Part shown: positions 1 through 64,000 of the stretch, in pieces | Position numbering within the stretch: the stretch's first letter is position 1 | Layout of the letters: every line of letters begins with the position of its first letter | Source of the DNA: Cochleicola gelatinilyticus | Lineage (GTDB): Bacteria; Bacteroidota; Bacteroidia; Flavobacteriales; Flavobacteriaceae | Reading direction: 5' to 3' | Assembly (NCBI RefSeq): GCF_001637325.1 | Contig: NZ_LRXL01000001.1 | Span: forward strand, 62,001 to 126,000 | Length of the DNA: 64,000 nt | Translations under genes and position numbers: made by a program | The notes under the pieces: model-generated | Told to the model about the DNA's origin: nothing | The model's database searches: none | What the model saw: only the letters and a program-made list of their open reading frames with translations

Positions 1-554
1 TACTTTCACCCGACGGTCGATCGCGCCCTCCTCACTTAAATACGTGGCGCGACGGCTGGAGACATCTTCGGTTTTTATTGTTGTACAGTCCGCAGTGGTT
101 GTTCTTAATTCCAGGGCTGTTTTTAATGATCCTTGGGGGTGTTGTAAGTATAGCTTTATTAACCGGTCCCATAACTATTGGAAACACTACCTTCGATGTG
201 CATACTCTGCTATTTGCCGCAGGATTTTTACTCATCGGATTTCAATTTGTGCTGTTCTACGGTCTCACAAAAGTCTTTACGGTAGAAAACGGACTGCTGC
301 CTAAATCGAATAAATACGATCGGTTGTTTAAAAGTATTACAATGGAAAAAGGCCTTATCGTTGGGGCGATTTTAGTGTTCATAGGAGTGGGCCTCAGTCT
401 CTATGCCTATAGCAACTGGCAGGAATTAAATTACGGAGATATAACCAACAACAGTATATTACGGAAAGTTGTACCTGCAATTACCTCGGGTTTACTTGGA
501 GTTCAGATCATTTTATTCAGCTTATTCTTTAGTATCTTAGGACTGAAAAAATAA
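1..554 (+). CDS. Glycosyltransferase family 2, C-terminal part (5' truncated by window)
   Basis: The reading frame is open from base 3, so the gene begins before the window; the TTG at 78 is an internal codon. The first visible residues, SPDGRSRPPHLNTWRDGWRH, are the typical end of the catalytic domain of membrane-anchored GT2 enzymes of the DPM-synthase type, where the arm contacts the polyprenyl-phosphate acceptor. About four hydrophobic segments follow (LFLIPGLFLMILGGV and others), forming the C-terminal membrane anchor. It probably transfers a sugar to a lipid carrier at the inner face of the cytoplasmic membrane. The next gene starts 2 bp after its stop, so they are co-transcribed. The GT2 call is confident; the substrate is unknown. 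Confidence 0.85.
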   Translation, partial: LSPDGRSRPPHLNTWRDGWRHLRFLLLYSPQWLFLIPGLFLMILGGVVSIALLTGPITIGNTTFDVHTLLFAAGFLLIGFQFVLFYGLTKVFTVENGLLPKSNKYDRLFKSITMEKGLIVGAILVFIGVGLSLYAYSNWQELNYGDITNNSILRKVVPAITSGLLGVQIILFSLFFSILGLKK

Positions 555-556
555 CC

Positions 557-1849
557 ATGATCGGTTCGATACTGCTTTTTACAGAACGTTATTTTAACTA
601 TCTCCTTATCGGGATGCTGGTTTTAACGGTGGGATATGTGCTCACTGGCGGACTGGAATTATACAATGATTCGGATGGGTACATCGACCAGTCGATTATT
701 CGGTTGCCTGCGTATGCGCTAGTGCTACAATTGTTTTATTCTGAAAGTACCTCGATCCCGTTGCTGCTTTTTCAATCGTTGAGCGTTTGCGGAGCGGTGT
801 ATTTGCTGAGCATGAATGTAAAGAAGCACCTTCAGTTGCCTGCAATTGTCTGTTTGGCACTTGCTGCGGTTTTATTGTTACCTGCTGTATTTGGAAGTCG
901 GTATGCTAATAGTGTATTGTCTGAAGCGCTGGCGTATCCCTTGTATTTGCTTGTAGTTCATTTTTTCAGTCTGGGTTTTTTCAGAAATCAATCAAAATAT
1001 ATAGGCTACGGAAGCGGTGTCGTTTTTGTGTTATTGCTTACCCGCGGACAGTTTTTATATTTAATTCCTGTAGCGTTATTGTTATTAGGATGGATTAGTT
1101 TCCAACTGAAAACTTTCCGAAGCAATAGTTGGCTTTTTATCATGATTATTGCGGTTCCGTTTCTCACTTCGTTAACCGACAAAACCTATCATAAGATCAC
1201 CAACGGACATTTTGTTACAACGCCTTGGACCGGACTTCATTTACTTTCGCCTGCGGTATATGTTGCAAATAGAAACGACGGAGCCTTGTTTTTAGATACC
1301 GAAGCGCAACACTTCTTCGACGCGATCTATGCAAAATTAGACGAACGCGCGTTGAACATTCATCATCCCGATGTAGTGCATATCGATCAAACAGAATACT
1401 ACCGTTTTAAATATTCCCGAATTGCAAACTGGACCTTGTACGATTACGGAAAGAATGTTTTGCTTCCAAACGGCACCGAAGATGAGAAATTTATAAAGCT
1501 TGACACAGTAACTAAACAAATGGCATTTCCGTTAATAGTTAAGAACTGGAAAGCATGGCTTAGCTTGAATCTGAAAAATTTTAATAGCGGCTTTGGAAGT
1601 AGTTTCGTACTGCTTTTCTACGGAATTTTCTTTGTATTTAGTAGTTGGATGCTTTTTAGAAAACCTTCCAACACCGTTAAGATCATTTGGCTTGCGACCA
1701 CGCTTACACTACTAAATATGGCATTGGTTTCCATTGGGATGCACACGATTAAGCGGTTCAGTTTTTATAACGACTGGGTGTTTTTTCTGGTGCTGTTCTT
1801 AATGTTGCATTTATTTTGGGAAACTGCAAAGGGTTCAGAAAAGGTGTAG
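557..1849 (+). CDS. Multi-pass membrane protein, GT-C glycosyltransferase-like
   Basis: A 430-residue protein with about 10 hydrophobic segments and one long hydrophilic loop (roughly residues 210-310). The N-terminal DSDGYIDQS after the first membrane helix sits where GT-C enzymes carry their acidic catalytic loop, but the match is weak. It follows the truncated GT2 gene by 2 bp and precedes another GT2 gene, so it belongs to the same glycan-assembly transcript. It may use polyprenyl-linked sugars on the periplasmic side or help move them. I recognise no precise family, so the role is inferred from topology and neighbours. Confidence 0.7.
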   Translation: MIGSILLFTERYFNYLLIGMLVLTVGYVLTGGLELYNDSDGYIDQSIIRLPAYALVLQLFYSESTSIPLLLFQSLSVCGAVYLLSMNVKKHLQLPAIVCLALAAVLLLPAVFGSRYANSVLSEALAYPLYLLVVHFFSLGFFRNQSKYIGYGSGVVFVLLLTRGQFLYLIPVALLLLGWISFQLKTFRSNSWLFIMIIAVPFLTSLTDKTYHKITNGHFVTTPWTGLHLLSPAVYVANRNDGALFLDTEAQHFFDAIYAKLDERALNIHHPDVVHIDQTEYYRFKYSRIANWTLYDYGKNVLLPNGTEDEKFIKLDTVTKQMAFPLIVKNWKAWLSLNLKNFNSGFGSSFVLLFYGIFFVFSSWMLFRKPSNTVKIIWLATTLTLLNMALVSIGMHTIKRFSFYNDWVFFLVLFLMLHLFWETAKGSEKV

Positions 1850-1965
1850 TTTTTTTGAAGACGACTTCGAAACTTGAAAAGAAGGGGCTTTCAATTTTTT
1901 TTGTCTTTATTTGTAATTATAGTTCATATAAAAAGAGATATAATTACACCGCCGAACTAAATTTT

Positions 1966-2712
1966 ATGATAGATAACCAAAAGATCGTGGTGGTCTTACC
2001 CGCCTACAACGCTTCAAAAACGCTAGAAAAAACCTATAACGAAATCCCATTCGATATAGTGGATGAAGTAATTTTAGTGGACGATTCGAGTACCGACAAC
2101 ACAGCCGATCTCGCTGCTAACATCGGAATTAAACACGTAATTAAGCATCCTAAAAACAGAGGTTACGGTGGCAATCAGAAGTCGTGTTACAACAAGGCAT
2201 TGGAGTTGGGTGGCGACATTGTAATCATGTTGCATCCCGATTATCAGTACACGCCAAAATTAATTCATTCCATGAGTTATGTAATTGCCAATGGGGTGTA
2301 TGAAGTGGTATTAGGATCCCGTATTTTAGGAAAAGGAGCATTGCGCGGTGGCATGCCTATCTATAAATATATTGCAAACCGTTGCCTTACGTTGTTTCAG
2401 AATATCCTCATGCGACAGAAATTGTCTGAATACCATACGGGCTATCGTGCTTTTTCAGCTAAAGTATTAAACTCCATTTCGTATGAAAATAACTCAGATG
2501 ATTTTATTTTCGACAATCAGATGTTGGCGCAAATTTGTTATCAAGGCTATCAAATAGCAGAGATTACCTGTCCTACGAAATATTTCGAAGAAGCCTCCTC
2601 TATTAATTTAAAACGAAGTAGCATTTACGGGTTGGGAGTTTTAAAAACCTCTGTGATCTATTTTCTGGCAAAAACCTTGGGTGTTAAAAACAATCTTTTT
2701 AAAACAAAATAA
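1966..2712 (+). CDS. Glycosyltransferase family 2 (DPM1/DPG-synthase-like)
   Basis: A cytosolic GT-A glycosyltransferase of 248 residues. Visible motifs are the nucleotide-binding VVLPAYNASKTL at residues 9-20, LVDDSSTDNT near 40, HPDYQYTP in the place of the metal-binding DxD region, and LGSRILGKGALRGGMP. The frame is open back to 1816, but that upstream part would overlap the previous gene and encodes an un-GT2-like lysine-rich stretch, so the ATG at 1966 is chosen because the first motif then starts where the family expects it. It lacks the C-terminal membrane anchor of the first gene. It probably makes a polyprenyl-phosphate sugar or adds a sugar to a glycolipid. Confidence 0.85.
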   Translation: MIDNQKIVVVLPAYNASKTLEKTYNEIPFDIVDEVILVDDSSTDNTADLAANIGIKHVIKHPKNRGYGGNQKSCYNKALELGGDIVIMLHPDYQYTPKLIHSMSYVIANGVYEVVLGSRILGKGALRGGMPIYKYIANRCLTLFQNILMRQKLSEYHTGYRAFSAKVLNSISYENNSDDFIFDNQMLAQICYQGYQIAEITCPTKYFEEASSINLKRSSIYGLGVLKTSVIYFLAKTLGVKNNLFKTK

Positions 2713-2729
2713 ACCTGATCCCTTCCTGT

Positions 2730-4148
2730 ATGACCTTACAGAATAAAAATACTGTGTTGCGGGGAATTATTTATGGGGCAGTGTTCCTACTATTTGCCGT
2801 AACAGCTCACAATTCTTTCTTTTGGGACACGGTTCAACTGGGATCTAAGCACGCACATTTCTTTTTAGGCTCCAATTTCTCGGAACTTCTCTTGCCCGAT
2901 TCATTAGACAGCGGACACATCCCTGTTTTTGGATTCTATCTGGCAGTGCTATGGTCCCTTTTCGGTAAAACGCTTCTCATAAGTCATTTGGCGATGCTTC
3001 CGTTTATTTTCGGACTTCTATGGCAGTTGGAACTCGTGTGCCGCTACTTTTTTCCGAAGAAATATTCGGTATTGGTTGTTCTGCTCCTGTTGTTGGACCC
3101 AACGCTGTTAAGTCAGTTGACGCTCATCTCTCCCGATGTTCCGTTAATTTTCTTTTTTCTTTTAGGCGTTAATTCCGTTTTAAAGAACAATAAAAAACTC
3201 CTCACGTTAAGCATTTTGTTGTTGTTTTTAATAAGCCTTCGCGGTATGATGGTATCGTTGTGCCTGTTGTCTCTAGACTTGTATTGTACAATAAATTTTA
3301 GAGCACCTTTAAAAGAAATCGCACGGAATCTATTAAAACGAAGTGTGCTCTACCTCCCAGCTTTAGGAGTGTTTCTTGCTTTTAGTACGTACCACTTTTA
3401 TGTGAAAGGTTGGATTGGGTATCATGAGGAATCTCCTTGGGCGAAAAGTTTTGCACGGGTTCCGTTTTCAGGGTTTCTATACAATATTGGAATATTGTTT
3501 TGGCGCCTCTTCGACTTTGGAAGGATCATTATCTGGATCCTTCTTTTTACGCTGTTTGCACTAAAAGGACGTGCTTATATAAAAGATGAAAAAATTAAAC
3601 TGGTCGTCTATTTTCTTTTGTCAACGCTACTGATCTTACCCATTAATATGCTTTGGGCAAAAGATCTGCTGGCACATCGGTATTTACTGCCTATTTATTT
3701 AATTGCCGGGCTATTGGCTGCGTTACTGCTTTTTTCACCACACACAAAAAAAGCATTTAGAAACATCTTTTTGGTTGGTTGGGTTGTAATACTTATTAGT
3801 GGTAACCTTTGGATCTATCCTGAAAAAATTTCTCAGGGATGGGATTCAACACTGGCACATCTTCCGTATTATTCACTTCGGAAACAATCGCTTTCTTATT
3901 TAGCGCAAAACGAGATCGATCTTGCCGAAGTCGCTTCATTTTTTCCGAATACTTCCCGCATGGAGATGATCGACCTAAATGAAGACCTGCGATTTTTAAA
4001 TGGTTTCGACGGGCATGAGAAGTATGTAGTGTATTCGAATGTATTCAATATTTCCGATGTACATCATGCGCTCCTGCAAACGGACTATCAACCACTGCAA
4101 CGGTTTGAAAATTGCGGGGTCTATTTTGTGATCTTTCAGAAAAAATAA
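2730..4148 (+). CDS. GT39/ArnT-like integral membrane glycosyltransferase
   Basis: A 472-residue protein with about 10-12 membrane segments and a C-terminal soluble tail (about 380-472). FFWDTVQLGSKHAHFF after the first helix is the usual position of the first periplasmic loop of GT-C enzymes, and LTLISPDVPLIFFFLLGV resembles the PMT_2/GT39 core. Such enzymes transfer a sugar from a lipid-linked donor on the periplasmic face. It starts 17 bp after the GT2 gene and is the last of this plus-strand run; the next gene is convergent. The fold call is reasonable; donor and acceptor cannot be told. Confidence 0.72.
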   Translation: MTLQNKNTVLRGIIYGAVFLLFAVTAHNSFFWDTVQLGSKHAHFFLGSNFSELLLPDSLDSGHIPVFGFYLAVLWSLFGKTLLISHLAMLPFIFGLLWQLELVCRYFFPKKYSVLVVLLLLLDPTLLSQLTLISPDVPLIFFFLLGVNSVLKNNKKLLTLSILLLFLISLRGMMVSLCLLSLDLYCTINFRAPLKEIARNLLKRSVLYLPALGVFLAFSTYHFYVKGWIGYHEESPWAKSFARVPFSGFLYNIGILFWRLFDFGRIIIWILLFTLFALKGRAYIKDEKIKLVVYFLLSTLLILPINMLWAKDLLAHRYLLPIYLIAGLLAALLLFSPHTKKAFRNIFLVGWVVILISGNLWIYPEKISQGWDSTLAHLPYYSLRKQSLSYLAQNEIDLAEVASFFPNTSRMEMIDLNEDLRFLNGFDGHEKYVVYSNVFNISDVHHALLQTDYQPLQRFENCGVYFVIFQKK

Positions 4149-4176
4149 TTGTTAGAGACCTTCAACAGTTGATGTT

Positions 4177-5679
4177 CTAAAAGGTCTTGTTGTTGGTAAG
4201 TTTAAGAATATTTGTAAACGAATATTCTGGAGTTAACACTTCGATTTCAGTTTCGCCCAGTGCTTCAAAAGCAGTTAGTGTTTTTGTTTTAAAGGCAGTC
4301 AACACATACACTTCTTTATGCGTTTTTATAAATTCTGAAAGGTCTTCGATCGCATCGATCTTTTGAAACGAAATGTCGTACTTCCGTAGGTACATCGCCG
4401 TAGATTCCCGGTCTTCCTGATCGTAAAAAACCACTGGAGCGTCCTTGTAAACTCCTTTAAGATATTGTATCGTTTTATCTTGCTCAAAGAAATCGGCGAG
4501 ATAGAAGTTTCGGTACAATCCCTGATTTAATTGTACGGCATCGTGCTGTTCTTCGGCGATTATAGCATCGTTTCTATTCATTTCAAAAACTAGCATAAAA
4601 ATACAATACACCGAAGTTGCCACCCAAAGTATATTTGCTACAATAGGCTTCTTCAATCGTTCTGTATAATATAAAATAAAAATCGTTACGAGTAGTGCAA
4701 AGATCGGTGCCTGCGTAATAAACACTCGTGCGAAGGGCGCTTTCTGATGTATAAATGATAAGAAAAAAGGCAGGACAAAAAAAGTGATGAGTCCGTAAGT
4801 AGTTTGTTTTTCTTCCGAAGTACTTCTAGTAAAAAAATAAAATACTCCAGGAACGATGAGCAATACCAAGAGGTATCGGTTTGAGGTAAAGGCGGGAATA
4901 CTTTTCAGTAATAAAAAGAATGAATGAAACCATCCATAAGCCTCCCTGCTTGAATATTTATTAAAAATAACATCTTCCAAAATGGGAAAATACAGCATAA
5001 ACGCAATGAGTATTCCAATAGCTATTGAAACCAACGCATAGATGGAATGTTTTATATCTGGCTGCTCTTTTCTTCGGAAGCGATACCATCCTTCAACCAG
5101 TACCAACAACCCTACTGAAGCGACTACATATAAATTTGAAGGAATGGTATATAACAACAACAATACGGACAGCCCGATGAACATTAATTGATACCGTTTT
5201 TGCTCTTTAAGATACCTCCATGCATAATACAGCAACATGATCGTAAATAAGGAACTCATATTATACCCACGGAGTTGCAGGGAAAAATTCATAAATGGAA
5301 TGGTTGTGAACAAGATCACCAACAACAAATAATTATTTCTGAAGTTAAAAAAACGCTTTAGAAACAACACGCCATAATATCCAGTTGCCATTGTGACCAG
5401 CACTTGCAATGCTCTGAAGATATATACATGGTCGCTTGCTACAAAGATATCTCTGTACTGAAAGATCCTCGAAATAAGCTGACTCGTAAGATTGAAAAAA
5501 ATATGATTGTTAGGTGCCGGATAGTAATACATCGTCGTATCAAACTCTGTGAGCGCAAAATGTTCCAGCGAATATACTTCGTCGTACCACAGGTCGTAGT
5601 TAATATACCGGAATCCCCAGATAACAAGAGGAATTAATCCAAGCAAGGCAATACTCCAACGAATAGCTTTTGTGCTCAT
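4177..5679 (-). CDS. GT39-like integral membrane glycosyltransferase
   Basis: A 500-residue polytopic protein. DLWYDEVYSLEHFAL at about residues 29-43 is the hallmark acidic loop after helix 1 of the GT39/ArnT/PMT group (W-x-DE-x-x-S pattern), where the acidic residue acts as catalytic base. About 11 hydrophobic segments follow, then a soluble C-terminal domain of roughly 110 residues. It is convergent with the preceding gene and divergent from the GT2 gene at 5812. The call is firmer than for the two other large membrane proteins of this block because of the acidic motif. It likely moves a sugar from an undecaprenyl-phosphate donor onto a surface glycan, lipid or protein. Confidence 0.78.
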   Translation of the reverse strand: MSTKAIRWSIALLGLIPLVIWGFRYINYDLWYDEVYSLEHFALTEFDTTMYYYPAPNNHIFFNLTSQLISRIFQYRDIFVASDHVYIFRALQVLVTMATGYYGVLFLKRFFNFRNNYLLLVILFTTIPFMNFSLQLRGYNMSSLFTIMLLYYAWRYLKEQKRYQLMFIGLSVLLLLYTIPSNLYVVASVGLLVLVEGWYRFRRKEQPDIKHSIYALVSIAIGILIAFMLYFPILEDVIFNKYSSREAYGWFHSFFLLLKSIPAFTSNRYLLVLLIVPGVFYFFTRSTSEEKQTTYGLITFFVLPFFLSFIHQKAPFARVFITQAPIFALLVTIFILYYTERLKKPIVANILWVATSVYCIFMLVFEMNRNDAIIAEEQHDAVQLNQGLYRNFYLADFFEQDKTIQYLKGVYKDAPVVFYDQEDRESTAMYLRKYDISFQKIDAIEDLSEFIKTHKEVYVLTAFKTKTLTAFEALGETEIEVLTPEYSFTNILKLTNNKTF

Positions 5680-5787
5680 ACGGTTTCAAAAATAGTCCTT
5701 TTTAGAAAACTATTATTCAAAATATAAAAGTAGGAGTTGGTGCTTTAGAAGAATAAAAAAATGCGAAGTAGGTTCAAAGTTATCTCT

Positions 5788-5795
5788 TATATTTG
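5788..5795 (+). promoter_or_regulatory. Bacteroidota -7 promoter element
   Basis: TATATTTG fits the TAnnTTTG consensus and lies 17 bp before the ATG at 5812. It sits inside the longer open frame that begins at 5761, which argues that the true start of the gene is 5812. No clear -33 TTG element is visible at the usual distance. Confidence 0.5.
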
Positions 5796-5811
5796 CGCAC
5801 AAACTATTCGG

Positions 5812-6537
5812 ATGAACCAGACGCTTTCCATTGTTATTCCTGCCTATAACGAAGAAAATACGATCGTATCGATTCTTACTATACTCAATGAACTTCAATT
5901 ACCTGGCGGACTTAAAAAAGAGCTGTTAATCGTTGATGATTGCTCGAAAGACAATACATTACCACTGGTGCAAAATTTTAAAACCACGCATCCGCATCTG
6001 GATATTAAAACCTTTTCACAACCTGAAAATCAAGGAAAAGGAGCGGCCTTACACAAAGGCATCGAATTGGCTACTGGGGATTTTATAATTATTCAAGATG
6101 CCGATCTGGAATACGATCCCACCGAATACGCACGATTGTTAAAACCTATTTTAGAAGGACATGCCGATGTGGTATATGGTTCCCGTTTTATGGGAGGCAA
6201 TCCGCACCGGATCCTATTTTTCTGGCATACCATTGGAAATAAGTTTTTAACCTTCCTAAGTAACATGTTCACCAATTTGAACCTTACCGATATGGAAACG
6301 TGTTATAAATTATTCCGTGCCGACATTATAAAGGGATTGGATTTAAAGGAAAAACGCTTCGGATTTGAACCTGAAGTGACCGCTAAGATTTCGAGAATTC
6401 CGAAGATCCGAATTTACGAAGTGGGAATTTCTTACTACGGAAGAACCTACGAAGAGGGCAAAAAGATAAACTGGAAAGATGGAGTTTGGGCTCTTTGGTG
6501 TATTACGCGGTATAATTTGCTTCGGTTTATTTCGTAA
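5812..6537 (+). CDS. Glycosyltransferase family 2, DPM-synthase-like
   Basis: A 241-residue soluble GT-A enzyme. Motifs in order: [14 protein letters not shown] at residues 5-18, [11 protein letters not shown] near 38-48, [11 protein letters not shown] near 86-96 (the DxD metal site) and VYGSRFMGG. The last 60 residues ([15 protein letters not shown], then [15 protein letters not shown]) are typical of the polyprenyl-phosphate glucosyl/mannosyl transferase branch that lacks membrane anchors. The ATG at 5812 was chosen over 5761 since the sheet motif then begins directly and a -7 element lies between the two. It is probably a monocistronic unit between convergent neighbours and likely produces a lipid-linked sugar used by the GT-C proteins nearby. 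Confidence 0.88.
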
Positions 6538-6836
6538 TCAAATGCAACTAATTTTCTGACATTACCTGCTATATTAGCTACCCTTAGCACTTATTCATTA
6601 CCATGATTCTATTTCTTTAAAAACACCTCCCTAGCCCTTCTCAAGGAGGGGATTCCTTTTAAATAGATTACCTTTTTTTTCTACTTTGTTAGTAGTCCAT
6701 TTCATATAGTTATGTGTGCGGTTTGAATTTGGATATCGCTTCTTGAAAATTTCACCAACACATCTCCCTTTGGCTCAATAATCTTTGAATTAATTAGCTG
6801 CAAAACACTTCCCTAGACTTTCTAAATGAATAGATT
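6538..6836. repeat. Gene-free spacer holding a dispersed C-rich/G-rich inverted element
   Basis: There is no credible gene here between convergent genes. At 6622-6656 lies CACCTCCCTAGCCCTTCTC followed by AAGGAGGGGATTCC, an imperfect inverted repeat of the same kind as the elements at 10076 and, in tandem form, at 56831-57411. It could fold into a weak hairpin with a T-rich tail and act as a terminator for the GT2 gene. The rest is AT-rich with nothing I recognise. Confidence 0.5.
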
Positions 6837-8321
6837 TTATTTGTTCTTTGGCTCTTGTTTTTCGAACACAATTTCACGAGCGTCATTAATGTATTTGTAG
6901 ATTCCTTTGGGTGCTCCCTCTTGGATTGCAACAAAACTTTCATCGGGTTGCAAGTGCTCAAGGTAAGTTTCGTTTTCTGATAAATACGAAAGTAAAATAC
7001 GGAACACATTCACGGGTGATTGTAATTCTGTATCGTACGACGGAATTTCATTATTCGGCCAGTGAATGGTAAGGATCGCACTAAATACCGAATTTATTAT
7101 TTGCGGATCTTGTGTTTTTATATTGGCTTGTCGGGTGTATTCTAACCCCACAAAACCGCCGTGATCTGCCATGATCATGATAAGCGCTCCCGGATCTTTT
7201 TTTAATATGTTTTGAATCATTTCGGTCATCATGGCATTCGATTCACGAAGGCGGTCAATATATTTCTGCCGTTCCGATGCGACCACTTCTGGGCCAGACT
7301 CATTGCCTTTTCCTGTTCTAATATGCCAAGGTTTTAAGATCTCTACGAAGAAGAATTTGGGTTTATCGATTCCATCGTTTAGGTAATCGGAAAACGGTTC
7401 AACAATAAGTTCATCGGGACCCATGTCGTTGTGTAGGTACTGAATATCGTCGTAATCGATATTAGAATGATGGTAGCCTAGTTCGGGACGATTGAGCAGC
7501 AAGTATTTTTTTTCTGAAAGGAAATAGGTTTCATATCCGTTATTTTTAAACGCATTCAGCACCGGATTGTCTGAAATAATAATCTGCCGGGCATTTTCTA
7601 CTTCTTCGAAATCCGCGTCAAAATTATGGTAATGGTGTTTCATTGAGAACGCCGCACTGTTTGAAGCCAATGTCGATTTATAGTTGGTTCTAAAATCGGG
7701 ATATGTTTTAAAATTGTTTTGCTTCAGAAACCCTTCAAATTCGCTGTTTTCCACGTTGTAAAAATCACTTTTTAATTCAGAAAAACTAACATATCCATCA
7801 GGTTCAATAAAGTAGACATTCGGTTTCTTTTTAAACACGACCTCTTCAATAGCATCAGGTTGTTCCAGCCACGAGTCGTCGTAGGTGATTTTTTCATAGA
7901 TCAATTGTAGCACATTAAATAAGCCAATGGCCGCAAGAATAAACTGAAATGCCAGAAGTTTTTTAAAATGTTTATTAAGAAAATAAGAGAACAACACCGC
8001 TACCACGAGAATCCCCACCATGATCTTTCGTTCGGGATGTACAAACGTGAATGTTTTCAGAAAATAAAGAAAGACTGTGATATTTAAAAAAGGAAGTGCA
8101 AATTTGCTGTAGCGGACAAGTGATTTAATTTTAAAAATCCGATAGACAATTGTAAAAGCTATAACAGAAAATATGATATAAAACAGCACAAAATGAAAGA
8201 CATGGTCCCAGGATTTGGCACGTTCAAAATTACGGGAGTAATAAAATAACACGGGATATAATCCTGCTGCGAGACCTGCAAGTATGGGAAGTGTTTTTTT
8301 CGCTGTGAAGTACTCTTTCAT
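6837..8321 (-). CDS. Membrane-anchored sulfatase / alkaline-phosphatase-superfamily protein
   Basis: A 494-residue protein with about five N-terminal membrane helices (residues 1-145) and a soluble domain outside the membrane. The soluble part starts with PNVYFIEPDGY (first metal-site strand; D in the usual acidic position), continues with NYKSTLASNSA (likely nucleophile Thr/Ser loop) and ends with MIMADHGGFVG, the DHG metal motif of sulfatase-like enzymes. This resembles the lipoteichoic-acid synthase/phosphoethanolamine transferase arrangement and suggests modification of a surface glycan or lipid. It lies 10 bp downstream of the methyltransferase gene in the same operon. The superfamily call is good; the reaction is unknown. 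Confidence 0.75.
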   Translation of the reverse strand: MKEYFTAKKTLPILAGLAAGLYPVLFYYSRNFERAKSWDHVFHFVLFYIIFSVIAFTIVYRIFKIKSLVRYSKFALPFLNITVFLYFLKTFTFVHPERKIMVGILVVAVLFSYFLNKHFKKLLAFQFILAAIGLFNVLQLIYEKITYDDSWLEQPDAIEEVVFKKKPNVYFIEPDGYVSFSELKSDFYNVENSEFEGFLKQNNFKTYPDFRTNYKSTLASNSAAFSMKHHYHNFDADFEEVENARQIIISDNPVLNAFKNNGYETYFLSEKKYLLLNRPELGYHHSNIDYDDIQYLHNDMGPDELIVEPFSDYLNDGIDKPKFFFVEILKPWHIRTGKGNESGPEVVASERQKYIDRLRESNAMMTEMIQNILKKDPGALIMIMADHGGFVGLEYTRQANIKTQDPQIINSVFSAILTIHWPNNEIPSYDTELQSPVNVFRILLSYLSENETYLEHLQPDESFVAIQEGAPKGIYKYINDAREIVFEKQEPKNK

Positions 8322-8331
8322 AAAGCGAACG

Positions 8332-9723
8332 CTATCGTGTTTTATTTTTCAGTAAATAAAGAATGCGTTTTGTTCCAGGCAAGGTTACTTTCTTTTCGAT
8401 TGTGAAATACGATTGGTATCCTTCTTCGAACGAGACTTCATTATAAAAATCGAAATGATTGATAAATTCCCGCTTGCGCACCAATAACGACTCCACCCAT
8501 GAATCTTCTCGGGTAGGAAATTCGAGTATTAAATGCGTTGAAAATTTCGCAAAAAATTCGGCTGACTTTTCAAAAGGAACATTTCCCGATAAGGTAATGT
8601 GGTGAATTAATGCCAAAGCCATCGTTACATCGGGCGCATAATTATGTAGGCGCTCGATCAACGAGTTGCGCTCGGTATTGTTAAATCCTATTCCGGGAGC
8701 TGGTTGTAGAACGTCGCACACAAAGGCGAGCATATTGCTCTCTTTTTGCTTCCGTGCCATCTCATAGTTCTGCCCTACGGCATTCGCATCGATATCGGTT
8801 ACAATGACATCGGGAACATTTTTAAGCACCGTACGGGCAAACGTACCATCATTTCCACCGATGTCGATGAGTCGTTGTGGCTTCAGAAGTGAGACCCATT
8901 CTTGTATTTGTGTCTTTTTCCCTTCAAATGCCTGTTGCTCGTAGTTGGTTTTTGTGTAGTAATTCCCCCATTCCGAAGCTTCCTTTAACTCCAGATCTTT
9001 AATGTAATTATATAAGCTATCGATTACATTCTCCTGCCCTTTTCGCGATAATTTTGCAACTTTCGTTTCTGCTTTGTAATCTTCGCTGTGTTTGCTTTCC
9101 ATCTTCGCCAACAAATGAATGTTGGTATACAGTGTTGTGCTCAATTTGGTTTTTCCCGGAAGCATGGAAGCGATGAGTTTCACTGGAAGTCCATCAATAT
9201 GGGTTTGCATCATTTTAAAGATCTCGCTGCCGTGGTACTTTGCCAACACCAACGGACCAAAAAAGTGTGTAATAAATTGTTTGTAAGCGCGCCACGGAGT
9301 TCCTTCTTCGTAGAAATCGAAGGATAAGGTGTCGATAAAAATAGGTGCGCCTTTATGAAATGTCACATTATACGCAGAAGCATCTTTTAAAATAAAACCT
9401 TTCGACAAGGCGTATTTCTGAAGCTTAAGCGTGTGTAATGCTGCGTGTTTGTATTGTTCGAAACTCCATTCGTAGGGATTGGTAATAAACGGAATGGGTT
9501 CTGGCGTAATGATAATTTCTGCTTCGGAAACTGCTGTCTCTTCATGAGAAATTAGTAAACTGTTATCGTGTAAGGTCTTAAAAAAACCACTTTCCTTTAG
9601 TTTAGTGTACTGCGGAAAATAAATAGGATTAATTCGGCGACGAAGCACCTTTTCATCGTAAAACATGGCACCGGAAGGATCCCGGAACGAAGCTTCATGA
9701 AAATCAGTTGTCTTTTTTGGCAT
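8332..9723 (-). CDS. Class I SAM-dependent methyltransferase
   Basis: A 463-residue protein whose C-terminal half (about residues 285-410) holds a Rossmann methyltransferase: RLIDIGGNDGTFAR is the glycine-rich SAM loop, VIVTDIDANAV the acidic strand 2 for the ribose, and MALALIHHITLSGN the motif IV region. The N-terminal 270 residues form a domain of unknown role with KDASAYNVTFHKGAPIFIDT, which recalls kinase-fold proteins and is seen in nodulation NoeA-like methyltransferases. Its start overlaps the end of the small membrane protein gene by 20 bp and the sulfatase-like gene follows by 10 bp, so the three form one operon. A role in decorating a surface sugar is inferred from context. Confidence 0.75.
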   Translation of the reverse strand: MPKKTTDFHEASFRDPSGAMFYDEKVLRRRINPIYFPQYTKLKESGFFKTLHDNSLLISHEETAVSEAEIIITPEPIPFITNPYEWSFEQYKHAALHTLKLQKYALSKGFILKDASAYNVTFHKGAPIFIDTLSFDFYEEGTPWRAYKQFITHFFGPLVLAKYHGSEIFKMMQTHIDGLPVKLIASMLPGKTKLSTTLYTNIHLLAKMESKHSEDYKAETKVAKLSRKGQENVIDSLYNYIKDLELKEASEWGNYYTKTNYEQQAFEGKKTQIQEWVSLLKPQRLIDIGGNDGTFARTVLKNVPDVIVTDIDANAVGQNYEMARKQKESNMLAFVCDVLQPAPGIGFNNTERNSLIERLHNYAPDVTMALALIHHITLSGNVPFEKSAEFFAKFSTHLILEFPTREDSWVESLLVRKREFINHFDFYNEVSFEEGYQSYFTIEKKVTLPGTKRILYLLKNKTR

Positions 9724-9910
9724 CGGTTTCGCTCTCTTTTTCTTCCACGTCGATCGAATCGTATGGATCTTCTTCCTCTTTATTCAATCCGAAGAAACCC
9801 TTTACCTTGTACATCACCCCTTTCGAAAATAGCAATATCCCTGCAGCAGCAGCAACCACTGCTTGAACGATCATCGCTCCTAATCCCGGATCAAAATATA
9901 AGAAATTCAT
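9704..9910 (-). CDS. Small membrane protein, first gene of the methyltransferase/sulfatase operon
   Basis: A 68-residue protein. MNFLYFDPGLGAMIVQAVVA begins one hydrophobic segment (about residues 9-30), followed by a basic patch (KGVMYKVKGFFGLNK) and a strongly acidic tail (EEEDPYDSIDVEEKESETD). It overlaps the methyltransferase start by 20 bp, a sign of translational coupling. Similar short proteins are commonly found next to sulfatase/methyltransferase pairs in Bacteroidota, where they may act as membrane tethers or assembly factors; that is inference. Confidence 0.65.
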   Translation of the reverse strand: MNFLYFDPGLGAMIVQAVVAAAAGILLFSKGVMYKVKGFFGLNKEEEDPYDSIDVEEKESETDAKKDN

Positions 9911-10075
9911 AATCTTAATTTAACTGAAGTCTTTCACTTCTTTAGTAACGTGCAAAGAAAAGGATAATTATTTTATGACAAAAACAATAAGGTTAAAAGA
10001 CGAAATTTGAAAGTCAGATACTTTCAGCTTACAACTATAAAATAGTATCGTATCCCTTTTTTATCATAATATTGA

Positions 10076-10113
10076 AACACCCTATCCCGGCCTTTCTCTC
10101 AAGGAAAGGAGCT
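10076..10113. repeat. Dispersed inverted element, single copy
   Basis: In the 320-bp gap 9911-10231, CACCCTATCCCGGCCTTTC and CTCAAGGAAAGGAGC form the arms CCTTTC/GAAAGG. The wording matches one half of the 122-bp tandem unit at 56831-57411 and the element near 6622. Apart from this and the typA terminator I see nothing in the gap. Confidence 0.5.
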
Positions 10114-10170
10114 AAAAACAATCTTCTCTTGTAAAGGGTTAGAACGGTTTCTTAAGGAGCGATATTTTAT

Positions 10171-10210
10171 AAAAAAAACGCCTTACTTTCTATTTGAAAA
10201 TAAGGCGTTA
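10171..10210 (-). terminator. Intrinsic terminator of typA
   Basis: On the minus strand the arms AACGCCTTA and TAAGGCGTT (plus 10177-10185 and 10201-10209) form a 9-bp stem followed by eight T. It starts about 22 bp after the typA stop codon. Confidence 0.85.
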
Positions 10211-10231
10211 TACATTTTAAAGTTCTACTGT

Positions 10232-12025
10232 TTAGAACTTATAACGTTTACGGTCTACTTCTTTTAAGTATATCTTACGAAGTCGTAAGAAATTTGGAGT
10301 TACCTCAACGTATTCATCTTTCTGAATGTATTCTAATGCTTCTTCTAAAGAGAATTTAATTGCTGGAACAATCTTCGCTTTATCATCTGCTCCCGAAGAA
10401 CGTACATTCGATAGTTTTTTAGTTTTCGTGATGTTCACCGTCATATCATCTTGACGCGTGTTCTCACCAATCACCTGACCTTCATAGATATCCTCACCCG
10501 GATCCACGAAGAAACGTCCTCTGTCTTGTAATTTATCGATAGAATACGGAATTGCAGTTCCTTTTTCCATAGAAACTAAACTTCCGTTCTGACGCTCAGG
10601 AATACCACCCTTTAACGGTTGGTATTCTAAGAAACGGTGTGTCATGATCGCCTCACCTGCCGTAGCAGTAAGTAACTGATTACGCATACCGATGATTCCC
10701 CGTGATGGAATAATAAATTTACAGATCATACGGTCACCTTTCGCTTCCATACTTGTCATTTCTCCTTTACGTATAGTCACCATATTCACGGCAGTACCAC
10801 TTACGTTCTCTGGAAGATCGATCGTCATTTCTTCAACCGGCTCACATTTAACACCATCAATTTCTTTGATAATTACCTGTGGTTGTCCAATTTGTAATTC
10901 GTATCCTTCACGACGCATGGTTTCAATTAAAACCGATAAGTGCAATACACCACGACCAAAGACCATGAATTTATCAGCACTATCTGTAGATTCCATACGC
11001 AACGCAAGGTTCTTTTCAAGCTCGCGCTCTAATCTTTCTTTAATGTGACGTGAGGTTACAAACTTACCGTCTTTTCCGAAGAAAGGAGAATCGTTAATCG
11101 TGAACAACATACTCATGGTTGGCTCATCGATCGCAATACTTTTTAACGCTTCTGGATTTTCAATATCACAAACCGTATCACCGATTTCGAAATTATCTAA
11201 ACCAACCAATGCGCAAATATCCCCTGCTTCTACCTGTGGTACTTTTAAACGTCCTAGGCCTTCGAAAGTATGAATCTCTTTAATTTTTGTTTTTGTTACC
11301 GTTCCATCACGTTTCATTAACGCTACCTGCATGTTCTCTTTCAACGTTCCACGCTGTAAACGACCAATTGCAATACGACCCGTAAATGAAGAATAATCTA
11401 GAGAAGTGATTAACATTTGTGGCGTTCCTTCCTCGATCTTTGGCGCAGGAATGTGCTCCAATACCATATCTAATAAAGGTTCGATAGAATCGGTTTCATC
11501 TTTCCAGTCATCACTCATCCAGTTGTTCTTCGCAGAACCGTATACGGTTGGGAAGTCTAACTGCCATTCTTCAGCACCTAATTCGAACATTAAATCGAAA
11601 ACTGCTTCATGTACCTCATCGGGCGTACAATTTTCCTTATCTACTTTGTTTACTACAACACACGGTTTTAAACCAAGATCGATTGCTTTCTGAAGTACAA
11701 AGCGCGTCTGTGGCATAGGTCCTTCAAAAGCATCCACCAATAGCAACACACCATCGGCCATATTCAATACCCGTTCTACTTCTCCACCAAAATCGGCGTG
11801 ACCAGGGGTATCGATAATATTGATTTTTGTGTCTTTATACACAACCGAAACATTCTTGGAAGTAATCGTGATTCCACGTTCGCGTTCCAAGTCGTTGTTA
11901 TCAAGAATTAACTCACCCGTTTTTTCATTTTCACGAAACAAACTACAGTGGTGCATGATCTTATCCACGAGTGTTGTCTTACCGTGGTCAACGTGTGCAA
12001 TAATTGCGATGTTTTTTACATTCAT
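10232..12025 (-). CDS. typA: Ribosome-associated GTPase TypA/BipA
   Basis: A translation factor GTPase of 597 residues, the usual length, acting on the 30S/70S ribosome in assembly and stress adaptation. [19 protein letters not shown] at residues 4-22 is G1, [11 protein letters not shown] is G2 (switch I), [16 protein letters not shown] is G3, VVNKVDKE is G4. Domain II (residues about 205-290), the EF-G-like domain III, V and a C-terminal [12 protein letters not shown] follow as in the family. The frame is open upstream to 12052, but the ATG at 12025 gives the conserved [18 protein letters not shown] start and leaves room for the -7 box at 12050. A strong terminator follows it. Confidence 0.97.
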
Positions 12026-12049
12026 AACAAAGCCCTTTTTTAGGCGGTG

Positions 12050-12057
12050 CAAAAGTA
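12050..12057 (-). promoter_or_regulatory. Bacteroidota -7 promoter element for typA
   Basis: On the minus strand TACTTTTG matches TAnnTTTG and is followed by C, 24 bp before the ATG at 12025. The -33 element is not obvious. Confidence 0.55.
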
Positions 12058-12454
12058 GTGTTTATTAATGGATTGCACGTCATATTACGATTTTATTTAA
12101 CATGTTGTTAATTTGGGCAATCCCCATCGATGGCGCTCGTGCCTCACTGCTTCGATGCGTCGGGCTTTCGGCTGTATCTTTTTTGAGTTTAACAACATCG
12201 ATACCTGTAGCTTTTTACCACGTAAAAAAGGATGCCGCCTCAATCCCTATTGCGGGATTATAGAAATTTAAAATAATCTCTGGCCCCTCTTAAAGCAATA
12301 TCATTAAACAATAGTTTTCCCTAGGAACGAATTAAGAAGGTGTTCTTACATGAAGCACGAACAGCAATTCAAAACCATAAAATATCAAACCACACCTCTC
12401 AAAAAATCCCTTACGAAACCTTTAAACACATTAACCAATAAGTTTACATTTCTG
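12058..12454. other. Gene-free spacer between typA and kdsA with remnants of a dispersed repeat
   Basis: No gene was found. At about 12120-12260 the stretch contains GC-richer pieces (CGATGGCGCTCGTGCCTCAC, GATGCGTCGGGCTTTCGGC, CAATCCCTATTGCGGGATT) that resemble the element at 25850-25915 (GTGAGGGATTGCG and AAAGCCCGAC in common, partly in inverse orientation). They look like remains of an intergenic repeat; the function is unknown. Confidence 0.4.
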
Positions 12455-12462
12455 TATCTTTG
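12455..12462 (+). promoter_or_regulatory. Bacteroidota -7 promoter element for kdsA
   Basis: TATCTTTG, followed by C, fits TAnnTTTG exactly and lies 17 bp before the kdsA ATG, leaving a very short leader. Confidence 0.65.
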
Positions 12463-12479
12463 CAGTCTAAATCGCAACT

Positions 12480-13298
12480 ATGGATCTTACTCTTATTCCT
12501 AATATAAAACACACGTCAGCTAACAACTTCTTTCTACTCGCAGGACCCTGTGCTATTGAAAGTGAAGAAATGGCACTTCGCATTGCCGAAAAAGTTGTAA
12601 GTATCACTGATGCGCTTCAAATCCCCTACGTATTTAAAGGAAGTTTTAAAAAAGCGAATCGTAGTCGAATAGACAGTTTTACAGGAATTGGCGACGAGAA
12701 GGCTTTAAAAATTCTAAAGAAAGTTTCAAAAACATTTCAGGTTCCAACGGTAACCGATATTCATGAAGTGAGCGATGCTGCTATGGCTGCCGAATATGTT
12801 GACATCCTTCAAATCCCTGCTTTTCTGGTGCGCCAAACCGACCTGGTGGTTGCAGCGGCTAACACAGGCAAAGTAGTCAATCTTAAAAAAGGACAATTTA
12901 TGAGTCCGGAGAGCATGCAACACGCTGTTAAAAAAGTAACCGATAGTGGGAATGATCAAGTAATGATCACCGATCGAGGTACCATGTTCGGGTATCAGGA
13001 TATGATTGTGGATTTCCGTGGCATACCTACCATGAAGCAGTACGCGCCTACTGTGCTTGACGTAACGCACAGTTTACAGCAGCCCAATCAAAGTGTCGGG
13101 GTGACAGGTGGACGTCCGGAAATGATCGGCACAATAGCTCGGGCAGGAATCGCCACTGGAGTTGATGGATTGTTTATAGAAACACATTTCGATCCAGCAA
13201 ATGCTAAAAGCGACGGCGCTAATATGCTCGACCTTAACCGACTTGAAAAACTGCTAACCGATCTGGTTGCAATTCGAAAAACCATCAATCAACTATAA
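12480..13298 (+). CDS. kdsA: 3-deoxy-8-phosphooctulonate synthase (KDO8P synthase)
   Basis: Condenses phosphoenolpyruvate with arabinose 5-phosphate to KDO 8-phosphate for the inner core of lipopolysaccharide; cytosolic TIM barrel, 272 residues, normal length. Motifs: LLAGPCAIESEE at 20-31, FKGSFKKANRSR (substrate loop), TDIHE, IPAFLVRQTDL, NLKKGQFMSPES, DRGTMFGYQD, DVTHSLQQPN, GGRPEM, IETHFDPANAKSDGAN. The Cys in GPCAIES together with the His of DVTH, the Glu of IETH and the Asp of KSDGAN form the metal site of the metal-dependent class (the E. coli enzyme has Asn there), so this copy is probably metal-dependent. It is transcribed alone and overlaps the convergent DUF1801 gene by 10 bp at the 3' end. 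Confidence 0.97.
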   Translation: MDLTLIPNIKHTSANNFFLLAGPCAIESEEMALRIAEKVVSITDALQIPYVFKGSFKKANRSRIDSFTGIGDEKALKILKKVSKTFQVPTVTDIHEVSDAAMAAEYVDILQIPAFLVRQTDLVVAAANTGKVVNLKKGQFMSPESMQHAVKKVTDSGNDQVMITDRGTMFGYQDMIVDFRGIPTMKQYAPTVLDVTHSLQQPNQSVGVTGGRPEMIGTIARAGIATGVDGLFIETHFDPANAKSDGANMLDLNRLEKLLTDLVAIRKTINQL

Positions 13299-13651
13299 AA
13301 TTTTTTGTCTTTTACAGAATACGCTTCAGTAAGCACTTCTCTTAAAATAGTTTCATCAATCTCTTGAAGTGTTTTGTAGCGGAGTGATTTTATACGCTTA
13401 CGGTTTTCAGAAACTAAATGCTTGGTGTGTTTGGTGAAGTGTGCTGCATTCCAGAATCCCAGATCTACATAATCTTTCGATTGGTGCAGATAACAGAACA
13501 TTTGTTTTCCGTGGAGGTAAAAACAAGGCATGCGCCATTTGTACACCAATTGTGCTTCTGGAATGGTGTCTTCGATTACTGCTTTAATATGGAGTAAGAT
13601 AGAACGAAAAGGTTCTGGTTTTTCAAGAATGGAGTTTTCAGCGGGGTTCAT
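13289..13651 (-). CDS. DUF1801 (YdhG-like) family protein
   Basis: A 120-residue soluble protein. KAVIEDTIPEAQLVYKWRMPCFYLHGKQMFCYLHQSKDYVDLGFW shows the DUF1801 core (helix, then two strands with the aromatic-rich KxxxPxFxxxG pattern); the C-terminal helix carries KHLVSENRKRIKSLRYK. The biochemical role of the family is not established. It overlaps the kdsA 3' end by 10 bp, tail to tail. It reads away from the small-RNA array, whose nearest terminator lies about 150 bp upstream of its start. Confidence 0.75.
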   Translation of the reverse strand: MNPAENSILEKPEPFRSILLHIKAVIEDTIPEAQLVYKWRMPCFYLHGKQMFCYLHQSKDYVDLGFWNAAHFTKHTKHLVSENRKRIKSLRYKTLQEIDETILREVLTEAYSVKDKKFYS

Positions 13652-13802
13652 AGCTTCTTAATTAAACCTATCCTTTTAAAGATTTTCTAAAAAGATATAA
13701 TTAAAAAACCCTCTCGAAGAATATAAGACAGGGTTCTTATGGCTAATCAAATATACGCTATTAAGGAGAGTTTATAAAAATCAGTAAAAACTTATTATAT
13801 GT

Positions 13803-13867
13803 AAAAAGCTATCCTCAAAGAGAATAGCTTTTACATAGTGCTTTCATTAACTCCCCAATTAATTAAG
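13803..13867 (-). ncRNA. Putative small RNA, unit 1 of a three-gene tandem family
   Basis: On the minus strand a -7-like CATCTTTG (plus 13873-13880) is followed by the core GCTTAATTAATTGGGGAG, then GTTAATGAAAGCAC, then a 13-bp hairpin (AAAAGCTATTCTC, loop TTT, GAGGATAGCTTTT, one G-T pair) ending in a T run. The implied transcript is about 65 nt. No open frame fits. The core is identical to that of unit 3 and nearly so to unit 2, while the hairpins differ in sequence, which is the pattern of paralogous sRNA genes with a conserved seed. Not recognised as a known family. Confidence 0.6.
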
Positions 13868-13905
13868 CTATACAAAGATGCATAATAGTTAAGGGTGTTT
13901 CAAGA

Positions 13906-13943
13906 GGTTATTCCCTAAGTTTTAATAGGTTTTTCCCCTATTA
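13906..13943 (-). promoter_or_regulatory. Direct-repeat operator of small-RNA unit 1
   Basis: On the minus strand AGGGGAAAAACC and AGGGAATAACC are two copies of one box, 22 bp apart (two helical turns). The promoter-proximal edge is 26 bp upstream of the -7 box. This geometry equals that of units 2 and 3 and resembles sites of LytTR-type response regulators (paired 9-bp direct repeats with a 21-22 bp period). Confidence 0.55.
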
Positions 13944-14013
13944 AAACTCGGATAATGTCTTTAATGAAAATTTAGAAAAGAATTAAAAGCAACGAAACTT
14001 ACCCCCTAAAACA

Positions 14014-14082
14014 TGTAAAAGGCTACCCTACGATGAGTGCAACCTTTATACACTGCTTATATTAACTCCCCAGTCAATTAAG
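14014..14082 (-). ncRNA. Putative small RNA, unit 2 of the tandem family
   Basis: The minus strand shows a -7-like TATATTAT (plus 14088-14095), the core GCTTAATTGACTGGGGAG (16 of 18 identical to units 1 and 3), GTTAATATAAGCAG, then a 9-bp hairpin (AAAGGTTGC / GGTAGCCTTT side) with a short TTTT tail. It is the most diverged unit and has the weakest terminator. The expected transcript is about 69 nt. Confidence 0.52.
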
Positions 14083-14118
14083 CACTAATAATATACGAAA
14101 TTACAAGGAGTAAATCAA

Positions 14119-14154
14119 CAGGGAAAAACCCCTGTTTTAAATAGGGTTTTTCCT
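14119..14154 (-). promoter_or_regulatory. Direct-repeat/palindromic operator of small-RNA unit 2
   Basis: On the minus strand CAGGAAAAACCC is followed 23 bp later by GGGGTTTTTCCC, so the second box is inverted and the whole region is close to a palindrome of CAGG-A5-CCC arms. The proximal edge is 24 bp from the -7 box of unit 2. Confidence 0.52.
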
Positions 14155-14208
14155 GTACACTCCAGTTGAACATTTTATTGTGCAATTTTAAGATGTCATT
14201 TAAAACGA

Positions 14209-14279
14209 TAAAAAAAAGACCATTCATTTCTGAACAGTCTTTTCATATTTGCTTTTATTAACTCCCCAATTAATTAAGC
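14209..14279 (-). ncRNA. Putative small RNA, unit 3 of the tandem family
   Basis: The minus strand has a -7-like CATCTTTG (plus 14284-14291), the core GCTTAATTAATTGGGGAG, GTTAATAAAAGCAA, then a fully paired 13-bp hairpin (AAAAGACTGTTCA, GAAA tetraloop, TGAATGGTCTTTT) and eight T. This is the best terminator of the three and fixes the orientation of the family, since the plus strand lacks the T run. The expected transcript is about 70 nt. Confidence 0.65.
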
Positions 14280-14314
14280 TATACAAAGATGCAATGAAAG
14301 TGGTTTGGAATCAA

Positions 14315-14352
14315 GGGGGTTTTGCCTATTTCTAAAAAGGGGTTTTTCCTAT
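14315..14352 (-). promoter_or_regulatory. Direct-repeat operator of small-RNA unit 3
   Basis: The minus strand carries TAGGAAAAACCCC and TAGGCAAAACCCC, the same box twice, 23 bp apart, proximal edge 24 bp upstream of the -7 box. It is the clearest direct repeat of the three units. The stretch 14353-14505 beyond it is AT-rich with nothing else recognised. Confidence 0.55.
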
Positions 14353-14505
14353 TTACGTGTTTCAATAACACTATCTTATTTAGTATAAGAAACATACCCC
14401 AAAAAAAAGCGCTATAGTGTATTAACTCTTTTTAAACGTACGTACAAAATAACTCCCTAATAACTAATTTAAAAAAACGCTTTGCAGTTTCAGAAAAAAG
14501 ATTTT

Positions 14506-14527
14506 ACTTTGTAATTCAAAGTACTTT
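14506..14527 (+). promoter_or_regulatory. Palindromic operator, copy 1
   Basis: ACTTTGTAATTCAAAGT (near-perfect palindrome) followed by ACTTTA, just before the ATG at 14532. The same block is found at 15457 before creD. It is probably the binding site of the winged-helix regulator encoded at 15143, repressing both units. Confidence 0.6.
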
Positions 14528-14531
14528 ATTT

Positions 14532-15143
14532 ATGAGCGAGCAAGATTATCTAAAAGACATTAGCGAGATTAAAAATTTGATGAATCGGTCATCTCGCTTT
14601 ATTTCCCTTAGTGGACTTTCGGGAATTTTTGCAGGTTTATACGCTATTATTGGTGCAGCTATCGCCTATTTTTTTCTGTTCCCAGATCCCGATGAATATC
14701 TTATGGTACATAGTGTGAACTTTAAAGCGCTCCTCGCCTTACTTGCTGCGATCGCCATTCTAAGTATTGTAACAGCATATATCATTACCACACAAAGAGC
14801 TAAAAAAAATAACGAACCCATTTGGGATGCTACCACCAAACGACTGCTTCTAAATTTTCTTATTCCGTTAGTGACCGGAGGAATCTACATTATTATCAAA
14901 CTAAACAGTCAACATTATGGTCTATCGGCATCGCTCATGCTTATATTTTACGGGCTAGCACTGGTAAATGCATCAAAATATACTATTGGAAATGTAAAAT
15001 ATCTCGGCTATGGAGAAATTGTTGCCGGGTTAATTTGTGCTGCTTTGCCTGGATACGGATTTTATTTTTGGATCTTTGGTTTCGGATTGCTACATATTAT
15101 CTATGGTAGTGTAATGTATTTGCAAGAGAAAAGAAGTGTCTAG
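14532..15143 (+). CDS. Multi-pass membrane protein paired with winged-helix regulator
   Basis: A 203-residue protein with a 35-residue N-terminal helix (SEQDYLKDISEIKNLMNRSS) and six hydrophobic segments. The family is unknown to me, though such proteins commonly precede a short HTH gene and creD in Flavobacteriaceae. The stop TAG overlaps the GTG start of the regulator by one base, so the two are translated together. The operator at 14506 lies 5-10 bp before the start codon and would cover the transcription start, which suggests autorepression by the regulator. Confidence 0.7.
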   Translation: MSEQDYLKDISEIKNLMNRSSRFISLSGLSGIFAGLYAIIGAAIAYFFLFPDPDEYLMVHSVNFKALLALLAAIAILSIVTAYIITTQRAKKNNEPIWDATTKRLLLNFLIPLVTGGIYIIIKLNSQHYGLSASLMLIFYGLALVNASKYTIGNVKYLGYGEIVAGLICAALPGYGFYFWIFGFGLLHIIYGSVMYLQEKRSV

Positions 15144-15433
15144 TGGGAATTATAGATAACATTAATAAAGTATTCGATCACCGAATTCGGTTGGGCATTA
15201 TGTCTATTCTGGTGGTGAATGAAGATGCCGATTTTAACCGCCTTAAAGAATTGCTGGATGTTACCGATGGAAATCTTGCTAGTCATCTTAAAGCATTAGA
15301 GAAGGAAGCATATATTTTGGTTGAAAAACAATTTATTGGTCGAAAGCCCAATACACGATACAGCACTACGAAATTAGGAAAAGCCGAATTTACTAAACAC
15401 ATTAACGCCCTTGAAAAATTAATTAAAAAATAA
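15143..15433 (+). CDS. Winged-helix transcriptional regulator (ArsR/MarR-like, HTH_34 type)
   Basis: A 96-residue DNA-binding protein: DHRIRLGIMSILVVNEDADF (helix 1-2), NRLKELLDVTDGNLASHLKALEK (recognition helix), then the wing VEKQFIGRKPNTRYSTTKLG. The pattern is that of short one-domain regulators acting as dimers. It has a GTG start overlapping the upstream stop (TAGTG). Two copies of a 17-bp palindrome, one before this operon and one before creD, are likely its operators. No sensor cysteines or metal-binding His cluster are visible, so the signal is unclear; the membrane partner encoded upstream may control it. Confidence 0.85.
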   Translation: MGIIDNINKVFDHRIRLGIMSILVVNEDADFNRLKELLDVTDGNLASHLKALEKEAYILVEKQFIGRKPNTRYSTTKLGKAEFTKHINALEKLIKK

Positions 15434-15456
15434 AACAGCATTTTTTTTATTCATTC

Positions 15457-15478
15457 ACTTTGAAATTCAAAGTACTTT
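15457..15478 (+). promoter_or_regulatory. Palindromic operator, copy 2 (before creD)
   Basis: ACTTTGAAATTCAAAGT is a perfect 17-bp palindrome, followed by ACTTTA so that a second small palindrome AAAGTACTTT overlaps it. It is 12 bp before the creD ATG and identical in layout to the copy at 14506. Confidence 0.65.
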
Positions 15479-15490
15479 AAAACTATAATT

Positions 15491-16834
15491 ATGGAAAGCA
15501 AAAGAGGAAAATTTGGAACCTGGTTACGAAACTCCATTACAGCACGCATGCTTATTGTAGGATTTTTATTAATCGTATTACTCATACCGTTAGAATTTGT
15601 AAAAAGTCTTATTGCTGAGCGATCGTTCCGACAGGCAGAAGTGGTTCGTGAGATAAATAGCAAGTGGGGAAATGAAGTAATAGTATCAGGTCCGATTATT
15701 AAAGTTCCGTATAAAACCTTCAAAAGTGTGAGGGTCTATGAAGAAGACACCAAAACGTATAAAACCACAAATGAAGAAACCATTAAATATGCTTATTTTT
15801 TTCCCGATGTACTCGACATCACTTCAGAAGTAACTACTCAAGAACGCAATAGAAGCATTTACGAATCGGTCGTGTACACAGCATCAATGGAAGTAAAAGG
15901 AAATTTTCCTGCCATCGATTTCGCTACCACCGATATTGCTTCAGAACATATTATCTGGGATAAAATCACCGTGCTCATTAAAACCTCAAACCTTAAAGGA
16001 ATTCGCAATACACCCGTGGTTTATATGCAAGAACAAGCGCTATCAATGACGCCACAATATGCAACCGATTACCTCAACACGATACAAAGTGGTTACATCG
16101 AGGGGCTTTCCGAAGCAACGAAATCGATTCCTTTCTCTTTTCATTTAGAAATAAATGGTAGTGAACGCCTGCAATTTATTCCCATCGGAAAAGAAACCAC
16201 TGCCCAGATGAACTCCAATTGGCATTCTCCGAGTTTCGATGGAAATTTCCTTCCTGATTCCGATTCAAAAACAATTTCTTCGGAAGGATTTAGTGCTGCC
16301 TGGAAAGTACTACAGATTAATCGACAGTTTGAACAAGCATTTTTTGGACACCTTCCCGATCTGAAAGAATACGCCTTTGGAACTACCCTAGTAATTCCCG
16401 TGGATGAATATCAAAAAAGTGAACGTACAGCCAAATACGGTTTTATGGTTATTGGGATTACCCTTCTTGTTTTTCTGCTCATTCAACTTGTGAGCAAGAT
16501 CTATATTCATCCGTTTCAATATGTAATGATTGGTATTGCTTTAGTAATGTTTTATACTTTACTCCTATCGATTAGTGAACACAGTACTTTTTTTAAAGCG
16601 TATCTCATTGCAGCACTTTCTGTACTAGCATTAATCACAGTGTATTCCCGTGCGATTTTAAAAGGATTTAAATTCCCTTTACTTATTGGTACCTCATTAG
16701 CATCGCTGTATAGTTTTATTTATGTGATCATTCAATTAGAAAACTATGCCTTACTAGCTGGAAGTATTGGTCTGTTCGTCATACTCGCTATTATCATGTT
16801 CGCTTCAAGAAAAATAGATTGGGGAAATGAATAA
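15491..16834 (+). CDS. creD: CreD-like inner membrane protein
   Basis: A 447-residue protein of the usual CreD length. Layout: N-terminal helix (MLIVGFLLIVLLIPLEFV), then SLIAERSFRQAEVVREINSKWG, the family signature, a large periplasmic domain (about residues 40-310) with PIIKVPYKTF, and five or more C-terminal helices. CreD is linked to envelope integrity and colicin/beta-lactam response in enterobacteria; in Bacteroidota it is often next to a small HTH regulator, as here. The operator directly upstream suggests control by the product of the gene at 15143. Confidence 0.9.
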   Translation: MESKRGKFGTWLRNSITARMLIVGFLLIVLLIPLEFVKSLIAERSFRQAEVVREINSKWGNEVIVSGPIIKVPYKTFKSVRVYEEDTKTYKTTNEETIKYAYFFPDVLDITSEVTTQERNRSIYESVVYTASMEVKGNFPAIDFATTDIASEHIIWDKITVLIKTSNLKGIRNTPVVYMQEQALSMTPQYATDYLNTIQSGYIEGLSEATKSIPFSFHLEINGSERLQFIPIGKETTAQMNSNWHSPSFDGNFLPDSDSKTISSEGFSAAWKVLQINRQFEQAFFGHLPDLKEYAFGTTLVIPVDEYQKSERTAKYGFMVIGITLLVFLLIQLVSKIYIHPFQYVMIGIALVMFYTLLLSISEHSTFFKAYLIAALSVLALITVYSRAILKGFKFPLLIGTSLASLYSFIYVIIQLENYALLAGSIGLFVILAIIMFASRKIDWGNE

Positions 16835-16863
16835 GCTTCTTTATAAACTTTAAAAAGAAAATC

Positions 16864-17634
16864 ATGAAAACACTTCTTATTAAAAGACTTAGAACTAAAA
16901 TAAGCCACTCCCTACAAATAGCATTACTGATTATAGAATGGATGGCAGTACAAATACAGTTGTATTGGAGAACGCACTATACCTCGAAACAAAAACACCG
17001 ATTAGGATATTTCGCCCTTGCCGTAATTTGGTTGTCTAAAATGGGATTGTATGTGTTGTTAATTTCAAAACTTGTCATTACTCAAACTGCCGTGCATGAG
17101 ACATTTAATGATATTGATAGTATCCCAGAAAATAAGGTAGGCGTGCTGCTGGGCACGGGAAAATACCTAAAATCGGGCACCATTAGCAAATATTACACAC
17201 ATCGTATCGAAGCTGCGGTAGCTTTATTTAAAGCGGGGAAGATAAAAGTAATTTTAGTAAGTGGGGATCATGGAGTGGCAGGCTATAATGAACCTCAATA
17301 TTTTAAAGAAGATCTTATGCGCCTTGGCATTCCCGAAAATAAGATTGTGTTAGATTATGCGGGTTTCCGCACCTTAGACTCGGTGGTTCGCGCTAAAAAA
17401 GTTTTTGGATTAAAAAAATATACCATTATCTCTCAAAAATGGCACAACCAACGCGCTATCTATTTGGCTAAGAATTACGGATTGGAGGTAATTGGTTATA
17501 ATTCTAAAGATGTAAATGGTGTATTCCCCTTAACTATTAATTCCAGAGAATATGCTGCCAGAACCAAAGCCATATTAGACATACTTTTTCATAAAAAACC
17601 AAAATTCTTAGGTTCTAAAATCGAAATATTATGA
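16864..17634 (+). CDS. SanA/YdcF-like DUF218 envelope protein
   Basis: A 256-residue protein with an N-terminal membrane region (helix about residues 48-75) and a DUF218 domain: VGVLLGTGKYLKSGTISKYY, RIEAAVALFKAGKIKVILVSGDHG, GIPENKIVLDYAGFRTLDSV, ISQKWHNQRAIYLAKNYGL. SanA of E. coli supports the envelope barrier to vancomycin at high temperature. Compared with SanA it carries some 50 extra N-terminal residues with an amphipathic stretch. The next gene overlaps its stop by 4 bp (ATGA), so a three-gene operon continues downstream. Confidence 0.85.
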   Translation: MKTLLIKRLRTKISHSLQIALLIIEWMAVQIQLYWRTHYTSKQKHRLGYFALAVIWLSKMGLYVLLISKLVITQTAVHETFNDIDSIPENKVGVLLGTGKYLKSGTISKYYTHRIEAAVALFKAGKIKVILVSGDHGVAGYNEPQYFKEDLMRLGIPENKIVLDYAGFRTLDSVVRAKKVFGLKKYTIISQKWHNQRAIYLAKNYGLEVIGYNSKDVNGVFPLTINSREYAARTKAILDILFHKKPKFLGSKIEIL

Positions 17635-18287
17635 TGTTACGACAGCTTTATGCGAATAGACTCACTACCCCTTTACTTCTAAATATAATGTTTAGCCTTG
17701 TATTACTTTTTGCAAGGGTTATTATTACACAATCGGGGTTTTATTTATTTTTAATTTGGAATTTATTTCTGGCAATCATTCCTTTTCTCCTTAGTCGATG
17801 GCTAAAATTAAATCCCACTATTCACCTTTATAAAACTATAATAATAGGTAGTATTTGGTTATTATTTTTACCTAACGCCCCCTATATCATGACCGATTTT
17901 ATACATCTACAAACTGGAACAAAAATTCCTTTTTGGTACGATTTGCTCTTAGTGAGTTCTTTTGCAGTTAACGGCATGCTACTTTTCTATCTGTCTTTAA
18001 AAGATATATCGTTGGTAATAAATCCTTTCCTTGGAAAAAAATTCACAACGTTTGTAATCATTTTAATCGGTTTTTTATCTGGATTTGGAATATATCTGGG
18101 TCGCTTTCAACGTTTTAATTCTTGGGATCTTTTTCTGGAGCCACTTCTTATTTTTAGAGCGATTAAAGTACTAATAATTCAACCAATGGACTATTGGGAA
18201 GTTTGGACTTTCACCACAATCTTTGGTGTTTTCTTAACCCTTGGTTTTTACCTATTACAATCTTTATTTGCAGTTCCGAAAAAATGA
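17631..18287 (+). CDS. DUF1361 membrane protein
   Basis: A 218-residue protein with six to seven membrane helices and the family block LLFLPNAPYIMTDFIHLQ near residues 79-96, plus GIYLGRFQRFNSWD. The function of the family is unknown. It overlaps the sanA-like gene by 4 bp and the DUF2809 gene by 4 bp, so all three are translationally coupled and probably act together in the envelope. Confidence 0.85.
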   Translation: MMLRQLYANRLTTPLLLNIMFSLVLLFARVIITQSGFYLFLIWNLFLAIIPFLLSRWLKLNPTIHLYKTIIIGSIWLLFLPNAPYIMTDFIHLQTGTKIPFWYDLLLVSSFAVNGMLLFYLSLKDISLVINPFLGKKFTTFVIILIGFLSGFGIYLGRFQRFNSWDLFLEPLLIFRAIKVLIIQPMDYWEVWTFTTIFGVFLTLGFYLLQSLFAVPKK

Positions 18288-18658
18288 TTCACTTTCAGAA
18301 AAAATACGTCTGGGGGACCTTGTTGCTACTTCTTTTAGAAATTGCAATTGCTGTATGGAAATTTCATCCCTTTGTAAGAGGTTTCGTTGGGGATGTACTG
18401 GTCGTACTCTTACTGTTCTGTTTTCTAAAAATATTTTTAAAAATTGCTTCGGAAAAGATTGCGCTAGGAGTTCTGTTTATAGCTTTTACAATAGAAGTAT
18501 TACAAGCATTTAAAATTTCTGAAAAGCTTCAGATCACTTCTGAAGCCGTAAAAATTAGTATGGGAAGTACGTTCGATGTATGGGATTTAGTAGCGTATAG
18601 TTTAGGGTATTTACTTATTTATTTAGAAATCAAATGTTTCCGAAGAAATATCTTTTAA
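18284..18658 (+). CDS. DUF2809 small membrane protein
   Basis: A 124-residue protein with four hydrophobic segments. KFHPFVRGFVGDVLVVLLLF, EVLQAFKIS and STFDVWDLVAYSLGY are the recognisable family blocks. The frame is open back to 18194, but the ATG at 18284 is chosen because it overlaps the previous stop as ATGA and the upstream part runs inside the DUF1361 gene. The role is unknown. Confidence 0.8.
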   Translation: MIHFQKKYVWGTLLLLLLEIAIAVWKFHPFVRGFVGDVLVVLLLFCFLKIFLKIASEKIALGVLFIAFTIEVLQAFKISEKLQITSEAVKISMGSTFDVWDLVAYSLGYLLIYLEIKCFRRNIF

Positions 18659-18724
18659 CCTCCTTTTAAATAAAATTAAAAGTGATATTTTGCGCACTAG
18701 TTAGTATCCATAACGTCTTACTCT

Positions 18725-20698
18725 ATGTATTCCTATAAATTTTCTTTTTTTTTAATTTTTCTTAGCATACACCTCAACAGCTTTGCACAAACCCCTCCCC
18801 CATTATCTTTTGGTACAACTACACCTAAACAACAAATCGAATTGGCTAAAATAGCCGACCGAGATGCCCCTGCTGCTATTATATACGAACGTGGTTACAA
18901 TTACTATGAGCTCATGGAAGATCAAAATTATATTGCTCTTAGGAAAGAAGTTCATCGAAAAATAGTCGTATTAGATGCTGCAAAGTTTAATGGATCTTCT
19001 ATCGAGATATTACTTTATAAGGCAGACAGAGCAAAGGAAACAATAGAATCTATAGAGGCTGTGACGCATAACCAAAACATAAAAAACTATGTAAAAGCAA
19101 GCGCTATTTACACTCAGAATTATAATGAAAATTTTGATTTGGTTCGTTTTGCATTTCCCGATGTTAAAGATGGAAGTGTGATCGAATACAAATATTCAAT
19201 TCGTTCGCCCTTTACGCGACGGTTTGACAACTGGAAATTTCAGCATGAATTACCAACATTATACAGTGAATTTACATCTAAAATTCCCGGAAATTTTGAG
19301 TTTAGAAAAATTCTTAGAGCAAATCGCCCCTTAGACATTCATGAGACTAAGGTAGAAAAGAAATCTTTTCACATTAGAGGGTATACCTCGGCTAGTCAGG
19401 GTATCGAAACCTTCGCAATGAAAAATGTTCCGGCCTTTAAGGAAGAAAAATATATGCTTTCTAAAGAAAACTATCTTATGGGCATCGAATTTGAGCTCAA
19501 AGAAATGATGGGTTTCGACGGGGTTAAATCTAATTATCTTCGCTCTTGGGAGGATGTAGATGCTGAGTTTAAAAAAGAACGTGATAGTGGCAAACAATTA
19601 CGCAAGAGCGGGTATTTTGAAAAAAATATTCCCACAGAAATTTTGAGTATCCATGATGATTTAGAGCGTGCCAAAGCTATATATACATTTATACAAAACA
19701 CTATAAAATGGAATGGAGAATGGCATGTCTTTGATGATGTTAGAGTAAAAGATGCTTTTAAAGATAAAACGGGAAATAATTCTGAAATTAATCTAGCGTT
19801 AATCAATGCGTTAAATGCAGCCAATCTAGATGCTAAACTGGTATTAATTGCTAGTCGTGATTATGGGATCCCTACGGAAGACTATCCAGTGCTAAGCGAT
19901 TTTAATCATTCTATAGCTCAAGTTACCATTGCTACTAAAACCTATTTGCTTGATGCGATCGACCCATTAACACCTTTTGGAGTGTTACCTTTTAACGATT
20001 TAAACATGCGAGGACGTGTCATGGATTTTAAAAAAGGAAGTTATTGGACTCCTTTAACGCCTCATAAAAAAAATGTGCTGTATGTTAATGCGAAATTAAA
20101 AGCAAATAATGATGGCTCGTTTCAAGGCGCACTAAATGAAAGTTACCTGGGCTATCTAGGTACAGAAAAAAGAAGAGAGATTTCTAATTCGTCCACAACA
20201 CAAAATATAAAGAACATTGAGATGGTAAACTCCAATTGGGAACTGTCCGAATTTAACATCGATAATGTAAAACAACTAGATCTGCCTTTAAAATTGGATT
20301 ATTCAGTTACCTTAGAGACAGACATTGTAGGCGAAAAGGTATACCTCTCCCCCTATTTTTTTGATTTATATATTAAAGAGAACCCCTTTAAATTAAAAGA
20401 GAGAACCTATCCAGTAGATTTGGGATATCCTATAATCAATACCTATCTTATCTCTCTTGATTTGGGTACTACCTATAAACTAGAAAAATTACCGGAGAAC
20501 AAAGCGATTCAACTTTCAGATGGTGCTGGAGTCGCTACGGTAGTTTACAACCAAATGGGTTCTGTCGTTAACATACGTTTCAATTTTAAATTGAAGGAGT
20601 ACCAGTTCGACCCTTCTGACTATGAATCTTTAAAAAAGTTGTTTCAGAATGTGATCGACATTCAAAATAAAGATATTATCGTCTTGAAAAAGGTGTAA
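18725..20698 (+). CDS. DUF3857 / transglutaminase-like secreted protein
   Basis: A 657-residue exported protein: signal peptide MYSYKFSFFLIFLSIHLNSFA with cleavage near residue 21, a DUF3857 beta-domain (about 60-250), then a transglutaminase-like core (about 290-420) and a C-terminal DUF3858-like beta-domain. In the transglutaminase part the usual Cys-nucleophile position reads FKDKTGNNSEINLALINAL: the expected Cys appears to be Ser or absent, so it may be catalytically inactive. LIASRDYGIPTEDYPVLSDFNH contains a later conserved His. Such proteins are common in Bacteroidota with unknown targets. It is probably monocistronic. Confidence 0.82.
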   Translation: MYSYKFSFFLIFLSIHLNSFAQTPPPLSFGTTTPKQQIELAKIADRDAPAAIIYERGYNYYELMEDQNYIALRKEVHRKIVVLDAAKFNGSSIEILLYKADRAKETIESIEAVTHNQNIKNYVKASAIYTQNYNENFDLVRFAFPDVKDGSVIEYKYSIRSPFTRRFDNWKFQHELPTLYSEFTSKIPGNFEFRKILRANRPLDIHETKVEKKSFHIRGYTSASQGIETFAMKNVPAFKEEKYMLSKENYLMGIEFELKEMMGFDGVKSNYLRSWEDVDAEFKKERDSGKQLRKSGYFEKNIPTEILSIHDDLERAKAIYTFIQNTIKWNGEWHVFDDVRVKDAFKDKTGNNSEINLALINALNAANLDAKLVLIASRDYGIPTEDYPVLSDFNHSIAQVTIATKTYLLDAIDPLTPFGVLPFNDLNMRGRVMDFKKGSYWTPLTPHKKNVLYVNAKLKANNDGSFQGALNESYLGYLGTEKRREISNSSTTQNIKNIEMVNSNWELSEFNIDNVKQLDLPLKLDYSVTLETDIVGEKVYLSPYFFDLYIKENPFKLKERTYPVDLGYPIINTYLISLDLGTTYKLEKLPENKAIQLSDGAGVATVVYNQMGSVVNIRFNFKLKEYQFDPSDYESLKKLFQNVIDIQNKDIIVLKKV

Positions 20699-20942
20699 AA
20701 CCACCTTAACTGAAGCAACATTTTATTTTCGTTTAGTAGCATAACAATTTTTCAATCTATTCATTCTATAAAAGTTATTTTATAGCTCTACACAGTAATA
20801 TACTTTACATTGTCACCCGTTTGCATGTAGTCTAAAGACTAAAGTTTTACCAAAATACCTTATTCAAAACCAACAAATTACATACAAGCTATACGATTTT
20901 AAGTTTTATTTAACTATATTTATACCCCCTAAAATAACCTAC

Positions 20943-23180
20943 TTGAAATTAATTGCCCCTCTTATCCTAGCGATGCTATTTTTTGGCACGTCCTATTGTC
21001 AGACCTCATCGGATGGTCAAAAAGATATTCCACACGCTACAGCACTAAAAATTAAAATAGATCTCGTCGACTCTTTAGTGCGATATACAAGAAATCAGTT
21101 TTATAAAAACAATTTTGATATTGTTATAGAAACTGGAAACAAAACCCGAAAATTAGCTCGAGAGATAAAAGATACGGCGTCTATTTCTGCGCTTTCTAGT
21201 CTTATTGGAAACTCCTATTTGCAAATTAAAGACACTATTGAAGCAAAAAAGGTGTTTTCTGATGCTATTTTAGAAGCTGAGCAACTTAAAGACTCTTCTA
21301 GTATGTTAACAGCTCGTATCGATCTAGGAAATTTTTATGGTTCTCAAGAAAAAGGTGATTATGCTATCCGCTTGTATAAAGAAGCTATACCCTTAGCAAA
21401 GAAAATTGGTTCTAACACGCGATTATTTATTTTAAATTATAATATAGCTGAAATCAGTCTTGGACAAAAAGATATATCAAAGGCAGAATATTATGTAAAT
21501 GAAACTAATAAATTCCTCAATGATTCTATGAACAACGTCTATAAAGCCGTTGCTAAAATTAATAATGGAAAACTACACTTTTTAAAAAAAAATCCAGCTA
21601 TTGCCATTATAGATCTAAAAGAAGGTATTGAGCTAGCAGAATTAACCGGCTACACAGATCCACTTATCGATGGGTATGAATTCTATGCACAATCGTTATC
21701 CATGTTAGGTGATTATAAAGCTGCCTATTTGCTTTCTCAAAAAATAGATACCTTAAAAATTGAAAAATATAAAACAGATAAAATTGAAGCAATTGAGTCT
21801 GTTACTGCACAATATAAGCTCAATCAATACAAACAAGAATTAAAAGCAAAAACACTTCAAAATATATATAATAAGCAAACGGCTAAAAAAGAAACTACCA
21901 TTCAATGGATAAAAATTGCTAGCGGAATTCTTCTTATGTTTTCTATCATTATTTATATATCCTACCTAAAGAGAAAAAAATTAGTGGTAAGCCTTATCGA
22001 TAAAAACAAACAATATCTTAAGGCAAAAGAAAAGAGTGAAGAGTATGCTAAAGCAAAAAACATATTGTTCTCAAACATTACACACGAACTTCGCACCCCT
22101 ATGTATGGTATTATTGGGATTTCTTCACTTTTATTGAATGATAAGAAGTTGGAACACCACCAAGATAGTATTCGCTCATTAAAGTTTTCCGCAAATTATC
22201 TCCTTTCATTAGTCAATAACGTATTACAGTTAACTAAAATTGATGCAACAAAAAAAAATGAATTGTTTAAGCATGAATTTAATTTAAGACTACTTGTCGA
22301 GAATGTAGTTAAGTCATCTCAATTTATTAATAAGGAGCATCCAAATAAATACATTATCACAATTGACGATGCTGTACCAACGAATCTCTTAGGAGATGAC
22401 CTAAAACTCTCTCAAATTCTCATTAACTTAATTGGAAACGCTTCCAAATTTACAAATAATGGAACAGTCTCCATTACAGTAAAAAATGTTTCTAGTATTC
22501 CTTTAGAAACTTGTTTAGCATTTACCATTACCGATACCGGTATTGGAATTTCTAAAGAGAAACAGGAACATATTTTTAATGAATTTTCACAATCTTATAC
22601 TAACAGCAATTATCAAGGTAGTGGCCTAGGACTTCCTATTGTTAAAAAATTATTAGAGTTACACAATACCGATATTCATTTAAAAAGTGAGGTGAATAAG
22701 GGGACTACGGTTTCCTTTAAAATTAATTATGAAGCTGCAACTCCCATCCGCACCATTAAAAAGGAAAATAAAATAGATATCTCTAAAAAATTTCAAGGAC
22801 TTACTATTCTAGTGGTTGATGACAACAAAATTAATCAGATTGTTACGAAAAGAACCCTTGAATTGTATGGTACTAATGTTATTGTAGCTGGTAGCGGTAA
22901 AGAGGGGATTGAAGTTGCTAAAAAAGAAAAGCTTGATTTAATTCTCATGGATATTAATATGCCAGAAATGAATGGCTTTGAAGCCACCGCTCATATTAAA
23001 GCGTTTCAGCCAGCATTACCCATTATTGCACTTACTGCAGTCGAACTAGAAAAAATGACAGAAGATGATGCGTTCAACTTATTAGACGACACTATTATAA
23101 AACCATATGATAATCAAGAATTCATTACTACAATCTCTAGTCATGTTTTCAAGGAACAGGAAATTGTTGTTACTATATAA
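20943..23180 (+). CDS. TPR-containing hybrid histidine kinase with receiver domain
   Basis: A 745-residue sensor: signal peptide (about 1-20), periplasmic helical repeats of the TPR kind (about 30-300, with YAIRLYKEAIPLAKKIG and similar), membrane helix about 325-345, HisKA with FSNITHELRTP (His near 381), HATPase with LIGNASKFTNNG, TDTGIGIS and GSGLGLPIV, and a receiver (about 619-735) with VVDDNKIN and phosphoacceptor Asp near 669 in LMDINMPEMNGF. It uses a TTG start giving a proper signal peptide. No response regulator gene is adjacent, so output is by phosphorelay to a distant partner. This kinase class in Flavobacteria often feeds LuxR/LytTR regulators; whether it touches the small-RNA operators at 14 kb is open. 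Confidence 0.9.
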   Translation: MKLIAPLILAMLFFGTSYCQTSSDGQKDIPHATALKIKIDLVDSLVRYTRNQFYKNNFDIVIETGNKTRKLAREIKDTASISALSSLIGNSYLQIKDTIEAKKVFSDAILEAEQLKDSSSMLTARIDLGNFYGSQEKGDYAIRLYKEAIPLAKKIGSNTRLFILNYNIAEISLGQKDISKAEYYVNETNKFLNDSMNNVYKAVAKINNGKLHFLKKNPAIAIIDLKEGIELAELTGYTDPLIDGYEFYAQSLSMLGDYKAAYLLSQKIDTLKIEKYKTDKIEAIESVTAQYKLNQYKQELKAKTLQNIYNKQTAKKETTIQWIKIASGILLMFSIIIYISYLKRKKLVVSLIDKNKQYLKAKEKSEEYAKAKNILFSNITHELRTPMYGIIGISSLLLNDKKLEHHQDSIRSLKFSANYLLSLVNNVLQLTKIDATKKNELFKHEFNLRLLVENVVKSSQFINKEHPNKYIITIDDAVPTNLLGDDLKLSQILINLIGNASKFTNNGTVSITVKNVSSIPLETCLAFTITDTGIGISKEKQEHIFNEFSQSYTNSNYQGSGLGLPIVKKLLELHNTDIHLKSEVNKGTTVSFKINYEAATPIRTIKKENKIDISKKFQGLTILVVDDNKINQIVTKRTLELYGTNVIVAGSGKEGIEVAKKEKLDLILMDINMPEMNGFEATAHIKAFQPALPIIALTAVELEKMTEDDAFNLLDDTIIKPYDNQEFITTISSHVFKEQEIVVTI

Positions 23181-23615
23181 TTAAAAAAGTGTTTTTAAGA
23201 TCTTTTTTTAGTTCACACAACTACTCTAAAATTTTGATCTTTGCGTTAAGTTCTAGAATTCTGGTTTCTAAATAAAGATAATGTGTAACGTTCTTACTTA
23301 TAACGTGAAATTATTTCAAATACCTGGCATTAAGACACCATTTTCTTACTACTAACTTTCCTTACTTCATCTAAATTACAGCGCTGTATTTTCCTTTACA
23401 TTAGATTTTACAGAACCATTCAAGGAACTTGCTATCCGATCGATTGGGATTGTTTAAGAAGTGCAAAACACTATTTAATAGCTGTTACGGTTAAGAGTAA
23501 TAAGTTTTGTTCTAAAAATCTCATAGAATATTAATTAGGTGCTGAAGATTTAAGCACTTGTCAGGCAATATAACAATCTTAAAAGTTACAATTGTAATAC
23601 AAAGAACGGCTACAT
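23181..23615. other. Gene-free spacer
   Basis: Between the kinase gene and the convergent secreted-protein gene. Apart from the hairpin at 23616 I see no gene, repeat or promoter that I could support. Confidence 0.5.
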
Positions 23616-23651
23616 AAAAAAGCACTGTAAATAATTACAGTGCTTTTTTTA
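23616..23651 (-). terminator. Intrinsic terminator, usable from both sides
   Basis: AAAAAAGCACTGTAA and TTACAGTGCTTTTTT form a perfect 15-bp stem with a 4-nt loop, flanked by A run and T run, so it can end transcription of the minus-strand gene at 23681 and from the plus side. Confidence 0.88.
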
Positions 23652-23680
23652 TAACCATTACAGATATTATTGGCTATGCT

Positions 23681-24277
23681 TTAATATTTCATAGGGATCC
23701 ACTTACCGCGAGCAGCATCGTACATTAACTGAATCATTTCGAATTGTTTTACAATAATGGTTCCATTTCCTTCGATTCTGTTACCAAATAAAGATAATAA
23801 GCTATTAGGTACAATAGTAAGATCACCACTATTAGGATATAACCATATTTTTTGTCCATCTTGTCCTGGCATAATTCCGGTTAAGAACATGTTTCCAAAA
23901 ATGCTGTTCATTCGCATCACGTTCTTGGTATTATTAGGCTCTCCTGGTAATAGCACAAGGTTAAGATCACTAAGGATTGGCAAATTTAATCCTGGGGCAT
24001 TACCTATTTCCATTACTTTATCAACTGCGCGTAATCTGTTATTTTCTAATATTACATTTTCATCAATTTCCACTTCTACAAAATTACCAAGTTCATCCAT
24101 TCCCACAATTTTTGTGGCTTGAACTGGATTTAATAGAGCATCAGACTTTACTCCACGTACCCGAATGGTTCCTGCTACATCTAACGTGCTAGTTGGTCTT
24201 GTGGTGTTAATTCCAACTTGAGAATAGCTGGAGTATCCAATTAATAGAAGAAATGTGAGAGAGGCTAAGTTTTTCAT
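23681..24277 (-). CDS. Secreted protein with VGINTTxPxxTLDVxG start
   Basis: A 198-residue protein: signal peptide MKNLASLTFLLLIGYSSYS, then VGINTTRPTSTLDVAGTIRV, the opening motif of a large class of Bacteroidota exported proteins resembling phage tail-fibre heads. The rest (NNRLRAVDKVMEIGNAPGL, then a beta-rich tail with GTIIVKQFEMIQLMYDAARG) is of unknown role. No T9SS C-terminal domain is seen. It is monocistronic with a strong terminator. Confidence 0.72.
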   Translation of the reverse strand: MKNLASLTFLLLIGYSSYSQVGINTTRPTSTLDVAGTIRVRGVKSDALLNPVQATKIVGMDELGNFVEVEIDENVILENNRLRAVDKVMEIGNAPGLNLPILSDLNLVLLPGEPNNTKNVMRMNSIFGNMFLTGIMPGQDGQKIWLYPNSGDLTIVPNSLLSLFGNRIEGNGTIIVKQFEMIQLMYDAARGKWIPMKY

Positions 24278-24546
24278 AAGTGACTATTTGGCTTTACAAT
24301 TTTAACACTTAATACAATATGTTCACAATTAATATGAGAAAAATCTTAAAAAATTCGTTAAAAAGCAATAATAATCTGTATAAGACACAAAATTGTAAAG
24401 AAAACACCTACAACAAATCACTCCCTAAACGTTTTTAGACTTAAAAAATCGATTAAATACATATTCCTTCAATCAATTATTGTGTGAAAGATCTACAAGA
24501 AACTTTATCACTTTTCAGGAAACGCTGCACTACAGACTTATCATAT

Positions 24547-25764
24547 TTAATTTTCCCCATCCACATAGTCTTGTAAATAACTAAACCGTTCGGTAAGAGC
24601 ACCGTCATGAGTGGTCATTCTAGCGCGTTCTAAAATACCATCGGCATCGTTATTAAAAAATGCAGGGATTACGTGTTTCATAAACATATCACCAAATCCT
24701 TCGCTAGCATCTTTAGGAAGCTCACACGGCAGGTTATCTACCGCCATAACCGTAATTGCACCTTGGGTATTATAGGCAACCACACTCTCATTTTGGGGGT
24801 CGTAACCATAAAACGGATTTGCAATTGTTGACGCTTCTAACGTACTTGCTACTGGTCCGTCGATGTCGCAGGAAATGTCTGCTACCAAATTAATAGAAAA
24901 GTCTGGATGCCTTGCATCTTCTCTGGTAAATAAATACGGAGCACCGTTCCCGTAAAAATGTCCGGCGATGAACATGGTGCTTACTTTGGCGTACTTCATA
25001 AAATCACTTTCGTACCCGGAAGGATCGTTATAAAAAGCATACTTATCGCCCGGTTTTCCATCGCTTCGCTTGTTGTATTCCATTACATCGATACAGCAAT
25101 ACACCGCTTCTTGAAACGATTTTGTAAGATAGTCGGCATCGCTCACCTCTCTAATTTTTAAATAATCGAGAATTTCTTTAGCACCTTTTGCTACTTTTCC
25201 GGTTCCAGACAAAATGATTCGAAGTTGCTTAGGTAGTGTAATTTTATCTAACTCTTCTTTTACAGCATTGAGATCGGCAAGGGATTCTACCTTGGGAAGT
25301 TGAAATAAACCATCTCGCATTCCTAAGGCTCTAAAACCGTTATAAGCACCCACTAATCCTGCATAGCGTCCAAATCCGATAAGGCGGCCATTGTTTTCAT
25401 TTACAATGGTTTCGTGATCGTATAATTCGATCTTTTTGTCGAGAATGGCTTTTAAAAGTTTTCTGTTGTAGGGTTGTTCTTTAATAGTATGACTGAAAAA
25501 GAAATATTTTTTCTTCGGAAGCAACGCATCTACAGGAACTTCTTTTACACCTAAGATCACATCTGCTTCTGAAACATTATCTTGCACCTGCACTCCAGCC
25601 TTTGTATACGCGGCATCGGGAAAAATGCGTATTTCTGAAGCTTCTGCAATTATTGTAGCTTCGGGGAAGGTTGTCATGACTTCTTTGCATTTTTCGGGTG
25701 AAAAAACGACACGTCTGTCAGGTGGATTTTTACGTTCTTTACTCAATGCGAAGGTGATAGCCAT
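24547..25764 (-). CDS. Saccharopine dehydrogenase (lysine-forming)/alanine dehydrogenase-like NAD(P)-dependent enzyme
   Basis: A 405-residue soluble protein with the AlaDH/PNT fold. The N-terminal half has ALSKERKNPPDRRVVFSPEK, ADVILGVKEVP, YFFFSHTIKEQPYNRKLL (the SHT-x-K-x-Q catalytic stretch of lysine-forming saccharopine dehydrogenase) and GRLIGFGRYAGLVGAYNG. The nucleotide domain has ILSGTGKVAKGAKEIL (a GxGxxxxG variant). VADISCDIDGPVASTLEAST is the conserved region near the C-terminus. It could act on saccharopine in lysine turnover, or on a related imino acid; the family is certain, the substrate is not. It is divergent from tmRNA. Confidence 0.82.
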   Translation of the reverse strand: MAITFALSKERKNPPDRRVVFSPEKCKEVMTTFPEATIIAEASEIRIFPDAAYTKAGVQVQDNVSEADVILGVKEVPVDALLPKKKYFFFSHTIKEQPYNRKLLKAILDKKIELYDHETIVNENNGRLIGFGRYAGLVGAYNGFRALGMRDGLFQLPKVESLADLNAVKEELDKITLPKQLRIILSGTGKVAKGAKEILDYLKIREVSDADYLTKSFQEAVYCCIDVMEYNKRSDGKPGDKYAFYNDPSGYESDFMKYAKVSTMFIAGHFYGNGAPYLFTREDARHPDFSINLVADISCDIDGPVASTLEASTIANPFYGYDPQNESVVAYNTQGAITVMAVDNLPCELPKDASEGFGDMFMKHVIPAFFNNDADGILERARMTTHDGALTERFSYLQDYVDGEN

Positions 25765-25796
25765 ATGGAATACTTATTGTAGTGTTAATAGTGTAA

Positions 25797-25804
25797 CAAA
25801 GATA
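25797..25804 (-). promoter_or_regulatory. -7 promoter element for the dehydrogenase gene
   Basis: On the minus strand TATCTTTG matches TAnnTTTG and is followed 32 bp later by the ATG at 25764. It lies back to back with the element at 25816. Confidence 0.6.
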
Positions 25805-25815
25805 TGTATTTAATG

Positions 25816-25823
25816 TATCTTTG
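25816..25823 (+). promoter_or_regulatory. -7 promoter element facing tmRNA
   Basis: TATCTTTG followed by TGC on the plus strand. It is the only good plus-strand element before ssrA, though it lies about 160 bp upstream, so a longer precursor would need 5' processing. Confidence 0.5.
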
Positions 25824-25849
25824 TGCTCCTTATTTATTGAGGAATTCTG

Positions 25850-25915
25850 CGTGAGGGATTGCGTACGCTACCGTGTAGCGACAAAAGCCCGACCCGATTT
25901 AGGGACACGCCCAAC
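25850..25915. repeat. Fragment of dispersed intergenic repeat
   Basis: GCGTGAGGGATTGCG, TACCGTGTAGCGACAAAAG and AGCCCGACCCGATTTAGGG form a GC-rich patch in the ssrA leader. Related words recur at about 12120-12260. Such patches are frequent in Flavobacteriaceae spacers; the role is unknown. Confidence 0.4.
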
Positions 25916-25987
25916 GTAGTTTTAGTACACCTCGTATTTTACTATTTTGGAATTTGTTATTTGAAATGTTGGAATTTATTTCCAGAT

Positions 25988-26384
25988 GGGGCCGACTGGT
26001 TTTGACAGCGGGTCTAATGGTATTGTAAGCATGTCGAGCGCTGGGAAACAGCTCGTAAATCTCATTTTTCACACTTTTTAAACGGCGAGAATAACTACGC
26101 CCTAGCAGCATAATCTGAATTATAGTAAGATATGCCTCGGCCCGTAAGACGGGCATGCAGGAAGTCACTCAAACACCTTGGTTTACGGTTTTTGATCTAG
26201 TGGCTTCGTAAAAGTAAACCTAGCTTGTGTAGGACTTTGATACACTTGCGAAACTCAAATTGAAGTTAAGGAATGCGTTGGTAGTTTTCGACCGGCAAGT
26301 TCACGAAAATCTAAATGAAAACTACACATGTAGAAAGCAGTAACATTGCTTGTTTGGACGAGGGTTCGAATCCCTCCGGCTCCA
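25988..26384 (+). ncRNA. ssrA: Transfer-messenger RNA (tmRNA)
   Basis: Rescues stalled ribosomes and tags the released protein. The 5' end GGGGCCGACTGGTTTTGACA and the 3' end GAGGGTTCGAATCCCTCCGG then CTCCA pair as the tRNA-like acceptor (GGGGCCG with CGGCTCC, one G-U). The T arm GGTTCGAATCC is present. The tag frame GGC GAG AAT AAC TAC GCC CTA GCA GCA TAA at 26084-26113 encodes GENNYALAA and ends in the ALAA degron. The genomic sequence after the discriminator A is CG, not CCA, so the CCA end is probably added by nucleotidyltransferase. A hairpin terminator follows. Confidence 0.97.
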
Positions 26385-26420
26385 CGATCACTCACAACTA
26401 CGTTGTGGATGAAAACTATA

Positions 26421-26460
26421 AAATCTCAACAAGCTCGCTTGATTGAGATTTTTTGTTTTT
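26421..26460 (+). terminator. Intrinsic terminator of ssrA
   Basis: AATCTCAA and TTGAGATT form an 8-bp stem around a small inner loop, followed by TTTTTTG and a further T run. It lies about 37 bp after the tmRNA end. Confidence 0.8.
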
Positions 26461-26528
26461 AGACACTTGGCTTGCAAAGACAGGCAGTTGTAATTGCAGG
26501 ACTAGAACAGTAGGGGTTACTTTTTTGT

Positions 26529-26545
26529 AATCCCTCCTGCTCCAC
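26529..26545 (+). repeat. Partial duplicate of the tmRNA 3' end
   Basis: AATCCCTCCTGCTCCAC repeats the tmRNA 3' end AATCCCTCCGGCTCCAC (26369-26385) with one mismatch, exactly 160 bp downstream. It may be a relic attachment site (attR/attL-like) or a decayed duplication. Confidence 0.55.
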
Positions 26546-26549
26546 TTTT

Positions 26550-26597
26550 GCCCTCTGAAGCTCAGTTTTTTTTGCTGAGCGATGGAGGGCTTTTTTA
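26550..26597 (+). terminator. Second intrinsic terminator after ssrA
   Basis: GCCCTC (26550-26555) pairs with GAGGGC (26585-26590) and GCTCAG (26560-26565) with CTGAGC (26575-26580), followed by six T. It directly follows the duplicated tmRNA tail, as a terminator would follow a stable RNA gene. Confidence 0.82.
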
Positions 26598-26720
26598 TTA
26601 TACCATTGTTTAGGAGTTACTGGATAGGCCTTGAGTAAACGCAGTATATTCATACTTTTTTAAGATATTATAGCGGTCTTTAAAATTAATGCTATTTTTA
26701 TCGACTAAAACCATACTACT

Positions 26721-27227
26721 ATGTATCTAAAATGCCCTATTTTTTTACTTTTATTATTGAGCACACTCACTATACATGCTCAAGTTTTTAAAGACAATGG
26801 ATTTATTATAGATGAAGCTACCGGTGAGGAATACAAATTGACAACCCAACAATCATATAACGATGCTGAAGGTGTAGTTTTAAAAGCCAGTAATTACTGG
26901 TTAGGTGTAGAAGAATGCCCTTATGACGAAGGCACTTTTTATATGAGACCCTTTATTGCAGAATGGGTTAAGGGAAATAAAAAATATAACATTAAAGGTG
27001 AAAAACAAATTTGGGATCTTTTTGATTCTGATAAGTATTATTATGGCAAGTTTATGTACTTCGCCTCTTTGGTAAAGGTTGCCATAGAACACCAATTTAC
27101 GGAAGAAGTGCTTATTAATGAAAAAGCAAGGGCTTTTTTTATAGATTATGCTCTTGATAAAAGGAATAAGTTAAAGCTTTCGCGTTCACAAAAAAAAGCC
27201 CTCCAAAAGATGAAGGAGGAGTTATAA
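26721..27227 (+). CDS. Small secreted protein, family unknown
   Basis: A 168-residue protein with signal peptide MYLKCPIFLLLLLSTLTIHA (cleavage about residue 20). The mature part is mixed alpha/beta: FIIDEATGEEYKLTTQQS, ASNYWLGVEECPYDEG, then a helical C-terminus rich in Lys/Arg (KRNKLKLSRSQKKALQKMKE). I recognise no family. It probably sits in the periplasm or at the surface. It is isolated between ssrA and a convergent esterase gene. Confidence 0.6.
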   Translation: MYLKCPIFLLLLLSTLTIHAQVFKDNGFIIDEATGEEYKLTTQQSYNDAEGVVLKASNYWLGVEECPYDEGTFYMRPFIAEWVKGNKKYNIKGEKQIWDLFDSDKYYYGKFMYFASLVKVAIEHQFTEEVLINEKARAFFIDYALDKRNKLKLSRSQKKALQKMKEEL

Positions 27228-27483
27228 CTGCGATGGTCATTGCTTGCTTTTTTTTTTAATGCTATTTGGTCTTCATTCAGTTTGTTTCTTATATTTTTAG
27301 GTGGATTATTTTATAGGGTTTTACCATCAACCATAACAGGGTGTAATTTTTCTGACATATGGTTATGTGCTGTAAGGGTGTTGACCGCAAGTTGACCCTC
27401 CGTAAACCGCAAGTAGATCGTGAGTATCCGGCTGTGAGATGCTTTGTTGTGTTTTTTAGCGTGTTGAATCTTATCTTCAACCC
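27228..27483. other. Gene-free part of the spacer before the GDSL esterase gene
   Basis: An open frame on the minus strand (27289-27480) has no recognisable protein features and no promoter. A run of T near 27248 follows the previous stop. The remaining part of the gap holds the DUF2188 remnant at 27484. Confidence 0.45.
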
Positions 27484-27560
27484 TTACACATCCTTAATAT
27501 GCTCCCTGATGGTGCCATCTGCTTGATGGATGATTACTTCTTTCATTTGACGATATATTG
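27484..27560 (-). pseudogene. Remnant of a DUF2188 gene (C-terminal end)
   Basis: The minus strand reads EVIIHQADGTIREHIKDV and stop, matching the C-terminus of the intact protein at 41437 (DVIIHRADGTIRERINYD). The match extends a few codons upstream (NTIYRQM) and then is lost; nothing of the N-terminal 60 residues is left. An independent peptide starting at the ATG 27546 is possible but unlikely. Confidence 0.6.
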
Positions 27561-27631
27561 TATTTTAAAGAAGCATTACCTTTATTTATAGGCGATTAAA
27601 AGAAATTAAGTAACGTACAATTTTATGTACC

Positions 27632-28378
27632 TCAACTCTTCAGCAAAGGCTTTAACGTCTCCCACACCGTGTTGGCTACAATGCTATGTCCTTCTATAGT
27701 GGGATGAATGCCATCGGCTTGATTTAATGCCGCAACACCACCCACATCTTTTAGAATGAATGGAATTAAAGCTATGTTGTTTTTTTCTGCCAGATCTACA
27801 TACAGTTGTTTGAATTCGTTGGTGTACTCCTGCCCCATGTTTGGGGGCAATTGCATTCCTGCCAAAATGATCTTAGTTTCTGGACTTTTCTCTTTTACAA
27901 CGTCGATAATCTCTTGAAGATTTGCACGTGTTTCAGATAATGCTACGCCTCGAAGTCCGTCGTTGGCACCAAGTTCTAATACAAAAATATCTACCTTTTG
28001 TTTTATTACCCAATCGATACGACTACTACCACCGGCCGATGTTTCTCCGCTCACGCCAGAATTAATCACCGTATAGTCCATGTCTAACGAATCTATCTTT
28101 TGTTGCACAACTCCCGGATAAGCATCGTTACTATCGTCTAATCCATAGCCGGCAGTGATACTATCACCAAAGAACAAAATTGTATTGGTTGCTGTATTAG
28201 TGGCTGAAGAAGTTTCAGTGTGTTCTGGTAGTTCTTCCGTTTCAATCGCCTTTTCATTTTTAGTCTCGCCACAAGAGAGCAGAAACAACGCTATAAAAAA
28301 ATAACTAAACTTTATGAGTTTCAGTCCGAATGACAGTGGTAAATTAGGTTGAAAATGGTTATTATACGCTTTGAACAT
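27632..28378 (-). CDS. GDSL-type esterase / arylesterase lipoprotein (TesA-like)
   Basis: A 248-residue SGNH hydrolase: block I ILFFGDSITAGYGL (nucleophile Ser), block II INSGVSGETSAGG, block III VLELGANDGLRG, and block V GIHPTIEGH with catalytic Asp/His. The N-terminus ends in FIALFLLSCG, a lipobox with Cys at residue 36, so it is anchored as a lipoprotein in the periplasm or outer membrane. The hydrophilic start (FKAYNNHFQPNLPLS) before the helix is long for a signal and could mean a later start. It hydrolyses acyl esters or thioesters. It is divergent from a lipoprotein-export-type ABC system, an arrangement also seen with tesA and ybbA in E. coli. Confidence 0.88.
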   Translation of the reverse strand: MFKAYNNHFQPNLPLSFGLKLIKFSYFFIALFLLSCGETKNEKAIETEELPEHTETSSATNTATNTILFFGDSITAGYGLDDSNDAYPGVVQQKIDSLDMDYTVINSGVSGETSAGGSSRIDWVIKQKVDIFVLELGANDGLRGVALSETRANLQEIIDVVKEKSPETKIILAGMQLPPNMGQEYTNEFKQLYVDLAEKNNIALIPFILKDVGGVAALNQADGIHPTIEGHSIVANTVWETLKPLLKS

Positions 28379-28402
28379 ACAGAGGTATTTTAAATTAAGA
28401 TC

Positions 28403-29092
28403 ATGTCAAAGATATTAAAGATTACCGGTTTGGAAAAGACATATTCCAGCGGTAACAAGCAATTAACGGTTTTACGCGACATCTCTTTCGAGGTTGAAAA
28501 AGGACAGACCTTTTCTATTGTAGGACCTTCAGGAAGTGGAAAGACCACCCTGCTTGGCTTATGCGCCGGATTAGATGCGCCAAGTGCCGGATCGGTAGTA
28601 TTATGTGGACAGGATCTAAAAACCTTAAATGAAGACCAACGAGCACAATTAAGAAATGAAGAGGTAGGTTTTATTTTTCAGAATTTTCAGTTATTACCTA
28701 CCCTTACCGCGCTTGAAAATGTAAGCGTGCCTTTAGAATTGCAAGGTGCAAAAGACGCTATTCAAAAAAGTAAAAATTTATTAGAGAAAGTTGGCCTTGC
28801 AGACCGTGTTCATCATTATCCGTCGCAATTATCTGGTGGAGAGCAGCAACGCGTAGCCTTGGCTAGAGCTTTTGCAAACGCACCTTCGATCTTATTCGCA
28901 GATGAGCCCACGGGAAATCTCGACGCTGAAACAGGTGAGAAAGTGATTCAGTTATTATTAGATCTGAATAAAGAAAACGGAACTACTTTGGTAATCATTA
29001 CCCACGATCTAGAATTAGCTAATCGCACCCAGCAAATATTGAAACTCAAGGGCGGAAAAATAGTAACCAATCAACCTACTGCTGCATTTTGA
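28403..29092 (+). CDS. ABC transporter ATP-binding protein (YbbA/LolD-type)
   Basis: A 229-residue ATPase: Walker [14 protein letters not shown] near residues 38-50, Q loop [10 protein letters not shown], signature [16 protein letters not shown] near 139-154, Walker [13 protein letters not shown], switch His IITHD. The MacB/LolD subclass is shown by the QRVALARA plus ADEPTGNLD context and by the partner permease. Stop TGA overlaps the TTG start of the permease (TTGA). Divergent to tesA-like, as in E. coli tesA-ybbA-ybbP. Confidence 0.93.
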
Positions 29093-31635
29093 ATAACTTA
29101 AAATCTAATAATAACCTGCGAATCCTTTGGCTTTTCAAAATGGCATGGCGTGATGCTAAAGCCAGTAAAGTACGTTTGTTGCTATTTATGGCTTCGATTA
29201 TTCTAGGTATTGCAGCTGTTGTTTCTATCCAACTCTTTAGTACGAACTTAAAAGATAATATACAAAGCCAGTCGAAAACACTGATGGGCGCAGATTTTAT
29301 TATCGATTCGAAACAAATACCTACGGAACGTGCGCAGGGAATCATCGATTCGTTACAACCGGCTGCCTACGAGGTTAATTTTGTCTCGATGGTTGCCTTT
29401 CCCAAAAATGGCGGCACCAAGCTAGTAAAAGTACGCGGACTTGAAGGTGATTTTCCTTTCTACGGAAGCATTGAAACCCAACCCGCTGCAGTAGCTACAA
29501 CCTATCAAAAAGCAGGTGGTGCTTTGGTCGATGCCACGCTTATGCTTCAGTTCGATGTAACGCCGGGCGATTCTATAAAAATTGGCGAACTAACCATTCC
29601 AATTGCGGGAGCATTGCAATCGATACCGGGAAGCTCTGCCATTTCAACTTCTGTGGCGCCTCCAGTGATCATCCCCTATCGGTTTATTGCCGCGACAGAT
29701 TTGTTGCAATTTGGAAGCCGGAAAGAATACCAATACTTTTATAAAGTTCAGGATACGGTAAATCTGAAACAATTACAAGACCAGCTCGAACCCAAACTGG
29801 ATCTTGAAAATGCAGACTTAGACACACATACCAGCACCACCGAACGTTTAGGAAGACGTTACGATAACGTAGGCAAATTTCTAAACCTTGCGGCGTTTAT
29901 TGCGTTGCTATTAGGATGTATTGGTATCGCCAGTTCGGTACATATTTACATCAAAGAAAAACTAAAAGCAATTGCTATTTTAAAGTGTATGGGTGCATCG
30001 AGACGCCAGAGCTTTTTAATTTTCCTCATTCAAATAGCCGGAATCGGAATCGCCGGGGGGCTCGTAGGATCACTTATAGGAATCGGAATTCAAGAGTTAT
30101 TTCCGTATTTGCTAAAAGAATTTCTTCCTTTTACTCTAGAGATTACGATTACAGCACAACCCCTTATTATCGGAGTTCTACTAGGGCTGTTTATGTCTGT
30201 TTTATTTGCGCTACTGCCTTTATTGAGAACTTGGTATGTATCGCCTTTAGATGTACTGCGGGTGGATGAAAATTCGTCTCAGGAACCGAGGAAAATTCGG
30301 TTGATGGTATTTGGTGCTATTTTAGTGTTCCTGTTTTTGTTCTCCTTCTGGCTTATTAAAGATGCCTTGTTTGCGCTGGCATTTGTGGGCGGAACTGTAC
30401 TCACTTTTGCTGTATTAGCAGCGGTAGCATTATTTTTTATTAGAACCGTAAAACGCTTTTTCCCTAAACAATGGAGTTTTACCGCTCGCCAAAGTCTGCT
30501 GAATCTTTTCAGACCAAATAATCAAACTGTTGTGTTAGTAGTGGCCATAGGGCTGGGAACATTTTTAATTAGCACACTATACTTTACCAAAGACATTCTG
30601 CTGGCAAAAACAGAGATTGAAAATGCTACTGAAAATGCCAATATCATTATTCTCGATATTCAACCCAAACAGCGGGATTCGGTAACCGAAAGCATTACCG
30701 CAAAAGGCTTGCCGGTACTTAGTCGCACTCCTTTGGTAACCATGCGAATGCACAGTATTAACGGAATGCCGGTAAATGAATTGCGCCAAGATACCACCCG
30801 CCAAATACGTGGTTGGATTTTAAACCATGAATTTAGAACCACCTATCGCGATACGTTGATGCCTTCAGAAAAATTACTAGAAGGCAACTGGACTCCAAAA
30901 ATAAAAGAAGGCGATCCTGTAATTATTTCTATTTCAGATAACCTTGCCGAAGATGCTAATTTAGGAGTGGGTGATCCTGTTGTTTTTAATGTACAAGGGG
31001 TTTTAATGGAAACTATTGTCGGGAGTATTCGTCAGGTAGACTGGGCACAAATGCAACTAAATTTCAGCGTTGTATTTCCTGAAGGCGTTTTGGAGCAAGC
31101 GCCACAGTTTAATGTGTTTACAACCTATGTCCCCAATGAGGAAAGTTCTGCTTCTTTACAACGGGATCTGGTTGCTCAATTTCCGAATGTAACAATCATC
31201 GATCTGCAACAAGTCTATACGCTGGTTGAAGATATTCTCGATCAGGTTTCCTGGGTAATTAATTTCATGGCTTTCTTTAGTATTCTTACCGGAATTATTG
31301 TACTTATTGGTTCGGTTAGAACTAGCAAATATCAACGAATAAAAGAAAGTGTTTTATTACGAACTCTCGGAGCCCAAAATAAACAGATTTTACGCATAGC
31401 TGCATTAGAATATGTCTTTTTAGGTTTGCTAGGCAGTTTAGTTGGAATTGTACTTGCTTTAGTAAGTAGCCTATGCTTAGCGTTATTTGTGTTTAAGGAG
31501 CCCTTTGTTCCCTCATTAATTCCGTTTATCGTTTTTTTACTTGGAATTACACTGTTGGTGGTCGCTATTGGTTTGAGTAATATTCAATCGGTTTTGCGGA
31601 GTTCGCCTTTAGAGGTTTTAAGGAGAGAAGGTTAG
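29089..31635 (+). CDS. FtsX-family ABC permease (YbbP-like)
   Basis: An 848-residue permease with the YbbP layout: N-terminal helix, periplasmic MacB_PCD domain (about 45-250), three helices with the FtsX core (about 260-385; LKCMGASRRQSFLIFLIQIA), a middle pair of helices, a second periplasmic domain, and a second FtsX core (about 715-840; LLRTLGAQNKQILRIAALEYV). The two halves are homologous. TTG start coupled to the ATPase stop. With the ATPase it likely extracts lipids or hydrophobic compounds from the membrane, perhaps substrates or products of the divergent lipoprotein esterase. Confidence 0.9.
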   Translation: MNNLKSNNNLRILWLFKMAWRDAKASKVRLLLFMASIILGIAAVVSIQLFSTNLKDNIQSQSKTLMGADFIIDSKQIPTERAQGIIDSLQPAAYEVNFVSMVAFPKNGGTKLVKVRGLEGDFPFYGSIETQPAAVATTYQKAGGALVDATLMLQFDVTPGDSIKIGELTIPIAGALQSIPGSSAISTSVAPPVIIPYRFIAATDLLQFGSRKEYQYFYKVQDTVNLKQLQDQLEPKLDLENADLDTHTSTTERLGRRYDNVGKFLNLAAFIALLLGCIGIASSVHIYIKEKLKAIAILKCMGASRRQSFLIFLIQIAGIGIAGGLVGSLIGIGIQELFPYLLKEFLPFTLEITITAQPLIIGVLLGLFMSVLFALLPLLRTWYVSPLDVLRVDENSSQEPRKIRLMVFGAILVFLFLFSFWLIKDALFALAFVGGTVLTFAVLAAVALFFIRTVKRFFPKQWSFTARQSLLNLFRPNNQTVVLVVAIGLGTFLISTLYFTKDILLAKTEIENATENANIIILDIQPKQRDSVTESITAKGLPVLSRTPLVTMRMHSINGMPVNELRQDTTRQIRGWILNHEFRTTYRDTLMPSEKLLEGNWTPKIKEGDPVIISISDNLAEDANLGVGDPVVFNVQGVLMETIVGSIRQVDWAQMQLNFSVVFPEGVLEQAPQFNVFTTYVPNEESSASLQRDLVAQFPNVTIIDLQQVYTLVEDILDQVSWVINFMAFFSILTGIIVLIGSVRTSKYQRIKESVLLRTLGAQNKQILRIAALEYVFLGLLGSLVGIVLALVSSLCLALFVFKEPFVPSLIPFIVFLLGITLLVVAIGLSNIQSVLRSSPLEVLRREG

Positions 31636-31689
31636 ACTTAATATTTTGGAAATTATTTCCACTATTCTAAACCATTTTCAGAAGAAAAA

Positions 31690-32354
31690 ATTTTACTGTT
31701 TCTCATTAGAAACAAGCCGGGTCGTTATTGCCTTGGCACAATTCCGCACTCTTACACCAAAACATTCTAAAATTGCATCCACCCCAATAACGCTTCCAAT
31801 ACAGTTTCTGCCGAGGTGCGTGCTCACACCATGTTCAGACGTGACCAACTGCAACAGATCATCTTCTTTGAGATGAATTAACAATCCACTATCAATTTCT
31901 CTTATTTCTGAAAGGGTAACATCCCCGGTTGTATCTGGATGCTTCTGACAAATTTCCGAAGTAATTTCTGAAAATACATCCCGTAAAAATCTAGATCAGT
32001 TTGATTCTCCGCTTCAGAAAGTGCCGCCTTTATCTCTTGAATAACATGTTCTTTTTGCACTTCGGAAGGGTTCAAAATACCGGTCCACTTCTTTCCCTAA
32101 AGATTTGGGTACTATAGGAAGTCCGTCTAAAGTGGGTCTTCCATCTAACGTTTGAAGTGTCCTGCGGAAATATTCAACCAATTTGTATCTACCTGATCTC
32201 AATTCAACACCTGTCCTGCCCCTGGGCAAGTTTCCGACTCGATCACGAGAAGCTTGCAATCTGGTATTATTCGCTTTGCTGTTAACGACTCCATTAAAAA
32301 CTCAATTCTTACCAGCCCTCTGAAGCTACAACCTACGATCGCAACCGTGTTCAT
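31690..32354 (-). pseudogene. Decayed FAD/NAD(P)-binding protein gene, third paralogue
   Basis: From the ATG at 32354 the minus strand reads MNTVAIVGCSFRGLVRIEFL and later ESETCPGAGQVLN, then a stop codon, matching the start of the paralogue at 57431-59161 (HIAIVGCGPRGLASLEFL, GAGNV). After a frameshift RTLQTLDGR is joined to TLDGLPIVPKSLGKEVDRYF, which in the paralogue lies about 200 residues further on, so a large internal deletion exists. The end is GRNCIGSVIGVDAILECFG, also from the paralogue. About 220 codons of 570 remain. The nucleotide motif reads GCSFRG instead of GCGPRG. The leftover pieces should not be called as genes. Confidence 0.85.
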
Positions 32355-32552
32355 TGATATTTATTAAATTTATCAAGCCAAAGGTCCTGCACCCATTTAC
32401 GTTTTAAGATAAAACTTTCTGTTTTTGATAAAAGAAATCCACACTGCTACTTTTTAAATTTTTTAGAAAAACACAACTTACGGGCCTCCACTAAAACATT
32501 TCCATTATTTTTAGTATTTCAACCACACACGTTTGTAAGAAGGCGCTTTTAT

Positions 32553-33575
32553 ATGCAAGCATTCGAGTTAAAACAAAACATTCAATTTTTTCAATCCTCA
32601 CGGGATCGTGGGCTCAAAATAGTGATGGCCTCTTTGGTGGGGCTTGAAGGATCTTCGTATAGGAAGCCCGGTGTACGCATGCTCATTGCCGAAGATCATT
32701 CAATGTGTGGCGCACTAAGTGGCGGTTGTGTCGAAAAAGACATCGTTGAAAGTGCTCAAACTGTTTTTAAAACCGGAGTTTCTAAAGTGATCTCATACGA
32801 CGGACGTTACAGACTGGGCTGCGAAGGATTTTTATACATTCTTATTGAACCTTTTATGCCTTCAGAAAAAGACGCAACCAGCATACTTGCTCAAATAGAT
32901 CAAAGAAATCCCATTGTAGTAAAATCGGTTTATAAAGAAGGTACTTCCATAACAGGAAACTATCATTCTACTTTTTTTCTAAAATCCGAACAAACTCCAA
33001 TAGCGATCAATACATTAAAGCATTCAGAAACCTCAACATTCACTTACTTTAAACAAACAATCTCTCCAGCACACCAATTGGTTATCATTGGCGCAGAACA
33101 CGATACTGGACCCGTGTGTACCAATGCCGCATTGCTTGGTTGGGATGTCTCGATCATCTCTTCCCTTAAAAATCCTAAGTCGGCACAGCATTTTCCAACT
33201 GCCAAGAACGTTTTGGCCGAAACTCCAGAAACAGTCAATTTCGACTTTATCGATCCCTATACTTCGGTTTTAATTATGACCCACAATTATGCACAGGATC
33301 TAAAGTATCTATTAAAACTGAAAGCGTACAGTCTTTCTTATGTGGGTGTATTAGGTTCAAAAAAACGAAAAGCACGGTTAGAAAGTGACCTTTTAGAGCA
33401 TGATTCGGAATGGGATGCGTCCTTTTTTGAACGTTTGTATAGCCCCGCCGGAATTCACATTGGTGCGGTAACGCCACAAGAAATTGCAGTTTCTATTATT
33501 TCTGAAATTTTACAAGTAACACGTACCCAAAAAACAACCAAAACTTCTTCTTTCTCTAAACCCTTTATTTCTTGA
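32553..33575 (+). CDS. XdhC/CoxI family molybdenum hydroxylase maturation factor
   Basis: A 340-residue protein. The N-terminal XdhC_CoxI part carries ASLVGLEGSSYRKPGVRMLI and GALSGGCVEKDIV (the SGGCVE molybdenum-cofactor-binding Cys loop). The C-terminal Rossmann part holds LVIIGAEHDTGPVC and YVGVLGSKKRKARL. XdhC-type proteins load the sulfurated cofactor into xanthine-dehydrogenase-like enzymes. It overlaps the mobA-like gene by 4 bp and lies next to the iorAB locus, its probable client. Confidence 0.92.
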   Translation: MQAFELKQNIQFFQSSRDRGLKIVMASLVGLEGSSYRKPGVRMLIAEDHSMCGALSGGCVEKDIVESAQTVFKTGVSKVISYDGRYRLGCEGFLYILIEPFMPSEKDATSILAQIDQRNPIVVKSVYKEGTSITGNYHSTFFLKSEQTPIAINTLKHSETSTFTYFKQTISPAHQLVIIGAEHDTGPVCTNAALLGWDVSIISSLKNPKSAQHFPTAKNVLAETPETVNFDFIDPYTSVLIMTHNYAQDLKYLLKLKAYSLSYVGVLGSKKRKARLESDLLEHDSEWDASFFERLYSPAGIHIGAVTPQEIAVSIISEILQVTRTQKTTKTSSFSKPFIS

Positions 33576-34168
33576 AATCGCTCGCCATCGTTATACTTGC
33601 AGCTGGAGCCTCAGCGCGAATGGGAATCCCAAAACAACTCCTTCCTTTTCAGAACGACACGTTATTGGGAACGGTACTAAAAAATGCTACTCACACCAAA
33701 ATTGAAACGATTTATTGTGTCGTAGGTGCAAATGCTTCAGAAGTTAAAAAAACACACCAACACTACAAAGTAACATTTATCACCAATCCCAATCATGCTA
33801 CAGGGCTCAGCAGCAGCATTCAAAAAGCAGTCTCTTTTATTTCTGAAAATCATCTGGGAATTGAAGCGATTTTATTTCTGTTGGGAGATCAACCGTTTAT
33901 TACTTCAGAATACATTCAAAACTATATCGACCTCCATCTGAAACATCCCCGAAATATTATAGCAACTTCCTACGCAAACAATGTTGGTGTACCCGCATTA
34001 TTTCCAAAGCATTACTTCGGAAACTTACAAACCATGACTGGAGATCAAGGCGCAAAACACCTTCTGAATGGCACTGAAACTAAAAAATTAATTTCCCTTC
34101 CTTCTGAAGCTTTAATCGATATTGACACTCTCGAAACCTATGAGAGCATCATCCGAAGCCTTCAATAA
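33572..34168 (+). CDS. MobA-like nucleotidyltransferase (molybdenum cofactor cytidylyltransferase type)
   Basis: A 198-residue GT-A-fold NTP transferase: IVILAAGASARMGIPKQLLP at residues 5-24 is the nucleotide-binding loop, FLLGDQPFIT near 108-117 the acidic metal motif, ATSYANNVGVPALFP and MTGDQGAKHLL further family blocks. Members (MocA/MobA-like) attach CMP to molybdopterin for hydroxylases of the xanthine oxidase type. It uses a TTG start coupled to the xdhC-like stop. It supplies the cofactor for IorB encoded just downstream on the opposite strand. Confidence 0.9.
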   Translation: MKSLAIVILAAGASARMGIPKQLLPFQNDTLLGTVLKNATHTKIETIYCVVGANASEVKKTHQHYKVTFITNPNHATGLSSSIQKAVSFISENHLGIEAILFLLGDQPFITSEYIQNYIDLHLKHPRNIIATSYANNVGVPALFPKHYFGNLQTMTGDQGAKHLLNGTETKKLISLPSEALIDIDTLETYESIIRSLQ

Positions 34169-34207
34169 GAGGCAACTTTCGGTCTCGTAAAAATTTTACC
34201 AAATCAC

Positions 34208-34807
34208 TTATTCTTGTGGAATCACGGCACCATTGGCAAACCATATTTTTACGGCGGCAATAAAATCATCTTCCGACACTGGAGGTTTCTCTCGTGGCGT
34301 TCCGTCGGGGTGCAATCCAGGTTCGAAAGCCCATAAAACCAGTTCGTCTTCGGTGAGGTGTTTTAAGATATCCTCATGACTTCGGTTACCGTTATTTTTA
34401 GGGTTCAGCATCGAAGCGGCTATTTCAGCTTTGCTTAATCCTTCCCACGCCATGGATCTTGGAGCGAGATCCCAATGGGGCGCTCCCGGTTGTCCAGCGA
34501 AATCGTCATTCTCTTCTTTATGGCACGAAGCACATAGCAAAACATCGAAAGACAAGTCACTGGTTTCTCCGTCCCTTCCAAAAGGATGCGGCGTACCTTC
34601 CATCCCTCTTTTGGGAATATTATCGTTGGGGTGACAGTTAACACAGCGTGGATGCGAAATAACGCTCATCATGGTGTGATACGCATCGGTGTCCTGTGTG
34701 TTCATTTCGGTAACTGGAACATATTCGCCAGCATTGCCATTAAAACTCATCCATGCAGTAGCGACCAACAAAACAGGAATAAAGAATACTAAATAAGATC
34801 GATCCAT
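34208..34807 (-). CDS. Diheme cytochrome c-like protein of the molybdenum hydroxylase operon
   Basis: A 199-residue exported protein with an N-terminal hydrophobic segment (about 4-22) and two haem-attachment motifs CVNCH (near 55) and CASCH (near 92). SHPRCVNCHPNDNIPKRG and VLLCASCHKEENDDFAGQPGAPHW are the blocks. It follows iorB by 27 bp in the same direction and is the likely electron acceptor of the IorAB enzyme in the periplasm. Confidence 0.82.
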   Translation of the reverse strand: MDRSYLVFFIPVLLVATAWMSFNGNAGEYVPVTEMNTQDTDAYHTMMSVISHPRCVNCHPNDNIPKRGMEGTPHPFGRDGETSDLSFDVLLCASCHKEENDDFAGQPGAPHWDLAPRSMAWEGLSKAEIAASMLNPKNNGNRSHEDILKHLTEDELVLWAFEPGLHPDGTPREKPPVSEDDFIAAVKIWFANGAVIPQE

Positions 34808-34834
34808 AATTATGTTTTTTTTGTCTAGGAGAAA

Positions 34835-36994
34835 TTATCCTCTCACTTCCCTTGTATCCGTATTAAAATGTTCAATAAATGGTTGTGTTAGCATTCGTTT
34901 GCCCGTAGCTGCGGTAATGGCATTTGCAAGGGCACCTCCTGCTGGGGGTAATCCCGGTTCACCCAACCCTGTAGGAGACAGATTGTTTTCTACAAAATAG
35001 GTTTCCACCTTCGGAGTTTCATTCATTCGTATCAATCGGTAGGCATCAAAGTTGGTAGCTTTTGGCTTTCCGTTATCGAAAGCAAAATTTCCGTACATCG
35101 CATGACCAATGCCATCGATCACACCACCTTCCACCTGATTGATAGCTCCCGTAGGATTCACGACAATTCCGCAGTCGACCGCAACGGTTACTTTTTCGAC
35201 CTTCGGAAATCCATTTTGTAACGTGATGTCTACCACCTCAGCGACATGCGTATTATGACTGTAGTAAGCCGCAAAACCTTGATATACGTTTTCGGCTGCT
35301 TTTCCCCAATTTCCTTTTTCGGCAGCGAGTTTAATGGTTTCTTTCATGCGTGCCGCAGAATATTCGATGCGCTCGTCTTCACCGTCGTTTACATTATCGA
35401 GCAGATCCATTCGTAGTTTTACAGGGTCTATGGCAAGTTCTTTGGCAATTTCATCGAAGAAACTCTGTTCTGCAAACGCTAAGAAATTAGTGTACGGCGC
35501 ACGCCAAGCTCCCGTGGTAATGTTGCTCTGGTAATTTCCAGTTTCTACCTTGTAATTTTTAATCGCCCCCGCCGGAAAAAAATGGGGGATTAATCCGTAC
35601 ATATTGCTATTAATTGCTGCTTCCTTTAAATGATATGCGGTAACTTTTCCATCTTTTAAAGCCGCTTTAATACGGTATTTAATAGCGGGACGGTAGGTGC
35701 CTGCTGCCATATCATCTTCTCTGGAAAAAACCACTTTTATGGGGAGCTTCGCACCATTAGATATGAGCGCTGCTTCTTCTGCAAAATCTCCGTAGAGTCT
35801 TCTTCCGAAACCACCACCCATGCGGGTCATTTCTAGGTCGATCTCTTTTTCATCCCGTTCTAGAACATGAGCAATTCTTTTTGCGGTTCCTGCCGGGGTT
35901 TGTATAGGACCTACTAAATGAATTCTTTCTGCCGTTACGTTGGCATAAAAATTCATGGGTTCCATGCAATTGTGGGGTAAAAAAGGAGATTCGTAGGTTC
36001 GCTCAATCACCGAATCTGCTTCAGAAAAGGCGCTGTTCACATTACCATCTTCCCGTCGCACCTCAAACTTAGATCCATTGAGAATGGCATTTAGTTTCGC
36101 ATCATGGTCTTCCGTACTTTCTAAAGTCGTATCGTTCCATTGGGCAGTGAGTTTGTGTTTTCCTTTCATTGCTGCCCAGGTATTGTTGGCAATTACTGCT
36201 ACTTTATCGCCGAACTTCAACACGTCGATTACGCCTCCTACTTTTTTTGCTTCCGAAGCATCAAAACTTTTTAATGTTTGTCCGAACGCAGGAGGTCGCA
36301 ATACCGAAGCATATTTCATTCCGGGTGCCGTGTAGTCGAGTCCGTACAAAGGTTGCCCAGTCACAATCTTATGAACGTCCACATTAATAGCATCTTTCCC
36401 GATGATCTTAAAATCTTTTGGGTCTTTTAGCACAGCATTCTCTGGAACGGGCAGTAATGCAGCATCATTTACCACGTCCCCATACCCCAGTTGTTTGCCT
36501 GCCTGATTGGTAATAACACCATTAGACGCAGTGCACGTATAGGGTTCTACTTCCCATCGTGCGGCGGCGGCTTGAATAAGCATTTGTTTTGCAATGGCAC
36601 CAGTTTGTCGTAATGGTTCCCAGCCGTGACGAATCGACTGACTCCCACCTGCTACTTGACGGGTAAAATTTTCGGTATCTAAGCCAGCTTGTTCTACAGT
36701 GACATGCTCCCACGGTACGTCTAATTCTTCAGCAATAAGCATGGGCATGGACGTTTTTACACCTTGACCGATCTCTGGATTAGGAGAGAAAATTGTAACA
36801 TATCCGTTTTCGGCTATTTTTATAAAAGCATTGAACTCTTTAAAATTAAGGTTGGCGATATTTACTGGGGGTTGTGCAGATTCTTTGCATGCATTTAGAA
36901 AATTAACTCCTAACAGGATGCCTCCTCCTGCAAGTGCCGAGGTGCGAATAAAACCACGACGACTAAACGTAAACTTTTTTCTTTCTTCTATCAT
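34835..36994 (-). CDS. iorB: Isoquinoline 1-oxidoreductase-like molybdopterin-binding subunit
   Basis: A 719-residue subunit of a xanthine-oxidase-superfamily hydroxylase (Ald_Xan_dh_C2). It starts with SRRGFIRTSALAGGGI, a Tat-like signal, so it acts in the periplasm. Cofactor-binding motifs are MGGGFGRRLYGDF near 420, TGAWRAPYTNF near 540 and, near the end, GLGEPGLPPAGGALANA with the catalytic Glu. The frame is open to 37090, but the ATG at 36994 lies directly after the iorA stop and begins just before the Tat signal. It oxidises an aldehyde or N-heterocycle; the substrate is unknown. Confidence 0.9.
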   Translation of the reverse strand: MIEERKKFTFSRRGFIRTSALAGGGILLGVNFLNACKESAQPPVNIANLNFKEFNAFIKIAENGYVTIFSPNPEIGQGVKTSMPMLIAEELDVPWEHVTVEQAGLDTENFTRQVAGGSQSIRHGWEPLRQTGAIAKQMLIQAAAARWEVEPYTCTASNGVITNQAGKQLGYGDVVNDAALLPVPENAVLKDPKDFKIIGKDAINVDVHKIVTGQPLYGLDYTAPGMKYASVLRPPAFGQTLKSFDASEAKKVGGVIDVLKFGDKVAVIANNTWAAMKGKHKLTAQWNDTTLESTEDHDAKLNAILNGSKFEVRREDGNVNSAFSEADSVIERTYESPFLPHNCMEPMNFYANVTAERIHLVGPIQTPAGTAKRIAHVLERDEKEIDLEMTRMGGGFGRRLYGDFAEEAALISNGAKLPIKVVFSREDDMAAGTYRPAIKYRIKAALKDGKVTAYHLKEAAINSNMYGLIPHFFPAGAIKNYKVETGNYQSNITTGAWRAPYTNFLAFAEQSFFDEIAKELAIDPVKLRMDLLDNVNDGEDERIEYSAARMKETIKLAAEKGNWGKAAENVYQGFAAYYSHNTHVAEVVDITLQNGFPKVEKVTVAVDCGIVVNPTGAINQVEGGVIDGIGHAMYGNFAFDNGKPKATNFDAYRLIRMNETPKVETYFVENNLSPTGLGEPGLPPAGGALANAITAATGKRMLTQPFIEHFNTDTREVRG

Positions 36995-36995
36995 C

Positions 36996-37457
36996 TTATC
37001 CGTTTTTTGCTGCGGTTGCGACTGCTTTCTCAATTCGGTTATAGGCGGCACAACGGCAAATATTACCGTGCATTGCCTGTCGTATTTCATCTCCCGAAGG
37101 TGCCGGGTTTTCGGCTAGAAACGAAGCGGCGGTCATGATTTGTCCTGCTTGACAATAGCCACATTGCGGCACGTCGTGTTCTTTCCAAGCTTCTTGAACA
37201 GGGTGTAAGGTGTCGTCGGTTGCTAATCCTTCAATCGTGGTGATCTCCATTCCTTCGAGGGCTGCTGCTTTAAGAAGGCAACTTCTATTGGCTTGTCCGT
37301 TTATGTGTACCGTACAAGCACCGCACTGCCCAATTCCGCAGCCAAATTTAGTCCCTACCAAATTAAGTTCATCCCTTAATATCCACAACAACGGCGTATC
37401 TTCATCGGCCGAGATCTGCCGTTCTTTTCCGTTCACTTTCAGAGTATAACTAACCAT
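36996..37457 (-). CDS. iorA: Two [2Fe-2S] cluster subunit of molybdenum hydroxylase
   Basis: A 153-residue electron-transfer subunit: plant-type ferredoxin domain with CGIGQCGACTVHINGQ (Cys 40-60 region) and an alpha-helical second cluster domain with CGYCQAGQIM and GNICRCAAYNRI. Length and motif order agree with IorA/CoxS. The stop lies 1 bp before the iorB start, so it is the first gene of the iorA-iorB-cytochrome operon. It has no signal peptide and would be exported with the Tat-bearing IorB. Confidence 0.95.
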   Translation of the reverse strand: MVSYTLKVNGKERQISADEDTPLLWILRDELNLVGTKFGCGIGQCGACTVHINGQANRSCLLKAAALEGMEITTIEGLATDDTLHPVQEAWKEHDVPQCGYCQAGQIMTAASFLAENPAPSGDEIRQAMHGNICRCAAYNRIEKAVATAAKNG

Positions 37458-37710
37458 ATTCTACTTTTTTAGTCTTTTAAAAATACGTAATTTATAGAGG
37501 TTTTAATACAATTAAGTAAAGGATTATTGTTTCTGAAACTATTTAGCGCGTTTGTCTATTCTAAGGTTTCAGAAAAACTTTAAAGCTTCACGATTGTTAT
37601 GTCCCTTCAGATGTATCTATTTTACATTTTCTTTACTACGAATTCTTTCATTTTATATCTTTATTGAAAATGAGCCGCCATGAAATTCAGAAAAAAATAA
37701 AACTTAAATT

Positions 37711-38058
37711 ATGGACTGTAAAAATGTGTACGCAGGAATAATGACGGCAGACATCGAAAAAGCACTAAACTGGTATGAAATGCTTTTTGATCGAAAATCC
37801 GATTATCACCCAATGGACATTCTTCACGAGTGGGATTTTAAAGAAGGTGGTGTTTTGCAATTGGTGGAAGACAAGACACGGGCGGGAAGTTCTTCTGTAA
37901 CCATACTGGTGGAAGCGATTGAAACAATTAAAAAACACCTCGATTCTAAAAACATTCCTACTGAAAAACAAACAGAATCTGAGATCGCAAAAACAATCAC
38001 TATCTACGATCCCGAAAATAACCGGATCACTTTTTCTGAAAATAGCCAAGGACGGTAA
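37711..38058 (+). CDS. VOC/glyoxalase superfamily protein
   Basis: A 115-residue protein with one VOC beta-alpha-beta unit pair: NVYAGIMTADIEKALNWYEMLF, then GVLQLVEDKT and TIYDPENNRITFSEN, where DPENN is the typical end. A metal-binding Glu/His set is incomplete, so it may be a binding protein rather than an enzyme. A TATCTTTA -7-like box lies about 55 bp upstream. It stands alone. Confidence 0.78.
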   Translation: MDCKNVYAGIMTADIEKALNWYEMLFDRKSDYHPMDILHEWDFKEGGVLQLVEDKTRAGSSSVTILVEAIETIKKHLDSKNIPTEKQTESEIAKTITIYDPENNRITFSENSQGR

Positions 38059-38123
38059 TAGAAAGAAAGTCTTTTATTAGGGTAGTGTGAAAACTAACGG
38101 AAGCTTTTCTTGGTATGCTTTGG

Positions 38124-38963
38124 TTACACTTTTACATTTTTTACAAACGCACTGTATTTTAATAACGCCACGAAAACCGTACCTCCTACGGCATTTCCCA
38201 GCAGCGCGATTCCCTGAAAAGACAGATACATACCCCAAGTGATTTTTGAAGAACTAAGCAGTCCAGCAAATACTTCGACATTCCCCACGATACTGTGGTG
38301 CAAGCCAACAAACGCGAGCACACCAGTGATGAGATACACTAGAAAAATTCGACTTATCGATTCTTTTGCTGCGGTTAACAACCATGATAAAATTCCCATT
38401 AACCACCCTGCTAGAATGGCACTTACAAAAATGGTCCATCCATCGTTTGCGGTGACGTGATGGGCAATTGCTTCAAAAGTGCTCCCTTCGATAATGCCAA
38501 GTCGCGGTCCCAGCCACACGATCACTGCTGCCATGATCCAACCACCTACTAGGTTTCCGAAGATCACAAGAGCCCACGTTTTTAATAATTTGTCAATGCG
38601 CCTCTTTTTATTAAGGACGGGTAATAACAGTAAAGAAGTTTTTTCAGTAAATAAAATCGATTTCCCCCCAATGATCATGATAAATCCTACTGGATACAGA
38701 AATGCCATGAGTTTAAAAATAGTGTCTTCGGAAAGTTTATCTTGTAGAAAGGTGTGCAATACAGCGATGAGTAAGAAGGAAAAGCCTATCTCGAGCCCTG
38801 CCGAAAACGAACTGAGCCATAAACTAATAGACGTTTTTTTGAAAGTTAGTTCCCCGTCTGAAATTTGATCGCCGAGTATTTCGTCATGCGACTTCGCACT
38901 GTCTTCTTCGGAAGTGGCTAGTTTGATGTTCGTATCGAGTTGTTGCTGTTCTTTGTCTTGCAT
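38124..38963 (-). CDS. Formate/nitrite transporter family protein
   Basis: A 279-residue channel with a hydrophilic N-terminus of about 45 residues and six membrane helices. SLWLSSFSAGLEIGFSFLL, NLVGGWIMAAVIVWLG, AGWLMGILSWL, LHHSIVGNVEVFAGLL and GNAVGGTVFVAL are FNT blocks (the repeated re-entrant loops and the central LHHSI... His region). The acidic N-terminal extension (KLATSEEDSAKSHDEILG) is longer than in FocA and resembles YfdC. The substrate is a small anion; unknown which. Confidence 0.86.
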   Translation of the reverse strand: MQDKEQQQLDTNIKLATSEEDSAKSHDEILGDQISDGELTFKKTSISLWLSSFSAGLEIGFSFLLIAVLHTFLQDKLSEDTIFKLMAFLYPVGFIMIIGGKSILFTEKTSLLLLPVLNKKRRIDKLLKTWALVIFGNLVGGWIMAAVIVWLGPRLGIIEGSTFEAIAHHVTANDGWTIFVSAILAGWLMGILSWLLTAAKESISRIFLVYLITGVLAFVGLHHSIVGNVEVFAGLLSSSKITWGMYLSFQGIALLGNAVGGTVFVALLKYSAFVKNVKV

Positions 38964-39209
38964 ATAGGTTTCAGAAAAAATGGATGTTAAATTAAAAGCT
39001 GTAATTCAGTTTGCATACATTCTTCCGAATTATCCCATTTAAAAAAATTAAAGATACCGCAAAAAATTAATGAAGGTGCATTCCTAATAAATTGACCTTA
39101 CTTTTTCAGAAAAAAAATCCGATTCATGTATTTGTGCGTTTATTATTTTTTAGATTAAAATAGGTCTAGGTACGATTAACTCCCCTATCTTGTACTGCAA
39201 ACACCACTC

Positions 39210-39614
39210 ATGAAACCAACTACCATCTCGAAAGGATTTCTATTTGCCGGACTAAGCAATATTCTTGGGGTTCTTATTTTTTCGAAATTTTTCACCAATG
39301 AAATAATGATGAATGCCCAACCCGACGTGATGGGATATTTTGGTTTAATCTCTATTGTACTGTGGGGGTTGGCTTACATTGCAGTACGAAAAAACTATGA
39401 AGCGGTACCGTGGCTTATCGCCGTTTTTATGATCGAAAAATTACTTTACGTCATTGTTTATATACGCTGGTTTTCTACAGACGCGCTTCGTGCCGTTTAT
39501 GATCAAGATCTCTTTGCTGGTATATTTTACACTATTTACGGCGTGAATGATTTTATATTCGGACTGTTCTTTGCCTGGGTGTTTTTTACCATTTCGAAGG
39601 TTAAGAACGTCTAA
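39210..39614 (+). CDS. Small four-helix membrane protein, unknown
   Basis: A 134-residue protein with four hydrophobic segments (about 9-24, 40-57, 66-84, 103-128) and short loops. GLISIVLWGLAYIAVRKNYE and FAGIFYTIYGVNDFIFGLFF look family-like, but I cannot name it. Its 3' end overlaps the convergent FAD/NAD(P)-binding gene by 14 bp. Confidence 0.62.
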   Translation: MKPTTISKGFLFAGLSNILGVLIFSKFFTNEIMMNAQPDVMGYFGLISIVLWGLAYIAVRKNYEAVPWLIAVFMIEKLLYVIVYIRWFSTDALRAVYDQDLFAGIFYTIYGVNDFIFGLFFAWVFFTISKVKNV

Positions 39615-41313
39615 GATTGTTAACTACGCCCCTCGCCCAGTCATGCGTTTCGGGACTAAAACATTCTAATACGGCATCTACGCCCAATACACTTCCTTTA
39701 GCGATTCTACCTACCACCGCGATTGGTATTCTCGTGGCATTCTCTTTTTTTGAAATCAACGTACCATCGGGTCGTGTTTTAATGCCAAGATCTTTATATA
39801 CTTCTTGAACAAGCTGTTGTTCTTGTAAACTGGTAATAAGTGTACTGTCTAGCTTCCTTAAAATGGGTGCTTCCATTACAGAATTACATAGCATTTTAGC
39901 TGCAACCTCATTATCGTCTTTTGTGAATTTCCATCCTTCTTTAATCATTTCTACTTCCGGATCTTTTGCAAAACGCAGCTCTAAAATACCTGCATCTACT
40001 AACGCTACCAATTGCAGCATACTTTCAACAGGCGGTCCGTACGAATACCGTTTAGTGCGTTCGTCGATGTCAACGATCTCTTTAATAATAGCTCCTGGCA
40101 ACCCACTAAACGCAAAAACTCTATACATCGCGGGTTGCAAGTGACGCCATACTTGACCTATTGTAAAATCGAGGGAACTAGCGACGGTTCCGTACGCCAT
40201 GTGAATGCTTTGCAACAAATACTCCTTGAGTGGTAATTTGATGTCTAAGATAAGTGCATGCGAGGTTTCAGGATCCTTTAACCATTGTATAATAAGCGAA
40301 GGAACCTCAGCTTTGGAAATAGCCCCTGTATGGTTTCTACTAAAAATTTGTGCTGCTATTTCAGAAAAGGCATTGAGTAAAAAATCTGCATTTTCTAGAC
40401 AATCTGGTTCCGCTAGGGCATTTCTAAGAGCGAGTGTAAAATTGTTTTCCTGTTCTATCGAGGGTTCAAATTGCTGATCTACTTTTCTTCCGTAGGGTTT
40501 AGGCATGCATGGAAGTCCGTCGAGACTATAGGGCACAATTTTTTGTACGCATCCTTTTTCAGAAATAAATTGTAAGAGCGGTTCTTCTTCACTTTCTACA
40601 AACGTACCAAACTTATAATTGGTTAATTGTCTTGTAATATCGATCATTGAGAGTCCGAAACCTTTAATGGCGACGGTTGTTTCTGAAAGATCATCTCGAG
40701 CGATCACTGCATCGTACGGATCGTGAATATAGATTGCTTCGGTGTTTTTTGAATGTGCTATAAATTTTTTAGTTTCATCACTATGGGTATTAGGAAGATG
40801 CCCCAAGGTAAGCAAGCATTCGTTCACCGTGTGCGTAGTATTTAATGTGGTAAGCACAACAGATCTATTCGCATACAATAGATGTGTAACGCGCTCTTTA
40901 TATACCTGAAGCAATTGTTTTTTCTGAAGCACTTCGCAGATGCTTTTGGCTCGTTGGTTTAAATAAGTTCCCATTTGTGAACGTTCGGGATAGAGGTCTT
41001 TATCGCCATCGCTTTGTGTAGCCTCATCTTTATCTCTGCACCATTTTGCATACGATGGAAACGACGGAAGGGTAAGTTCTCGCCATACTATTTTCTCTCG
41101 CCCTTGTAGGTTTTGCAGCGCGTGATCTGAAATATTAATGTAATTGGTAAAGGGTTGGTCGAGTTCCCATGCTTTTCCGGTTCCTAGTTCGGAGGCCGGT
41201 TCAAAAATCTTTATAGTGACCTCTGCTGTAATTTCTTTTAATGAAAGCTCCAGTAAAAAATTTTCAAGGCAGGCTAATCCTCTAGGTCCAAATCCGACAA
41301 CGGCAAGGGTCAT
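39601..41313 (-). CDS. FAD/NAD(P)-binding protein (NAD_binding_9 type), paralogue 1
   Basis: A 570-residue flavoprotein. MTLAVVGFGPRGLACLENFL is the nucleotide-binding start, FEPASELGTGKAWELDQPFTNYINI the second conserved region, VAIKGFGLSMIDITRQLTNYK a second glycine-rich loop, and YSLDGLPCMPKPYGRKVDQQF plus GSVLGVDAVLECF the C-terminal marks. It is a full-length relative of the gene at 57431 and of the decayed copy at 31690. The natural reaction is unknown; the fold suggests an NAD(P)H-dependent oxidase or monooxygenase. Confidence 0.8.
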   Translation of the reverse strand: MTLAVVGFGPRGLACLENFLLELSLKEITAEVTIKIFEPASELGTGKAWELDQPFTNYINISDHALQNLQGREKIVWRELTLPSFPSYAKWCRDKDEATQSDGDKDLYPERSQMGTYLNQRAKSICEVLQKKQLLQVYKERVTHLLYANRSVVLTTLNTTHTVNECLLTLGHLPNTHSDETKKFIAHSKNTEAIYIHDPYDAVIARDDLSETTVAIKGFGLSMIDITRQLTNYKFGTFVESEEEPLLQFISEKGCVQKIVPYSLDGLPCMPKPYGRKVDQQFEPSIEQENNFTLALRNALAEPDCLENADFLLNAFSEIAAQIFSRNHTGAISKAEVPSLIIQWLKDPETSHALILDIKLPLKEYLLQSIHMAYGTVASSLDFTIGQVWRHLQPAMYRVFAFSGLPGAIIKEIVDIDERTKRYSYGPPVESMLQLVALVDAGILELRFAKDPEVEMIKEGWKFTKDDNEVAAKMLCNSVMEAPILRKLDSTLITSLQEQQLVQEVYKDLGIKTRPDGTLISKKENATRIPIAVVGRIAKGSVLGVDAVLECFSPETHDWARGVVNNLRRS

Positions 41314-41436
41314 AGATATTTTTGAGTAAAGTTCGTTTTTTTCGTCTAAAACGAACCATTCCTTATTTATTATTAACGGTATTTTATGGTTTGCTTCTAA
41401 GTGCGACTAAAGAGAAGGTACACCCATGTCATTTTT

Positions 41437-41715
41437 TTAATCGTAGTTAATTCGCTCGCGTATGGTTCCGTCGGCGCGATGAATAATCACATCGGACTTG
41501 TATTTTCTTGCGATGGTCTTAGCTTTATTAATGGCAGTAGCTTGTTTTCTGTGTTTCGAAGTGATTCGTTTGTTCCCTTCCCGGCGTACTGCCCAATCGT
41601 CTTTATACGGTACCACATGTTGGTGCCAAGTTCTTGGACGTTTGTTTAGGTTTTTTAGAATGACCTCGATGATGTCTCGGATTGCGTTGAACCAGTTGGG
41701 GGTTTTGTTCGCCAT
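41437..41715 (-). CDS. DUF2188 family protein
   Basis: A 92-residue basic protein with helix-forming N-terminus (WFNAIRDIIEVILKNLNKRP) and the DUF2188 domain: HVVPYKDDWAVRREGNKRIT, KHRKQATAINKAKTIARKY and DVIIHRADGTIRERINYD. The family is short, often near restriction or mobile genes, with no established function. Decayed relatives lie at 27484 and 43471 in this window. It precedes no gene closely in its direction. Confidence 0.78.
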   Translation of the reverse strand: MANKTPNWFNAIRDIIEVILKNLNKRPRTWHQHVVPYKDDWAVRREGNKRITSKHRKQATAINKAKTIARKYKSDVIIHRADGTIRERINYD

Positions 41716-41739
41716 GTAACGTTTTTAGCTTTGTTGAAA

Positions 41740-42570
41740 TTAAATTGCGATCGTATTGTATTTCTCCTGTATAAAATCTATTCCGTATTTCCGTTCGAGC
41801 ATACGAATCGTGAAATGCGCTTCAGCCATTTTCTGAAAGTGAGTTATAAAGGTATAGTTGATAGCACCTCCCGTGAGTCCTCCCACGACAGGTATTAATT
41901 GTGCTGCCACTTTTTCTGAAACTTTACCACTGAAACGAGCAACAATCACAGAGAAGGATTGATACAGCGGATTAGAACTGGAAGATAACGTTTTTACCAA
42001 CCCTTGAAGCCCTATCTCACTTGCTTTATTAACACCCGACTGAATGGCAATTCTGGAAGCGTAATAAGACGTATCTGCACCATCATCATCTTTTCCGCTC
42101 CCTCCTAACGCCAGTACTTGCAGGCATTGAAACTGAGCCTCCAGCGTATGTAGCTCTTCTCCTTTGCCTCTGGCAATGTCCATAATAGAACGCATAATAA
42201 ATTTTGTAGTTAAAGCCAAATCTGCTGCAAATGCTGTCTGCCCGACGATAGGAGTGCCTACCCCTAGAAATCCACTGGCAGCTCCTGTGGTAGTTACCAG
42301 CGTTTTATACACCACTTTGGAAGGTTTTTTATACGGCTTTCCGCTTTTCATGGTTTTTAGATTTACTTTGACCACTTGTTCCAATATGGAGGTGGTTTGC
42401 TTGAAAATAAAGGTCTGAATTTTCTCCGGAAGCAGTTCCACACCATCTTCTATTTTACCGCCTATAAAATTAAAACCCTTCATTATATAACTCACCGTAT
42501 GCATGTCCTGTTTAGCTTTAATTAAAAGGATCTCATCTTCTAAAGAAATTGTTTTTGCTAGGTTGTTCAT
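41740..42570 (-). CDS. EcsC family protein
   Basis: A 276-residue protein with a hydrophobic hairpin region (residues about 95-125: TTTGAASGFLGVGTPIVGQT) and another near 225 (LIPVVGGLTGGAINYTFITH), both EcsC marks. ALTTKFIMRSIMDIARGKGE and CLQVLALGG are further conserved parts. The role of the family is unclear; in Bacillus EcsC is linked to an ABC transporter. It is followed by the DUF2188 gene. Confidence 0.82.
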   Translation of the reverse strand: MNNLAKTISLEDEILLIKAKQDMHTVSYIMKGFNFIGGKIEDGVELLPEKIQTFIFKQTTSILEQVVKVNLKTMKSGKPYKKPSKVVYKTLVTTTGAASGFLGVGTPIVGQTAFAADLALTTKFIMRSIMDIARGKGEELHTLEAQFQCLQVLALGGSGKDDDGADTSYYASRIAIQSGVNKASEIGLQGLVKTLSSSSNPLYQSFSVIVARFSGKVSEKVAAQLIPVVGGLTGGAINYTFITHFQKMAEAHFTIRMLERKYGIDFIQEKYNTIAI

Positions 42571-42631
42571 AGGTATTTAATTGCTTCAAACGTTCTTTTT
42601 ACAACACCTTAAAATCTGGTTTACTTCAAAA

Positions 42632-43414
42632 TTACAACTTTTGCCATTCTGGACTCACATAGGTAGTTCTTCCACCCACTTTTATCTTCTCCAATTCGTC
42701 GCCCGTATGATAGCAATAGTCTCTTCCCTTGCGATTATGAATTAGAAAATACTCGGGAAACTTTTTGTATTGCGCCTCCAGATCGATCGCGACTTCGATC
42801 ACGTGCTGCAATTTGTCGTAAATGGTTTTGAGTTCCGTCCTGGTTAAGGTATTGGCTTTTTTCAGCGGATGGATTCTGGCTTGATACAGTACATCGTCTG
42901 CGATCCAGTTCCCAACTCCCGTGGTAACACTCTGATCCATGAGTACATTTTTGATCGCTGTTTTTCGGTGTGCGGCAACGTCTAGAAATTGCTCAAAGGT
43001 AAGCTCGCGGGCATCCCTATTAAGTTTATGTTCTTTGCGATACGTTTCTACGGAATCTGTGATGTCCCACCAACCAAATTTTCGTTTATTTTCGAAAGCA
43101 ATTTTGTAGCCGTTATCGAAGGTGATTTCAATATGTCCGAATCTTGGGCGCTCTATAGACTCATGATAATAATTGGGTCTCCCCGTCATTCCAAAATGCA
43201 CTACTACGATCTTTCCCGTACTCACGTGAATAAACAAGTATTTCCCGATGCGTTCAGTGCTTGTCCATTGTTCTCCTAACAGCACCTCTTTAAATTCTTT
43301 CAGCGGCTTTTTTATAAGTCGGTCATCCCGCACATCCATCTCAACAATGGTATGATGCAGGCAGGTTTTGTTAATGTATTGCTGGTATCCGTGTACTTCC
43401 GGGAGTTCTGGCAT
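42632..43414 (-). CDS. Fpg/Nei family DNA glycosylase without the usual zinc finger
   Basis: A 260-residue repair enzyme of base excision. The start MPELPEVHGYQQYINKT gives the catalytic Pro2 and Glu3. The lesion-loop Lys lies in RIGKYLFIHV, and the H2TH domain carries VTTGVGNWIADDVLYQARIHP. The C-terminus reads KGRDYCYHTGDELEKIKVGGRTTYV: the finger Arg is present, but only one Cys is visible where four would bind zinc. It therefore looks like a zincless-finger variant (as NEIL1 and plant Fpg). It removes oxidised bases by an AP-lyase mechanism. Confidence 0.88.
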   Translation of the reverse strand: MPELPEVHGYQQYINKTCLHHTIVEMDVRDDRLIKKPLKEFKEVLLGEQWTSTERIGKYLFIHVSTGKIVVVHFGMTGRPNYYHESIERPRFGHIEITFDNGYKIAFENKRKFGWWDITDSVETYRKEHKLNRDARELTFEQFLDVAAHRKTAIKNVLMDQSVTTGVGNWIADDVLYQARIHPLKKANTLTRTELKTIYDKLQHVIEVAIDLEAQYKKFPEYFLIHNRKGRDYCYHTGDELEKIKVGGRTTYVSPEWQKL

Positions 43415-43470
43415 GGTGAATTTTGTGAACTTTTATTAATTTACACAAGTTATCCTAAAAAACCTAAATG

Positions 43471-43566
43471 TTAATCATAATTAATATCATCTCTAATTAT
43501 ACCATCTGCTTTGTGGTTTTGGGCGTTTGTTGAGGTCGGTTGGCAAAAACTCTATGAGTGCTTCAG
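43471..43566 (-). pseudogene. Internally deleted DUF2188 gene at the island border
   Basis: In one minus-strand frame EALIEFLPTDLNKRPKP resembles the N-terminal part of the intact protein at 41437 (DIIEVILKNLNKRP). A few bases later, in another frame, HKADGIIRDDINYD and stop matches its last residues (HRADGTIRERINYD). About 40 central codons are missing. The 5' end of the remnant runs into the last codons of mcrC, so the defence island border lies here. Confidence 0.68.
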
Positions 43567-44888
43567 CTGATAGTTTCTTCTCCATTTTTAGTAATAACAG
43601 GTAACTTTACACCCAACCTATAAGAGTGAATATAGTCCTTGATAGGATCCTCCTTTATTTTATCAATTTTAATTTCATCTTCCGCTTCTTGATTAGGATA
43701 TATGATTAATACATCTATAATCTTGTCATAAACACCCTCTGTCTCTCCATGTAAATATTCATATACGTTTTTTAATCGTGCATAACCACTTACTTGACGC
43801 ATATCTTTATTGTCTCTGCTATCCTTATATTTAGGTTTATACTTAGCATCTATAACCATATTCAAATCTGTAGACTTTAATATAAAATCAAGCTCATTCC
43901 CGAAGTATTTATACTGAAATTTTACATCCTGTTTAAAAGAATCTTTCAATTTACCTAACACGTAAAACTCAAAAAGTTTACTCATATCTATCCAAAAAGG
44001 TGGTGTTGAAATTGTTGTTTGAGAAGTGTTTGAAATATTATATGCGAAACGTTCTAAAATTAATTTTCCTAGCCTGACCGCCTCGTCATATTCCTTAAAA
44101 AAACTATTACTTTTAAATTGACGTAACTCGCGAGCGGTTGTATTACTAGAAACTTCGTCAAAAGCTGGATTTATGAAATGAAACAAATCTTGTAATCCTT
44201 TTGTATCGGTTAGCTTACCGTAAGTAGGCAGGAACTTTTTAGAAAACTCAAACACCTTTTTTAGAAAACGGTTTTCTTTTGTGTTTGCTCCAAATTCTTC
44301 ATAACTACAAAACACTTTTAGATTTTCATTTTTGGATACATTGTGTTTTATAGTTTTTGAAACTAATATTTTTCCTTTTACTCTTCCATAAAGGTTACGC
44401 TCAACATTGTAATATGATTTTTTGAGTCCTTTTTTTACAATCTTTTTTAAAACTCCTAAAAACTCAATAATTAAAAATGGTGTTAATAAGTCTTGCTGCT
44501 GCGTAATTTCTATTTTGGGTTGATCCCACTTTATTTCAAAAAGGTCTGTAATGTGATCAACCACTTCTGGGTGCTCAATAGAAGAAAAGAGCATTTTCAA
44601 ATAATCTATTTGCTCAATGTCATTTAATTTAGGAACTATGTGCGCCGCAACTTCATTTTTAACAACCCAATCTACGCCTATATAATATCCAGTTTCAACA
44701 TAGTAATCATCCGTTTCTTCACCCTTTATTATCGTAAAACAAGACTCTTTTTTTGATTTTTTGCGATGCGTTTTCTTGAAGGATTTTCTATAATAATCCC
44801 GTTTAAAATATGGCGTGAAAATTTCGGGCACCTCCTCTTTCGAGTTATACCCTAAATGTTCTTGTAATGGAATAATTAAATTAGACAA
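43563..44888 (-). CDS. mcrC: McrC-like restriction nuclease subunit
   Basis: A 441-residue protein of the McrBC 5-methylcytosine-specific system. The N-terminal domain is variable; the C-terminal part (about 300-400) contains the PD-(D/E)xK nuclease: FGNELDFILKSTDLNMVIDAKYKPKY, with catalytic Asp in ELD and DAK. FKYKYFG and RLKNVYEYLHG are further typical parts. Overlaps mcrB by 8 bp. It is the last gene of the defence operon and provides the cutting activity to the McrB ring. Confidence 0.88.
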   Translation of the reverse strand: MSNLIIPLQEHLGYNSKEEVPEIFTPYFKRDYYRKSFKKTHRKKSKKESCFTIIKGEETDDYYVETGYYIGVDWVVKNEVAAHIVPKLNDIEQIDYLKMLFSSIEHPEVVDHITDLFEIKWDQPKIEITQQQDLLTPFLIIEFLGVLKKIVKKGLKKSYYNVERNLYGRVKGKILVSKTIKHNVSKNENLKVFCSYEEFGANTKENRFLKKVFEFSKKFLPTYGKLTDTKGLQDLFHFINPAFDEVSSNTTARELRQFKSNSFFKEYDEAVRLGKLILERFAYNISNTSQTTISTPPFWIDMSKLFEFYVLGKLKDSFKQDVKFQYKYFGNELDFILKSTDLNMVIDAKYKPKYKDSRDNKDMRQVSGYARLKNVYEYLHGETEGVYDKIIDVLIIYPNQEAEDEIKIDKIKEDPIKDYIHSYRLGVKLPVITKNGEETIS

Positions 44889-47037
44889 TCCGTAAATCTT
44901 CTATTATGGCACTAGCACTCTCTAACAAAATACCATCTTTTAAATACTCCCTTAAAATTGGCTTGATCTCATAATCTAAACGTAACTGTAATTCGTCTTT
45001 CCGATCCATTTCTGTAGAGTTATCACCATCGGCTTGTAACAAGAAATAACTATGCCCTAATTGCACATCTTTATAATCAAAATCTGGAGCTAAATGACCC
45101 GCATTTTTTAACTCACCATTATCATCAGTTTTAACGAACAATGCAGCAACGTCTTTAAATAACCTTATCGCTTGCTCATTTTTAATTACCGTTACTTTAG
45201 GCAATACATCTACAAAAGCAAAACGTCTTCTTATTGCATAATCAATATGCCCAACACTCCTATCAGCTGTGTTCATTGTGCCAATAATGAATAAATTTGG
45301 AGGTAACACAATAGATCGTGCTCCATCAAGTTCATACATACTTTCTACCCCTTCCCCTCTATATTCTAGTGCATACACTAACTCACCAAGAACAGAAGAA
45401 AGATTTGCTCTATTAATTTCGTCAATTATTAAAACGAAATTCTTTAATTCAACTTTTTGAGTGTTAATTTTCTTAGCATCTTTGTTAGATAGAAATTTTA
45501 AAAATCTATTTAGCACATAATAGTAATAAGTTGCATGTTGTCTTGCACTACCCGAAACTAATCGAGAGTTATTAATTGCTTTTCTAGAACCTAAGTCATT
45601 TAAATATGCAATTATTAAGTCTTCAAATTTCATACTATGACCATTGGTACTGCTGTTCCACGCAGATCCAGTATACCTAAAACTATCCTCACCAACTTCA
45701 AAAATAAATACATGCCTATTTAAATCATATTTACCATCCTTCTCGATTTTATCTTGAATCTCATCAACAAATTCTTGAAATTTTTCTCTAGTCCATTTTT
45801 CTTGCGATAATTCTTCTGTTCCTTTATTAAAATCTCTATAATTTCTTAAAGCTTTATTTGCAAATGCAACTAGTATTTTATTTTCTGTTATATATTCTAT
45901 TTGTCCATCCCCATTTTTAACCGTTATGCCTCTTACAAAGTCCTCATAAGTATAGGAAGGATGAAATTGAATCAATTCCACTTGATTGTTAGTTGAATCT
46001 AAAACTATATTTGAATGACTTTTAAACAGGTATTGTGCTACAGCAATCTCATAAGGATTTTTACCATTTACATTAGCTGGCTTTTGACCTGCTCTTAGCT
46101 CATTATATTTTTTTATGATATTAACATAAGATGCATCCCACGCTCGGCTTGTATCAGATTGTAACCAAACCCCTTTTTCATCAATATCAACAACCGTATA
46201 AAAATCTTTTTTACCTGAAGCATTCGCTAATTTCATTCCTGCCTTAATGTGGCTTTTTATTTTGCTTTCGCTAAGATTATTAATTGATTTCTTTAATCCT
46301 GTTAATATCTCTGCAATTTTTTTAGCGCTAAACGTTTTACCTGTACCAGGTGGCCCCTGTAAAATTATTTGCTTTTTGTATTTGAGTATATTAATTAATT
46401 CCATTTCTTGAAATTTAGGTAAATATTTTCTAACGCTCTTCGCGAAGTCTTTGATAAATTTATAAGTGTGATCTAATTTCACACGTTCTCTTGGTTCTTT
46501 GTTCCCCCAATTAAAAACAAGGTTAATAAAAGCCTCTTTAGGTGGCATATTCCCACCATTTTTAATGATCTTTTGTAATAATAGAATGATATCATGCCAA
46601 TGATTGTTATTTTCAAGGTTATAACCATACTGTTGTGTTTTTCCTTCTCTTGTAACAATTTGTAAGTGACCAGATTTATTGTTATTTGCTATAGAAAGGA
46701 GAAATTTTCTAAAATCATCCTCGTCTATTTCAATCATATCATCAATGACGGTTTGCTCAATTTCTGCTCCTGTTCCGTGAGGCCAATTGTGTTTTTCTAT
46801 ATCTAACCAAAACACAGGTTTGCCATAATGCCTCATTATTAGCACCGGATTGCTTACTGATTCCTGTTTAATAATATTACGGTAATAAAGTTTCTTTGTT
46901 GTGTATGATTTTCCTTTATAATCATAAGTTACAACAACTATCTTATAGCCACTTTGCGCTTCGGCCTCAGTTGTTACATCTTGAATAGACAAGGATATAT
47001 CGTTTATGAAATTTAAACTCTCTAGATATTTATTCAT
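44881..47037 (-). CDS. mcrB: McrB-like AAA+ GTPase subunit
   Basis: A 718-residue AAA+ protein with an N-terminal recognition region (about 1-200) and motor: Walker A LQGPPGTGKTFSA (about 226-238), IQFHPSYTYEDFVRG near 356 (McrB hallmark), Walker B/sensor IIDEINRANLSSVLGELVYA near 537, and GTMNTADRSVGHIDYAIRRR near 586. The gap between the hallmark and Walker B is about 170 residues and contains an extra segment (EVGEDSFRYTGSAW, HATYYYYVLNRF), so an insertion is likely. The ATG at 47037 is chosen; the open frame goes on to 47085 inside the HNH gene. It translocates DNA with GTP and recruits McrC. Confidence 0.9.
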   Translation of the reverse strand: MNKYLESLNFINDISLSIQDVTTEAEAQSGYKIVVVTYDYKGKSYTTKKLYYRNIIKQESVSNPVLIMRHYGKPVFWLDIEKHNWPHGTGAEIEQTVIDDMIEIDEDDFRKFLLSIANNNKSGHLQIVTREGKTQQYGYNLENNNHWHDIILLLQKIIKNGGNMPPKEAFINLVFNWGNKEPRERVKLDHTYKFIKDFAKSVRKYLPKFQEMELINILKYKKQIILQGPPGTGKTFSAKKIAEILTGLKKSINNLSESKIKSHIKAGMKLANASGKKDFYTVVDIDEKGVWLQSDTSRAWDASYVNIIKKYNELRAGQKPANVNGKNPYEIAVAQYLFKSHSNIVLDSTNNQVELIQFHPSYTYEDFVRGITVKNGDGQIEYITENKILVAFANKALRNYRDFNKGTEELSQEKWTREKFQEFVDEIQDKIEKDGKYDLNRHVFIFEVGEDSFRYTGSAWNSSTNGHSMKFEDLIIAYLNDLGSRKAINNSRLVSGSARQHATYYYYVLNRFLKFLSNKDAKKINTQKVELKNFVLIIDEINRANLSSVLGELVYALEYRGEGVESMYELDGARSIVLPPNLFIIGTMNTADRSVGHIDYAIRRRFAFVDVLPKVTVIKNEQAIRLFKDVAALFVKTDDNGELKNAGHLAPDFDYKDVQLGHSYFLLQADGDNSTEMDRKDELQLRLDYEIKPILREYLKDGILLESASAIIEDLRIV

Positions 47038-47050
47038 TTTTTTTAAATAT

Positions 47051-48214
47051 TTATTCCGTATTATATTGATGTACAGAACCAACATTTATTGCAATATCTT
47101 TTGTCAACTTAGCTAAAGGTCTTTTAGCAAAGTCTTTTTCAGCATAAAAGTTTCCATAAGCATATCTGTATGCTTCTTCTAAAGACAAGTTAGCTTCTGG
47201 AAAAGTATCTTGCAAAATTTGAATATAGTTGTCTTCAGAAAAATAACGTTTTCTTATAATTTCTTGAGCAACATCACGATGATGAATCGCTATGTCTTCA
47301 TATTTAAAAACATCAATATTAGATTGGAGCTTTTTTGTTAATATAGTTTTAGAAGGATCATTAATTTCCAATTCAATAATAATTTCATCAGTTAGACCTA
47401 CAGAGCCATCATAAGTTAAAGGCTTATAGTTATAATTTAAAAAACCGTGCTTTGGATTCTCGTCGTAAGGACTAAAATGTGTATTCGCCTCAAAAGGAAT
47501 ACTGCCCTTCAAATCCCTATTACATACAGTACAAGAAGGTATTAAATTATAAAACGACAAAGCAAAAAGAGGATTCTCTCCTTTATGCAAAAAGTGATCT
47601 AACTCAGGGCGAGTGGTATGACTATTTGAAGAACTCACGGTAAAAGTATACTGTCTGTTGCAATACGGACATATATTTATTCCCAATCTAGAAGTCAATT
47701 TATAGGCATTCCAAGGAGTATCAGGTCCTTGACTTATGAACCATTTATAATTAAATATTTTAGTAAATAGAAATGAAATATCGTCCAAAAGAATAAAATA
47801 TATTTTTTTTAATCTAACTTTATAATAAGAGTCATCATAAACTTTCATTGCTAAAATATCTTTAAGATCTTCTTTTAAAATATTCAACGAATTTAAAATC
47901 CCGGGAATCATTCTTCTTTCAAATGTTAACTTATTGTCAAACTTTACATTCTTATAATCTGAGATAGTTTTGATGAAATCTTTCTTTTTAAAAAGTGGTT
48001 GCAATAACGATTTCTTTTTCCCAGCACTTAAATAACCAATATGCTTTACAGATTCTATAATTTTATTGTTTTTTGTTTTTAGAGTAAATACTTCAATTAA
48101 TTGAAATAATTCTATGTAAAAATCAACAATTGGCTCAATTTGTAAGATTATAAAAGATGTGTGCTCTTTTTCTATTTCTTCAATATTACCACAGCATTCT
48201 CTAAGTGATATCAT
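47051..48214 (-). CDS. HNH endonuclease, PtuB-like partner of the ATPase
   Basis: A 387-residue nuclease. The HNH core lies at 182-231: CPYC (182-185), LDHFLHK (205-211) with the catalytic Asp-His pair and SCTVC (227-231), so two Cys pairs bind zinc. The C-terminus has FYAEKDFAKRPLAKLTKDI, often found in ATPase-coupled HNH proteins. Residues 1-170 are helical and unlike known domains. It overlaps the ATPase gene by 14 bp, and lies 13 bp before mcrB. With the ATPase it resembles Septu (PtuAB); both proteins are longer than a minimal Septu pair, so a variant is likely. Confidence 0.8.
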   Translation of the reverse strand: MISLRECCGNIEEIEKEHTSFIILQIEPIVDFYIELFQLIEVFTLKTKNNKIIESVKHIGYLSAGKKKSLLQPLFKKKDFIKTISDYKNVKFDNKLTFERRMIPGILNSLNILKEDLKDILAMKVYDDSYYKVRLKKIYFILLDDISFLFTKIFNYKWFISQGPDTPWNAYKLTSRLGINICPYCNRQYTFTVSSSNSHTTRPELDHFLHKGENPLFALSFYNLIPSCTVCNRDLKGSIPFEANTHFSPYDENPKHGFLNYNYKPLTYDGSVGLTDEIIIELEINDPSKTILTKKLQSNIDVFKYEDIAIHHRDVAQEIIRKRYFSEDNYIQILQDTFPEANLSLEEAYRYAYGNFYAEKDFAKRPLAKLTKDIAINVGSVHQYNTE

Positions 48215-50066
48215 CTCTTTTCTTTTTTAAAAGTAAAATTTGTTTTTCAAGATTATTTATTTCATTATTTAATGCTTGAGTATCCGAAAAAACTTCAAAA
48301 TACATTTCCAATAGTTTCTTTCTAACGATAGTATCGCCAACCATGTTGATTGTAATAAACAAAATCTCCTTCTCTTTATTTAATATATCTACTTTGTCAA
48401 ACTTCTTCTTTTTTCCAATTAAACTATTTAATAAAGTAATAACCGTGTTAATTTTTTGTTTTGCAAAATCACCTATATGCCCTCCCTTCAGAAAGAAATT
48501 GTCAGATAATAAGTCATGAATATTTGCGCCAAATGATGAGTTGTCATTCTTGTGATATAATATTGTTTTTCCTAAGTCATCTTTATCTAAGTAAACAGAA
48601 TTGTGACTCGGAATATCTGAAAGTGTCAATGGGTCATGAGTTGTAAGAATAATTTGTACAGTCTTATTTTGAAATATTTCAGGAATCACTGAAATTAAGG
48701 AATTTATATATGATTTTTTCCAAGTAGGATGAAACCCAAGATCTCCCTCATCAATTAAAATAAAATAATTTTGATGTACAGGATATTCGCTAATTTCATC
48801 ATAGTGTCCTGCGTCTAGTCTATTTTCTATAATATTATTTGCGTCATCTAGTGAAGAAAACAACTCATAAAAAGACATCTCTCCAGAGCTTAAAGTAATG
48901 TCTGGTTGAAAAGTTAAAAATAATGTTTCATCATATGTAAAAACATCTCTAAAAGATAACAAAAGTCTCTGATATGAATCAATTATCGATATTACATTAT
49001 TAAAATCTACTGTTAATTCATTGGTATAGTTAATATGATTATCCTCATCAACCATATCCAATAGAAGTTGAGTAAAACTCTTGATTTCTTTCTTTGGAAG
49101 GTAATATTTATTTTCTCCTTTTTCTATATAGGCATTATCTAAAAACCAAAATAATGCTTCTTTAGTAGAGGTGATTTGAAGAAATTCTGGATCATCCTCA
49201 CTAATGTTATTCTTTATGAAACCTTCCTCCAAGTAGTCGTTCCCTGTTCTTTCTAAAATAGAATGTATTTTATGAATAACACTATCAAGAATGTATAGTT
49301 TTAATCTTAAATTCTTACTGAAATCATTATACTCATCACTTTCATTAATTTTATTTTTTGTGTCTAATTTCAAGGATTCCAATACCTCCTGTTCTTTTGT
49401 CTCTCTTTCTGTATTTATTAATTTACTGAATCTATCAAAAAATGGACGAAAATTTCTTGAAGTATTTGAGTTGTCTTTGTTGATTATTAAAAATCTTAGT
49501 TTAATCTTAGTGAAAGAAGTTATATTCATTTCATTAAGTATTTCAACGTATTTTTCTTTTTTAAGAAAAGATATAATTCTCTTTAAACGTTCAGAATTAT
49601 GATATTCCCATAAAACATTAAACTCATCTCTTACCCATCTTGTGTCTTTCTTAAATTGAGATAATTTTGATAAATTGTGAACATTAGAAACATCACCATC
49701 CTCGTTGTTTGCACCCAAATAAGGACTATAGTAAAAGAAAAGTCCTCCAGCACTTGTCCACATAATATAAGGCTCCTTGGTATCTTCTTCAATAATTAAT
49801 TGACAACTCTCTTTTATTAAATTGAGTATAGTTGTTTTTCCTGTACCATTAGCACCTACAATTGCCGAGACTAATTCTATATTAATCCCCCAAAAGTCTT
49901 TAATAAAATTTTTGTTGATTTTTTTTTCAGTTATGATCTCATTTCCTAGTATCGTAGAAACATCATAAAAATATTTCCCACCAAGATTAATTGTAATACC
50001 TAAATGATCGTCACCAAAAAGATGTGGTTTACTATTAGGGTAGATATAAATTGCTGCTATTCTCAT
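48201..50066 (-). CDS. SMC/ABC-type ATPase (AAA_15/21-like), PtuA-like
   Basis: A 621-residue ATPase: Walker A GANGTGKTT (71-79), a 300-residue helical insertion (about 130-380), signature LSSGEMS (392-398), Walker B FILIDEGD (435-442) and switch His in LTTHD (about 474-478). This is the pattern of OLD/Septu/retron-associated ATPases. It overlaps hsdS by 4 bp (ATGA) and the HNH gene by 14 bp. It probably senses phage infection and controls the HNH nuclease. The C-terminus is a coiled coil (LNNEINNLEKQILLLKKKRD). Confidence 0.82.
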   Translation of the reverse strand: MRIAAIYIYPNSKPHLFGDDHLGITINLGGKYFYDVSTILGNEIITEKKINKNFIKDFWGINIELVSAIVGANGTGKTTILNLIKESCQLIIEEDTKEPYIMWTSAGGLFFYYSPYLGANNEDGDVSNVHNLSKLSQFKKDTRWVRDEFNVLWEYHNSERLKRIISFLKKEKYVEILNEMNITSFTKIKLRFLIINKDNSNTSRNFRPFFDRFSKLINTERETKEQEVLESLKLDTKNKINESDEYNDFSKNLRLKLYILDSVIHKIHSILERTGNDYLEEGFIKNNISEDDPEFLQITSTKEALFWFLDNAYIEKGENKYYLPKKEIKSFTQLLLDMVDEDNHINYTNELTVDFNNVISIIDSYQRLLLSFRDVFTYDETLFLTFQPDITLSSGEMSFYELFSSLDDANNIIENRLDAGHYDEISEYPVHQNYFILIDEGDLGFHPTWKKSYINSLISVIPEIFQNKTVQIILTTHDPLTLSDIPSHNSVYLDKDDLGKTILYHKNDNSSFGANIHDLLSDNFFLKGGHIGDFAKQKINTVITLLNSLIGKKKKFDKVDILNKEKEILFITINMVGDTIVRKKLLEMYFEVFSDTQALNNEINNLEKQILLLKKKRDDIT

Positions 50067-51475
50067 CTCTTCTTATAACTTAAATCCCCATCAGCAACTC
50101 GCCCCAAAACAACATCACCACCAGCAGCATATTTCTTAGACTTTGTTTTAGGTTTCTTCTTGGTTTTCGATTTCGATTTCAACATCTCAATCTCACTCAA
50201 CAACTCCCTAGCATCCCCATCACTAGCTAACTGCTCCACAAGCTCCCCTTTAAAGGCTTTGTGCAATATAGCTTGCGGCAAGGTGTCTATTTTTTGTTTG
50301 AGCGATAGGTATTGCTGCTCAATAGCATCTGCCTTAGAAAACAGGCTTTCTACTTGGCGAACAATTTCTTGTTGTTCGACTTCTGAAGGAATAGGTATTA
50401 CGAACTCTCTACATTGAGTCAGTGAAATATTGACTTGCCCAACTACACCGCGCGTCTCATTAACAAGCATATTTACAGGACTTCCTTCTCGCAAAAAGTA
50501 GTAAAGAAACTTATTGCTTAAATAATCTTTTGGACGAAAAACTGTTATAGCTTGATTTATATTACACTCTTTAAACCTTTTCGGAATTATAGCCACCTTA
50601 TTTAATGGTGGTCCTACAATGTTCATAAGTACATCTCCAGAAAAACATATTGATTTTTTACATTGCGAATTTTGAATTTCCTCTGTAACAAATTGTGGTT
50701 TGTAATCGAATGAAATTTTTTGATTTACTATGTTGTATACTTTAAAAAAAGGTATCCCCTTGTTTGAGAAATTTCCACCTCTTGGAGTACCTCCACTCTG
50801 AACTTTCTTGCAGCATTGTGTAGCTACTTCATAATTCCATTCTCCTAACTCCTTCCCCTCACGCCACTCCTCCGTCAACTTCCCAGTAACAGCCTGCGTC
50901 AACACCTGCTGACTAAAATCTTTTAATAAATGCGGGATGCGCTTCAGACTTTCCTGCATCACAGTAACCTGAGCTATCAAAGCATCTACTTTTGCTACAA
51001 TACGGTCTTGCTCTGAGCGGGGAGGAAGAGGTATTTTTGTTGCTTTTAAAATGGTTTGGTTTATATTCTTTTGAGCCACACCTTTTCCGTGACCCATTAT
51101 TTCATCTGCTAATTTTTGCAGAGAATAAATCAAATACATCTTATTTATCAGAGTAGTTGGGCTTAATCCAGCGATTGCCTGGTTTGTAGTTGCTTCAATA
51201 TTTAAAATCCCAATTCTACCAATTGTAGCAAAAATTGTGAATAATATCGTTCCTTTTGGAAATATTCTGGCAGCAGAATTATTTAAACCTTCCTCTGTAA
51301 TAAACTCAGTAGCTTCATCAACATATAAACTTTTAATATCGGAAATTTTTATCCACGGGATACTTCCTTGCCAATATGATTTATTACTTCTAGATGGTGT
51401 TCCTCCACTTTTGATAGAAGTTAAATTTTCAAGTTCCGTTTCAACCCACCCCTTTGGTAATGTATCTTCTCCCAT
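50063..51475 (-). CDS. hsdS: Type I restriction-modification specificity subunit
   Basis: A 470-residue HsdS with two target-recognition domains, each starting with a family mark: WVETELENLTSIKSGGTPSR (near 9) and EVATQCCKKVQSGGTPRGG (near 215). The central conserved helix PPRSEQDRIVAKVDALIAQV (about 156-175) and the distal PSEVEQQEIVRQVESLFSKA (about 373-392) separate the half-sites. The tail is very basic (KSKSKTKKKPKTKSKK). Each TRD reads one half of a bipartite site. It starts at TAATG overlapping hsdM by one base. No second hsdS or invertible TRD was seen. Confidence 0.93.
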   Translation of the reverse strand: MGEDTLPKGWVETELENLTSIKSGGTPSRSNKSYWQGSIPWIKISDIKSLYVDEATEFITEEGLNNSAARIFPKGTILFTIFATIGRIGILNIEATTNQAIAGLSPTTLINKMYLIYSLQKLADEIMGHGKGVAQKNINQTILKATKIPLPPRSEQDRIVAKVDALIAQVTVMQESLKRIPHLLKDFSQQVLTQAVTGKLTEEWREGKELGEWNYEVATQCCKKVQSGGTPRGGNFSNKGIPFFKVYNIVNQKISFDYKPQFVTEEIQNSQCKKSICFSGDVLMNIVGPPLNKVAIIPKRFKECNINQAITVFRPKDYLSNKFLYYFLREGSPVNMLVNETRGVVGQVNISLTQCREFVIPIPSEVEQQEIVRQVESLFSKADAIEQQYLSLKQKIDTLPQAILHKAFKGELVEQLASDGDARELLSEIEMLKSKSKTKKKPKTKSKKYAAGGDVVLGRVADGDLSYKKR

Positions 51476-52935
51476 TACCCTAACTCTTTTATCATCGCCT
51501 GCAACTGCTTCGTGATGGTTTGTAATTCGGTCATTGCTTCTTTTGCAATATCAATGGGTTCCCCTAGATCTGCGGCATCGCTTATACTATCGTCTGCAAT
51601 TAATCCTAAATCTAACGAGTCGTTCTTTTTTGTAATGGTTTCTCTGGTGATAAACTGCCAGCGTTCGTCTTTTACTTTTTTACGTTTGGTGTCTTCTATT
51701 TCTCCGTGGTATTTTTTGTCCACTTTGTCTATACCAATCCCACCTGTGTAGGCTTTTACAAAATCTGTAAATGCATTGGCGGTAAATGGGGTACGTTTTC
51801 CGTAGTTAGGCGTATTGGTTCGCATATCATAAAACCAAACCCCTTTTGTGTTTTCTACTTCGGTCTTTTCTCTCGTAAAAAAGAGTACGTTAGTCTTTAC
51901 ACCTGCGGCATAAAAAATACCTGTAGGCAATCTTAAAATAGTATGCAGGTTACATTTATCCATTAAGTCACGGCGTATTTTTTGTCCGTCGCCATCTTCA
52001 AAAAGCACATTATCTGGCAGTACTACAGCGGCACGCGCTTTACCATCTTTCTTTAAACTTCTATAAATGTGTTGTAAAAAATTAAGTTGTTTGTTACTGG
52101 TAGGAAAAGTAAAATCATCTCTTGTAGGTCGCTCCCCTCCTTTTTTAGTCCCAAAAGGTGGGTTTGCCAGTACGCCATCTAGGTTTTTTATATTCTTGCC
52201 CATTTCTGTCAAGGTATCTCCCAGAATAATATCGCTTTCCATGCCATGCAGACGTGCGTTCATTAAGGCCAGGCGATGTGCATCGGTAACCAACTCAACG
52301 CCGCTAAAGGCTTTTTCTTTCTGAAAAGTGCGTTCTTTATCATTGAGCTCAAAATAGTGATCGGTTTTGTTTTTTAAATATTCATCTGCCGCAATCATAA
52401 AACCAAAAGTACCTGCTGCAGGGTCGTTCCATCGTTCGCCTAATTTTGGCGCCATTAATTGCACCATCACATTGATTAGTGGACGAGGTGTAAAATATTG
52501 CCCTGCACCACTCTTTTTCTCTCCTGCATTTTTTTCTAAAAGGCTTTCATAAATATCGCCCATCGTATCGCGATCATCTTCCTCGTACCAATCCAATAGA
52601 TCTATCGCTTGCACCAGTGTATTAAAATTCACAGGTTTGCGTAAACTTGTGCTCGCATTGGCATAAATTTCTTTTATACTAGCACTAGTAGTTTTATTTG
52701 ATATTTCTGCTAAAAAAGTACGGTAACGATTAAAGGCTTCCGTATTGTCTTTTTCATCTACAAAACCACGCCATCTGTAATTTTCAGGAACGTGCTCTTC
52801 AAATCCTTTTACCTCGCTTAGCTTTAAGAAGAGGATAAAAGTAAGTTCGTTTAAGTATTGGTGATATGTTACTCCATCGTCCCGTAATACGTTACAAAGG
52901 TTCCATAGTTTATTAGCAATTTCGTCTGCGCTCAT
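51475..52935 (-). CDS. hsdM: Type I DNA adenine methyltransferase subunit
   Basis: A 486-residue N6-adenine methyltransferase: N-terminal HsdM_N helical domain (about 1-130), SAM loop NDPAAGTFGFM near 170, catalytic LANPPFG at 256-262 (NPPF motif). GAGQYFTPRPLINVMV is the conserved entry to the MTase fold. C-terminal helices pack against HsdS. It is 121 bp downstream of hsdR, where two hairpins occur, and coupled to hsdS. It methylates host DNA and is needed for cleavage too. Confidence 0.95.
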   Translation of the reverse strand: MSADEIANKLWNLCNVLRDDGVTYHQYLNELTFILFLKLSEVKGFEEHVPENYRWRGFVDEKDNTEAFNRYRTFLAEISNKTTSASIKEIYANASTSLRKPVNFNTLVQAIDLLDWYEEDDRDTMGDIYESLLEKNAGEKKSGAGQYFTPRPLINVMVQLMAPKLGERWNDPAAGTFGFMIAADEYLKNKTDHYFELNDKERTFQKEKAFSGVELVTDAHRLALMNARLHGMESDIILGDTLTEMGKNIKNLDGVLANPPFGTKKGGERPTRDDFTFPTSNKQLNFLQHIYRSLKKDGKARAAVVLPDNVLFEDGDGQKIRRDLMDKCNLHTILRLPTGIFYAAGVKTNVLFFTREKTEVENTKGVWFYDMRTNTPNYGKRTPFTANAFTDFVKAYTGGIGIDKVDKKYHGEIEDTKRKKVKDERWQFITRETITKKNDSLDLGLIADDSISDAADLGEPIDIAKEAMTELQTITKQLQAMIKELG

Positions 52936-52943
52936 ATTTTTTG

Positions 52944-52957
52944 CCCGCGTAAGCGGG
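52944..52957 (-). promoter_or_regulatory. Hairpin directly before the hsdM start
   Basis: On the minus strand CCCGC-TTAC-GCGGG forms a 5-bp GC stem ending 8 nt before the hsdM ATG, where a ribosome must load. It may tune hsdM translation, or be a relic of a common flavobacterial intergenic word. Confidence 0.4.
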
Positions 52958-52999
52958 TATCTTTTTTAGATGTTATTTAATATTTTATCCCAGTTTTGG

Positions 53000-53055
53000 G
53001 CTTCGACTGTGCTCAGCCTGACAATCTACTTGCACACTTAGCGCAGTCGAAGAGC
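53000..53055. repeat. Inverted repeat between hsdR and hsdM
   Basis: TTCGACTGTGCT and AGCGCAGTCGAA (with GCTC at the outer end) form arms about 27 bp apart, starting right after the hsdR stop. The word is frequent in Flavobacteriaceae spacers (REP-like). There is no T run, so it is more likely a repeat or RNA-stability structure than a terminator. Confidence 0.55.
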
Positions 53056-53056
53056 T

Positions 53057-56000
53057 TTATGCTCCTTCGGAATATAAATGCGTATTCAGCACTTTTAAAA
53101 TAGCATCTACATCGTCATCAAAAATTTTATTGAGACGTTTATACCCTCCACCCTCTTTAAAAGGATCTTTATCGAGATCTTCTTTGGTCAAGACGGTTTC
53201 AGCTAATAACTGTGCCTGAAAACGAGTAAGCCATTTTTCTTGTACTTTATTCCAATTTCTTAATTTCTTTACTTTTTCGAACGCATTGTTGATTCGTTCT
53301 TCATGTGGCACTAATGCCACGTCCAACGCAAGAGTCCTTATAAAACTGATTATATCGGCCGCAATATCTTCGTTTTTCGCATTCTTCCAGGCGGTATTTA
53401 AGGTGCGGGCATTGAAACCTTCTTGATCTAACAAGAGTTTTAATTCTTTTAGGGATGCACGATCTAAACTACTCGGGCTTGTCACGACAGCTTTAAGTGC
53501 GACAATTTTATTTTGGTTTTCAGCGATAAACTTTTTGAAATTATCGATATAATCTTCCGGCTTATTTGCGTTCCCGTAATCACGCTCAATGCCGAGCACT
53601 TCATCGGTATGGTCTGATACTAATTGGTGTTTGGGCCTGTAAACTTTCGTATCTAAATACGCCCATAGCCTTTTGTGCTTTTTAATAATTGCTACAACTT
53701 CTGCCGTTTGAGAAGTTTTCATTTTATCGATAAGTTCCTGAGGTTCTAATCCATCCGCGAAGTATTGAAATTCTTCAAATGAATCTTCTTCAATACGCCT
53801 CCGTTTACGTTGTATCTTAGCGATAATTTGTTCTATCTGAGATTTGGTGCGTTCTTCTGTATCGATGCTGTCTAACTCTTCAACTAATTGAGTAAACGTT
53901 GTTGCCGGATTATTAACCGGTTTCATTTGTGTATAATCATTGAGGGCTTCGTGTACGCGAACGGCATCATAAATGGTAAAGTATTCCTTTCCGATGTCAT
54001 CACATTTTCGGGTCGCCCTTCCTATCATTTGTTCGTATAAAATACGCGAACTCACTCTACGAAGAAATACTAAATTACATATAGCAGGTACATCGATACC
54101 TGTGGTCAATAAATCGACGGTAACCGCAATACTAGGAAATTTTTCGTTCTTAAAACGTTTGGTCAATAATTCCGGATCGTATGCTTTCCCTGTTATTTTT
54201 TCAATGGTGCCTTGAGGTATATCACCATATTTGGCGGCAAACTCCTCTTTCAAGATCATTACAATAGTATCTGCGTGTGAATCCCGTACAGCAAAGATGA
54301 GTGTTTTTTCATCACCTTCCGGATCAATATGGTTTACAAGTTCTCTCAGGACTTCTCTATTAAAACTTTCAGTAATAACAAGTTTATTAAATTGCTCGAT
54401 CTCAATTAATAAATCATCTTCTAAAGCGGCCAGTTCCTCGATGGTATTAGTTTCAGGGTTAAACACTTTTGGGCGTTCACCTTTTTTCCAAAGAATCCCT
54501 TCTTCGCTTAATCGGGTTTTAATACGTACCGGCGGCTCGTGATCGGCTAAAAATCCATCCAACACTGCCTGACGATATGAATAACTAAAAACAGGATTAC
54601 CAAATATTTCTGTAGTATGTAAAGCGGGTGTTGCAGTAAGCCCCACAATGTAAGCATCGAAATATTCAATTACGCGCTTATACTGACTTACATAATCGTT
54701 CTGATCTTTAAAACTAAGATCTTCCTCGTCCAGTTCTTTATCAAGATTATAACCGCGATGTGCTTCGTCTATAATAATACAGTCGTAAGTATCAATAGGA
54801 AGTTCTGTATTCTCTCCATAAAATAAGCGATGTACCATACTCTGTACGGTTGCAAAATGAATGCGTGTTTCGCTGTCGGGTATTTGAGTTTTAAAACTCT
54901 CTATTTGATAGATTTCAGAAAATGTATTAATTCCCTCAACTTTATTGTCTTCGTAATTGCCCAAAGCCTGTTTTGCAAGTAATCGACGATCTGTAAGAAA
55001 CAGAATGCGTTTAAAGCGGTTTGCCTTTATCAATCTATAAGACAGTCCGATCACGGTCCGTGTTTTCCCGGTACCTGTTGCCATTACCAAAAGCGCTTTA
55101 TTCTCTTTGGGTTTTTGAATAATTTTATCTTCAATTGCTTTAATGGCTTCTACTTGGTAGTCTCTAAGACCTAATCCGTTTTTATCCTGTAAATATTCAT
55201 AGTCACTTTGTTGCAACGTTTCATTTTCTTCGGAAATATTCTTTTTATATAATGTAGCTAGCCCTTCAGCTGAAAACCAACCGCGTAAAGGTTTTGCCTG
55301 ATTTCGGTTGTTTCTAACATCTAAAAACCAAACTCCACTTTTGGTTCTAATCTGTTCAAGGTAATCGCGTCCATTTGTAGAAAACAAGAAGGGTGCTTTG
55401 TATCCATGCCATTCTCCTAAAAACGAAATCTCTTCTTTCGGCTCTAATTTCTCTGCATAAATTTTAGACTGCCTTAAATCAGTCGAAATATCACTGGCAT
55501 ATTTTTTTGCTTCTACTAGGGCGTATAAGGTAGTTCCAATAAATAGTGCGTAGTCCGCCCATTTACCGCTACATGGCCATTCAGAAATAGCCATATTTCG
55601 TCCTTTTTCAGGTAGTGTTTTATGAGTTTTATAGTTAAGAACTAATGTATCTACCTCCCATCCAGCATTCCGTAATTGTGGATCTATTAAAACGAGTCGG
55701 GTATCTTTTTCGCTTAAGTCTAAGTTTTTAGCAACGCGCTCTCCTCGTTGTTTTCTAGCTTCAGTAGTTTGCTTCGATTCATTTAATGCTGCAATTTTTG
55801 CTTTATAATTAACAACCTGTTTGGAGAGCAATTCTAATTGTTCTGATAGTGCCTCTATATTCCCTTGTTTTTGCTGCGGAAGACTATAACTAGTTATTTC
55901 AACAAAATCATTATTATAGGTTTCATAAAACCATTTCCCGAGCTGAAAACATTTTTTCAGAATGAAATGAGCTTCGTTTTTTGATCCAATACCTAAATGA

Positions 56001-56278
56001 GATGCTTTATTACCGGATTTACGAATAGTATGCAGAATTCCTTTTACAATATCGGGAAGGATATTACTATAATAAAGTTTATTAATGCGATCTACTTGCG
56101 TCCCTTGAAAATCACCCATCTCTTCAAAATCCCATAAGAGTATAGTAAGTTTCTCGGAAAATAATCGTGCTTTGGCAATTGTGGAAGTAGGGTCTATATG
56201 GATTAATTCCTCTGAAATTTCACAAATTGTAAACAATTCAGGATAATCGTATTTCAGAAAGTGGAAGCTTGATGGCAT
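53057..56278 (-). CDS. hsdR: Type I restriction endonuclease/helicase subunit (EcoEI-like)
   Basis: A 1073-residue motor-nuclease: N-terminal DUF4145-like helical domain (1-125), coiled coil (140-180), PD-(D/E)xK nuclease with ADYALF (Asp242) and VEAKKY (Glu257, Lys259), helicase with Walker A ATGTGKTRT (400-408), IIDEAHRGY (502-510), VGLTATPALHT, TTGIDVPAICNLVF and QMIGRATRKC, then the HsdS-binding C-terminal helices. It begins the defence operon. It cuts unmodified DNA after translocation in an R2M2S complex. Confidence 0.95.
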   Translation of the reverse strand: MPSSFHFLKYDYPELFTICEISEELIHIDPTSTIAKARLFSEKLTILLWDFEEMGDFQGTQVDRINKLYYSNILPDIVKGILHTIRKSGNKASHLGIGSKNEAHFILKKCFQLGKWFYETYNNDFVEITSYSLPQQKQGNIEALSEQLELLSKQVVNYKAKIAALNESKQTTEARKQRGERVAKNLDLSEKDTRLVLIDPQLRNAGWEVDTLVLNYKTHKTLPEKGRNMAISEWPCSGKWADYALFIGTTLYALVEAKKYASDISTDLRQSKIYAEKLEPKEEISFLGEWHGYKAPFLFSTNGRDYLEQIRTKSGVWFLDVRNNRNQAKPLRGWFSAEGLATLYKKNISEENETLQQSDYEYLQDKNGLGLRDYQVEAIKAIEDKIIQKPKENKALLVMATGTGKTRTVIGLSYRLIKANRFKRILFLTDRRLLAKQALGNYEDNKVEGINTFSEIYQIESFKTQIPDSETRIHFATVQSMVHRLFYGENTELPIDTYDCIIIDEAHRGYNLDKELDEEDLSFKDQNDYVSQYKRVIEYFDAYIVGLTATPALHTTEIFGNPVFSYSYRQAVLDGFLADHEPPVRIKTRLSEEGILWKKGERPKVFNPETNTIEELAALEDDLLIEIEQFNKLVITESFNREVLRELVNHIDPEGDEKTLIFAVRDSHADTIVMILKEEFAAKYGDIPQGTIEKITGKAYDPELLTKRFKNEKFPSIAVTVDLLTTGIDVPAICNLVFLRRVSSRILYEQMIGRATRKCDDIGKEYFTIYDAVRVHEALNDYTQMKPVNNPATTFTQLVEELDSIDTEERTKSQIEQIIAKIQRKRRRIEEDSFEEFQYFADGLEPQELIDKMKTSQTAEVVAIIKKHKRLWAYLDTKVYRPKHQLVSDHTDEVLGIERDYGNANKPEDYIDNFKKFIAENQNKIVALKAVVTSPSSLDRASLKELKLLLDQEGFNARTLNTAWKNAKNEDIAADIISFIRTLALDVALVPHEERINNAFEKVKKLRNWNKVQEKWLTRFQAQLLAETVLTKEDLDKDPFKEGGGYKRLNKIFDDDVDAILKVLNTHLYSEGA

Positions 56279-56543
56279 ATAGTTTTCGTTAATTCCTGTA
56301 AATATAAAAGAACCCTACAAATCCCCGTGGTGGAAACTTACAGAATTCTTAATTAATTGGTTTTTAAACACCAAGGTTTAAAAACAAGCTATACCCATAT
56401 AATTTGCAGGGTACAATGAGGGAGTTGATGTAAATATAGAGTTTTCTTTTAGAAATAAAAGGGTGTTTTGAGAAGCTATTTAGTGTGTTATTTGGCTATG
56501 AACTTCTTGTTTTATATTTTTTATGGGAATCTAAACTACTTTT

Positions 56544-56819
56544 ATGAAAAATTACAAATCGGTTGCAGAGATCTACGAAGAATATATGGAAAAGTTCGAT
56601 AAAGTATCGGACGAAGAAATTGTAGCGGCATTTAACAGTCAAGTAAACAATCACGGTTGGGGCACAGGGAAACAAGCCTACCTCTCCGCAATTCGGGCGC
56701 AATTCAACAAACGAAGAATCAATTACCGAGCCGTGGGCAATCGATGGAGTATGTCTTATCAAACGAAGGTCTATCTGGAAGGCAAAAAATTAATTAAAAT
56801 AGAAGAAGGTGCAGGGTAA
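56544..56819 (+). CDS. Small soluble protein, unknown
   Basis: A 91-residue mostly helical protein (YKSVAEIYEEYMEKFDKVSD, FNSQVNNHGWGTGKQAYLSA, IRAQFNKRRINYRAVGNRW). I recognise no family. It diverges from hsdR with 265 bp between them (no repeat or clear promoter seen there) and precedes the 122-bp tandem repeat. Codon use looks normal. Confidence 0.6.
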   Translation: MKNYKSVAEIYEEYMEKFDKVSDEEIVAAFNSQVNNHGWGTGKQAYLSAIRAQFNKRRINYRAVGNRWSMSYQTKVYLEGKKLIKIEEGAG

Positions 56820-56830
56820 AAGTTTGCAAG

Positions 56831-57411
56831 AACATCCTACCCCAGCCCTTCCTTCAAAGGAAGGGAGCTTCCTATAACATCAAAGAAAAATCCTCCCCTT
56901 GAGGGGAGCTAGAGGGGTGTTTTCACGAAAAAGCACACAAACCACATCGAAGAAAAAACATCCCTCCCCAACCCTTCCACCAAAGGAAGGGAGTAAAAAA
57001 TCCAACAAAGAAATCCCTCCCCTTGAGGGGAGCCGGAGGGGTGTTTCACAAAAAAACACACAAACCTCATCAAAGAAAAACATCCTTCCCCAATCCTTCC
57101 ACCAAAGGAAGGGAGTAAAAAAATCCAACAAAAAAACCCTCCCCTTGAGGGGAGCTGGAGGGGTGTTCTCGGAAAGAACATACAAACCACATCAAAGAAA
57201 AACATCCCTCCCCAACCCTTCCACCAAAGGAAGGGAGTAAAAAAAACCAATTAAAAAAGCCCTCCCCTTGCCGGGAGCTGGAGGGGTGTTCTCGGAAAGA
57301 ACACACAAACCCCTCGAAGAAAAACATCCTTCCCCAGCCCTTCCTTCAAAGGAAGGGAGTAAAAAAAACAACAAAGAAATCCCTCCCCTTGAGGGGAGTT
57401 GGAGGGGTGTT
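56831..57411. repeat. Five-copy 122-bp tandem repeat with two palindromes per unit
   Basis: Units begin at about 56832, 56958, 57080, 57202 and 57324 (spacing 126, 122, 122, 122). Each has CCTTCCACCAAAGGAAGG or a variant (palindrome 1), CTCCCCTTGAGGGGAG (palindrome 2) and GGAGGGGTGTT. Unit 4 has CTTGCCGGGAG instead of CTTGAGGGGAG. Apparent reading frames on both strands arise because the unit length lets them run on and are not genes. Single related elements are at 6622 and 10076. Confidence 0.92.
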
Positions 57412-57430
57412 CAACCTTCATACATAGTCG

Positions 57431-59161
57431 TTACCCATACAATCGCTCTGCCGCTCCTTTTGCCCATGCTTCTACCCGCTCGCCGAAACATTCGCGAATG
57501 GAATCGACACCTATCACACTTCCCAGACTGTTGCGGCCTAATACACTCAGTCGGAGGGACTCTGAAACTGCTTTGGTTCGTACCGTTCCGTCTTTGTACG
57601 TCTTTGCGCCGAGTTTAGGAGTGACGGATTGTAGAATTCCGTCGTTTTGTAACCCCACGAGGAGGTCGCTGCAATTCTTCTTTAATTGGGGTGGCGCTAA
57701 GACCGAATTCACCATACAATTTATCCTAGTTTCTTCTTCGTTCGCTACCAGTTTCCAACCAGAAGGTTCACAGGTAATTTTAGGATCGTTTACAAACCGA
57801 AGATCGAGTATGCCAGCTTCTGCAAGGGCAATAAGTTCGAGCGTGCTAGCAACGGGCGGACCAAACGAGTACCGCTTGGTATTTTCGTCGATATCAATAA
57901 GCGTTTCCATGATCGAGGGAGACAATGTGCTGTGCGATAGTACCCGATACAAAATAGGTTGCAGATGCCGCCAGACATTTCCGATGCAATAATCGAGCGT
58001 GATGGCACGATTGCCCAATGCCATGCTTGCTACCGCTTTCATATACGCCACCGGAGGCATGTGGGTCGTTAGAATGAGCTCATGGCTTGTGGTTGGGTCT
58101 TTCAGCCAGGCGACACAGGAAGTTTCAATTATTTCTAAAGGTGTTGTTGCATGCACGGTGGGATGCTTCAGATAGTGTTCGGCAGCTATGTTACTAACGA
58201 TTTTCAGTAGCACATCCACCACCTCATTTTCATTCACCTTTTTAAGTAAGTTCTCAAGGTCTTTTTCAAAAATACCTTGTTGTGCTTCCGAAGGAATAAA
58301 ATAGCGATCTACATGATATCCAACTGGTTTCGGCACTAACGGGAGTCCGTCTAGCGAGAATGCTACTATCTTAGATACGGAAGCTTCTGAAGGCGTATAG
58401 GTAAGAACCAAAGGATCATTGGTTTCAGAAAAAAAACCGCCTCTTCCCACCGTAAGCATGCGCACCACATCGATCATGGCGAGACCAAAACCGCGAATGC
58501 CCACCCTGTCTTCTTTGTCTATTTGTTTCTGAATTTCGTTGTAGTAGGGATGTGCAATAAAAGTTGCTTCGGAAACTTCATCGTGCCATTTCCATGTTTT
58601 AATTTCTTCGGAATCGAACACGGGTTGATGCCCTACCGTTAACAGACATTCTTCACAGCTATACTCGTTTCCATCGGAATCGGTGATCATAAAATGTGGG
58701 GCACGATACTGAAGGTCTTTTACTTCGGAAGTAATTACGGTAAGTAGATTGTGTTGTATAAGTACATTGGCGATCGATTGATAGCGCAGGTGTAGGTACG
58801 ATCCCATTAATTTGCGTGGTAAAAATGCATCCAGTTCATCATCTAAGGTATGTTGATGATTTGTTTGCATCCATTCGATGAAGGAAGGAAATGCGGGAAT
58901 CTCGAAAGTAGAAAAGGTAATTGACGAACGCCCCTCCATTTTCTGAAGCGAACGGTCTGAACTGTTTAACCGATTGGTAGCTGCTTGTTCGGGATGCCAT
59001 ACATTTCCAGCCCCGGGATAGGGTTCCGAATCGAACATATGAATGGAAATAATGGGCTTCTTTGTGTGCAATGCCACGTGTTTCATTAAAAACTCAAGGC
59101 TTGCCAGTCCTCTTGGGCCACACCCCACGATTGCAATATGTTGTGTTTGTAATGGTTTCAA
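57431..59161 (-). CDS. FAD/NAD(P)-binding protein (NAD_binding_9 type), paralogue 2
   Basis: A 576-residue relative of the 39601 protein. HIAIVGCGPRGLASLEFLMK at 8-27, FDSEPYPGAGNVWHPEQ near 45, VGIRGFGLAMIDVVRMLTV near 218, FSLDGLPLVPKPVGYHVDRY near 268 and GRNSLGSVIGVDSIRECFG near the end correspond to it and also to the decayed copy at 31690. Its stop is 20 bp from the tandem repeat. It begins 10 bp after the DUF421 stop, so the two are probably co-transcribed. Confidence 0.8.
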   Translation of the reverse strand: MKPLQTQHIAIVGCGPRGLASLEFLMKHVALHTKKPIISIHMFDSEPYPGAGNVWHPEQAATNRLNSSDRSLQKMEGRSSITFSTFEIPAFPSFIEWMQTNHQHTLDDELDAFLPRKLMGSYLHLRYQSIANVLIQHNLLTVITSEVKDLQYRAPHFMITDSDGNEYSCEECLLTVGHQPVFDSEEIKTWKWHDEVSEATFIAHPYYNEIQKQIDKEDRVGIRGFGLAMIDVVRMLTVGRGGFFSETNDPLVLTYTPSEASVSKIVAFSLDGLPLVPKPVGYHVDRYFIPSEAQQGIFEKDLENLLKKVNENEVVDVLLKIVSNIAAEHYLKHPTVHATTPLEIIETSCVAWLKDPTTSHELILTTHMPPVAYMKAVASMALGNRAITLDYCIGNVWRHLQPILYRVLSHSTLSPSIMETLIDIDENTKRYSFGPPVASTLELIALAEAGILDLRFVNDPKITCEPSGWKLVANEEETRINCMVNSVLAPPQLKKNCSDLLVGLQNDGILQSVTPKLGAKTYKDGTVRTKAVSESLRLSVLGRNSLGSVIGVDSIRECFGERVEAWAKGAAERLYG

Positions 59162-59171
59162 AAATTGGTTT

Positions 59172-59705
59172 TTAGGATAAAGGAGGGGTCAATTTTTGTG
59201 GAACTTCTGCAACGCCTTGCAACAATTCGGTGTCGAGGGTACTATTATTGTTGTTGTGAAGCACCGATATATCTCCAGTAGATTCGAACACCACAGCACG
59301 AACTTCCGAAAAACTGTGTACATTGGCTTCGCGTAATTTTGCAATGAGATCGTCTTTATCCACATTGCACTTTTTTAGATTTTCATATAAAATTTCTCCA
59401 TCTATCATTAACAATTGTGGTTTGTTGGTCGCTAGTTTCTGAAACCAAGGAGCCTTACGCACCACCATAGAAAATAAGGTTTGAAATCCGATAATCGCGG
59501 CGAGAATAATGGCACCTTTTAAAATACTTTGGTCTTTATTAAGTACGATCGAAGCCAATACGCTACCCACAGCAATGGTCGAAGCAAAATCGAAACTCGA
59601 CATTTTTGCGAAGGTTCGCAATCCGAAGATCCGCGTTAAGATGATCGTGATCGAAAATATGGCGAGCACGCTGCCCACTAATAATAATATTGTTGAAATC
59701 GTCAT
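59172..59705 (-). CDS. DUF421 (YetF-like) membrane protein
   Basis: A 177-residue protein with three membrane helices (about 5-22, 38-58, 65-83) and a cytosolic domain. MSSFDFASTIAVGSVLASIV and GEILYENLKKCNVDKDDLIAKLRE are the YetF/DUF421 marks; AVVFESTGDISVLHNN is the end of the domain. The family is linked to sporulation/stress envelopes, function unknown. It precedes the FAD/NAD(P)-binding gene. Confidence 0.88.
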   Translation of the reverse strand: MTISTILLLVGSVLAIFSITIILTRIFGLRTFAKMSSFDFASTIAVGSVLASIVLNKDQSILKGAIILAAIIGFQTLFSMVVRKAPWFQKLATNKPQLLMIDGEILYENLKKCNVDKDDLIAKLREANVHSFSEVRAVVFESTGDISVLHNNNNSTLDTELLQGVAEVPQKLTPPLS

Positions 59706-59899
59706 GGTTTTTTTGTTTCTATAAAAATAGAGAATCTATCGCCCCCATGCTGTTAAGAGAATTGTAATTGAATACTTTATCCAGACCTTAATTTTTTAGG
59801 GAGCGTTTAACACAATGCTGTTAAATTATGTTAGCACTCTTTTTATCGGCTTTGTTTCTTCTTAAATTTAAGGGAACAAAAAAATGATTGAAATTGATT

Positions 59900-60226
59900 A
59901 TGGAAAAGAGAAACCAATTAATAAGCACTTTGGGAAGTTGTATTAATGCGTGCAATCATTGTGCGGATGCCTGTTTAGATGAAGACACTATAAAAATGTT
60001 GGTCGATTGCATTAGAACCGATCGTGTGTGTGCAGAAGTGTGTAGCAGTTTATCGCAAATTTTACACACATCGTACACAAATGTTGACGGACTCGTAGAA
60101 TACTGTATTAGCGTATGCGAAGATTGCGCTGAAATATGTGAAAAACACGAACATGAGCATTGTAAAGAATGTGCTAAAGCATGTCGCGATTGTGCCAAAG
60201 CGTGTAAACAATATCTAGCTGCCTAA
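59900..60226 (+). CDS. Cys-rich four-helix copper-binding-like protein (DUF326/Csp)
   Basis: A 108-residue helical protein with 18 or so Cys spaced as CxxxC/CxxC on helices: SCINACNHCADACLDE, CIRTDRVCAEVCSS, CISVCEDCAEICEKH, CKECAKACRDCAKACKQY. This pattern belongs to the Csp copper-storage family and its DUF326 relatives, binding Cu(I) in the bundle core. No signal peptide, so cytosolic (Csp3-like). The ATG at 59900 was chosen over an upstream TTG at 59888. A very small hydrophilic protein follows by 19 bp. Confidence 0.88.
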   Translation: MEKRNQLISTLGSCINACNHCADACLDEDTIKMLVDCIRTDRVCAEVCSSLSQILHTSYTNVDGLVEYCISVCEDCAEICEKHEHEHCKECAKACRDCAKACKQYLAA

Positions 60227-60245
60227 CCTTAAAAAACTAAACATT

Positions 60246-60455
60246 ATGGCTAAAAAAACACCCATGCTCGACAAAGATAAAAAGAACGAGCAGGATATCG
60301 AAAATCAGGATTATCAAGGAGAACCAAATTCGAAACCAGATACTCCAGAAAAACCTTCAAAGGAAAATCCTAAAAAAGTACCAGAATCTAACGATCCGGC
60401 AGGATATGGTGAAACTGGTAATAAGAAAGATTCTCCTTATAAAAAAGAGGACTAA
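60246..60455 (+). CDS. Small, highly charged, probably disordered protein
   Basis: A 69-residue protein of low complexity: LDKDKKNEQDIENQDYQGEP, KPDTPEKPSKENPKKVPES, ending GNKKDSPYKKED. No hydrophobic core. Such short hydrophilic proteins in Flavobacteriaceae accompany stress genes. It follows the copper-binding-like gene by 19 bp and probably shares its transcript. Confidence 0.65.
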   Translation: MAKKTPMLDKDKKNEQDIENQDYQGEPNSKPDTPEKPSKENPKKVPESNDPAGYGETGNKKDSPYKKED

Positions 60456-60515
60456 ATTTAATTTAAATACTATTTTATAAGCAACTCTGCTTATAACTAA
60501 CATAAAAAAATTACT

Positions 60516-60656
60516 ATGAAAAATCCAAATTACGAGGAAACTCAAGGAAAACATCCTATTCCACACGCGAAAGGAATTGCAAAAGATGACAATTTGAATC
60601 CGAAATCACAAACTGACGGAAAAAATATATCCAAGGCAAAAGAAGAGGAAGAATAA
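60516..60656 (+). CDS. Very small hydrophilic protein
   Basis: A 46-residue protein: MKNPNYEETQGKHPIPHAKG, DDNLNPKSQTDGKN, ending in EEEE. Its composition resembles the 69-residue protein 60 bp upstream (Asn/Lys/Asp/Glu-rich, with a GK/KxD pattern), so the two may be sister genes. An ATG with a CATAAAAAAA leader is present. The role is unknown. Confidence 0.6.
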   Translation: MKNPNYEETQGKHPIPHAKGIAKDDNLNPKSQTDGKNISKAKEEEE

Positions 60657-60793
60657 TTTATTCTGAATTTTCTTATGAAATCTGTTTTTAACTACCTATA
60701 AAATTCGTGGTTAAGAGCAGATTTTTTACATAATTATCTAAGAGGCTTGAAGGTAATATTTTAAAAAATCGTTTTCAAAAACAACAGATTTAC

Positions 60794-60801
60794 TATCTTT
60801 G
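60794..60801 (+). promoter_or_regulatory. Bacteroidota -7 promoter element
   Basis: TATCTTTG fits the consensus and is 26 bp before the ATG at 60827. Together with the terminator at 60946 it delimits a single small transcription unit. Confidence 0.6.
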
Positions 60802-60826
60802 AAACCTAACCTAAAAAATAAAAATT

Positions 60827-60910
60827 ATGGGCGTTGGTGGAATTGTAATTTGGACCATTATATTATGTCTTGTACTTGGAGTACTAATTGAAATTAAAGA
60901 ACGTATTTAA
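60827..60910 (+). CDS. 27-residue single-helix membrane peptide
   Basis: GVGGIVIWTIILCLVLGVLI is the hydrophobic helix, followed by EIKERI and stop. It has its own -7 box 26 bp upstream and a terminator 36 bp downstream, which argues for a real gene. Short membrane peptides of this type occur in Bacteroidota as stress-induced lipid- or transporter-binding peptides; the role is unknown. Confidence 0.62.
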   Translation: MGVGGIVIWTIILCLVLGVLIEIKERI

Positions 60911-60945
60911 TATCGCTTTACTTCATAAGAAGATTTATACATATT

Positions 60946-60984
60946 AAAACCCTGTAGCTATTTTAAGTTACAGGGTTTCTTTTG
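60946..60984 (+). terminator. Intrinsic terminator of the small membrane peptide gene
   Basis: AAACCCTGTA (60947-60956) pairs with TACAGGGTTT (60969-60978), then CTTTTG. A 10-bp stem with a 12-nt loop. Confidence 0.8.
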
Positions 60985-61010
60985 TTTCGAAGGGCACGAA
61001 ACGTATAAAA

Positions 61011-61060
61011 TGCTTCCGGAATACCTTTTTTTTAGGCAAATCAACTAAATTCCGGAAGCA
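61011..61060. repeat. Perfect 12-bp inverted repeat with long loop
   Basis: TGCTTCCGGAAT (61011-61022) and ATTCCGGAAGCA (61049-61060) enclose 26 bp including a T8 run. It lies downstream of the lipoprotein gene at 61112 on the minus strand; it could be a loop terminator or an operator pair. Confidence 0.55.
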
Positions 61061-61111
61061 ACAACCCGATCGCAAACTTCACAATGCGCGGGTAATTTTC
61101 GGGACAAAAAG

Positions 61112-61600
61112 CTAAATTTTAGTAAACGTAAGTAGGTCTACACTGCCATCACCACCACTAACATCTCTTAATCTAATTTCGGAATCTGAATACGATTGTA
61201 CATCCCAATCATCATTCAGGTCTTCGAAATCATGGTCGTCATTAACAGGGAAAAAAATGTTGAAGTCGATATCATCATCACTACTGCTACCATCGTCATC
61301 GTCGCTACTGCTGCTGGAATCTACAGACCAGGTTCCAGTAAGGGTTTCTGTTCCGTTGGTTGCGGTTAGAACTCCCGAATCTCCGAAGGTAAAAACATAT
61401 CCTGTAAAATCGGACGTTTCATTGTTCCCCGAATCGGTATAGTTGGAGACACGCCAGGTACCTTCATTAGCATTGTTGGTAAGATCGGCTGCTTGTTGGT
61501 CGTTCGATTGAGAATTTCCGTTGTCATCACTAGAACATCCTACAGAGATTAGACTTACAAAAAGGGCGAATAGGGTGCGTATAAAAAATTCTTTTTTCAT
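61112..61600 (-). CDS. Lipocalin-like lipoprotein, short paralogue
   Basis: A 162-residue lipoprotein: helix FFIRTLFALFVSLISVGC with lipobox Cys at 22, an Asp/Ser-rich linker, then a lipocalin-like beta-domain: GTWRVSNYTDSGNNETSDF, GYVFTFGDSGVLTATNGTE, TGTWSVDSSS, and the end SEIRLRDVSGGDGSVDLLTF. The same end is found in the third domain of the large lipoprotein upstream (EIQLRDISGGNGGTDLLTF), so one arose from the other. Outer-membrane anchored, ligand unknown. It follows the large gene by 18 bp. Confidence 0.8.
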   Translation of the reverse strand: MKKEFFIRTLFALFVSLISVGCSSDDNGNSQSNDQQAADLTNNANEGTWRVSNYTDSGNNETSDFTGYVFTFGDSGVLTATNGTETLTGTWSVDSSSSSDDDDGSSSDDDIDFNIFFPVNDDHDFEDLNDDWDVQSYSDSEIRLRDVSGGDGSVDLLTFTKI

Positions 61601-61618
61601 CGTATCTAGTTTTTAGGT

Positions 61619-63409
61619 TTAAAGTTTTGTAAACGTTAATAGATCGGTGCCGCCATTTCCACCGCTTATGTCTCGCAATTGTATTTCATTGGCAGTTACC
61701 GAAAGTACATCCCAGTCGTCATCGTTTAATTCTTCTAAAGGTGCTTCGGGACCGAAATCTAATAACAGATCGTTTCCGCTGTTTAATGAACTCCAAATTC
61801 CTGTAGAAGTTTCTGCCCCTTGTACATTTACAACACCATCTAACGTAAAGACAAACTCATATCCAGTATAATCTGAAGTTTGATCGTCGTTATCTTCAGA
61901 ATAACTTCCCACGATCCAAACGCTTCCTGGAGCTGTAAGAGCAGTGGTCACATCGTCGTTTCCGCCACCCGTAGAATCACAATCACTTTCAAAACGAAGG
62001 CGATCATCTCCCAATCGTAGGTCTACTTTTACTTCGGAAGGGTTACTTGTTTCCAATTCGTGTAAATTCCATGAATCGTTTACATCGGGAAGTCCAACAA
62101 CATTAATCACGACTGTAATGTTACTTCCTGTTCCTGAAGCATTCCATGTTCCAGAGAAATTACCATCACTGCTTGTTACTGCGATCGATCCGTCGGTACT
62201 GAAGCTGAAATCGTACGATGTATAGCTATCTTCCAAATCTTCATCGTTGCGCTCTAACTTATCTATAAAAAATAACGGACAATTAGTTAAGATGTCGGTA
62301 AGCATTTCTGTAGTGCAGGTATTACAATCATCATCATTGTTTCCTCCGGTACCGCATTCAAAACGCAATCGGTCATCTCCTAATCGTAAGTCAACTTTGG
62401 TTTCATTATTAATTTCGATTTCGTGCAGGTTCCAAGTATCGTTAACTTCAGGAAGGTTGGGTACATTAATCACTACCGTAATGTTATTTGCTTCCCCAGA
62501 GCTCTCATAGGTTCCCGAAAAAGTGGTTCCGTTATTAGTAACTGTAAGAGATCCATCTGTTTCAAAAACAAAATTATATCCAGTAAAGTTGTCTTCTAGG
62601 TCTTCATCGTTACGTTCTAATTTGTCGATAAACCATGAAGGACAATTGGTTAGTACATCACTTAATTGATCTGTAGAACAGTTATTACAATCGTCATCGT
62701 CATAGTCGTTATCATCGTCTTCATCGCAATCGTCACTCGAATCTTGAATTATAGCGACCAGTTCGTCAATGGTGTTTACCTCCACGACATTTCCATCTGA
62801 AAGTATGACGGTAATCGGGAATTCGATAGTAACCGCTTCGTAATTAGGAAGGTTTTGTATAAACCCATATAATTCTTCATCACTGGTAATTATTATGGTT
62901 TCTATAAGTTCGTTATTGGCATCGAATACTGAAACTGTGATAGGATACTGAATGTCGATACATTCGATATCATCATCGCTCTCATTCTCTCCAGAGCAAT
63001 TCGCAATAAGGGCCAATAATTCTGGATACGAATTCACGACTTGCGTAGTATAATCTGAAAAGATCACGGTGACTGGAAAAATAATTTCGAGGGTATCGGT
63101 ATCATCATCAGAAGCATCAAAAATTGATTCAATAACAGCGTAATCGTCTGTAGTAGAAACTACTATTTCAGTTCCATTGGCAATTACTGTTACGGGAAGT
63201 TCAATAGTAAAGCAATTCGCGTTGTCTATAATATTATCTATCGAGCCATCTCGCGTTGCTATATTCCGAAGAAGGTTCGCGATCGTAGAGTCGGCGGTTA
63301 TGGATTCGTCTTCTGGCGGATTAATTACTTCGTCGTCTTCGGTTCGACAAGAGCTAAAAACCAACACACATACAAGAAGCATGAGGATCCCTTTTAGAAA
63401 ATTTTTCAT
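61619..63409 (-). CDS. Large repeat lipoprotein with lipocalin-like domains
   Basis: A 596-residue lipoprotein (lipobox VFSSC, Cys near 20). Part 1 (about 60-230) is four copies of a 40-residue strand-rich repeat with PVTVI or PITVI (ELPVTVIANG, IFPVTVIFSD, QYPITVSVFD, EFPITVILSD). Part 2 (about 245-475) is two ~115-residue repeats, each with FIDKLERNDEDLED, LHE(I/L)E and VDLRLGDDRLRFE and a CxxC pair in the linker. Part 3 is a lipocalin-like domain. It is divergent from the sigma factor gene, so it may be surface-exposed and sigma-controlled. Confidence 0.82.
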   Translation of the reverse strand: MKNFLKGILMLLVCVLVFSSCRTEDDEVINPPEDESITADSTIANLLRNIATRDGSIDNIIDNANCFTIELPVTVIANGTEIVVSTTDDYAVIESIFDASDDDTDTLEIIFPVTVIFSDYTTQVVNSYPELLALIANCSGENESDDDIECIDIQYPITVSVFDANNELIETIIITSDEELYGFIQNLPNYEAVTIEFPITVILSDGNVVEVNTIDELVAIIQDSSDDCDEDDDNDYDDDDCNNCSTDQLSDVLTNCPSWFIDKLERNDEDLEDNFTGYNFVFETDGSLTVTNNGTTFSGTYESSGEANNITVVINVPNLPEVNDTWNLHEIEINNETKVDLRLGDDRLRFECGTGGNNDDDCNTCTTEMLTDILTNCPLFFIDKLERNDEDLEDSYTSYDFSFSTDGSIAVTSSDGNFSGTWNASGTGSNITVVINVVGLPDVNDSWNLHELETSNPSEVKVDLRLGDDRLRFESDCDSTGGGNDDVTTALTAPGSVWIVGSYSEDNDDQTSDYTGYEFVFTLDGVVNVQGAETSTGIWSSLNSGNDLLLDFGPEAPLEELNDDDWDVLSVTANEIQLRDISGGNGGTDLLTFTKL

Positions 63410-63512
63410 ATTTGTATTTTTATAGTTAATTAAAAGCCTTTATTTGGCGGTTTTCAGTAATAGAACAAACGACTTTACAAAATTCCTGAAAAAAAATTGT
63501 TTTTTTTATAAA

Positions 63513-63520
63513 TACATTTG
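63513..63520 (+). promoter_or_regulatory. -7 promoter element before the sigma factor gene
   Basis: TACATTTG fits TAnnTTTG, 17 bp before the ATG at 63538. A TTG lies about 14 bp upstream, which is closer than usual for a -33 element. Confidence 0.5.
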
Positions 63521-63537
63521 TGACAGAGTCTTAACAA

Positions 63538-64000
63538 ATGAAAAAAACCTCTCAAGAAAGTATTTGCCAGGAAGAAAATTACAGAAAGGTGTACGAACAA
63601 CACGGACAATCCTTATTAGATTTTCTTACCTATAAATATGGAAGCGAATACCATCCTAAAGATACGCTTCAAGATATTTTTATCACATTGTGGAAAAATT
63701 GCTCGAAAGTTCCCATTGAAAAAGTTCGATCGTATTTGTTTACACTTGCAAACAACCACACTTTAAATAAAATTAAACACAGAAAGGTAGTACTTGCCTA
63801 TCAAAAGATACAACAAAAAGAATATTCTAACGAATCCCCCGAATTTTTACTAGAGCAGGAAGAGTTTCTAAAACGGTACCAAACGGCATTAGGACGACTT
63901 AATGAAGAACAACGTGTCGCCTTTCTTTTAAACAAAGCAGAAGGTAAAAAGCATAAAGAAATAGCAGCCTTATTGGGCGTTACTAGAAAAGTGGTAGAGT
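63538..64000 (+). CDS. ECF-type RNA polymerase sigma factor, 3' truncated by window
   Basis: 154 residues are visible. Region 2: YEQHGQSLLDFLTYKYGSEY, DTLQDIFITLWKNCSKVP (region 2.4-like DxxQDxFxxxW), SYLFTLANNHTLNKIKHRK. Region 4: ALGRLNEEQRVAFLLNKAEG and KHKEIAALLGVTRKVVE, the HTH that binds -35. Divergent with the large lipoprotein gene, a pairing often seen in Bacteroidota where sigma and anti-sigma genes neighbour exported proteins. Confidence 0.88.
   Translation, partial: MKKTSQESICQEENYRKVYEQHGQSLLDFLTYKYGSEYHPKDTLQDIFITLWKNCSKVPIEKVRSYLFTLANNHTLNKIKHRKVVLAYQKIQQKEYSNESPEFLLEQEEFLKRYQTALGRLNEEQRVAFLLNKAEGKKHKEIAALLGVTRKVVE

Follow-up and report, generated by a model that had tools for sequence, protein, structure and literature searches.

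The window, the 64 kb stretch of DNA analysed here, contains an ORF-free gap of 880 bases (13652-14531) between the ORF of a DUF1801 protein and the first ORF on the creD side, as defined by the ORF list (Table 1). The names of neighbouring genes (DUF1801, creD, kdsA and typA) are those of an earlier sequence-only reading of this DNA or were given by eye, unless Pfam is cited. In agreement with that reading, which had described a gene-free stretch of this length and three minus-strand units of about 200 bp within it, the gap holds three tandem units, all on the minus strand and spaced by 196 and 215 bp. From 5′ to 3′, each unit consists of two dyads of approximate form AGGnAAAAnCCY, a TTG, 20 bases, a −7 box, four bases and a G that opens GCUUAAUU. 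The 18-mer GCTTAATTAATTGGGGAG, whose place after a −7-like box and whose conservation at 16 to 18 positions had been noted before, is exact in two units and matches at 16 of 18 positions in the middle unit, with TTAAT directly after it in each. A terminator hairpin with a T run closes every unit, and the hairpin sequence is different in all three, again as first described. When the 3.39 Mb genome was searched with a 23-base core pattern at up to three mismatches, it matched at the three array units only (control, 0). The housekeeping promoter box of F. psychrophilum has been placed at −12 to −5 (PMC9723704), a position that would put the RNA start of each unit exactly at the GCUUAAUU G. From the T runs, the predicted RNAs are 70, 67-76 and 66 nt long, which supports the earlier proposal of RNA genes of about 65-75 nt with a common core and individual terminators. 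The locus therefore reads as three putative paralogous genes for small regulatory RNAs arranged in tandem, and the assignment of the units as RNA genes is well supported.

Table 1. Predicted elements of the array, its flanking ORFs and the candidate regulator operons (window positions, except for the last two rows)
Feature	Position	Strand	Details
DUF1801 ORF	13289-13651	minus	by eye
Unit C small RNA, ~66 nt, predicted	13803..13868	minus	predicted start G 13868; T run 13807-13803
Unit C 5′ hairpin	13840..13868	minus	GGGG loop 13853-13856
Unit C promoter	−7 box 13880-13873; TTG 13903-13901	minus	−7 box CATCTTTG
Unit C operator, predicted	13906..13939	minus	two dyads, 13939-13928 and 13916-13906
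Unit B small RNA, ~67-76 nt, predicted	14008..14083	minus	predicted start G 14083; T runs 14020-14017, 14011-14008
Unit B 5′ hairpin	14055..14083	minus	GGGG loop 14068-14071; inner helix AUUGACU/AGUUAAU
Unit B promoter	−7 box 14095-14088; TTG 14118-14116	minus	−7 box TATATTAT
Unit B operator, predicted	14121..14154	minus	two dyads, 14154-14144 and 14133-14121
Unit A small RNA, ~70 nt, predicted	14210..14279	minus	predicted start G 14279; T run ends 14210
Unit A 5′ hairpin	14251..14279	minus	GGGG loop 14264-14267; inner helix AUUAAUU/AGUUAAU; outer helix GCUU/AAGC
Unit A promoter	−7 box 14291-14284; TTG 14314-14312	minus	−7 box CATCTTTG
Unit A operator, predicted	14316..14350	minus	two AGGnAAAACCCC dyads, 14350-14339 and 14327-14316
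Divergent ORF, creD side	starts 14532	plus	by eye
Own-genome operon L292	G000:C36:438200-442600		HisKA_3 kinase and GerE regulator, one strict dyad
Own-genome operon L293	G000:C36:150000-155000		HisKA_3 kinase and GerE regulator, one strict dyad

Folding predictions give each RNA a 5′-terminal hairpin with an inner and an outer helix, in which only GGGG is unpaired, followed by the unit-specific terminator hairpin. The near-invariant element UUAAYUGGGGAGUU lies within this 5′ hairpin, with its GGGG in the loop. In the inner helix of unit B, C-G and G-U pairs replace the U-G and A-U pairs of units A and C. Six units, the three of the window and three from two other genera, fold better than their shuffles (z from −3.5 to −5.8), and one shuffle in 200 equalled one of the six units. 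For the window, z is −5.8 in unit A and −5.0 in unit C, with folds begun 1 nt further upstream, and −4.0 in unit B, with the fold begun 2 nt further upstream. This fold revises part of the sequence-only reading, which had proposed paralogous RNAs with a common seed and an exposed GGGGAG. The paralogous genes and their common core stand, but the core is predicted to form a hairpin rather than an open seed, and GGGGAG would be partly exposed at most.

A covariance model (R1) built from the three window units and two units of another genus gave 34 matches in 19 of 397 Flavobacteriaceae genomes and 11 of 237 genera, so that the covariance search suggested by the earlier reading does recover a family. 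Unit A scores 81.1 bits with R1 at 14244-14315 as a member of the model's own training set, and the R1 family search missed genome G012, which carries a core copy. In addition, a genome contig collection, from which the window's own genome was possibly left out, was scanned for exact copies of the 18-base core and gave 64 stretches. Forty of these are matched by the model over its full length (best E no higher than 6e-5), long-leader forms account for six more, identified by eye (L115, L124, L135, L145, L168 and L171), and 18 are coding-like or unrelated sequence, again by eye. The named genera among the 46 RNA-bearing stretches are Aequorivita, Ulvibacter, Altibacter, Marixanthomonas, Luteirhabdus, Thermobacterium and Aureisphaera. 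Across 20 array regions, a kdsA-type ORF neighbours the array in 17, a typA-type ORF in 16 and a creD-type ORF in 14; two to four copies are present in 13 regions, single-copy members also occur, and L075 and L078 carry a second copy 2.5-3 kb away. A second model, R2, found the RNA in 2 of 395 genomes in each of an order and a phylum sample, all listed rows being the same two Flavobacteriaceae genomes, in overlapping samples and with sensitivity limited by the scoring of only 12 candidates per genome. A group of marine Flavobacteriaceae has thus kept the predicted RNA family, mostly in the same gene neighbourhood, and the array appears to be an old locus passed down vertically within that one group.

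Over the array, no Rfam 15 family reaches its gathering score, in line with the earlier reader's knowing no described family of this form, and the matches of Rfam in the window (a tmRNA and a Flavo-1 RNA) lie elsewhere. Permissive Rfam scans over the array gave sub-threshold scores only (10-18 matches), and no description of the family was recognised in open PMC text. The exact 18-base core also occurs, on the RNA's strand, in an apparent conserved coding motif, RINWGVN (L118, L127, L138, L139 and L163), which is probably a codon coincidence. The long-leader forms, found in relatives of Altibacter and Aureisphaera, have extra leader sequence and an outer stem AAUCG/CGAUU that encloses the same core. 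Such variants (L071:8951, L080:9060, L115, L124 and L171) number one in each array of the Altibacter relatives, stand alone in genomes of the Aureisphaera type and may represent a separate paralogue whose role differs.

Comparison of the units suggests how the RNA has been selected. Positions TTAAYTGGGGAGTT are nearly invariant over 107 units (one of them false), a degree of invariance that is somewhat overstated, as the exact-core scan supplied part of the unit set and biased it to the consensus core. The inner helix is conserved in sequence and not in pairing alone, with none of its seven pairs changed on both sides. The outer helix varies yet tends to remain paired, appearing in the folds as GCUU/AAGC, ACUUAU/AUAAGU, GCA/UGC, CACUA/UAGUG and AAUCG/CGAUU. 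Exchanging the 3′ flanks between units moved the mean fold energy of 57 representatives from −6.67 to −5.10 (sd 0.20), a mean cost of 1.6 kcal/mol or about 8 sd of the exchanged means, and none of 200 exchanges was as low as the real units. In pair counts on an alignment that was fitted to the model's own structure, all four outer pairs change on both sides, in 87 cells (shuffle mean, 28.3; best slid version, 19). The cells are paired in 92.5% of cases against 84.7 in shuffles and at most 51.5 in slid versions, and the covariation score is 0.252 against 0.121 and at most 0.047, respectively. In the same alignment, the number of pairs with any double change is not above that of shuffles (4 vs 4.6) and the number of further pair types barely differs (17 vs 15.3), both measures being unremarkable because the inner helix hardly varies. 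One false match in alignment A3 (L162:6786) was kept in the invariance, flank-exchange and pair-count analyses, and was removed before the dyad positions, promoters and terminators of 106 units were counted. In these counts a terminator is present in 100 of 106 units (shuffles, 7.5), so that a missing terminator hairpin, which the earlier reading had named as evidence against RNA genes if seen in core copies of other genomes, is rare among the units. The covarying outer helix, the near-invariant core and the terminators together indicate that selection acts at the RNA level, and the hardly varying, mostly A-U inner helix with its G loop indicates that sequence matters beyond shape.

These observations also bear on readings in which the RNA is incidental. 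The DUF1801 ORF follows the last unit after 151 bp and shares its strand, as might be expected of a leader or attenuator of the downstream gene. However, the downstream gene differs among genomes, a DUF1801-type ORF does not adjoin the array in L064, L074 and others, and a terminator ends nearly every unit. A hidden small ORF is opposed by the lack of a frame common to the window units, since the ATG after the core of unit A runs into the terminator and that of unit C is directly followed by TAA; a mobile repeat is opposed by the finding that the 3.39 Mb genome holds no extra copies when up to three mismatches are allowed. We regard this group of explanations as most improbable. The dense clustering of operator dyads in one place could alternatively mean that the array serves a regulator chiefly as a DNA decoy, with transcripts as by-products. 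This is very improbable given the signs of RNA-level selection listed above and the long-leader variants, which keep the hairpin at a different promoter distance.

Each unit is preceded by a predicted Bacteroidota promoter composed of TTG, 20 nt and an nATnTTTG-like box. A strict form of this promoter is found in 90 of 106 units (shuffles, 3.7), and a looser pattern, run without a control, in 105. Within 140 bases upstream, a dyad occurs in 99 of 106 units (shuffles, 5.3); at the expected places both dyads are present in 74 units and at least one in 96. In 42 units the dyad frame reads GGnAAAAnCC followed, 22-23 bases on, by rGGnWWWWnCC, which abuts the −33 TTG. The dyad centres of the window units fall at about −43 and −66 relative to the predicted start, which are the usual positions for activators. 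Strict double dyads in the 64 kb window are found at the three units only, and further strict-pattern single dyads lie at 17157, 38777, 55289 and 60361. When the dyad pattern with TTG was searched at up to three mismatches, the own genome gave eight matches (control, 0), six of them within the array, and six other RNA-bearing genomes gave 10-31 matches against 1-7 in controls, with weak enrichment in several (for example, 12 vs 7). Genome G069, which has no RNA match in the R1 search and served as an unplanned control, had five dyad sites against four in its control, and a stricter dyad pattern recovered only one unit in the own genome. An initial reading of the 22-bp repeats as LytTR binding sites was dropped, as the dyads were found upstream of NarL-type operons.

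The operon reached through these dyad sites starts with the gene of a small protein that matches no Pfam family; it also encodes a membrane protein, a HisKA_3 kinase and a response regulator that combines a receiver with a GerE domain. A search with the small protein gave 17 matches to the operon family; each of the 10 RNA-bearing genomes tested has at least one, and seven, the own genome among them, have two. A kinase H-box lies downstream of all 17 matches; kinase, receiver and GerE-like motifs are present in 12 longer stretches that span all 10 genomes, and Pfam confirmed the domains in six operons, including the own genome. A strict dyad occurs in the 415 bases before the match in all 17 operons, 13 of which were found without the motif and are counted apart from the four found through it. 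The background is 17 of 426 same-length windows and 10 of 324 A+T-rich windows. Double dyads precede nine of the 17 operons (five of the 13 motif-independent ones) against a background of five in 426; orthologous operons and units are non-independent in all of these counts. In the own-genome operon the second dyad is imperfect. Because the dyad precedes the HisKA_3 operon in every RNA-bearing genome tested, we infer, with good support from these comparisons, that its NarL/FixJ-type regulator activates the units through the two AGGnAAAAnCCY dyads at about −43 and −66. There is good reason to think, in turn, that the two-component system drives the RNAs. The core hairpin, the operator dyads and this candidate two-component system all go beyond the sequence-only reading.

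Another NarL/LuxR-type or unrelated factor could instead bind the dyads, with the kinase operon as only a further target, an alternative that is independent of how the RNAs function. The presence of two operon-family matches in seven of the 10 genomes, all with a dyad, leaves room for such a factor, as do dyads near other genes, some of them secreted-looking. Autoregulation, on the other hand, is an established and common explanation for an operator shared by the operons of one two-component family, and the examined operons encode GerE-type regulators. A strong match to the first gene, the small protein (E below 1e-25), is also found in 11 of 11 RNA-bearing genomes against 0 of 38 other relatives searched, a comparison that is confounded by ancestry and in which RNA absence rests on searches that missed the RNA of G012. 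Ten of these 38 relatives have weaker small-protein matches, at 12 places, with a dyad at three. On balance, we consider a different regulator unlikely and retain the HisKA_3/NarL system as the candidate.

A gene for Pvc16_N, a contractile injection system domain, is divergent from the main operon in the own genome (L292) and in L262 according to Pfam, and ORFs with a Pvc16_N-type N-terminal motif are likewise divergent from the operon in L269, L297 and L298. The HisKA_3/NarL system is thus a candidate regulator of flavobacterial contractile injection systems. Dyads were observed between the Pvc16_N-type gene and the HisKA_3/NarL operon in L262, L292, L269, L297 and L298. Elsewhere, dyads lie beside related-looking small secreted proteins in two genera (DAQLFDNDWYL in L266 of G123 and DPQLFENEWYL in L270 of G027), and in L263 they are close to a protein that has a PG_binding_1 domain and, below the cut-off, matches CHAP. 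Within the window, an ORF at 20943-23180 on the plus strand resembles, by eye, a TPR hybrid histidine kinase with a receiver, and related ORFs occur in six of the 20 array regions, this one included. It was set aside as a direct regulator, as no DNA-binding domain was seen by eye.

The proposed mechanism begins with a kinase that would sense a signal and phosphorylate the regulator, which would bind the two dyads and recruit RNA polymerase to all copies together. The copies would jointly give a pulse of short structured RNAs, with separate copies acting as a dosage amplifier. The G-rich hairpin, whose inner stem is A-U rich, may then open and pair with C-rich sites of target mRNAs, much as LhrC or the csRNAs do with other sequences; this step is weakly supported, and trans-action by base pairing is something we infer. 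The search for conserved targets used one 10-base complement, TAACTCCCCA, in 10 genomes. It occurs at 72 places, 20 of them in arrays and 52 elsewhere, the reversed control giving 31. The 52 sites outside arrays comprise 32 antisense within ORFs, six sense and 14 outside ORFs; six of the last group are found 24-53 nt ahead of an ORF start, and the genes concerned are not related. The only related pair among the 52 is formed by two repeat-rich proteins, L230 and L251. The search, for which the earlier reading had advised target prediction with the GGGGAG core, yielded no recurrent or conserved target among the 52 sites inspected in these 10 genomes. Similarly, only one of 16 start regions of regulator and injection-system mRNAs had a feedback site below p = 0.05 (p = 0.015; dinucleotide shuffles). 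The predicted core is mostly paired, which is unusual for a seed and counts against the pairing reading. Neither Hfq nor CsrA was matched in any of the 10 genomes, and action based on either protein was rejected.

The same evidence raises the question of whether the hairpin with its GGGG loop is a binding site through which the copies sequester an RNA-binding protein. RsmY, RsmZ and CsrB, which titrate CsrA, present GG-containing hairpin loops in regulator-driven multicopy RNAs. A stem-borne GGGG loop is a plausible protein site, the inner helix is kept in sequence and not merely in pairing, and the TAACTCCCCA search found no conserved mRNA target in the 10 genomes. With CsrA unmatched, however, the partner would have to be another protein, and each flavobacterial RNA carries a single core motif whereas CsrB-type RNAs carry many. 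Aequorivita units with the core ATTTAATTGGGGAGTTTT furthermore retain the 5′ UU although its pairing partners became UU, which fits a linear motif and not a helix. We consider titration of a protein rather unlikely, and pairing with C-rich mRNA sites about twice as probable as a protein partner. The whole reading, in which a two-component system drives paralogous small RNAs from a dosage array and their G-rich hairpins pair with C-rich mRNA, has in our judgement an even chance of being correct.

Multicopy small RNAs of similar logic are known from other bacteria. LhrC1-5 of Listeria are multicopy sRNAs described as induced through the two-component system LisRK (PMC4132741, PMC5880928). The flavobacterial units are likewise multicopy, and the common dyad suggests that two-component control may also apply to them. 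LhrC directs C-rich (UCCC/CU-rich) motifs against ribosome sites, whereas UUAAYUGGGGAGUU offers a G-rich loop in place of UCCC, in a different phylum and with Hfq matched in 0 of 10 genomes. Bacteroidota are said to make little use of Shine-Dalgarno sites. The csRNAs of Streptococcus, which belong to the CiaRH system, are reported to be five small RNAs of high similarity controlled by a single response regulator (PMC4507080). No sequence relation to them was seen in the Rfam scan, as far as csRNA models are included there. CiaR is of the OmpR type, unlike the NarL/FixJ-type candidate proposed here. Qrr1-5 of Vibrio are paralogous RNAs with an identical core and a dosage logic, features that the present array shares, but they depend on sigma54 and Hfq, and the flavobacterial units have a housekeeping-type promoter and no Hfq match in the 10 genomes. 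The family may work like multicopy LhrC, csRNA and Qrr, and yet it fails the tested defining features of LhrC and Qrr.

The nearest system in the same phylum is FopS of Bacteroides thetaiotaomicron, described as 14 paralogues of about 65-70 nt with a conserved 5′ region and a terminator (PMC11697453). Its seed is reported to be single-stranded at the 5′ end, and its structure was deposited in Rfam (PMC11697453). Phylum, paralogy, similar length and the presence of a terminator are common to both. The flavobacterial RNAs differ in a 5′ end predicted as a GGGG hairpin, in their operator dyads and in their tandem array, an arrangement that the main text on FopS does not mention. FopS was not among the Rfam 15 scan matches over the array, as far as the copy used includes its model. 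Kinship to GibS (RF04182) was rejected, as scores of 16-20 bits (16.4-20.2) stand against a cut-off of 115 and the alignment falls mostly at the terminator. Within the family Flavobacteriaceae, the Rfp RNAs of F. psychrophilum come from transcriptomics, and Rfp18 is reported to pair via a third stem-loop (PMC9723704), in contrast to the G-loop hairpin at the 5′ end here. The words 'hairpin', 'seed' and 'lyttr' are absent from the main text of that paper, and its relevant passages contain no tandem family (PMC9723704).

In our judgement, little work has been done on regulatory RNA in Flavobacteriaceae; within the phylum, the sRNAs of Bacteroides have been studied best. The array adds a compact RNA family with predicted ends, a candidate regulator and an operon context in Ulvibacter litoralis, Altibacter lentus and several Aequorivita. 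It is tempting to speculate that one phospho-regulator uses paired AGG..CC dyads to switch on the G-loop RNAs together with its own operon and the divergent operon of the injection system, and that these RNAs reset a post-transcriptional programme by loop pairing or by sequestering a Bacteroidota RNA-binding protein, without Hfq or CsrA. We hold this broader model tentatively, as plausible but falling somewhat short of an even chance. The family makes testable how small RNAs work without Hfq, how flavobacterial injection systems are controlled and what a G-rich loop is looking for in a phylum that relies little on Shine-Dalgarno initiation. Two further RNAs were found in the window: a Flavo-1 RNA (RF01705) near the array, between the typA- and kdsA-type ORFs (12154-12263, minus strand; 44.2 bits, cut-off 42), and a tmRNA at 25988-26387 on the plus strand, with the tag GENNYALAA.
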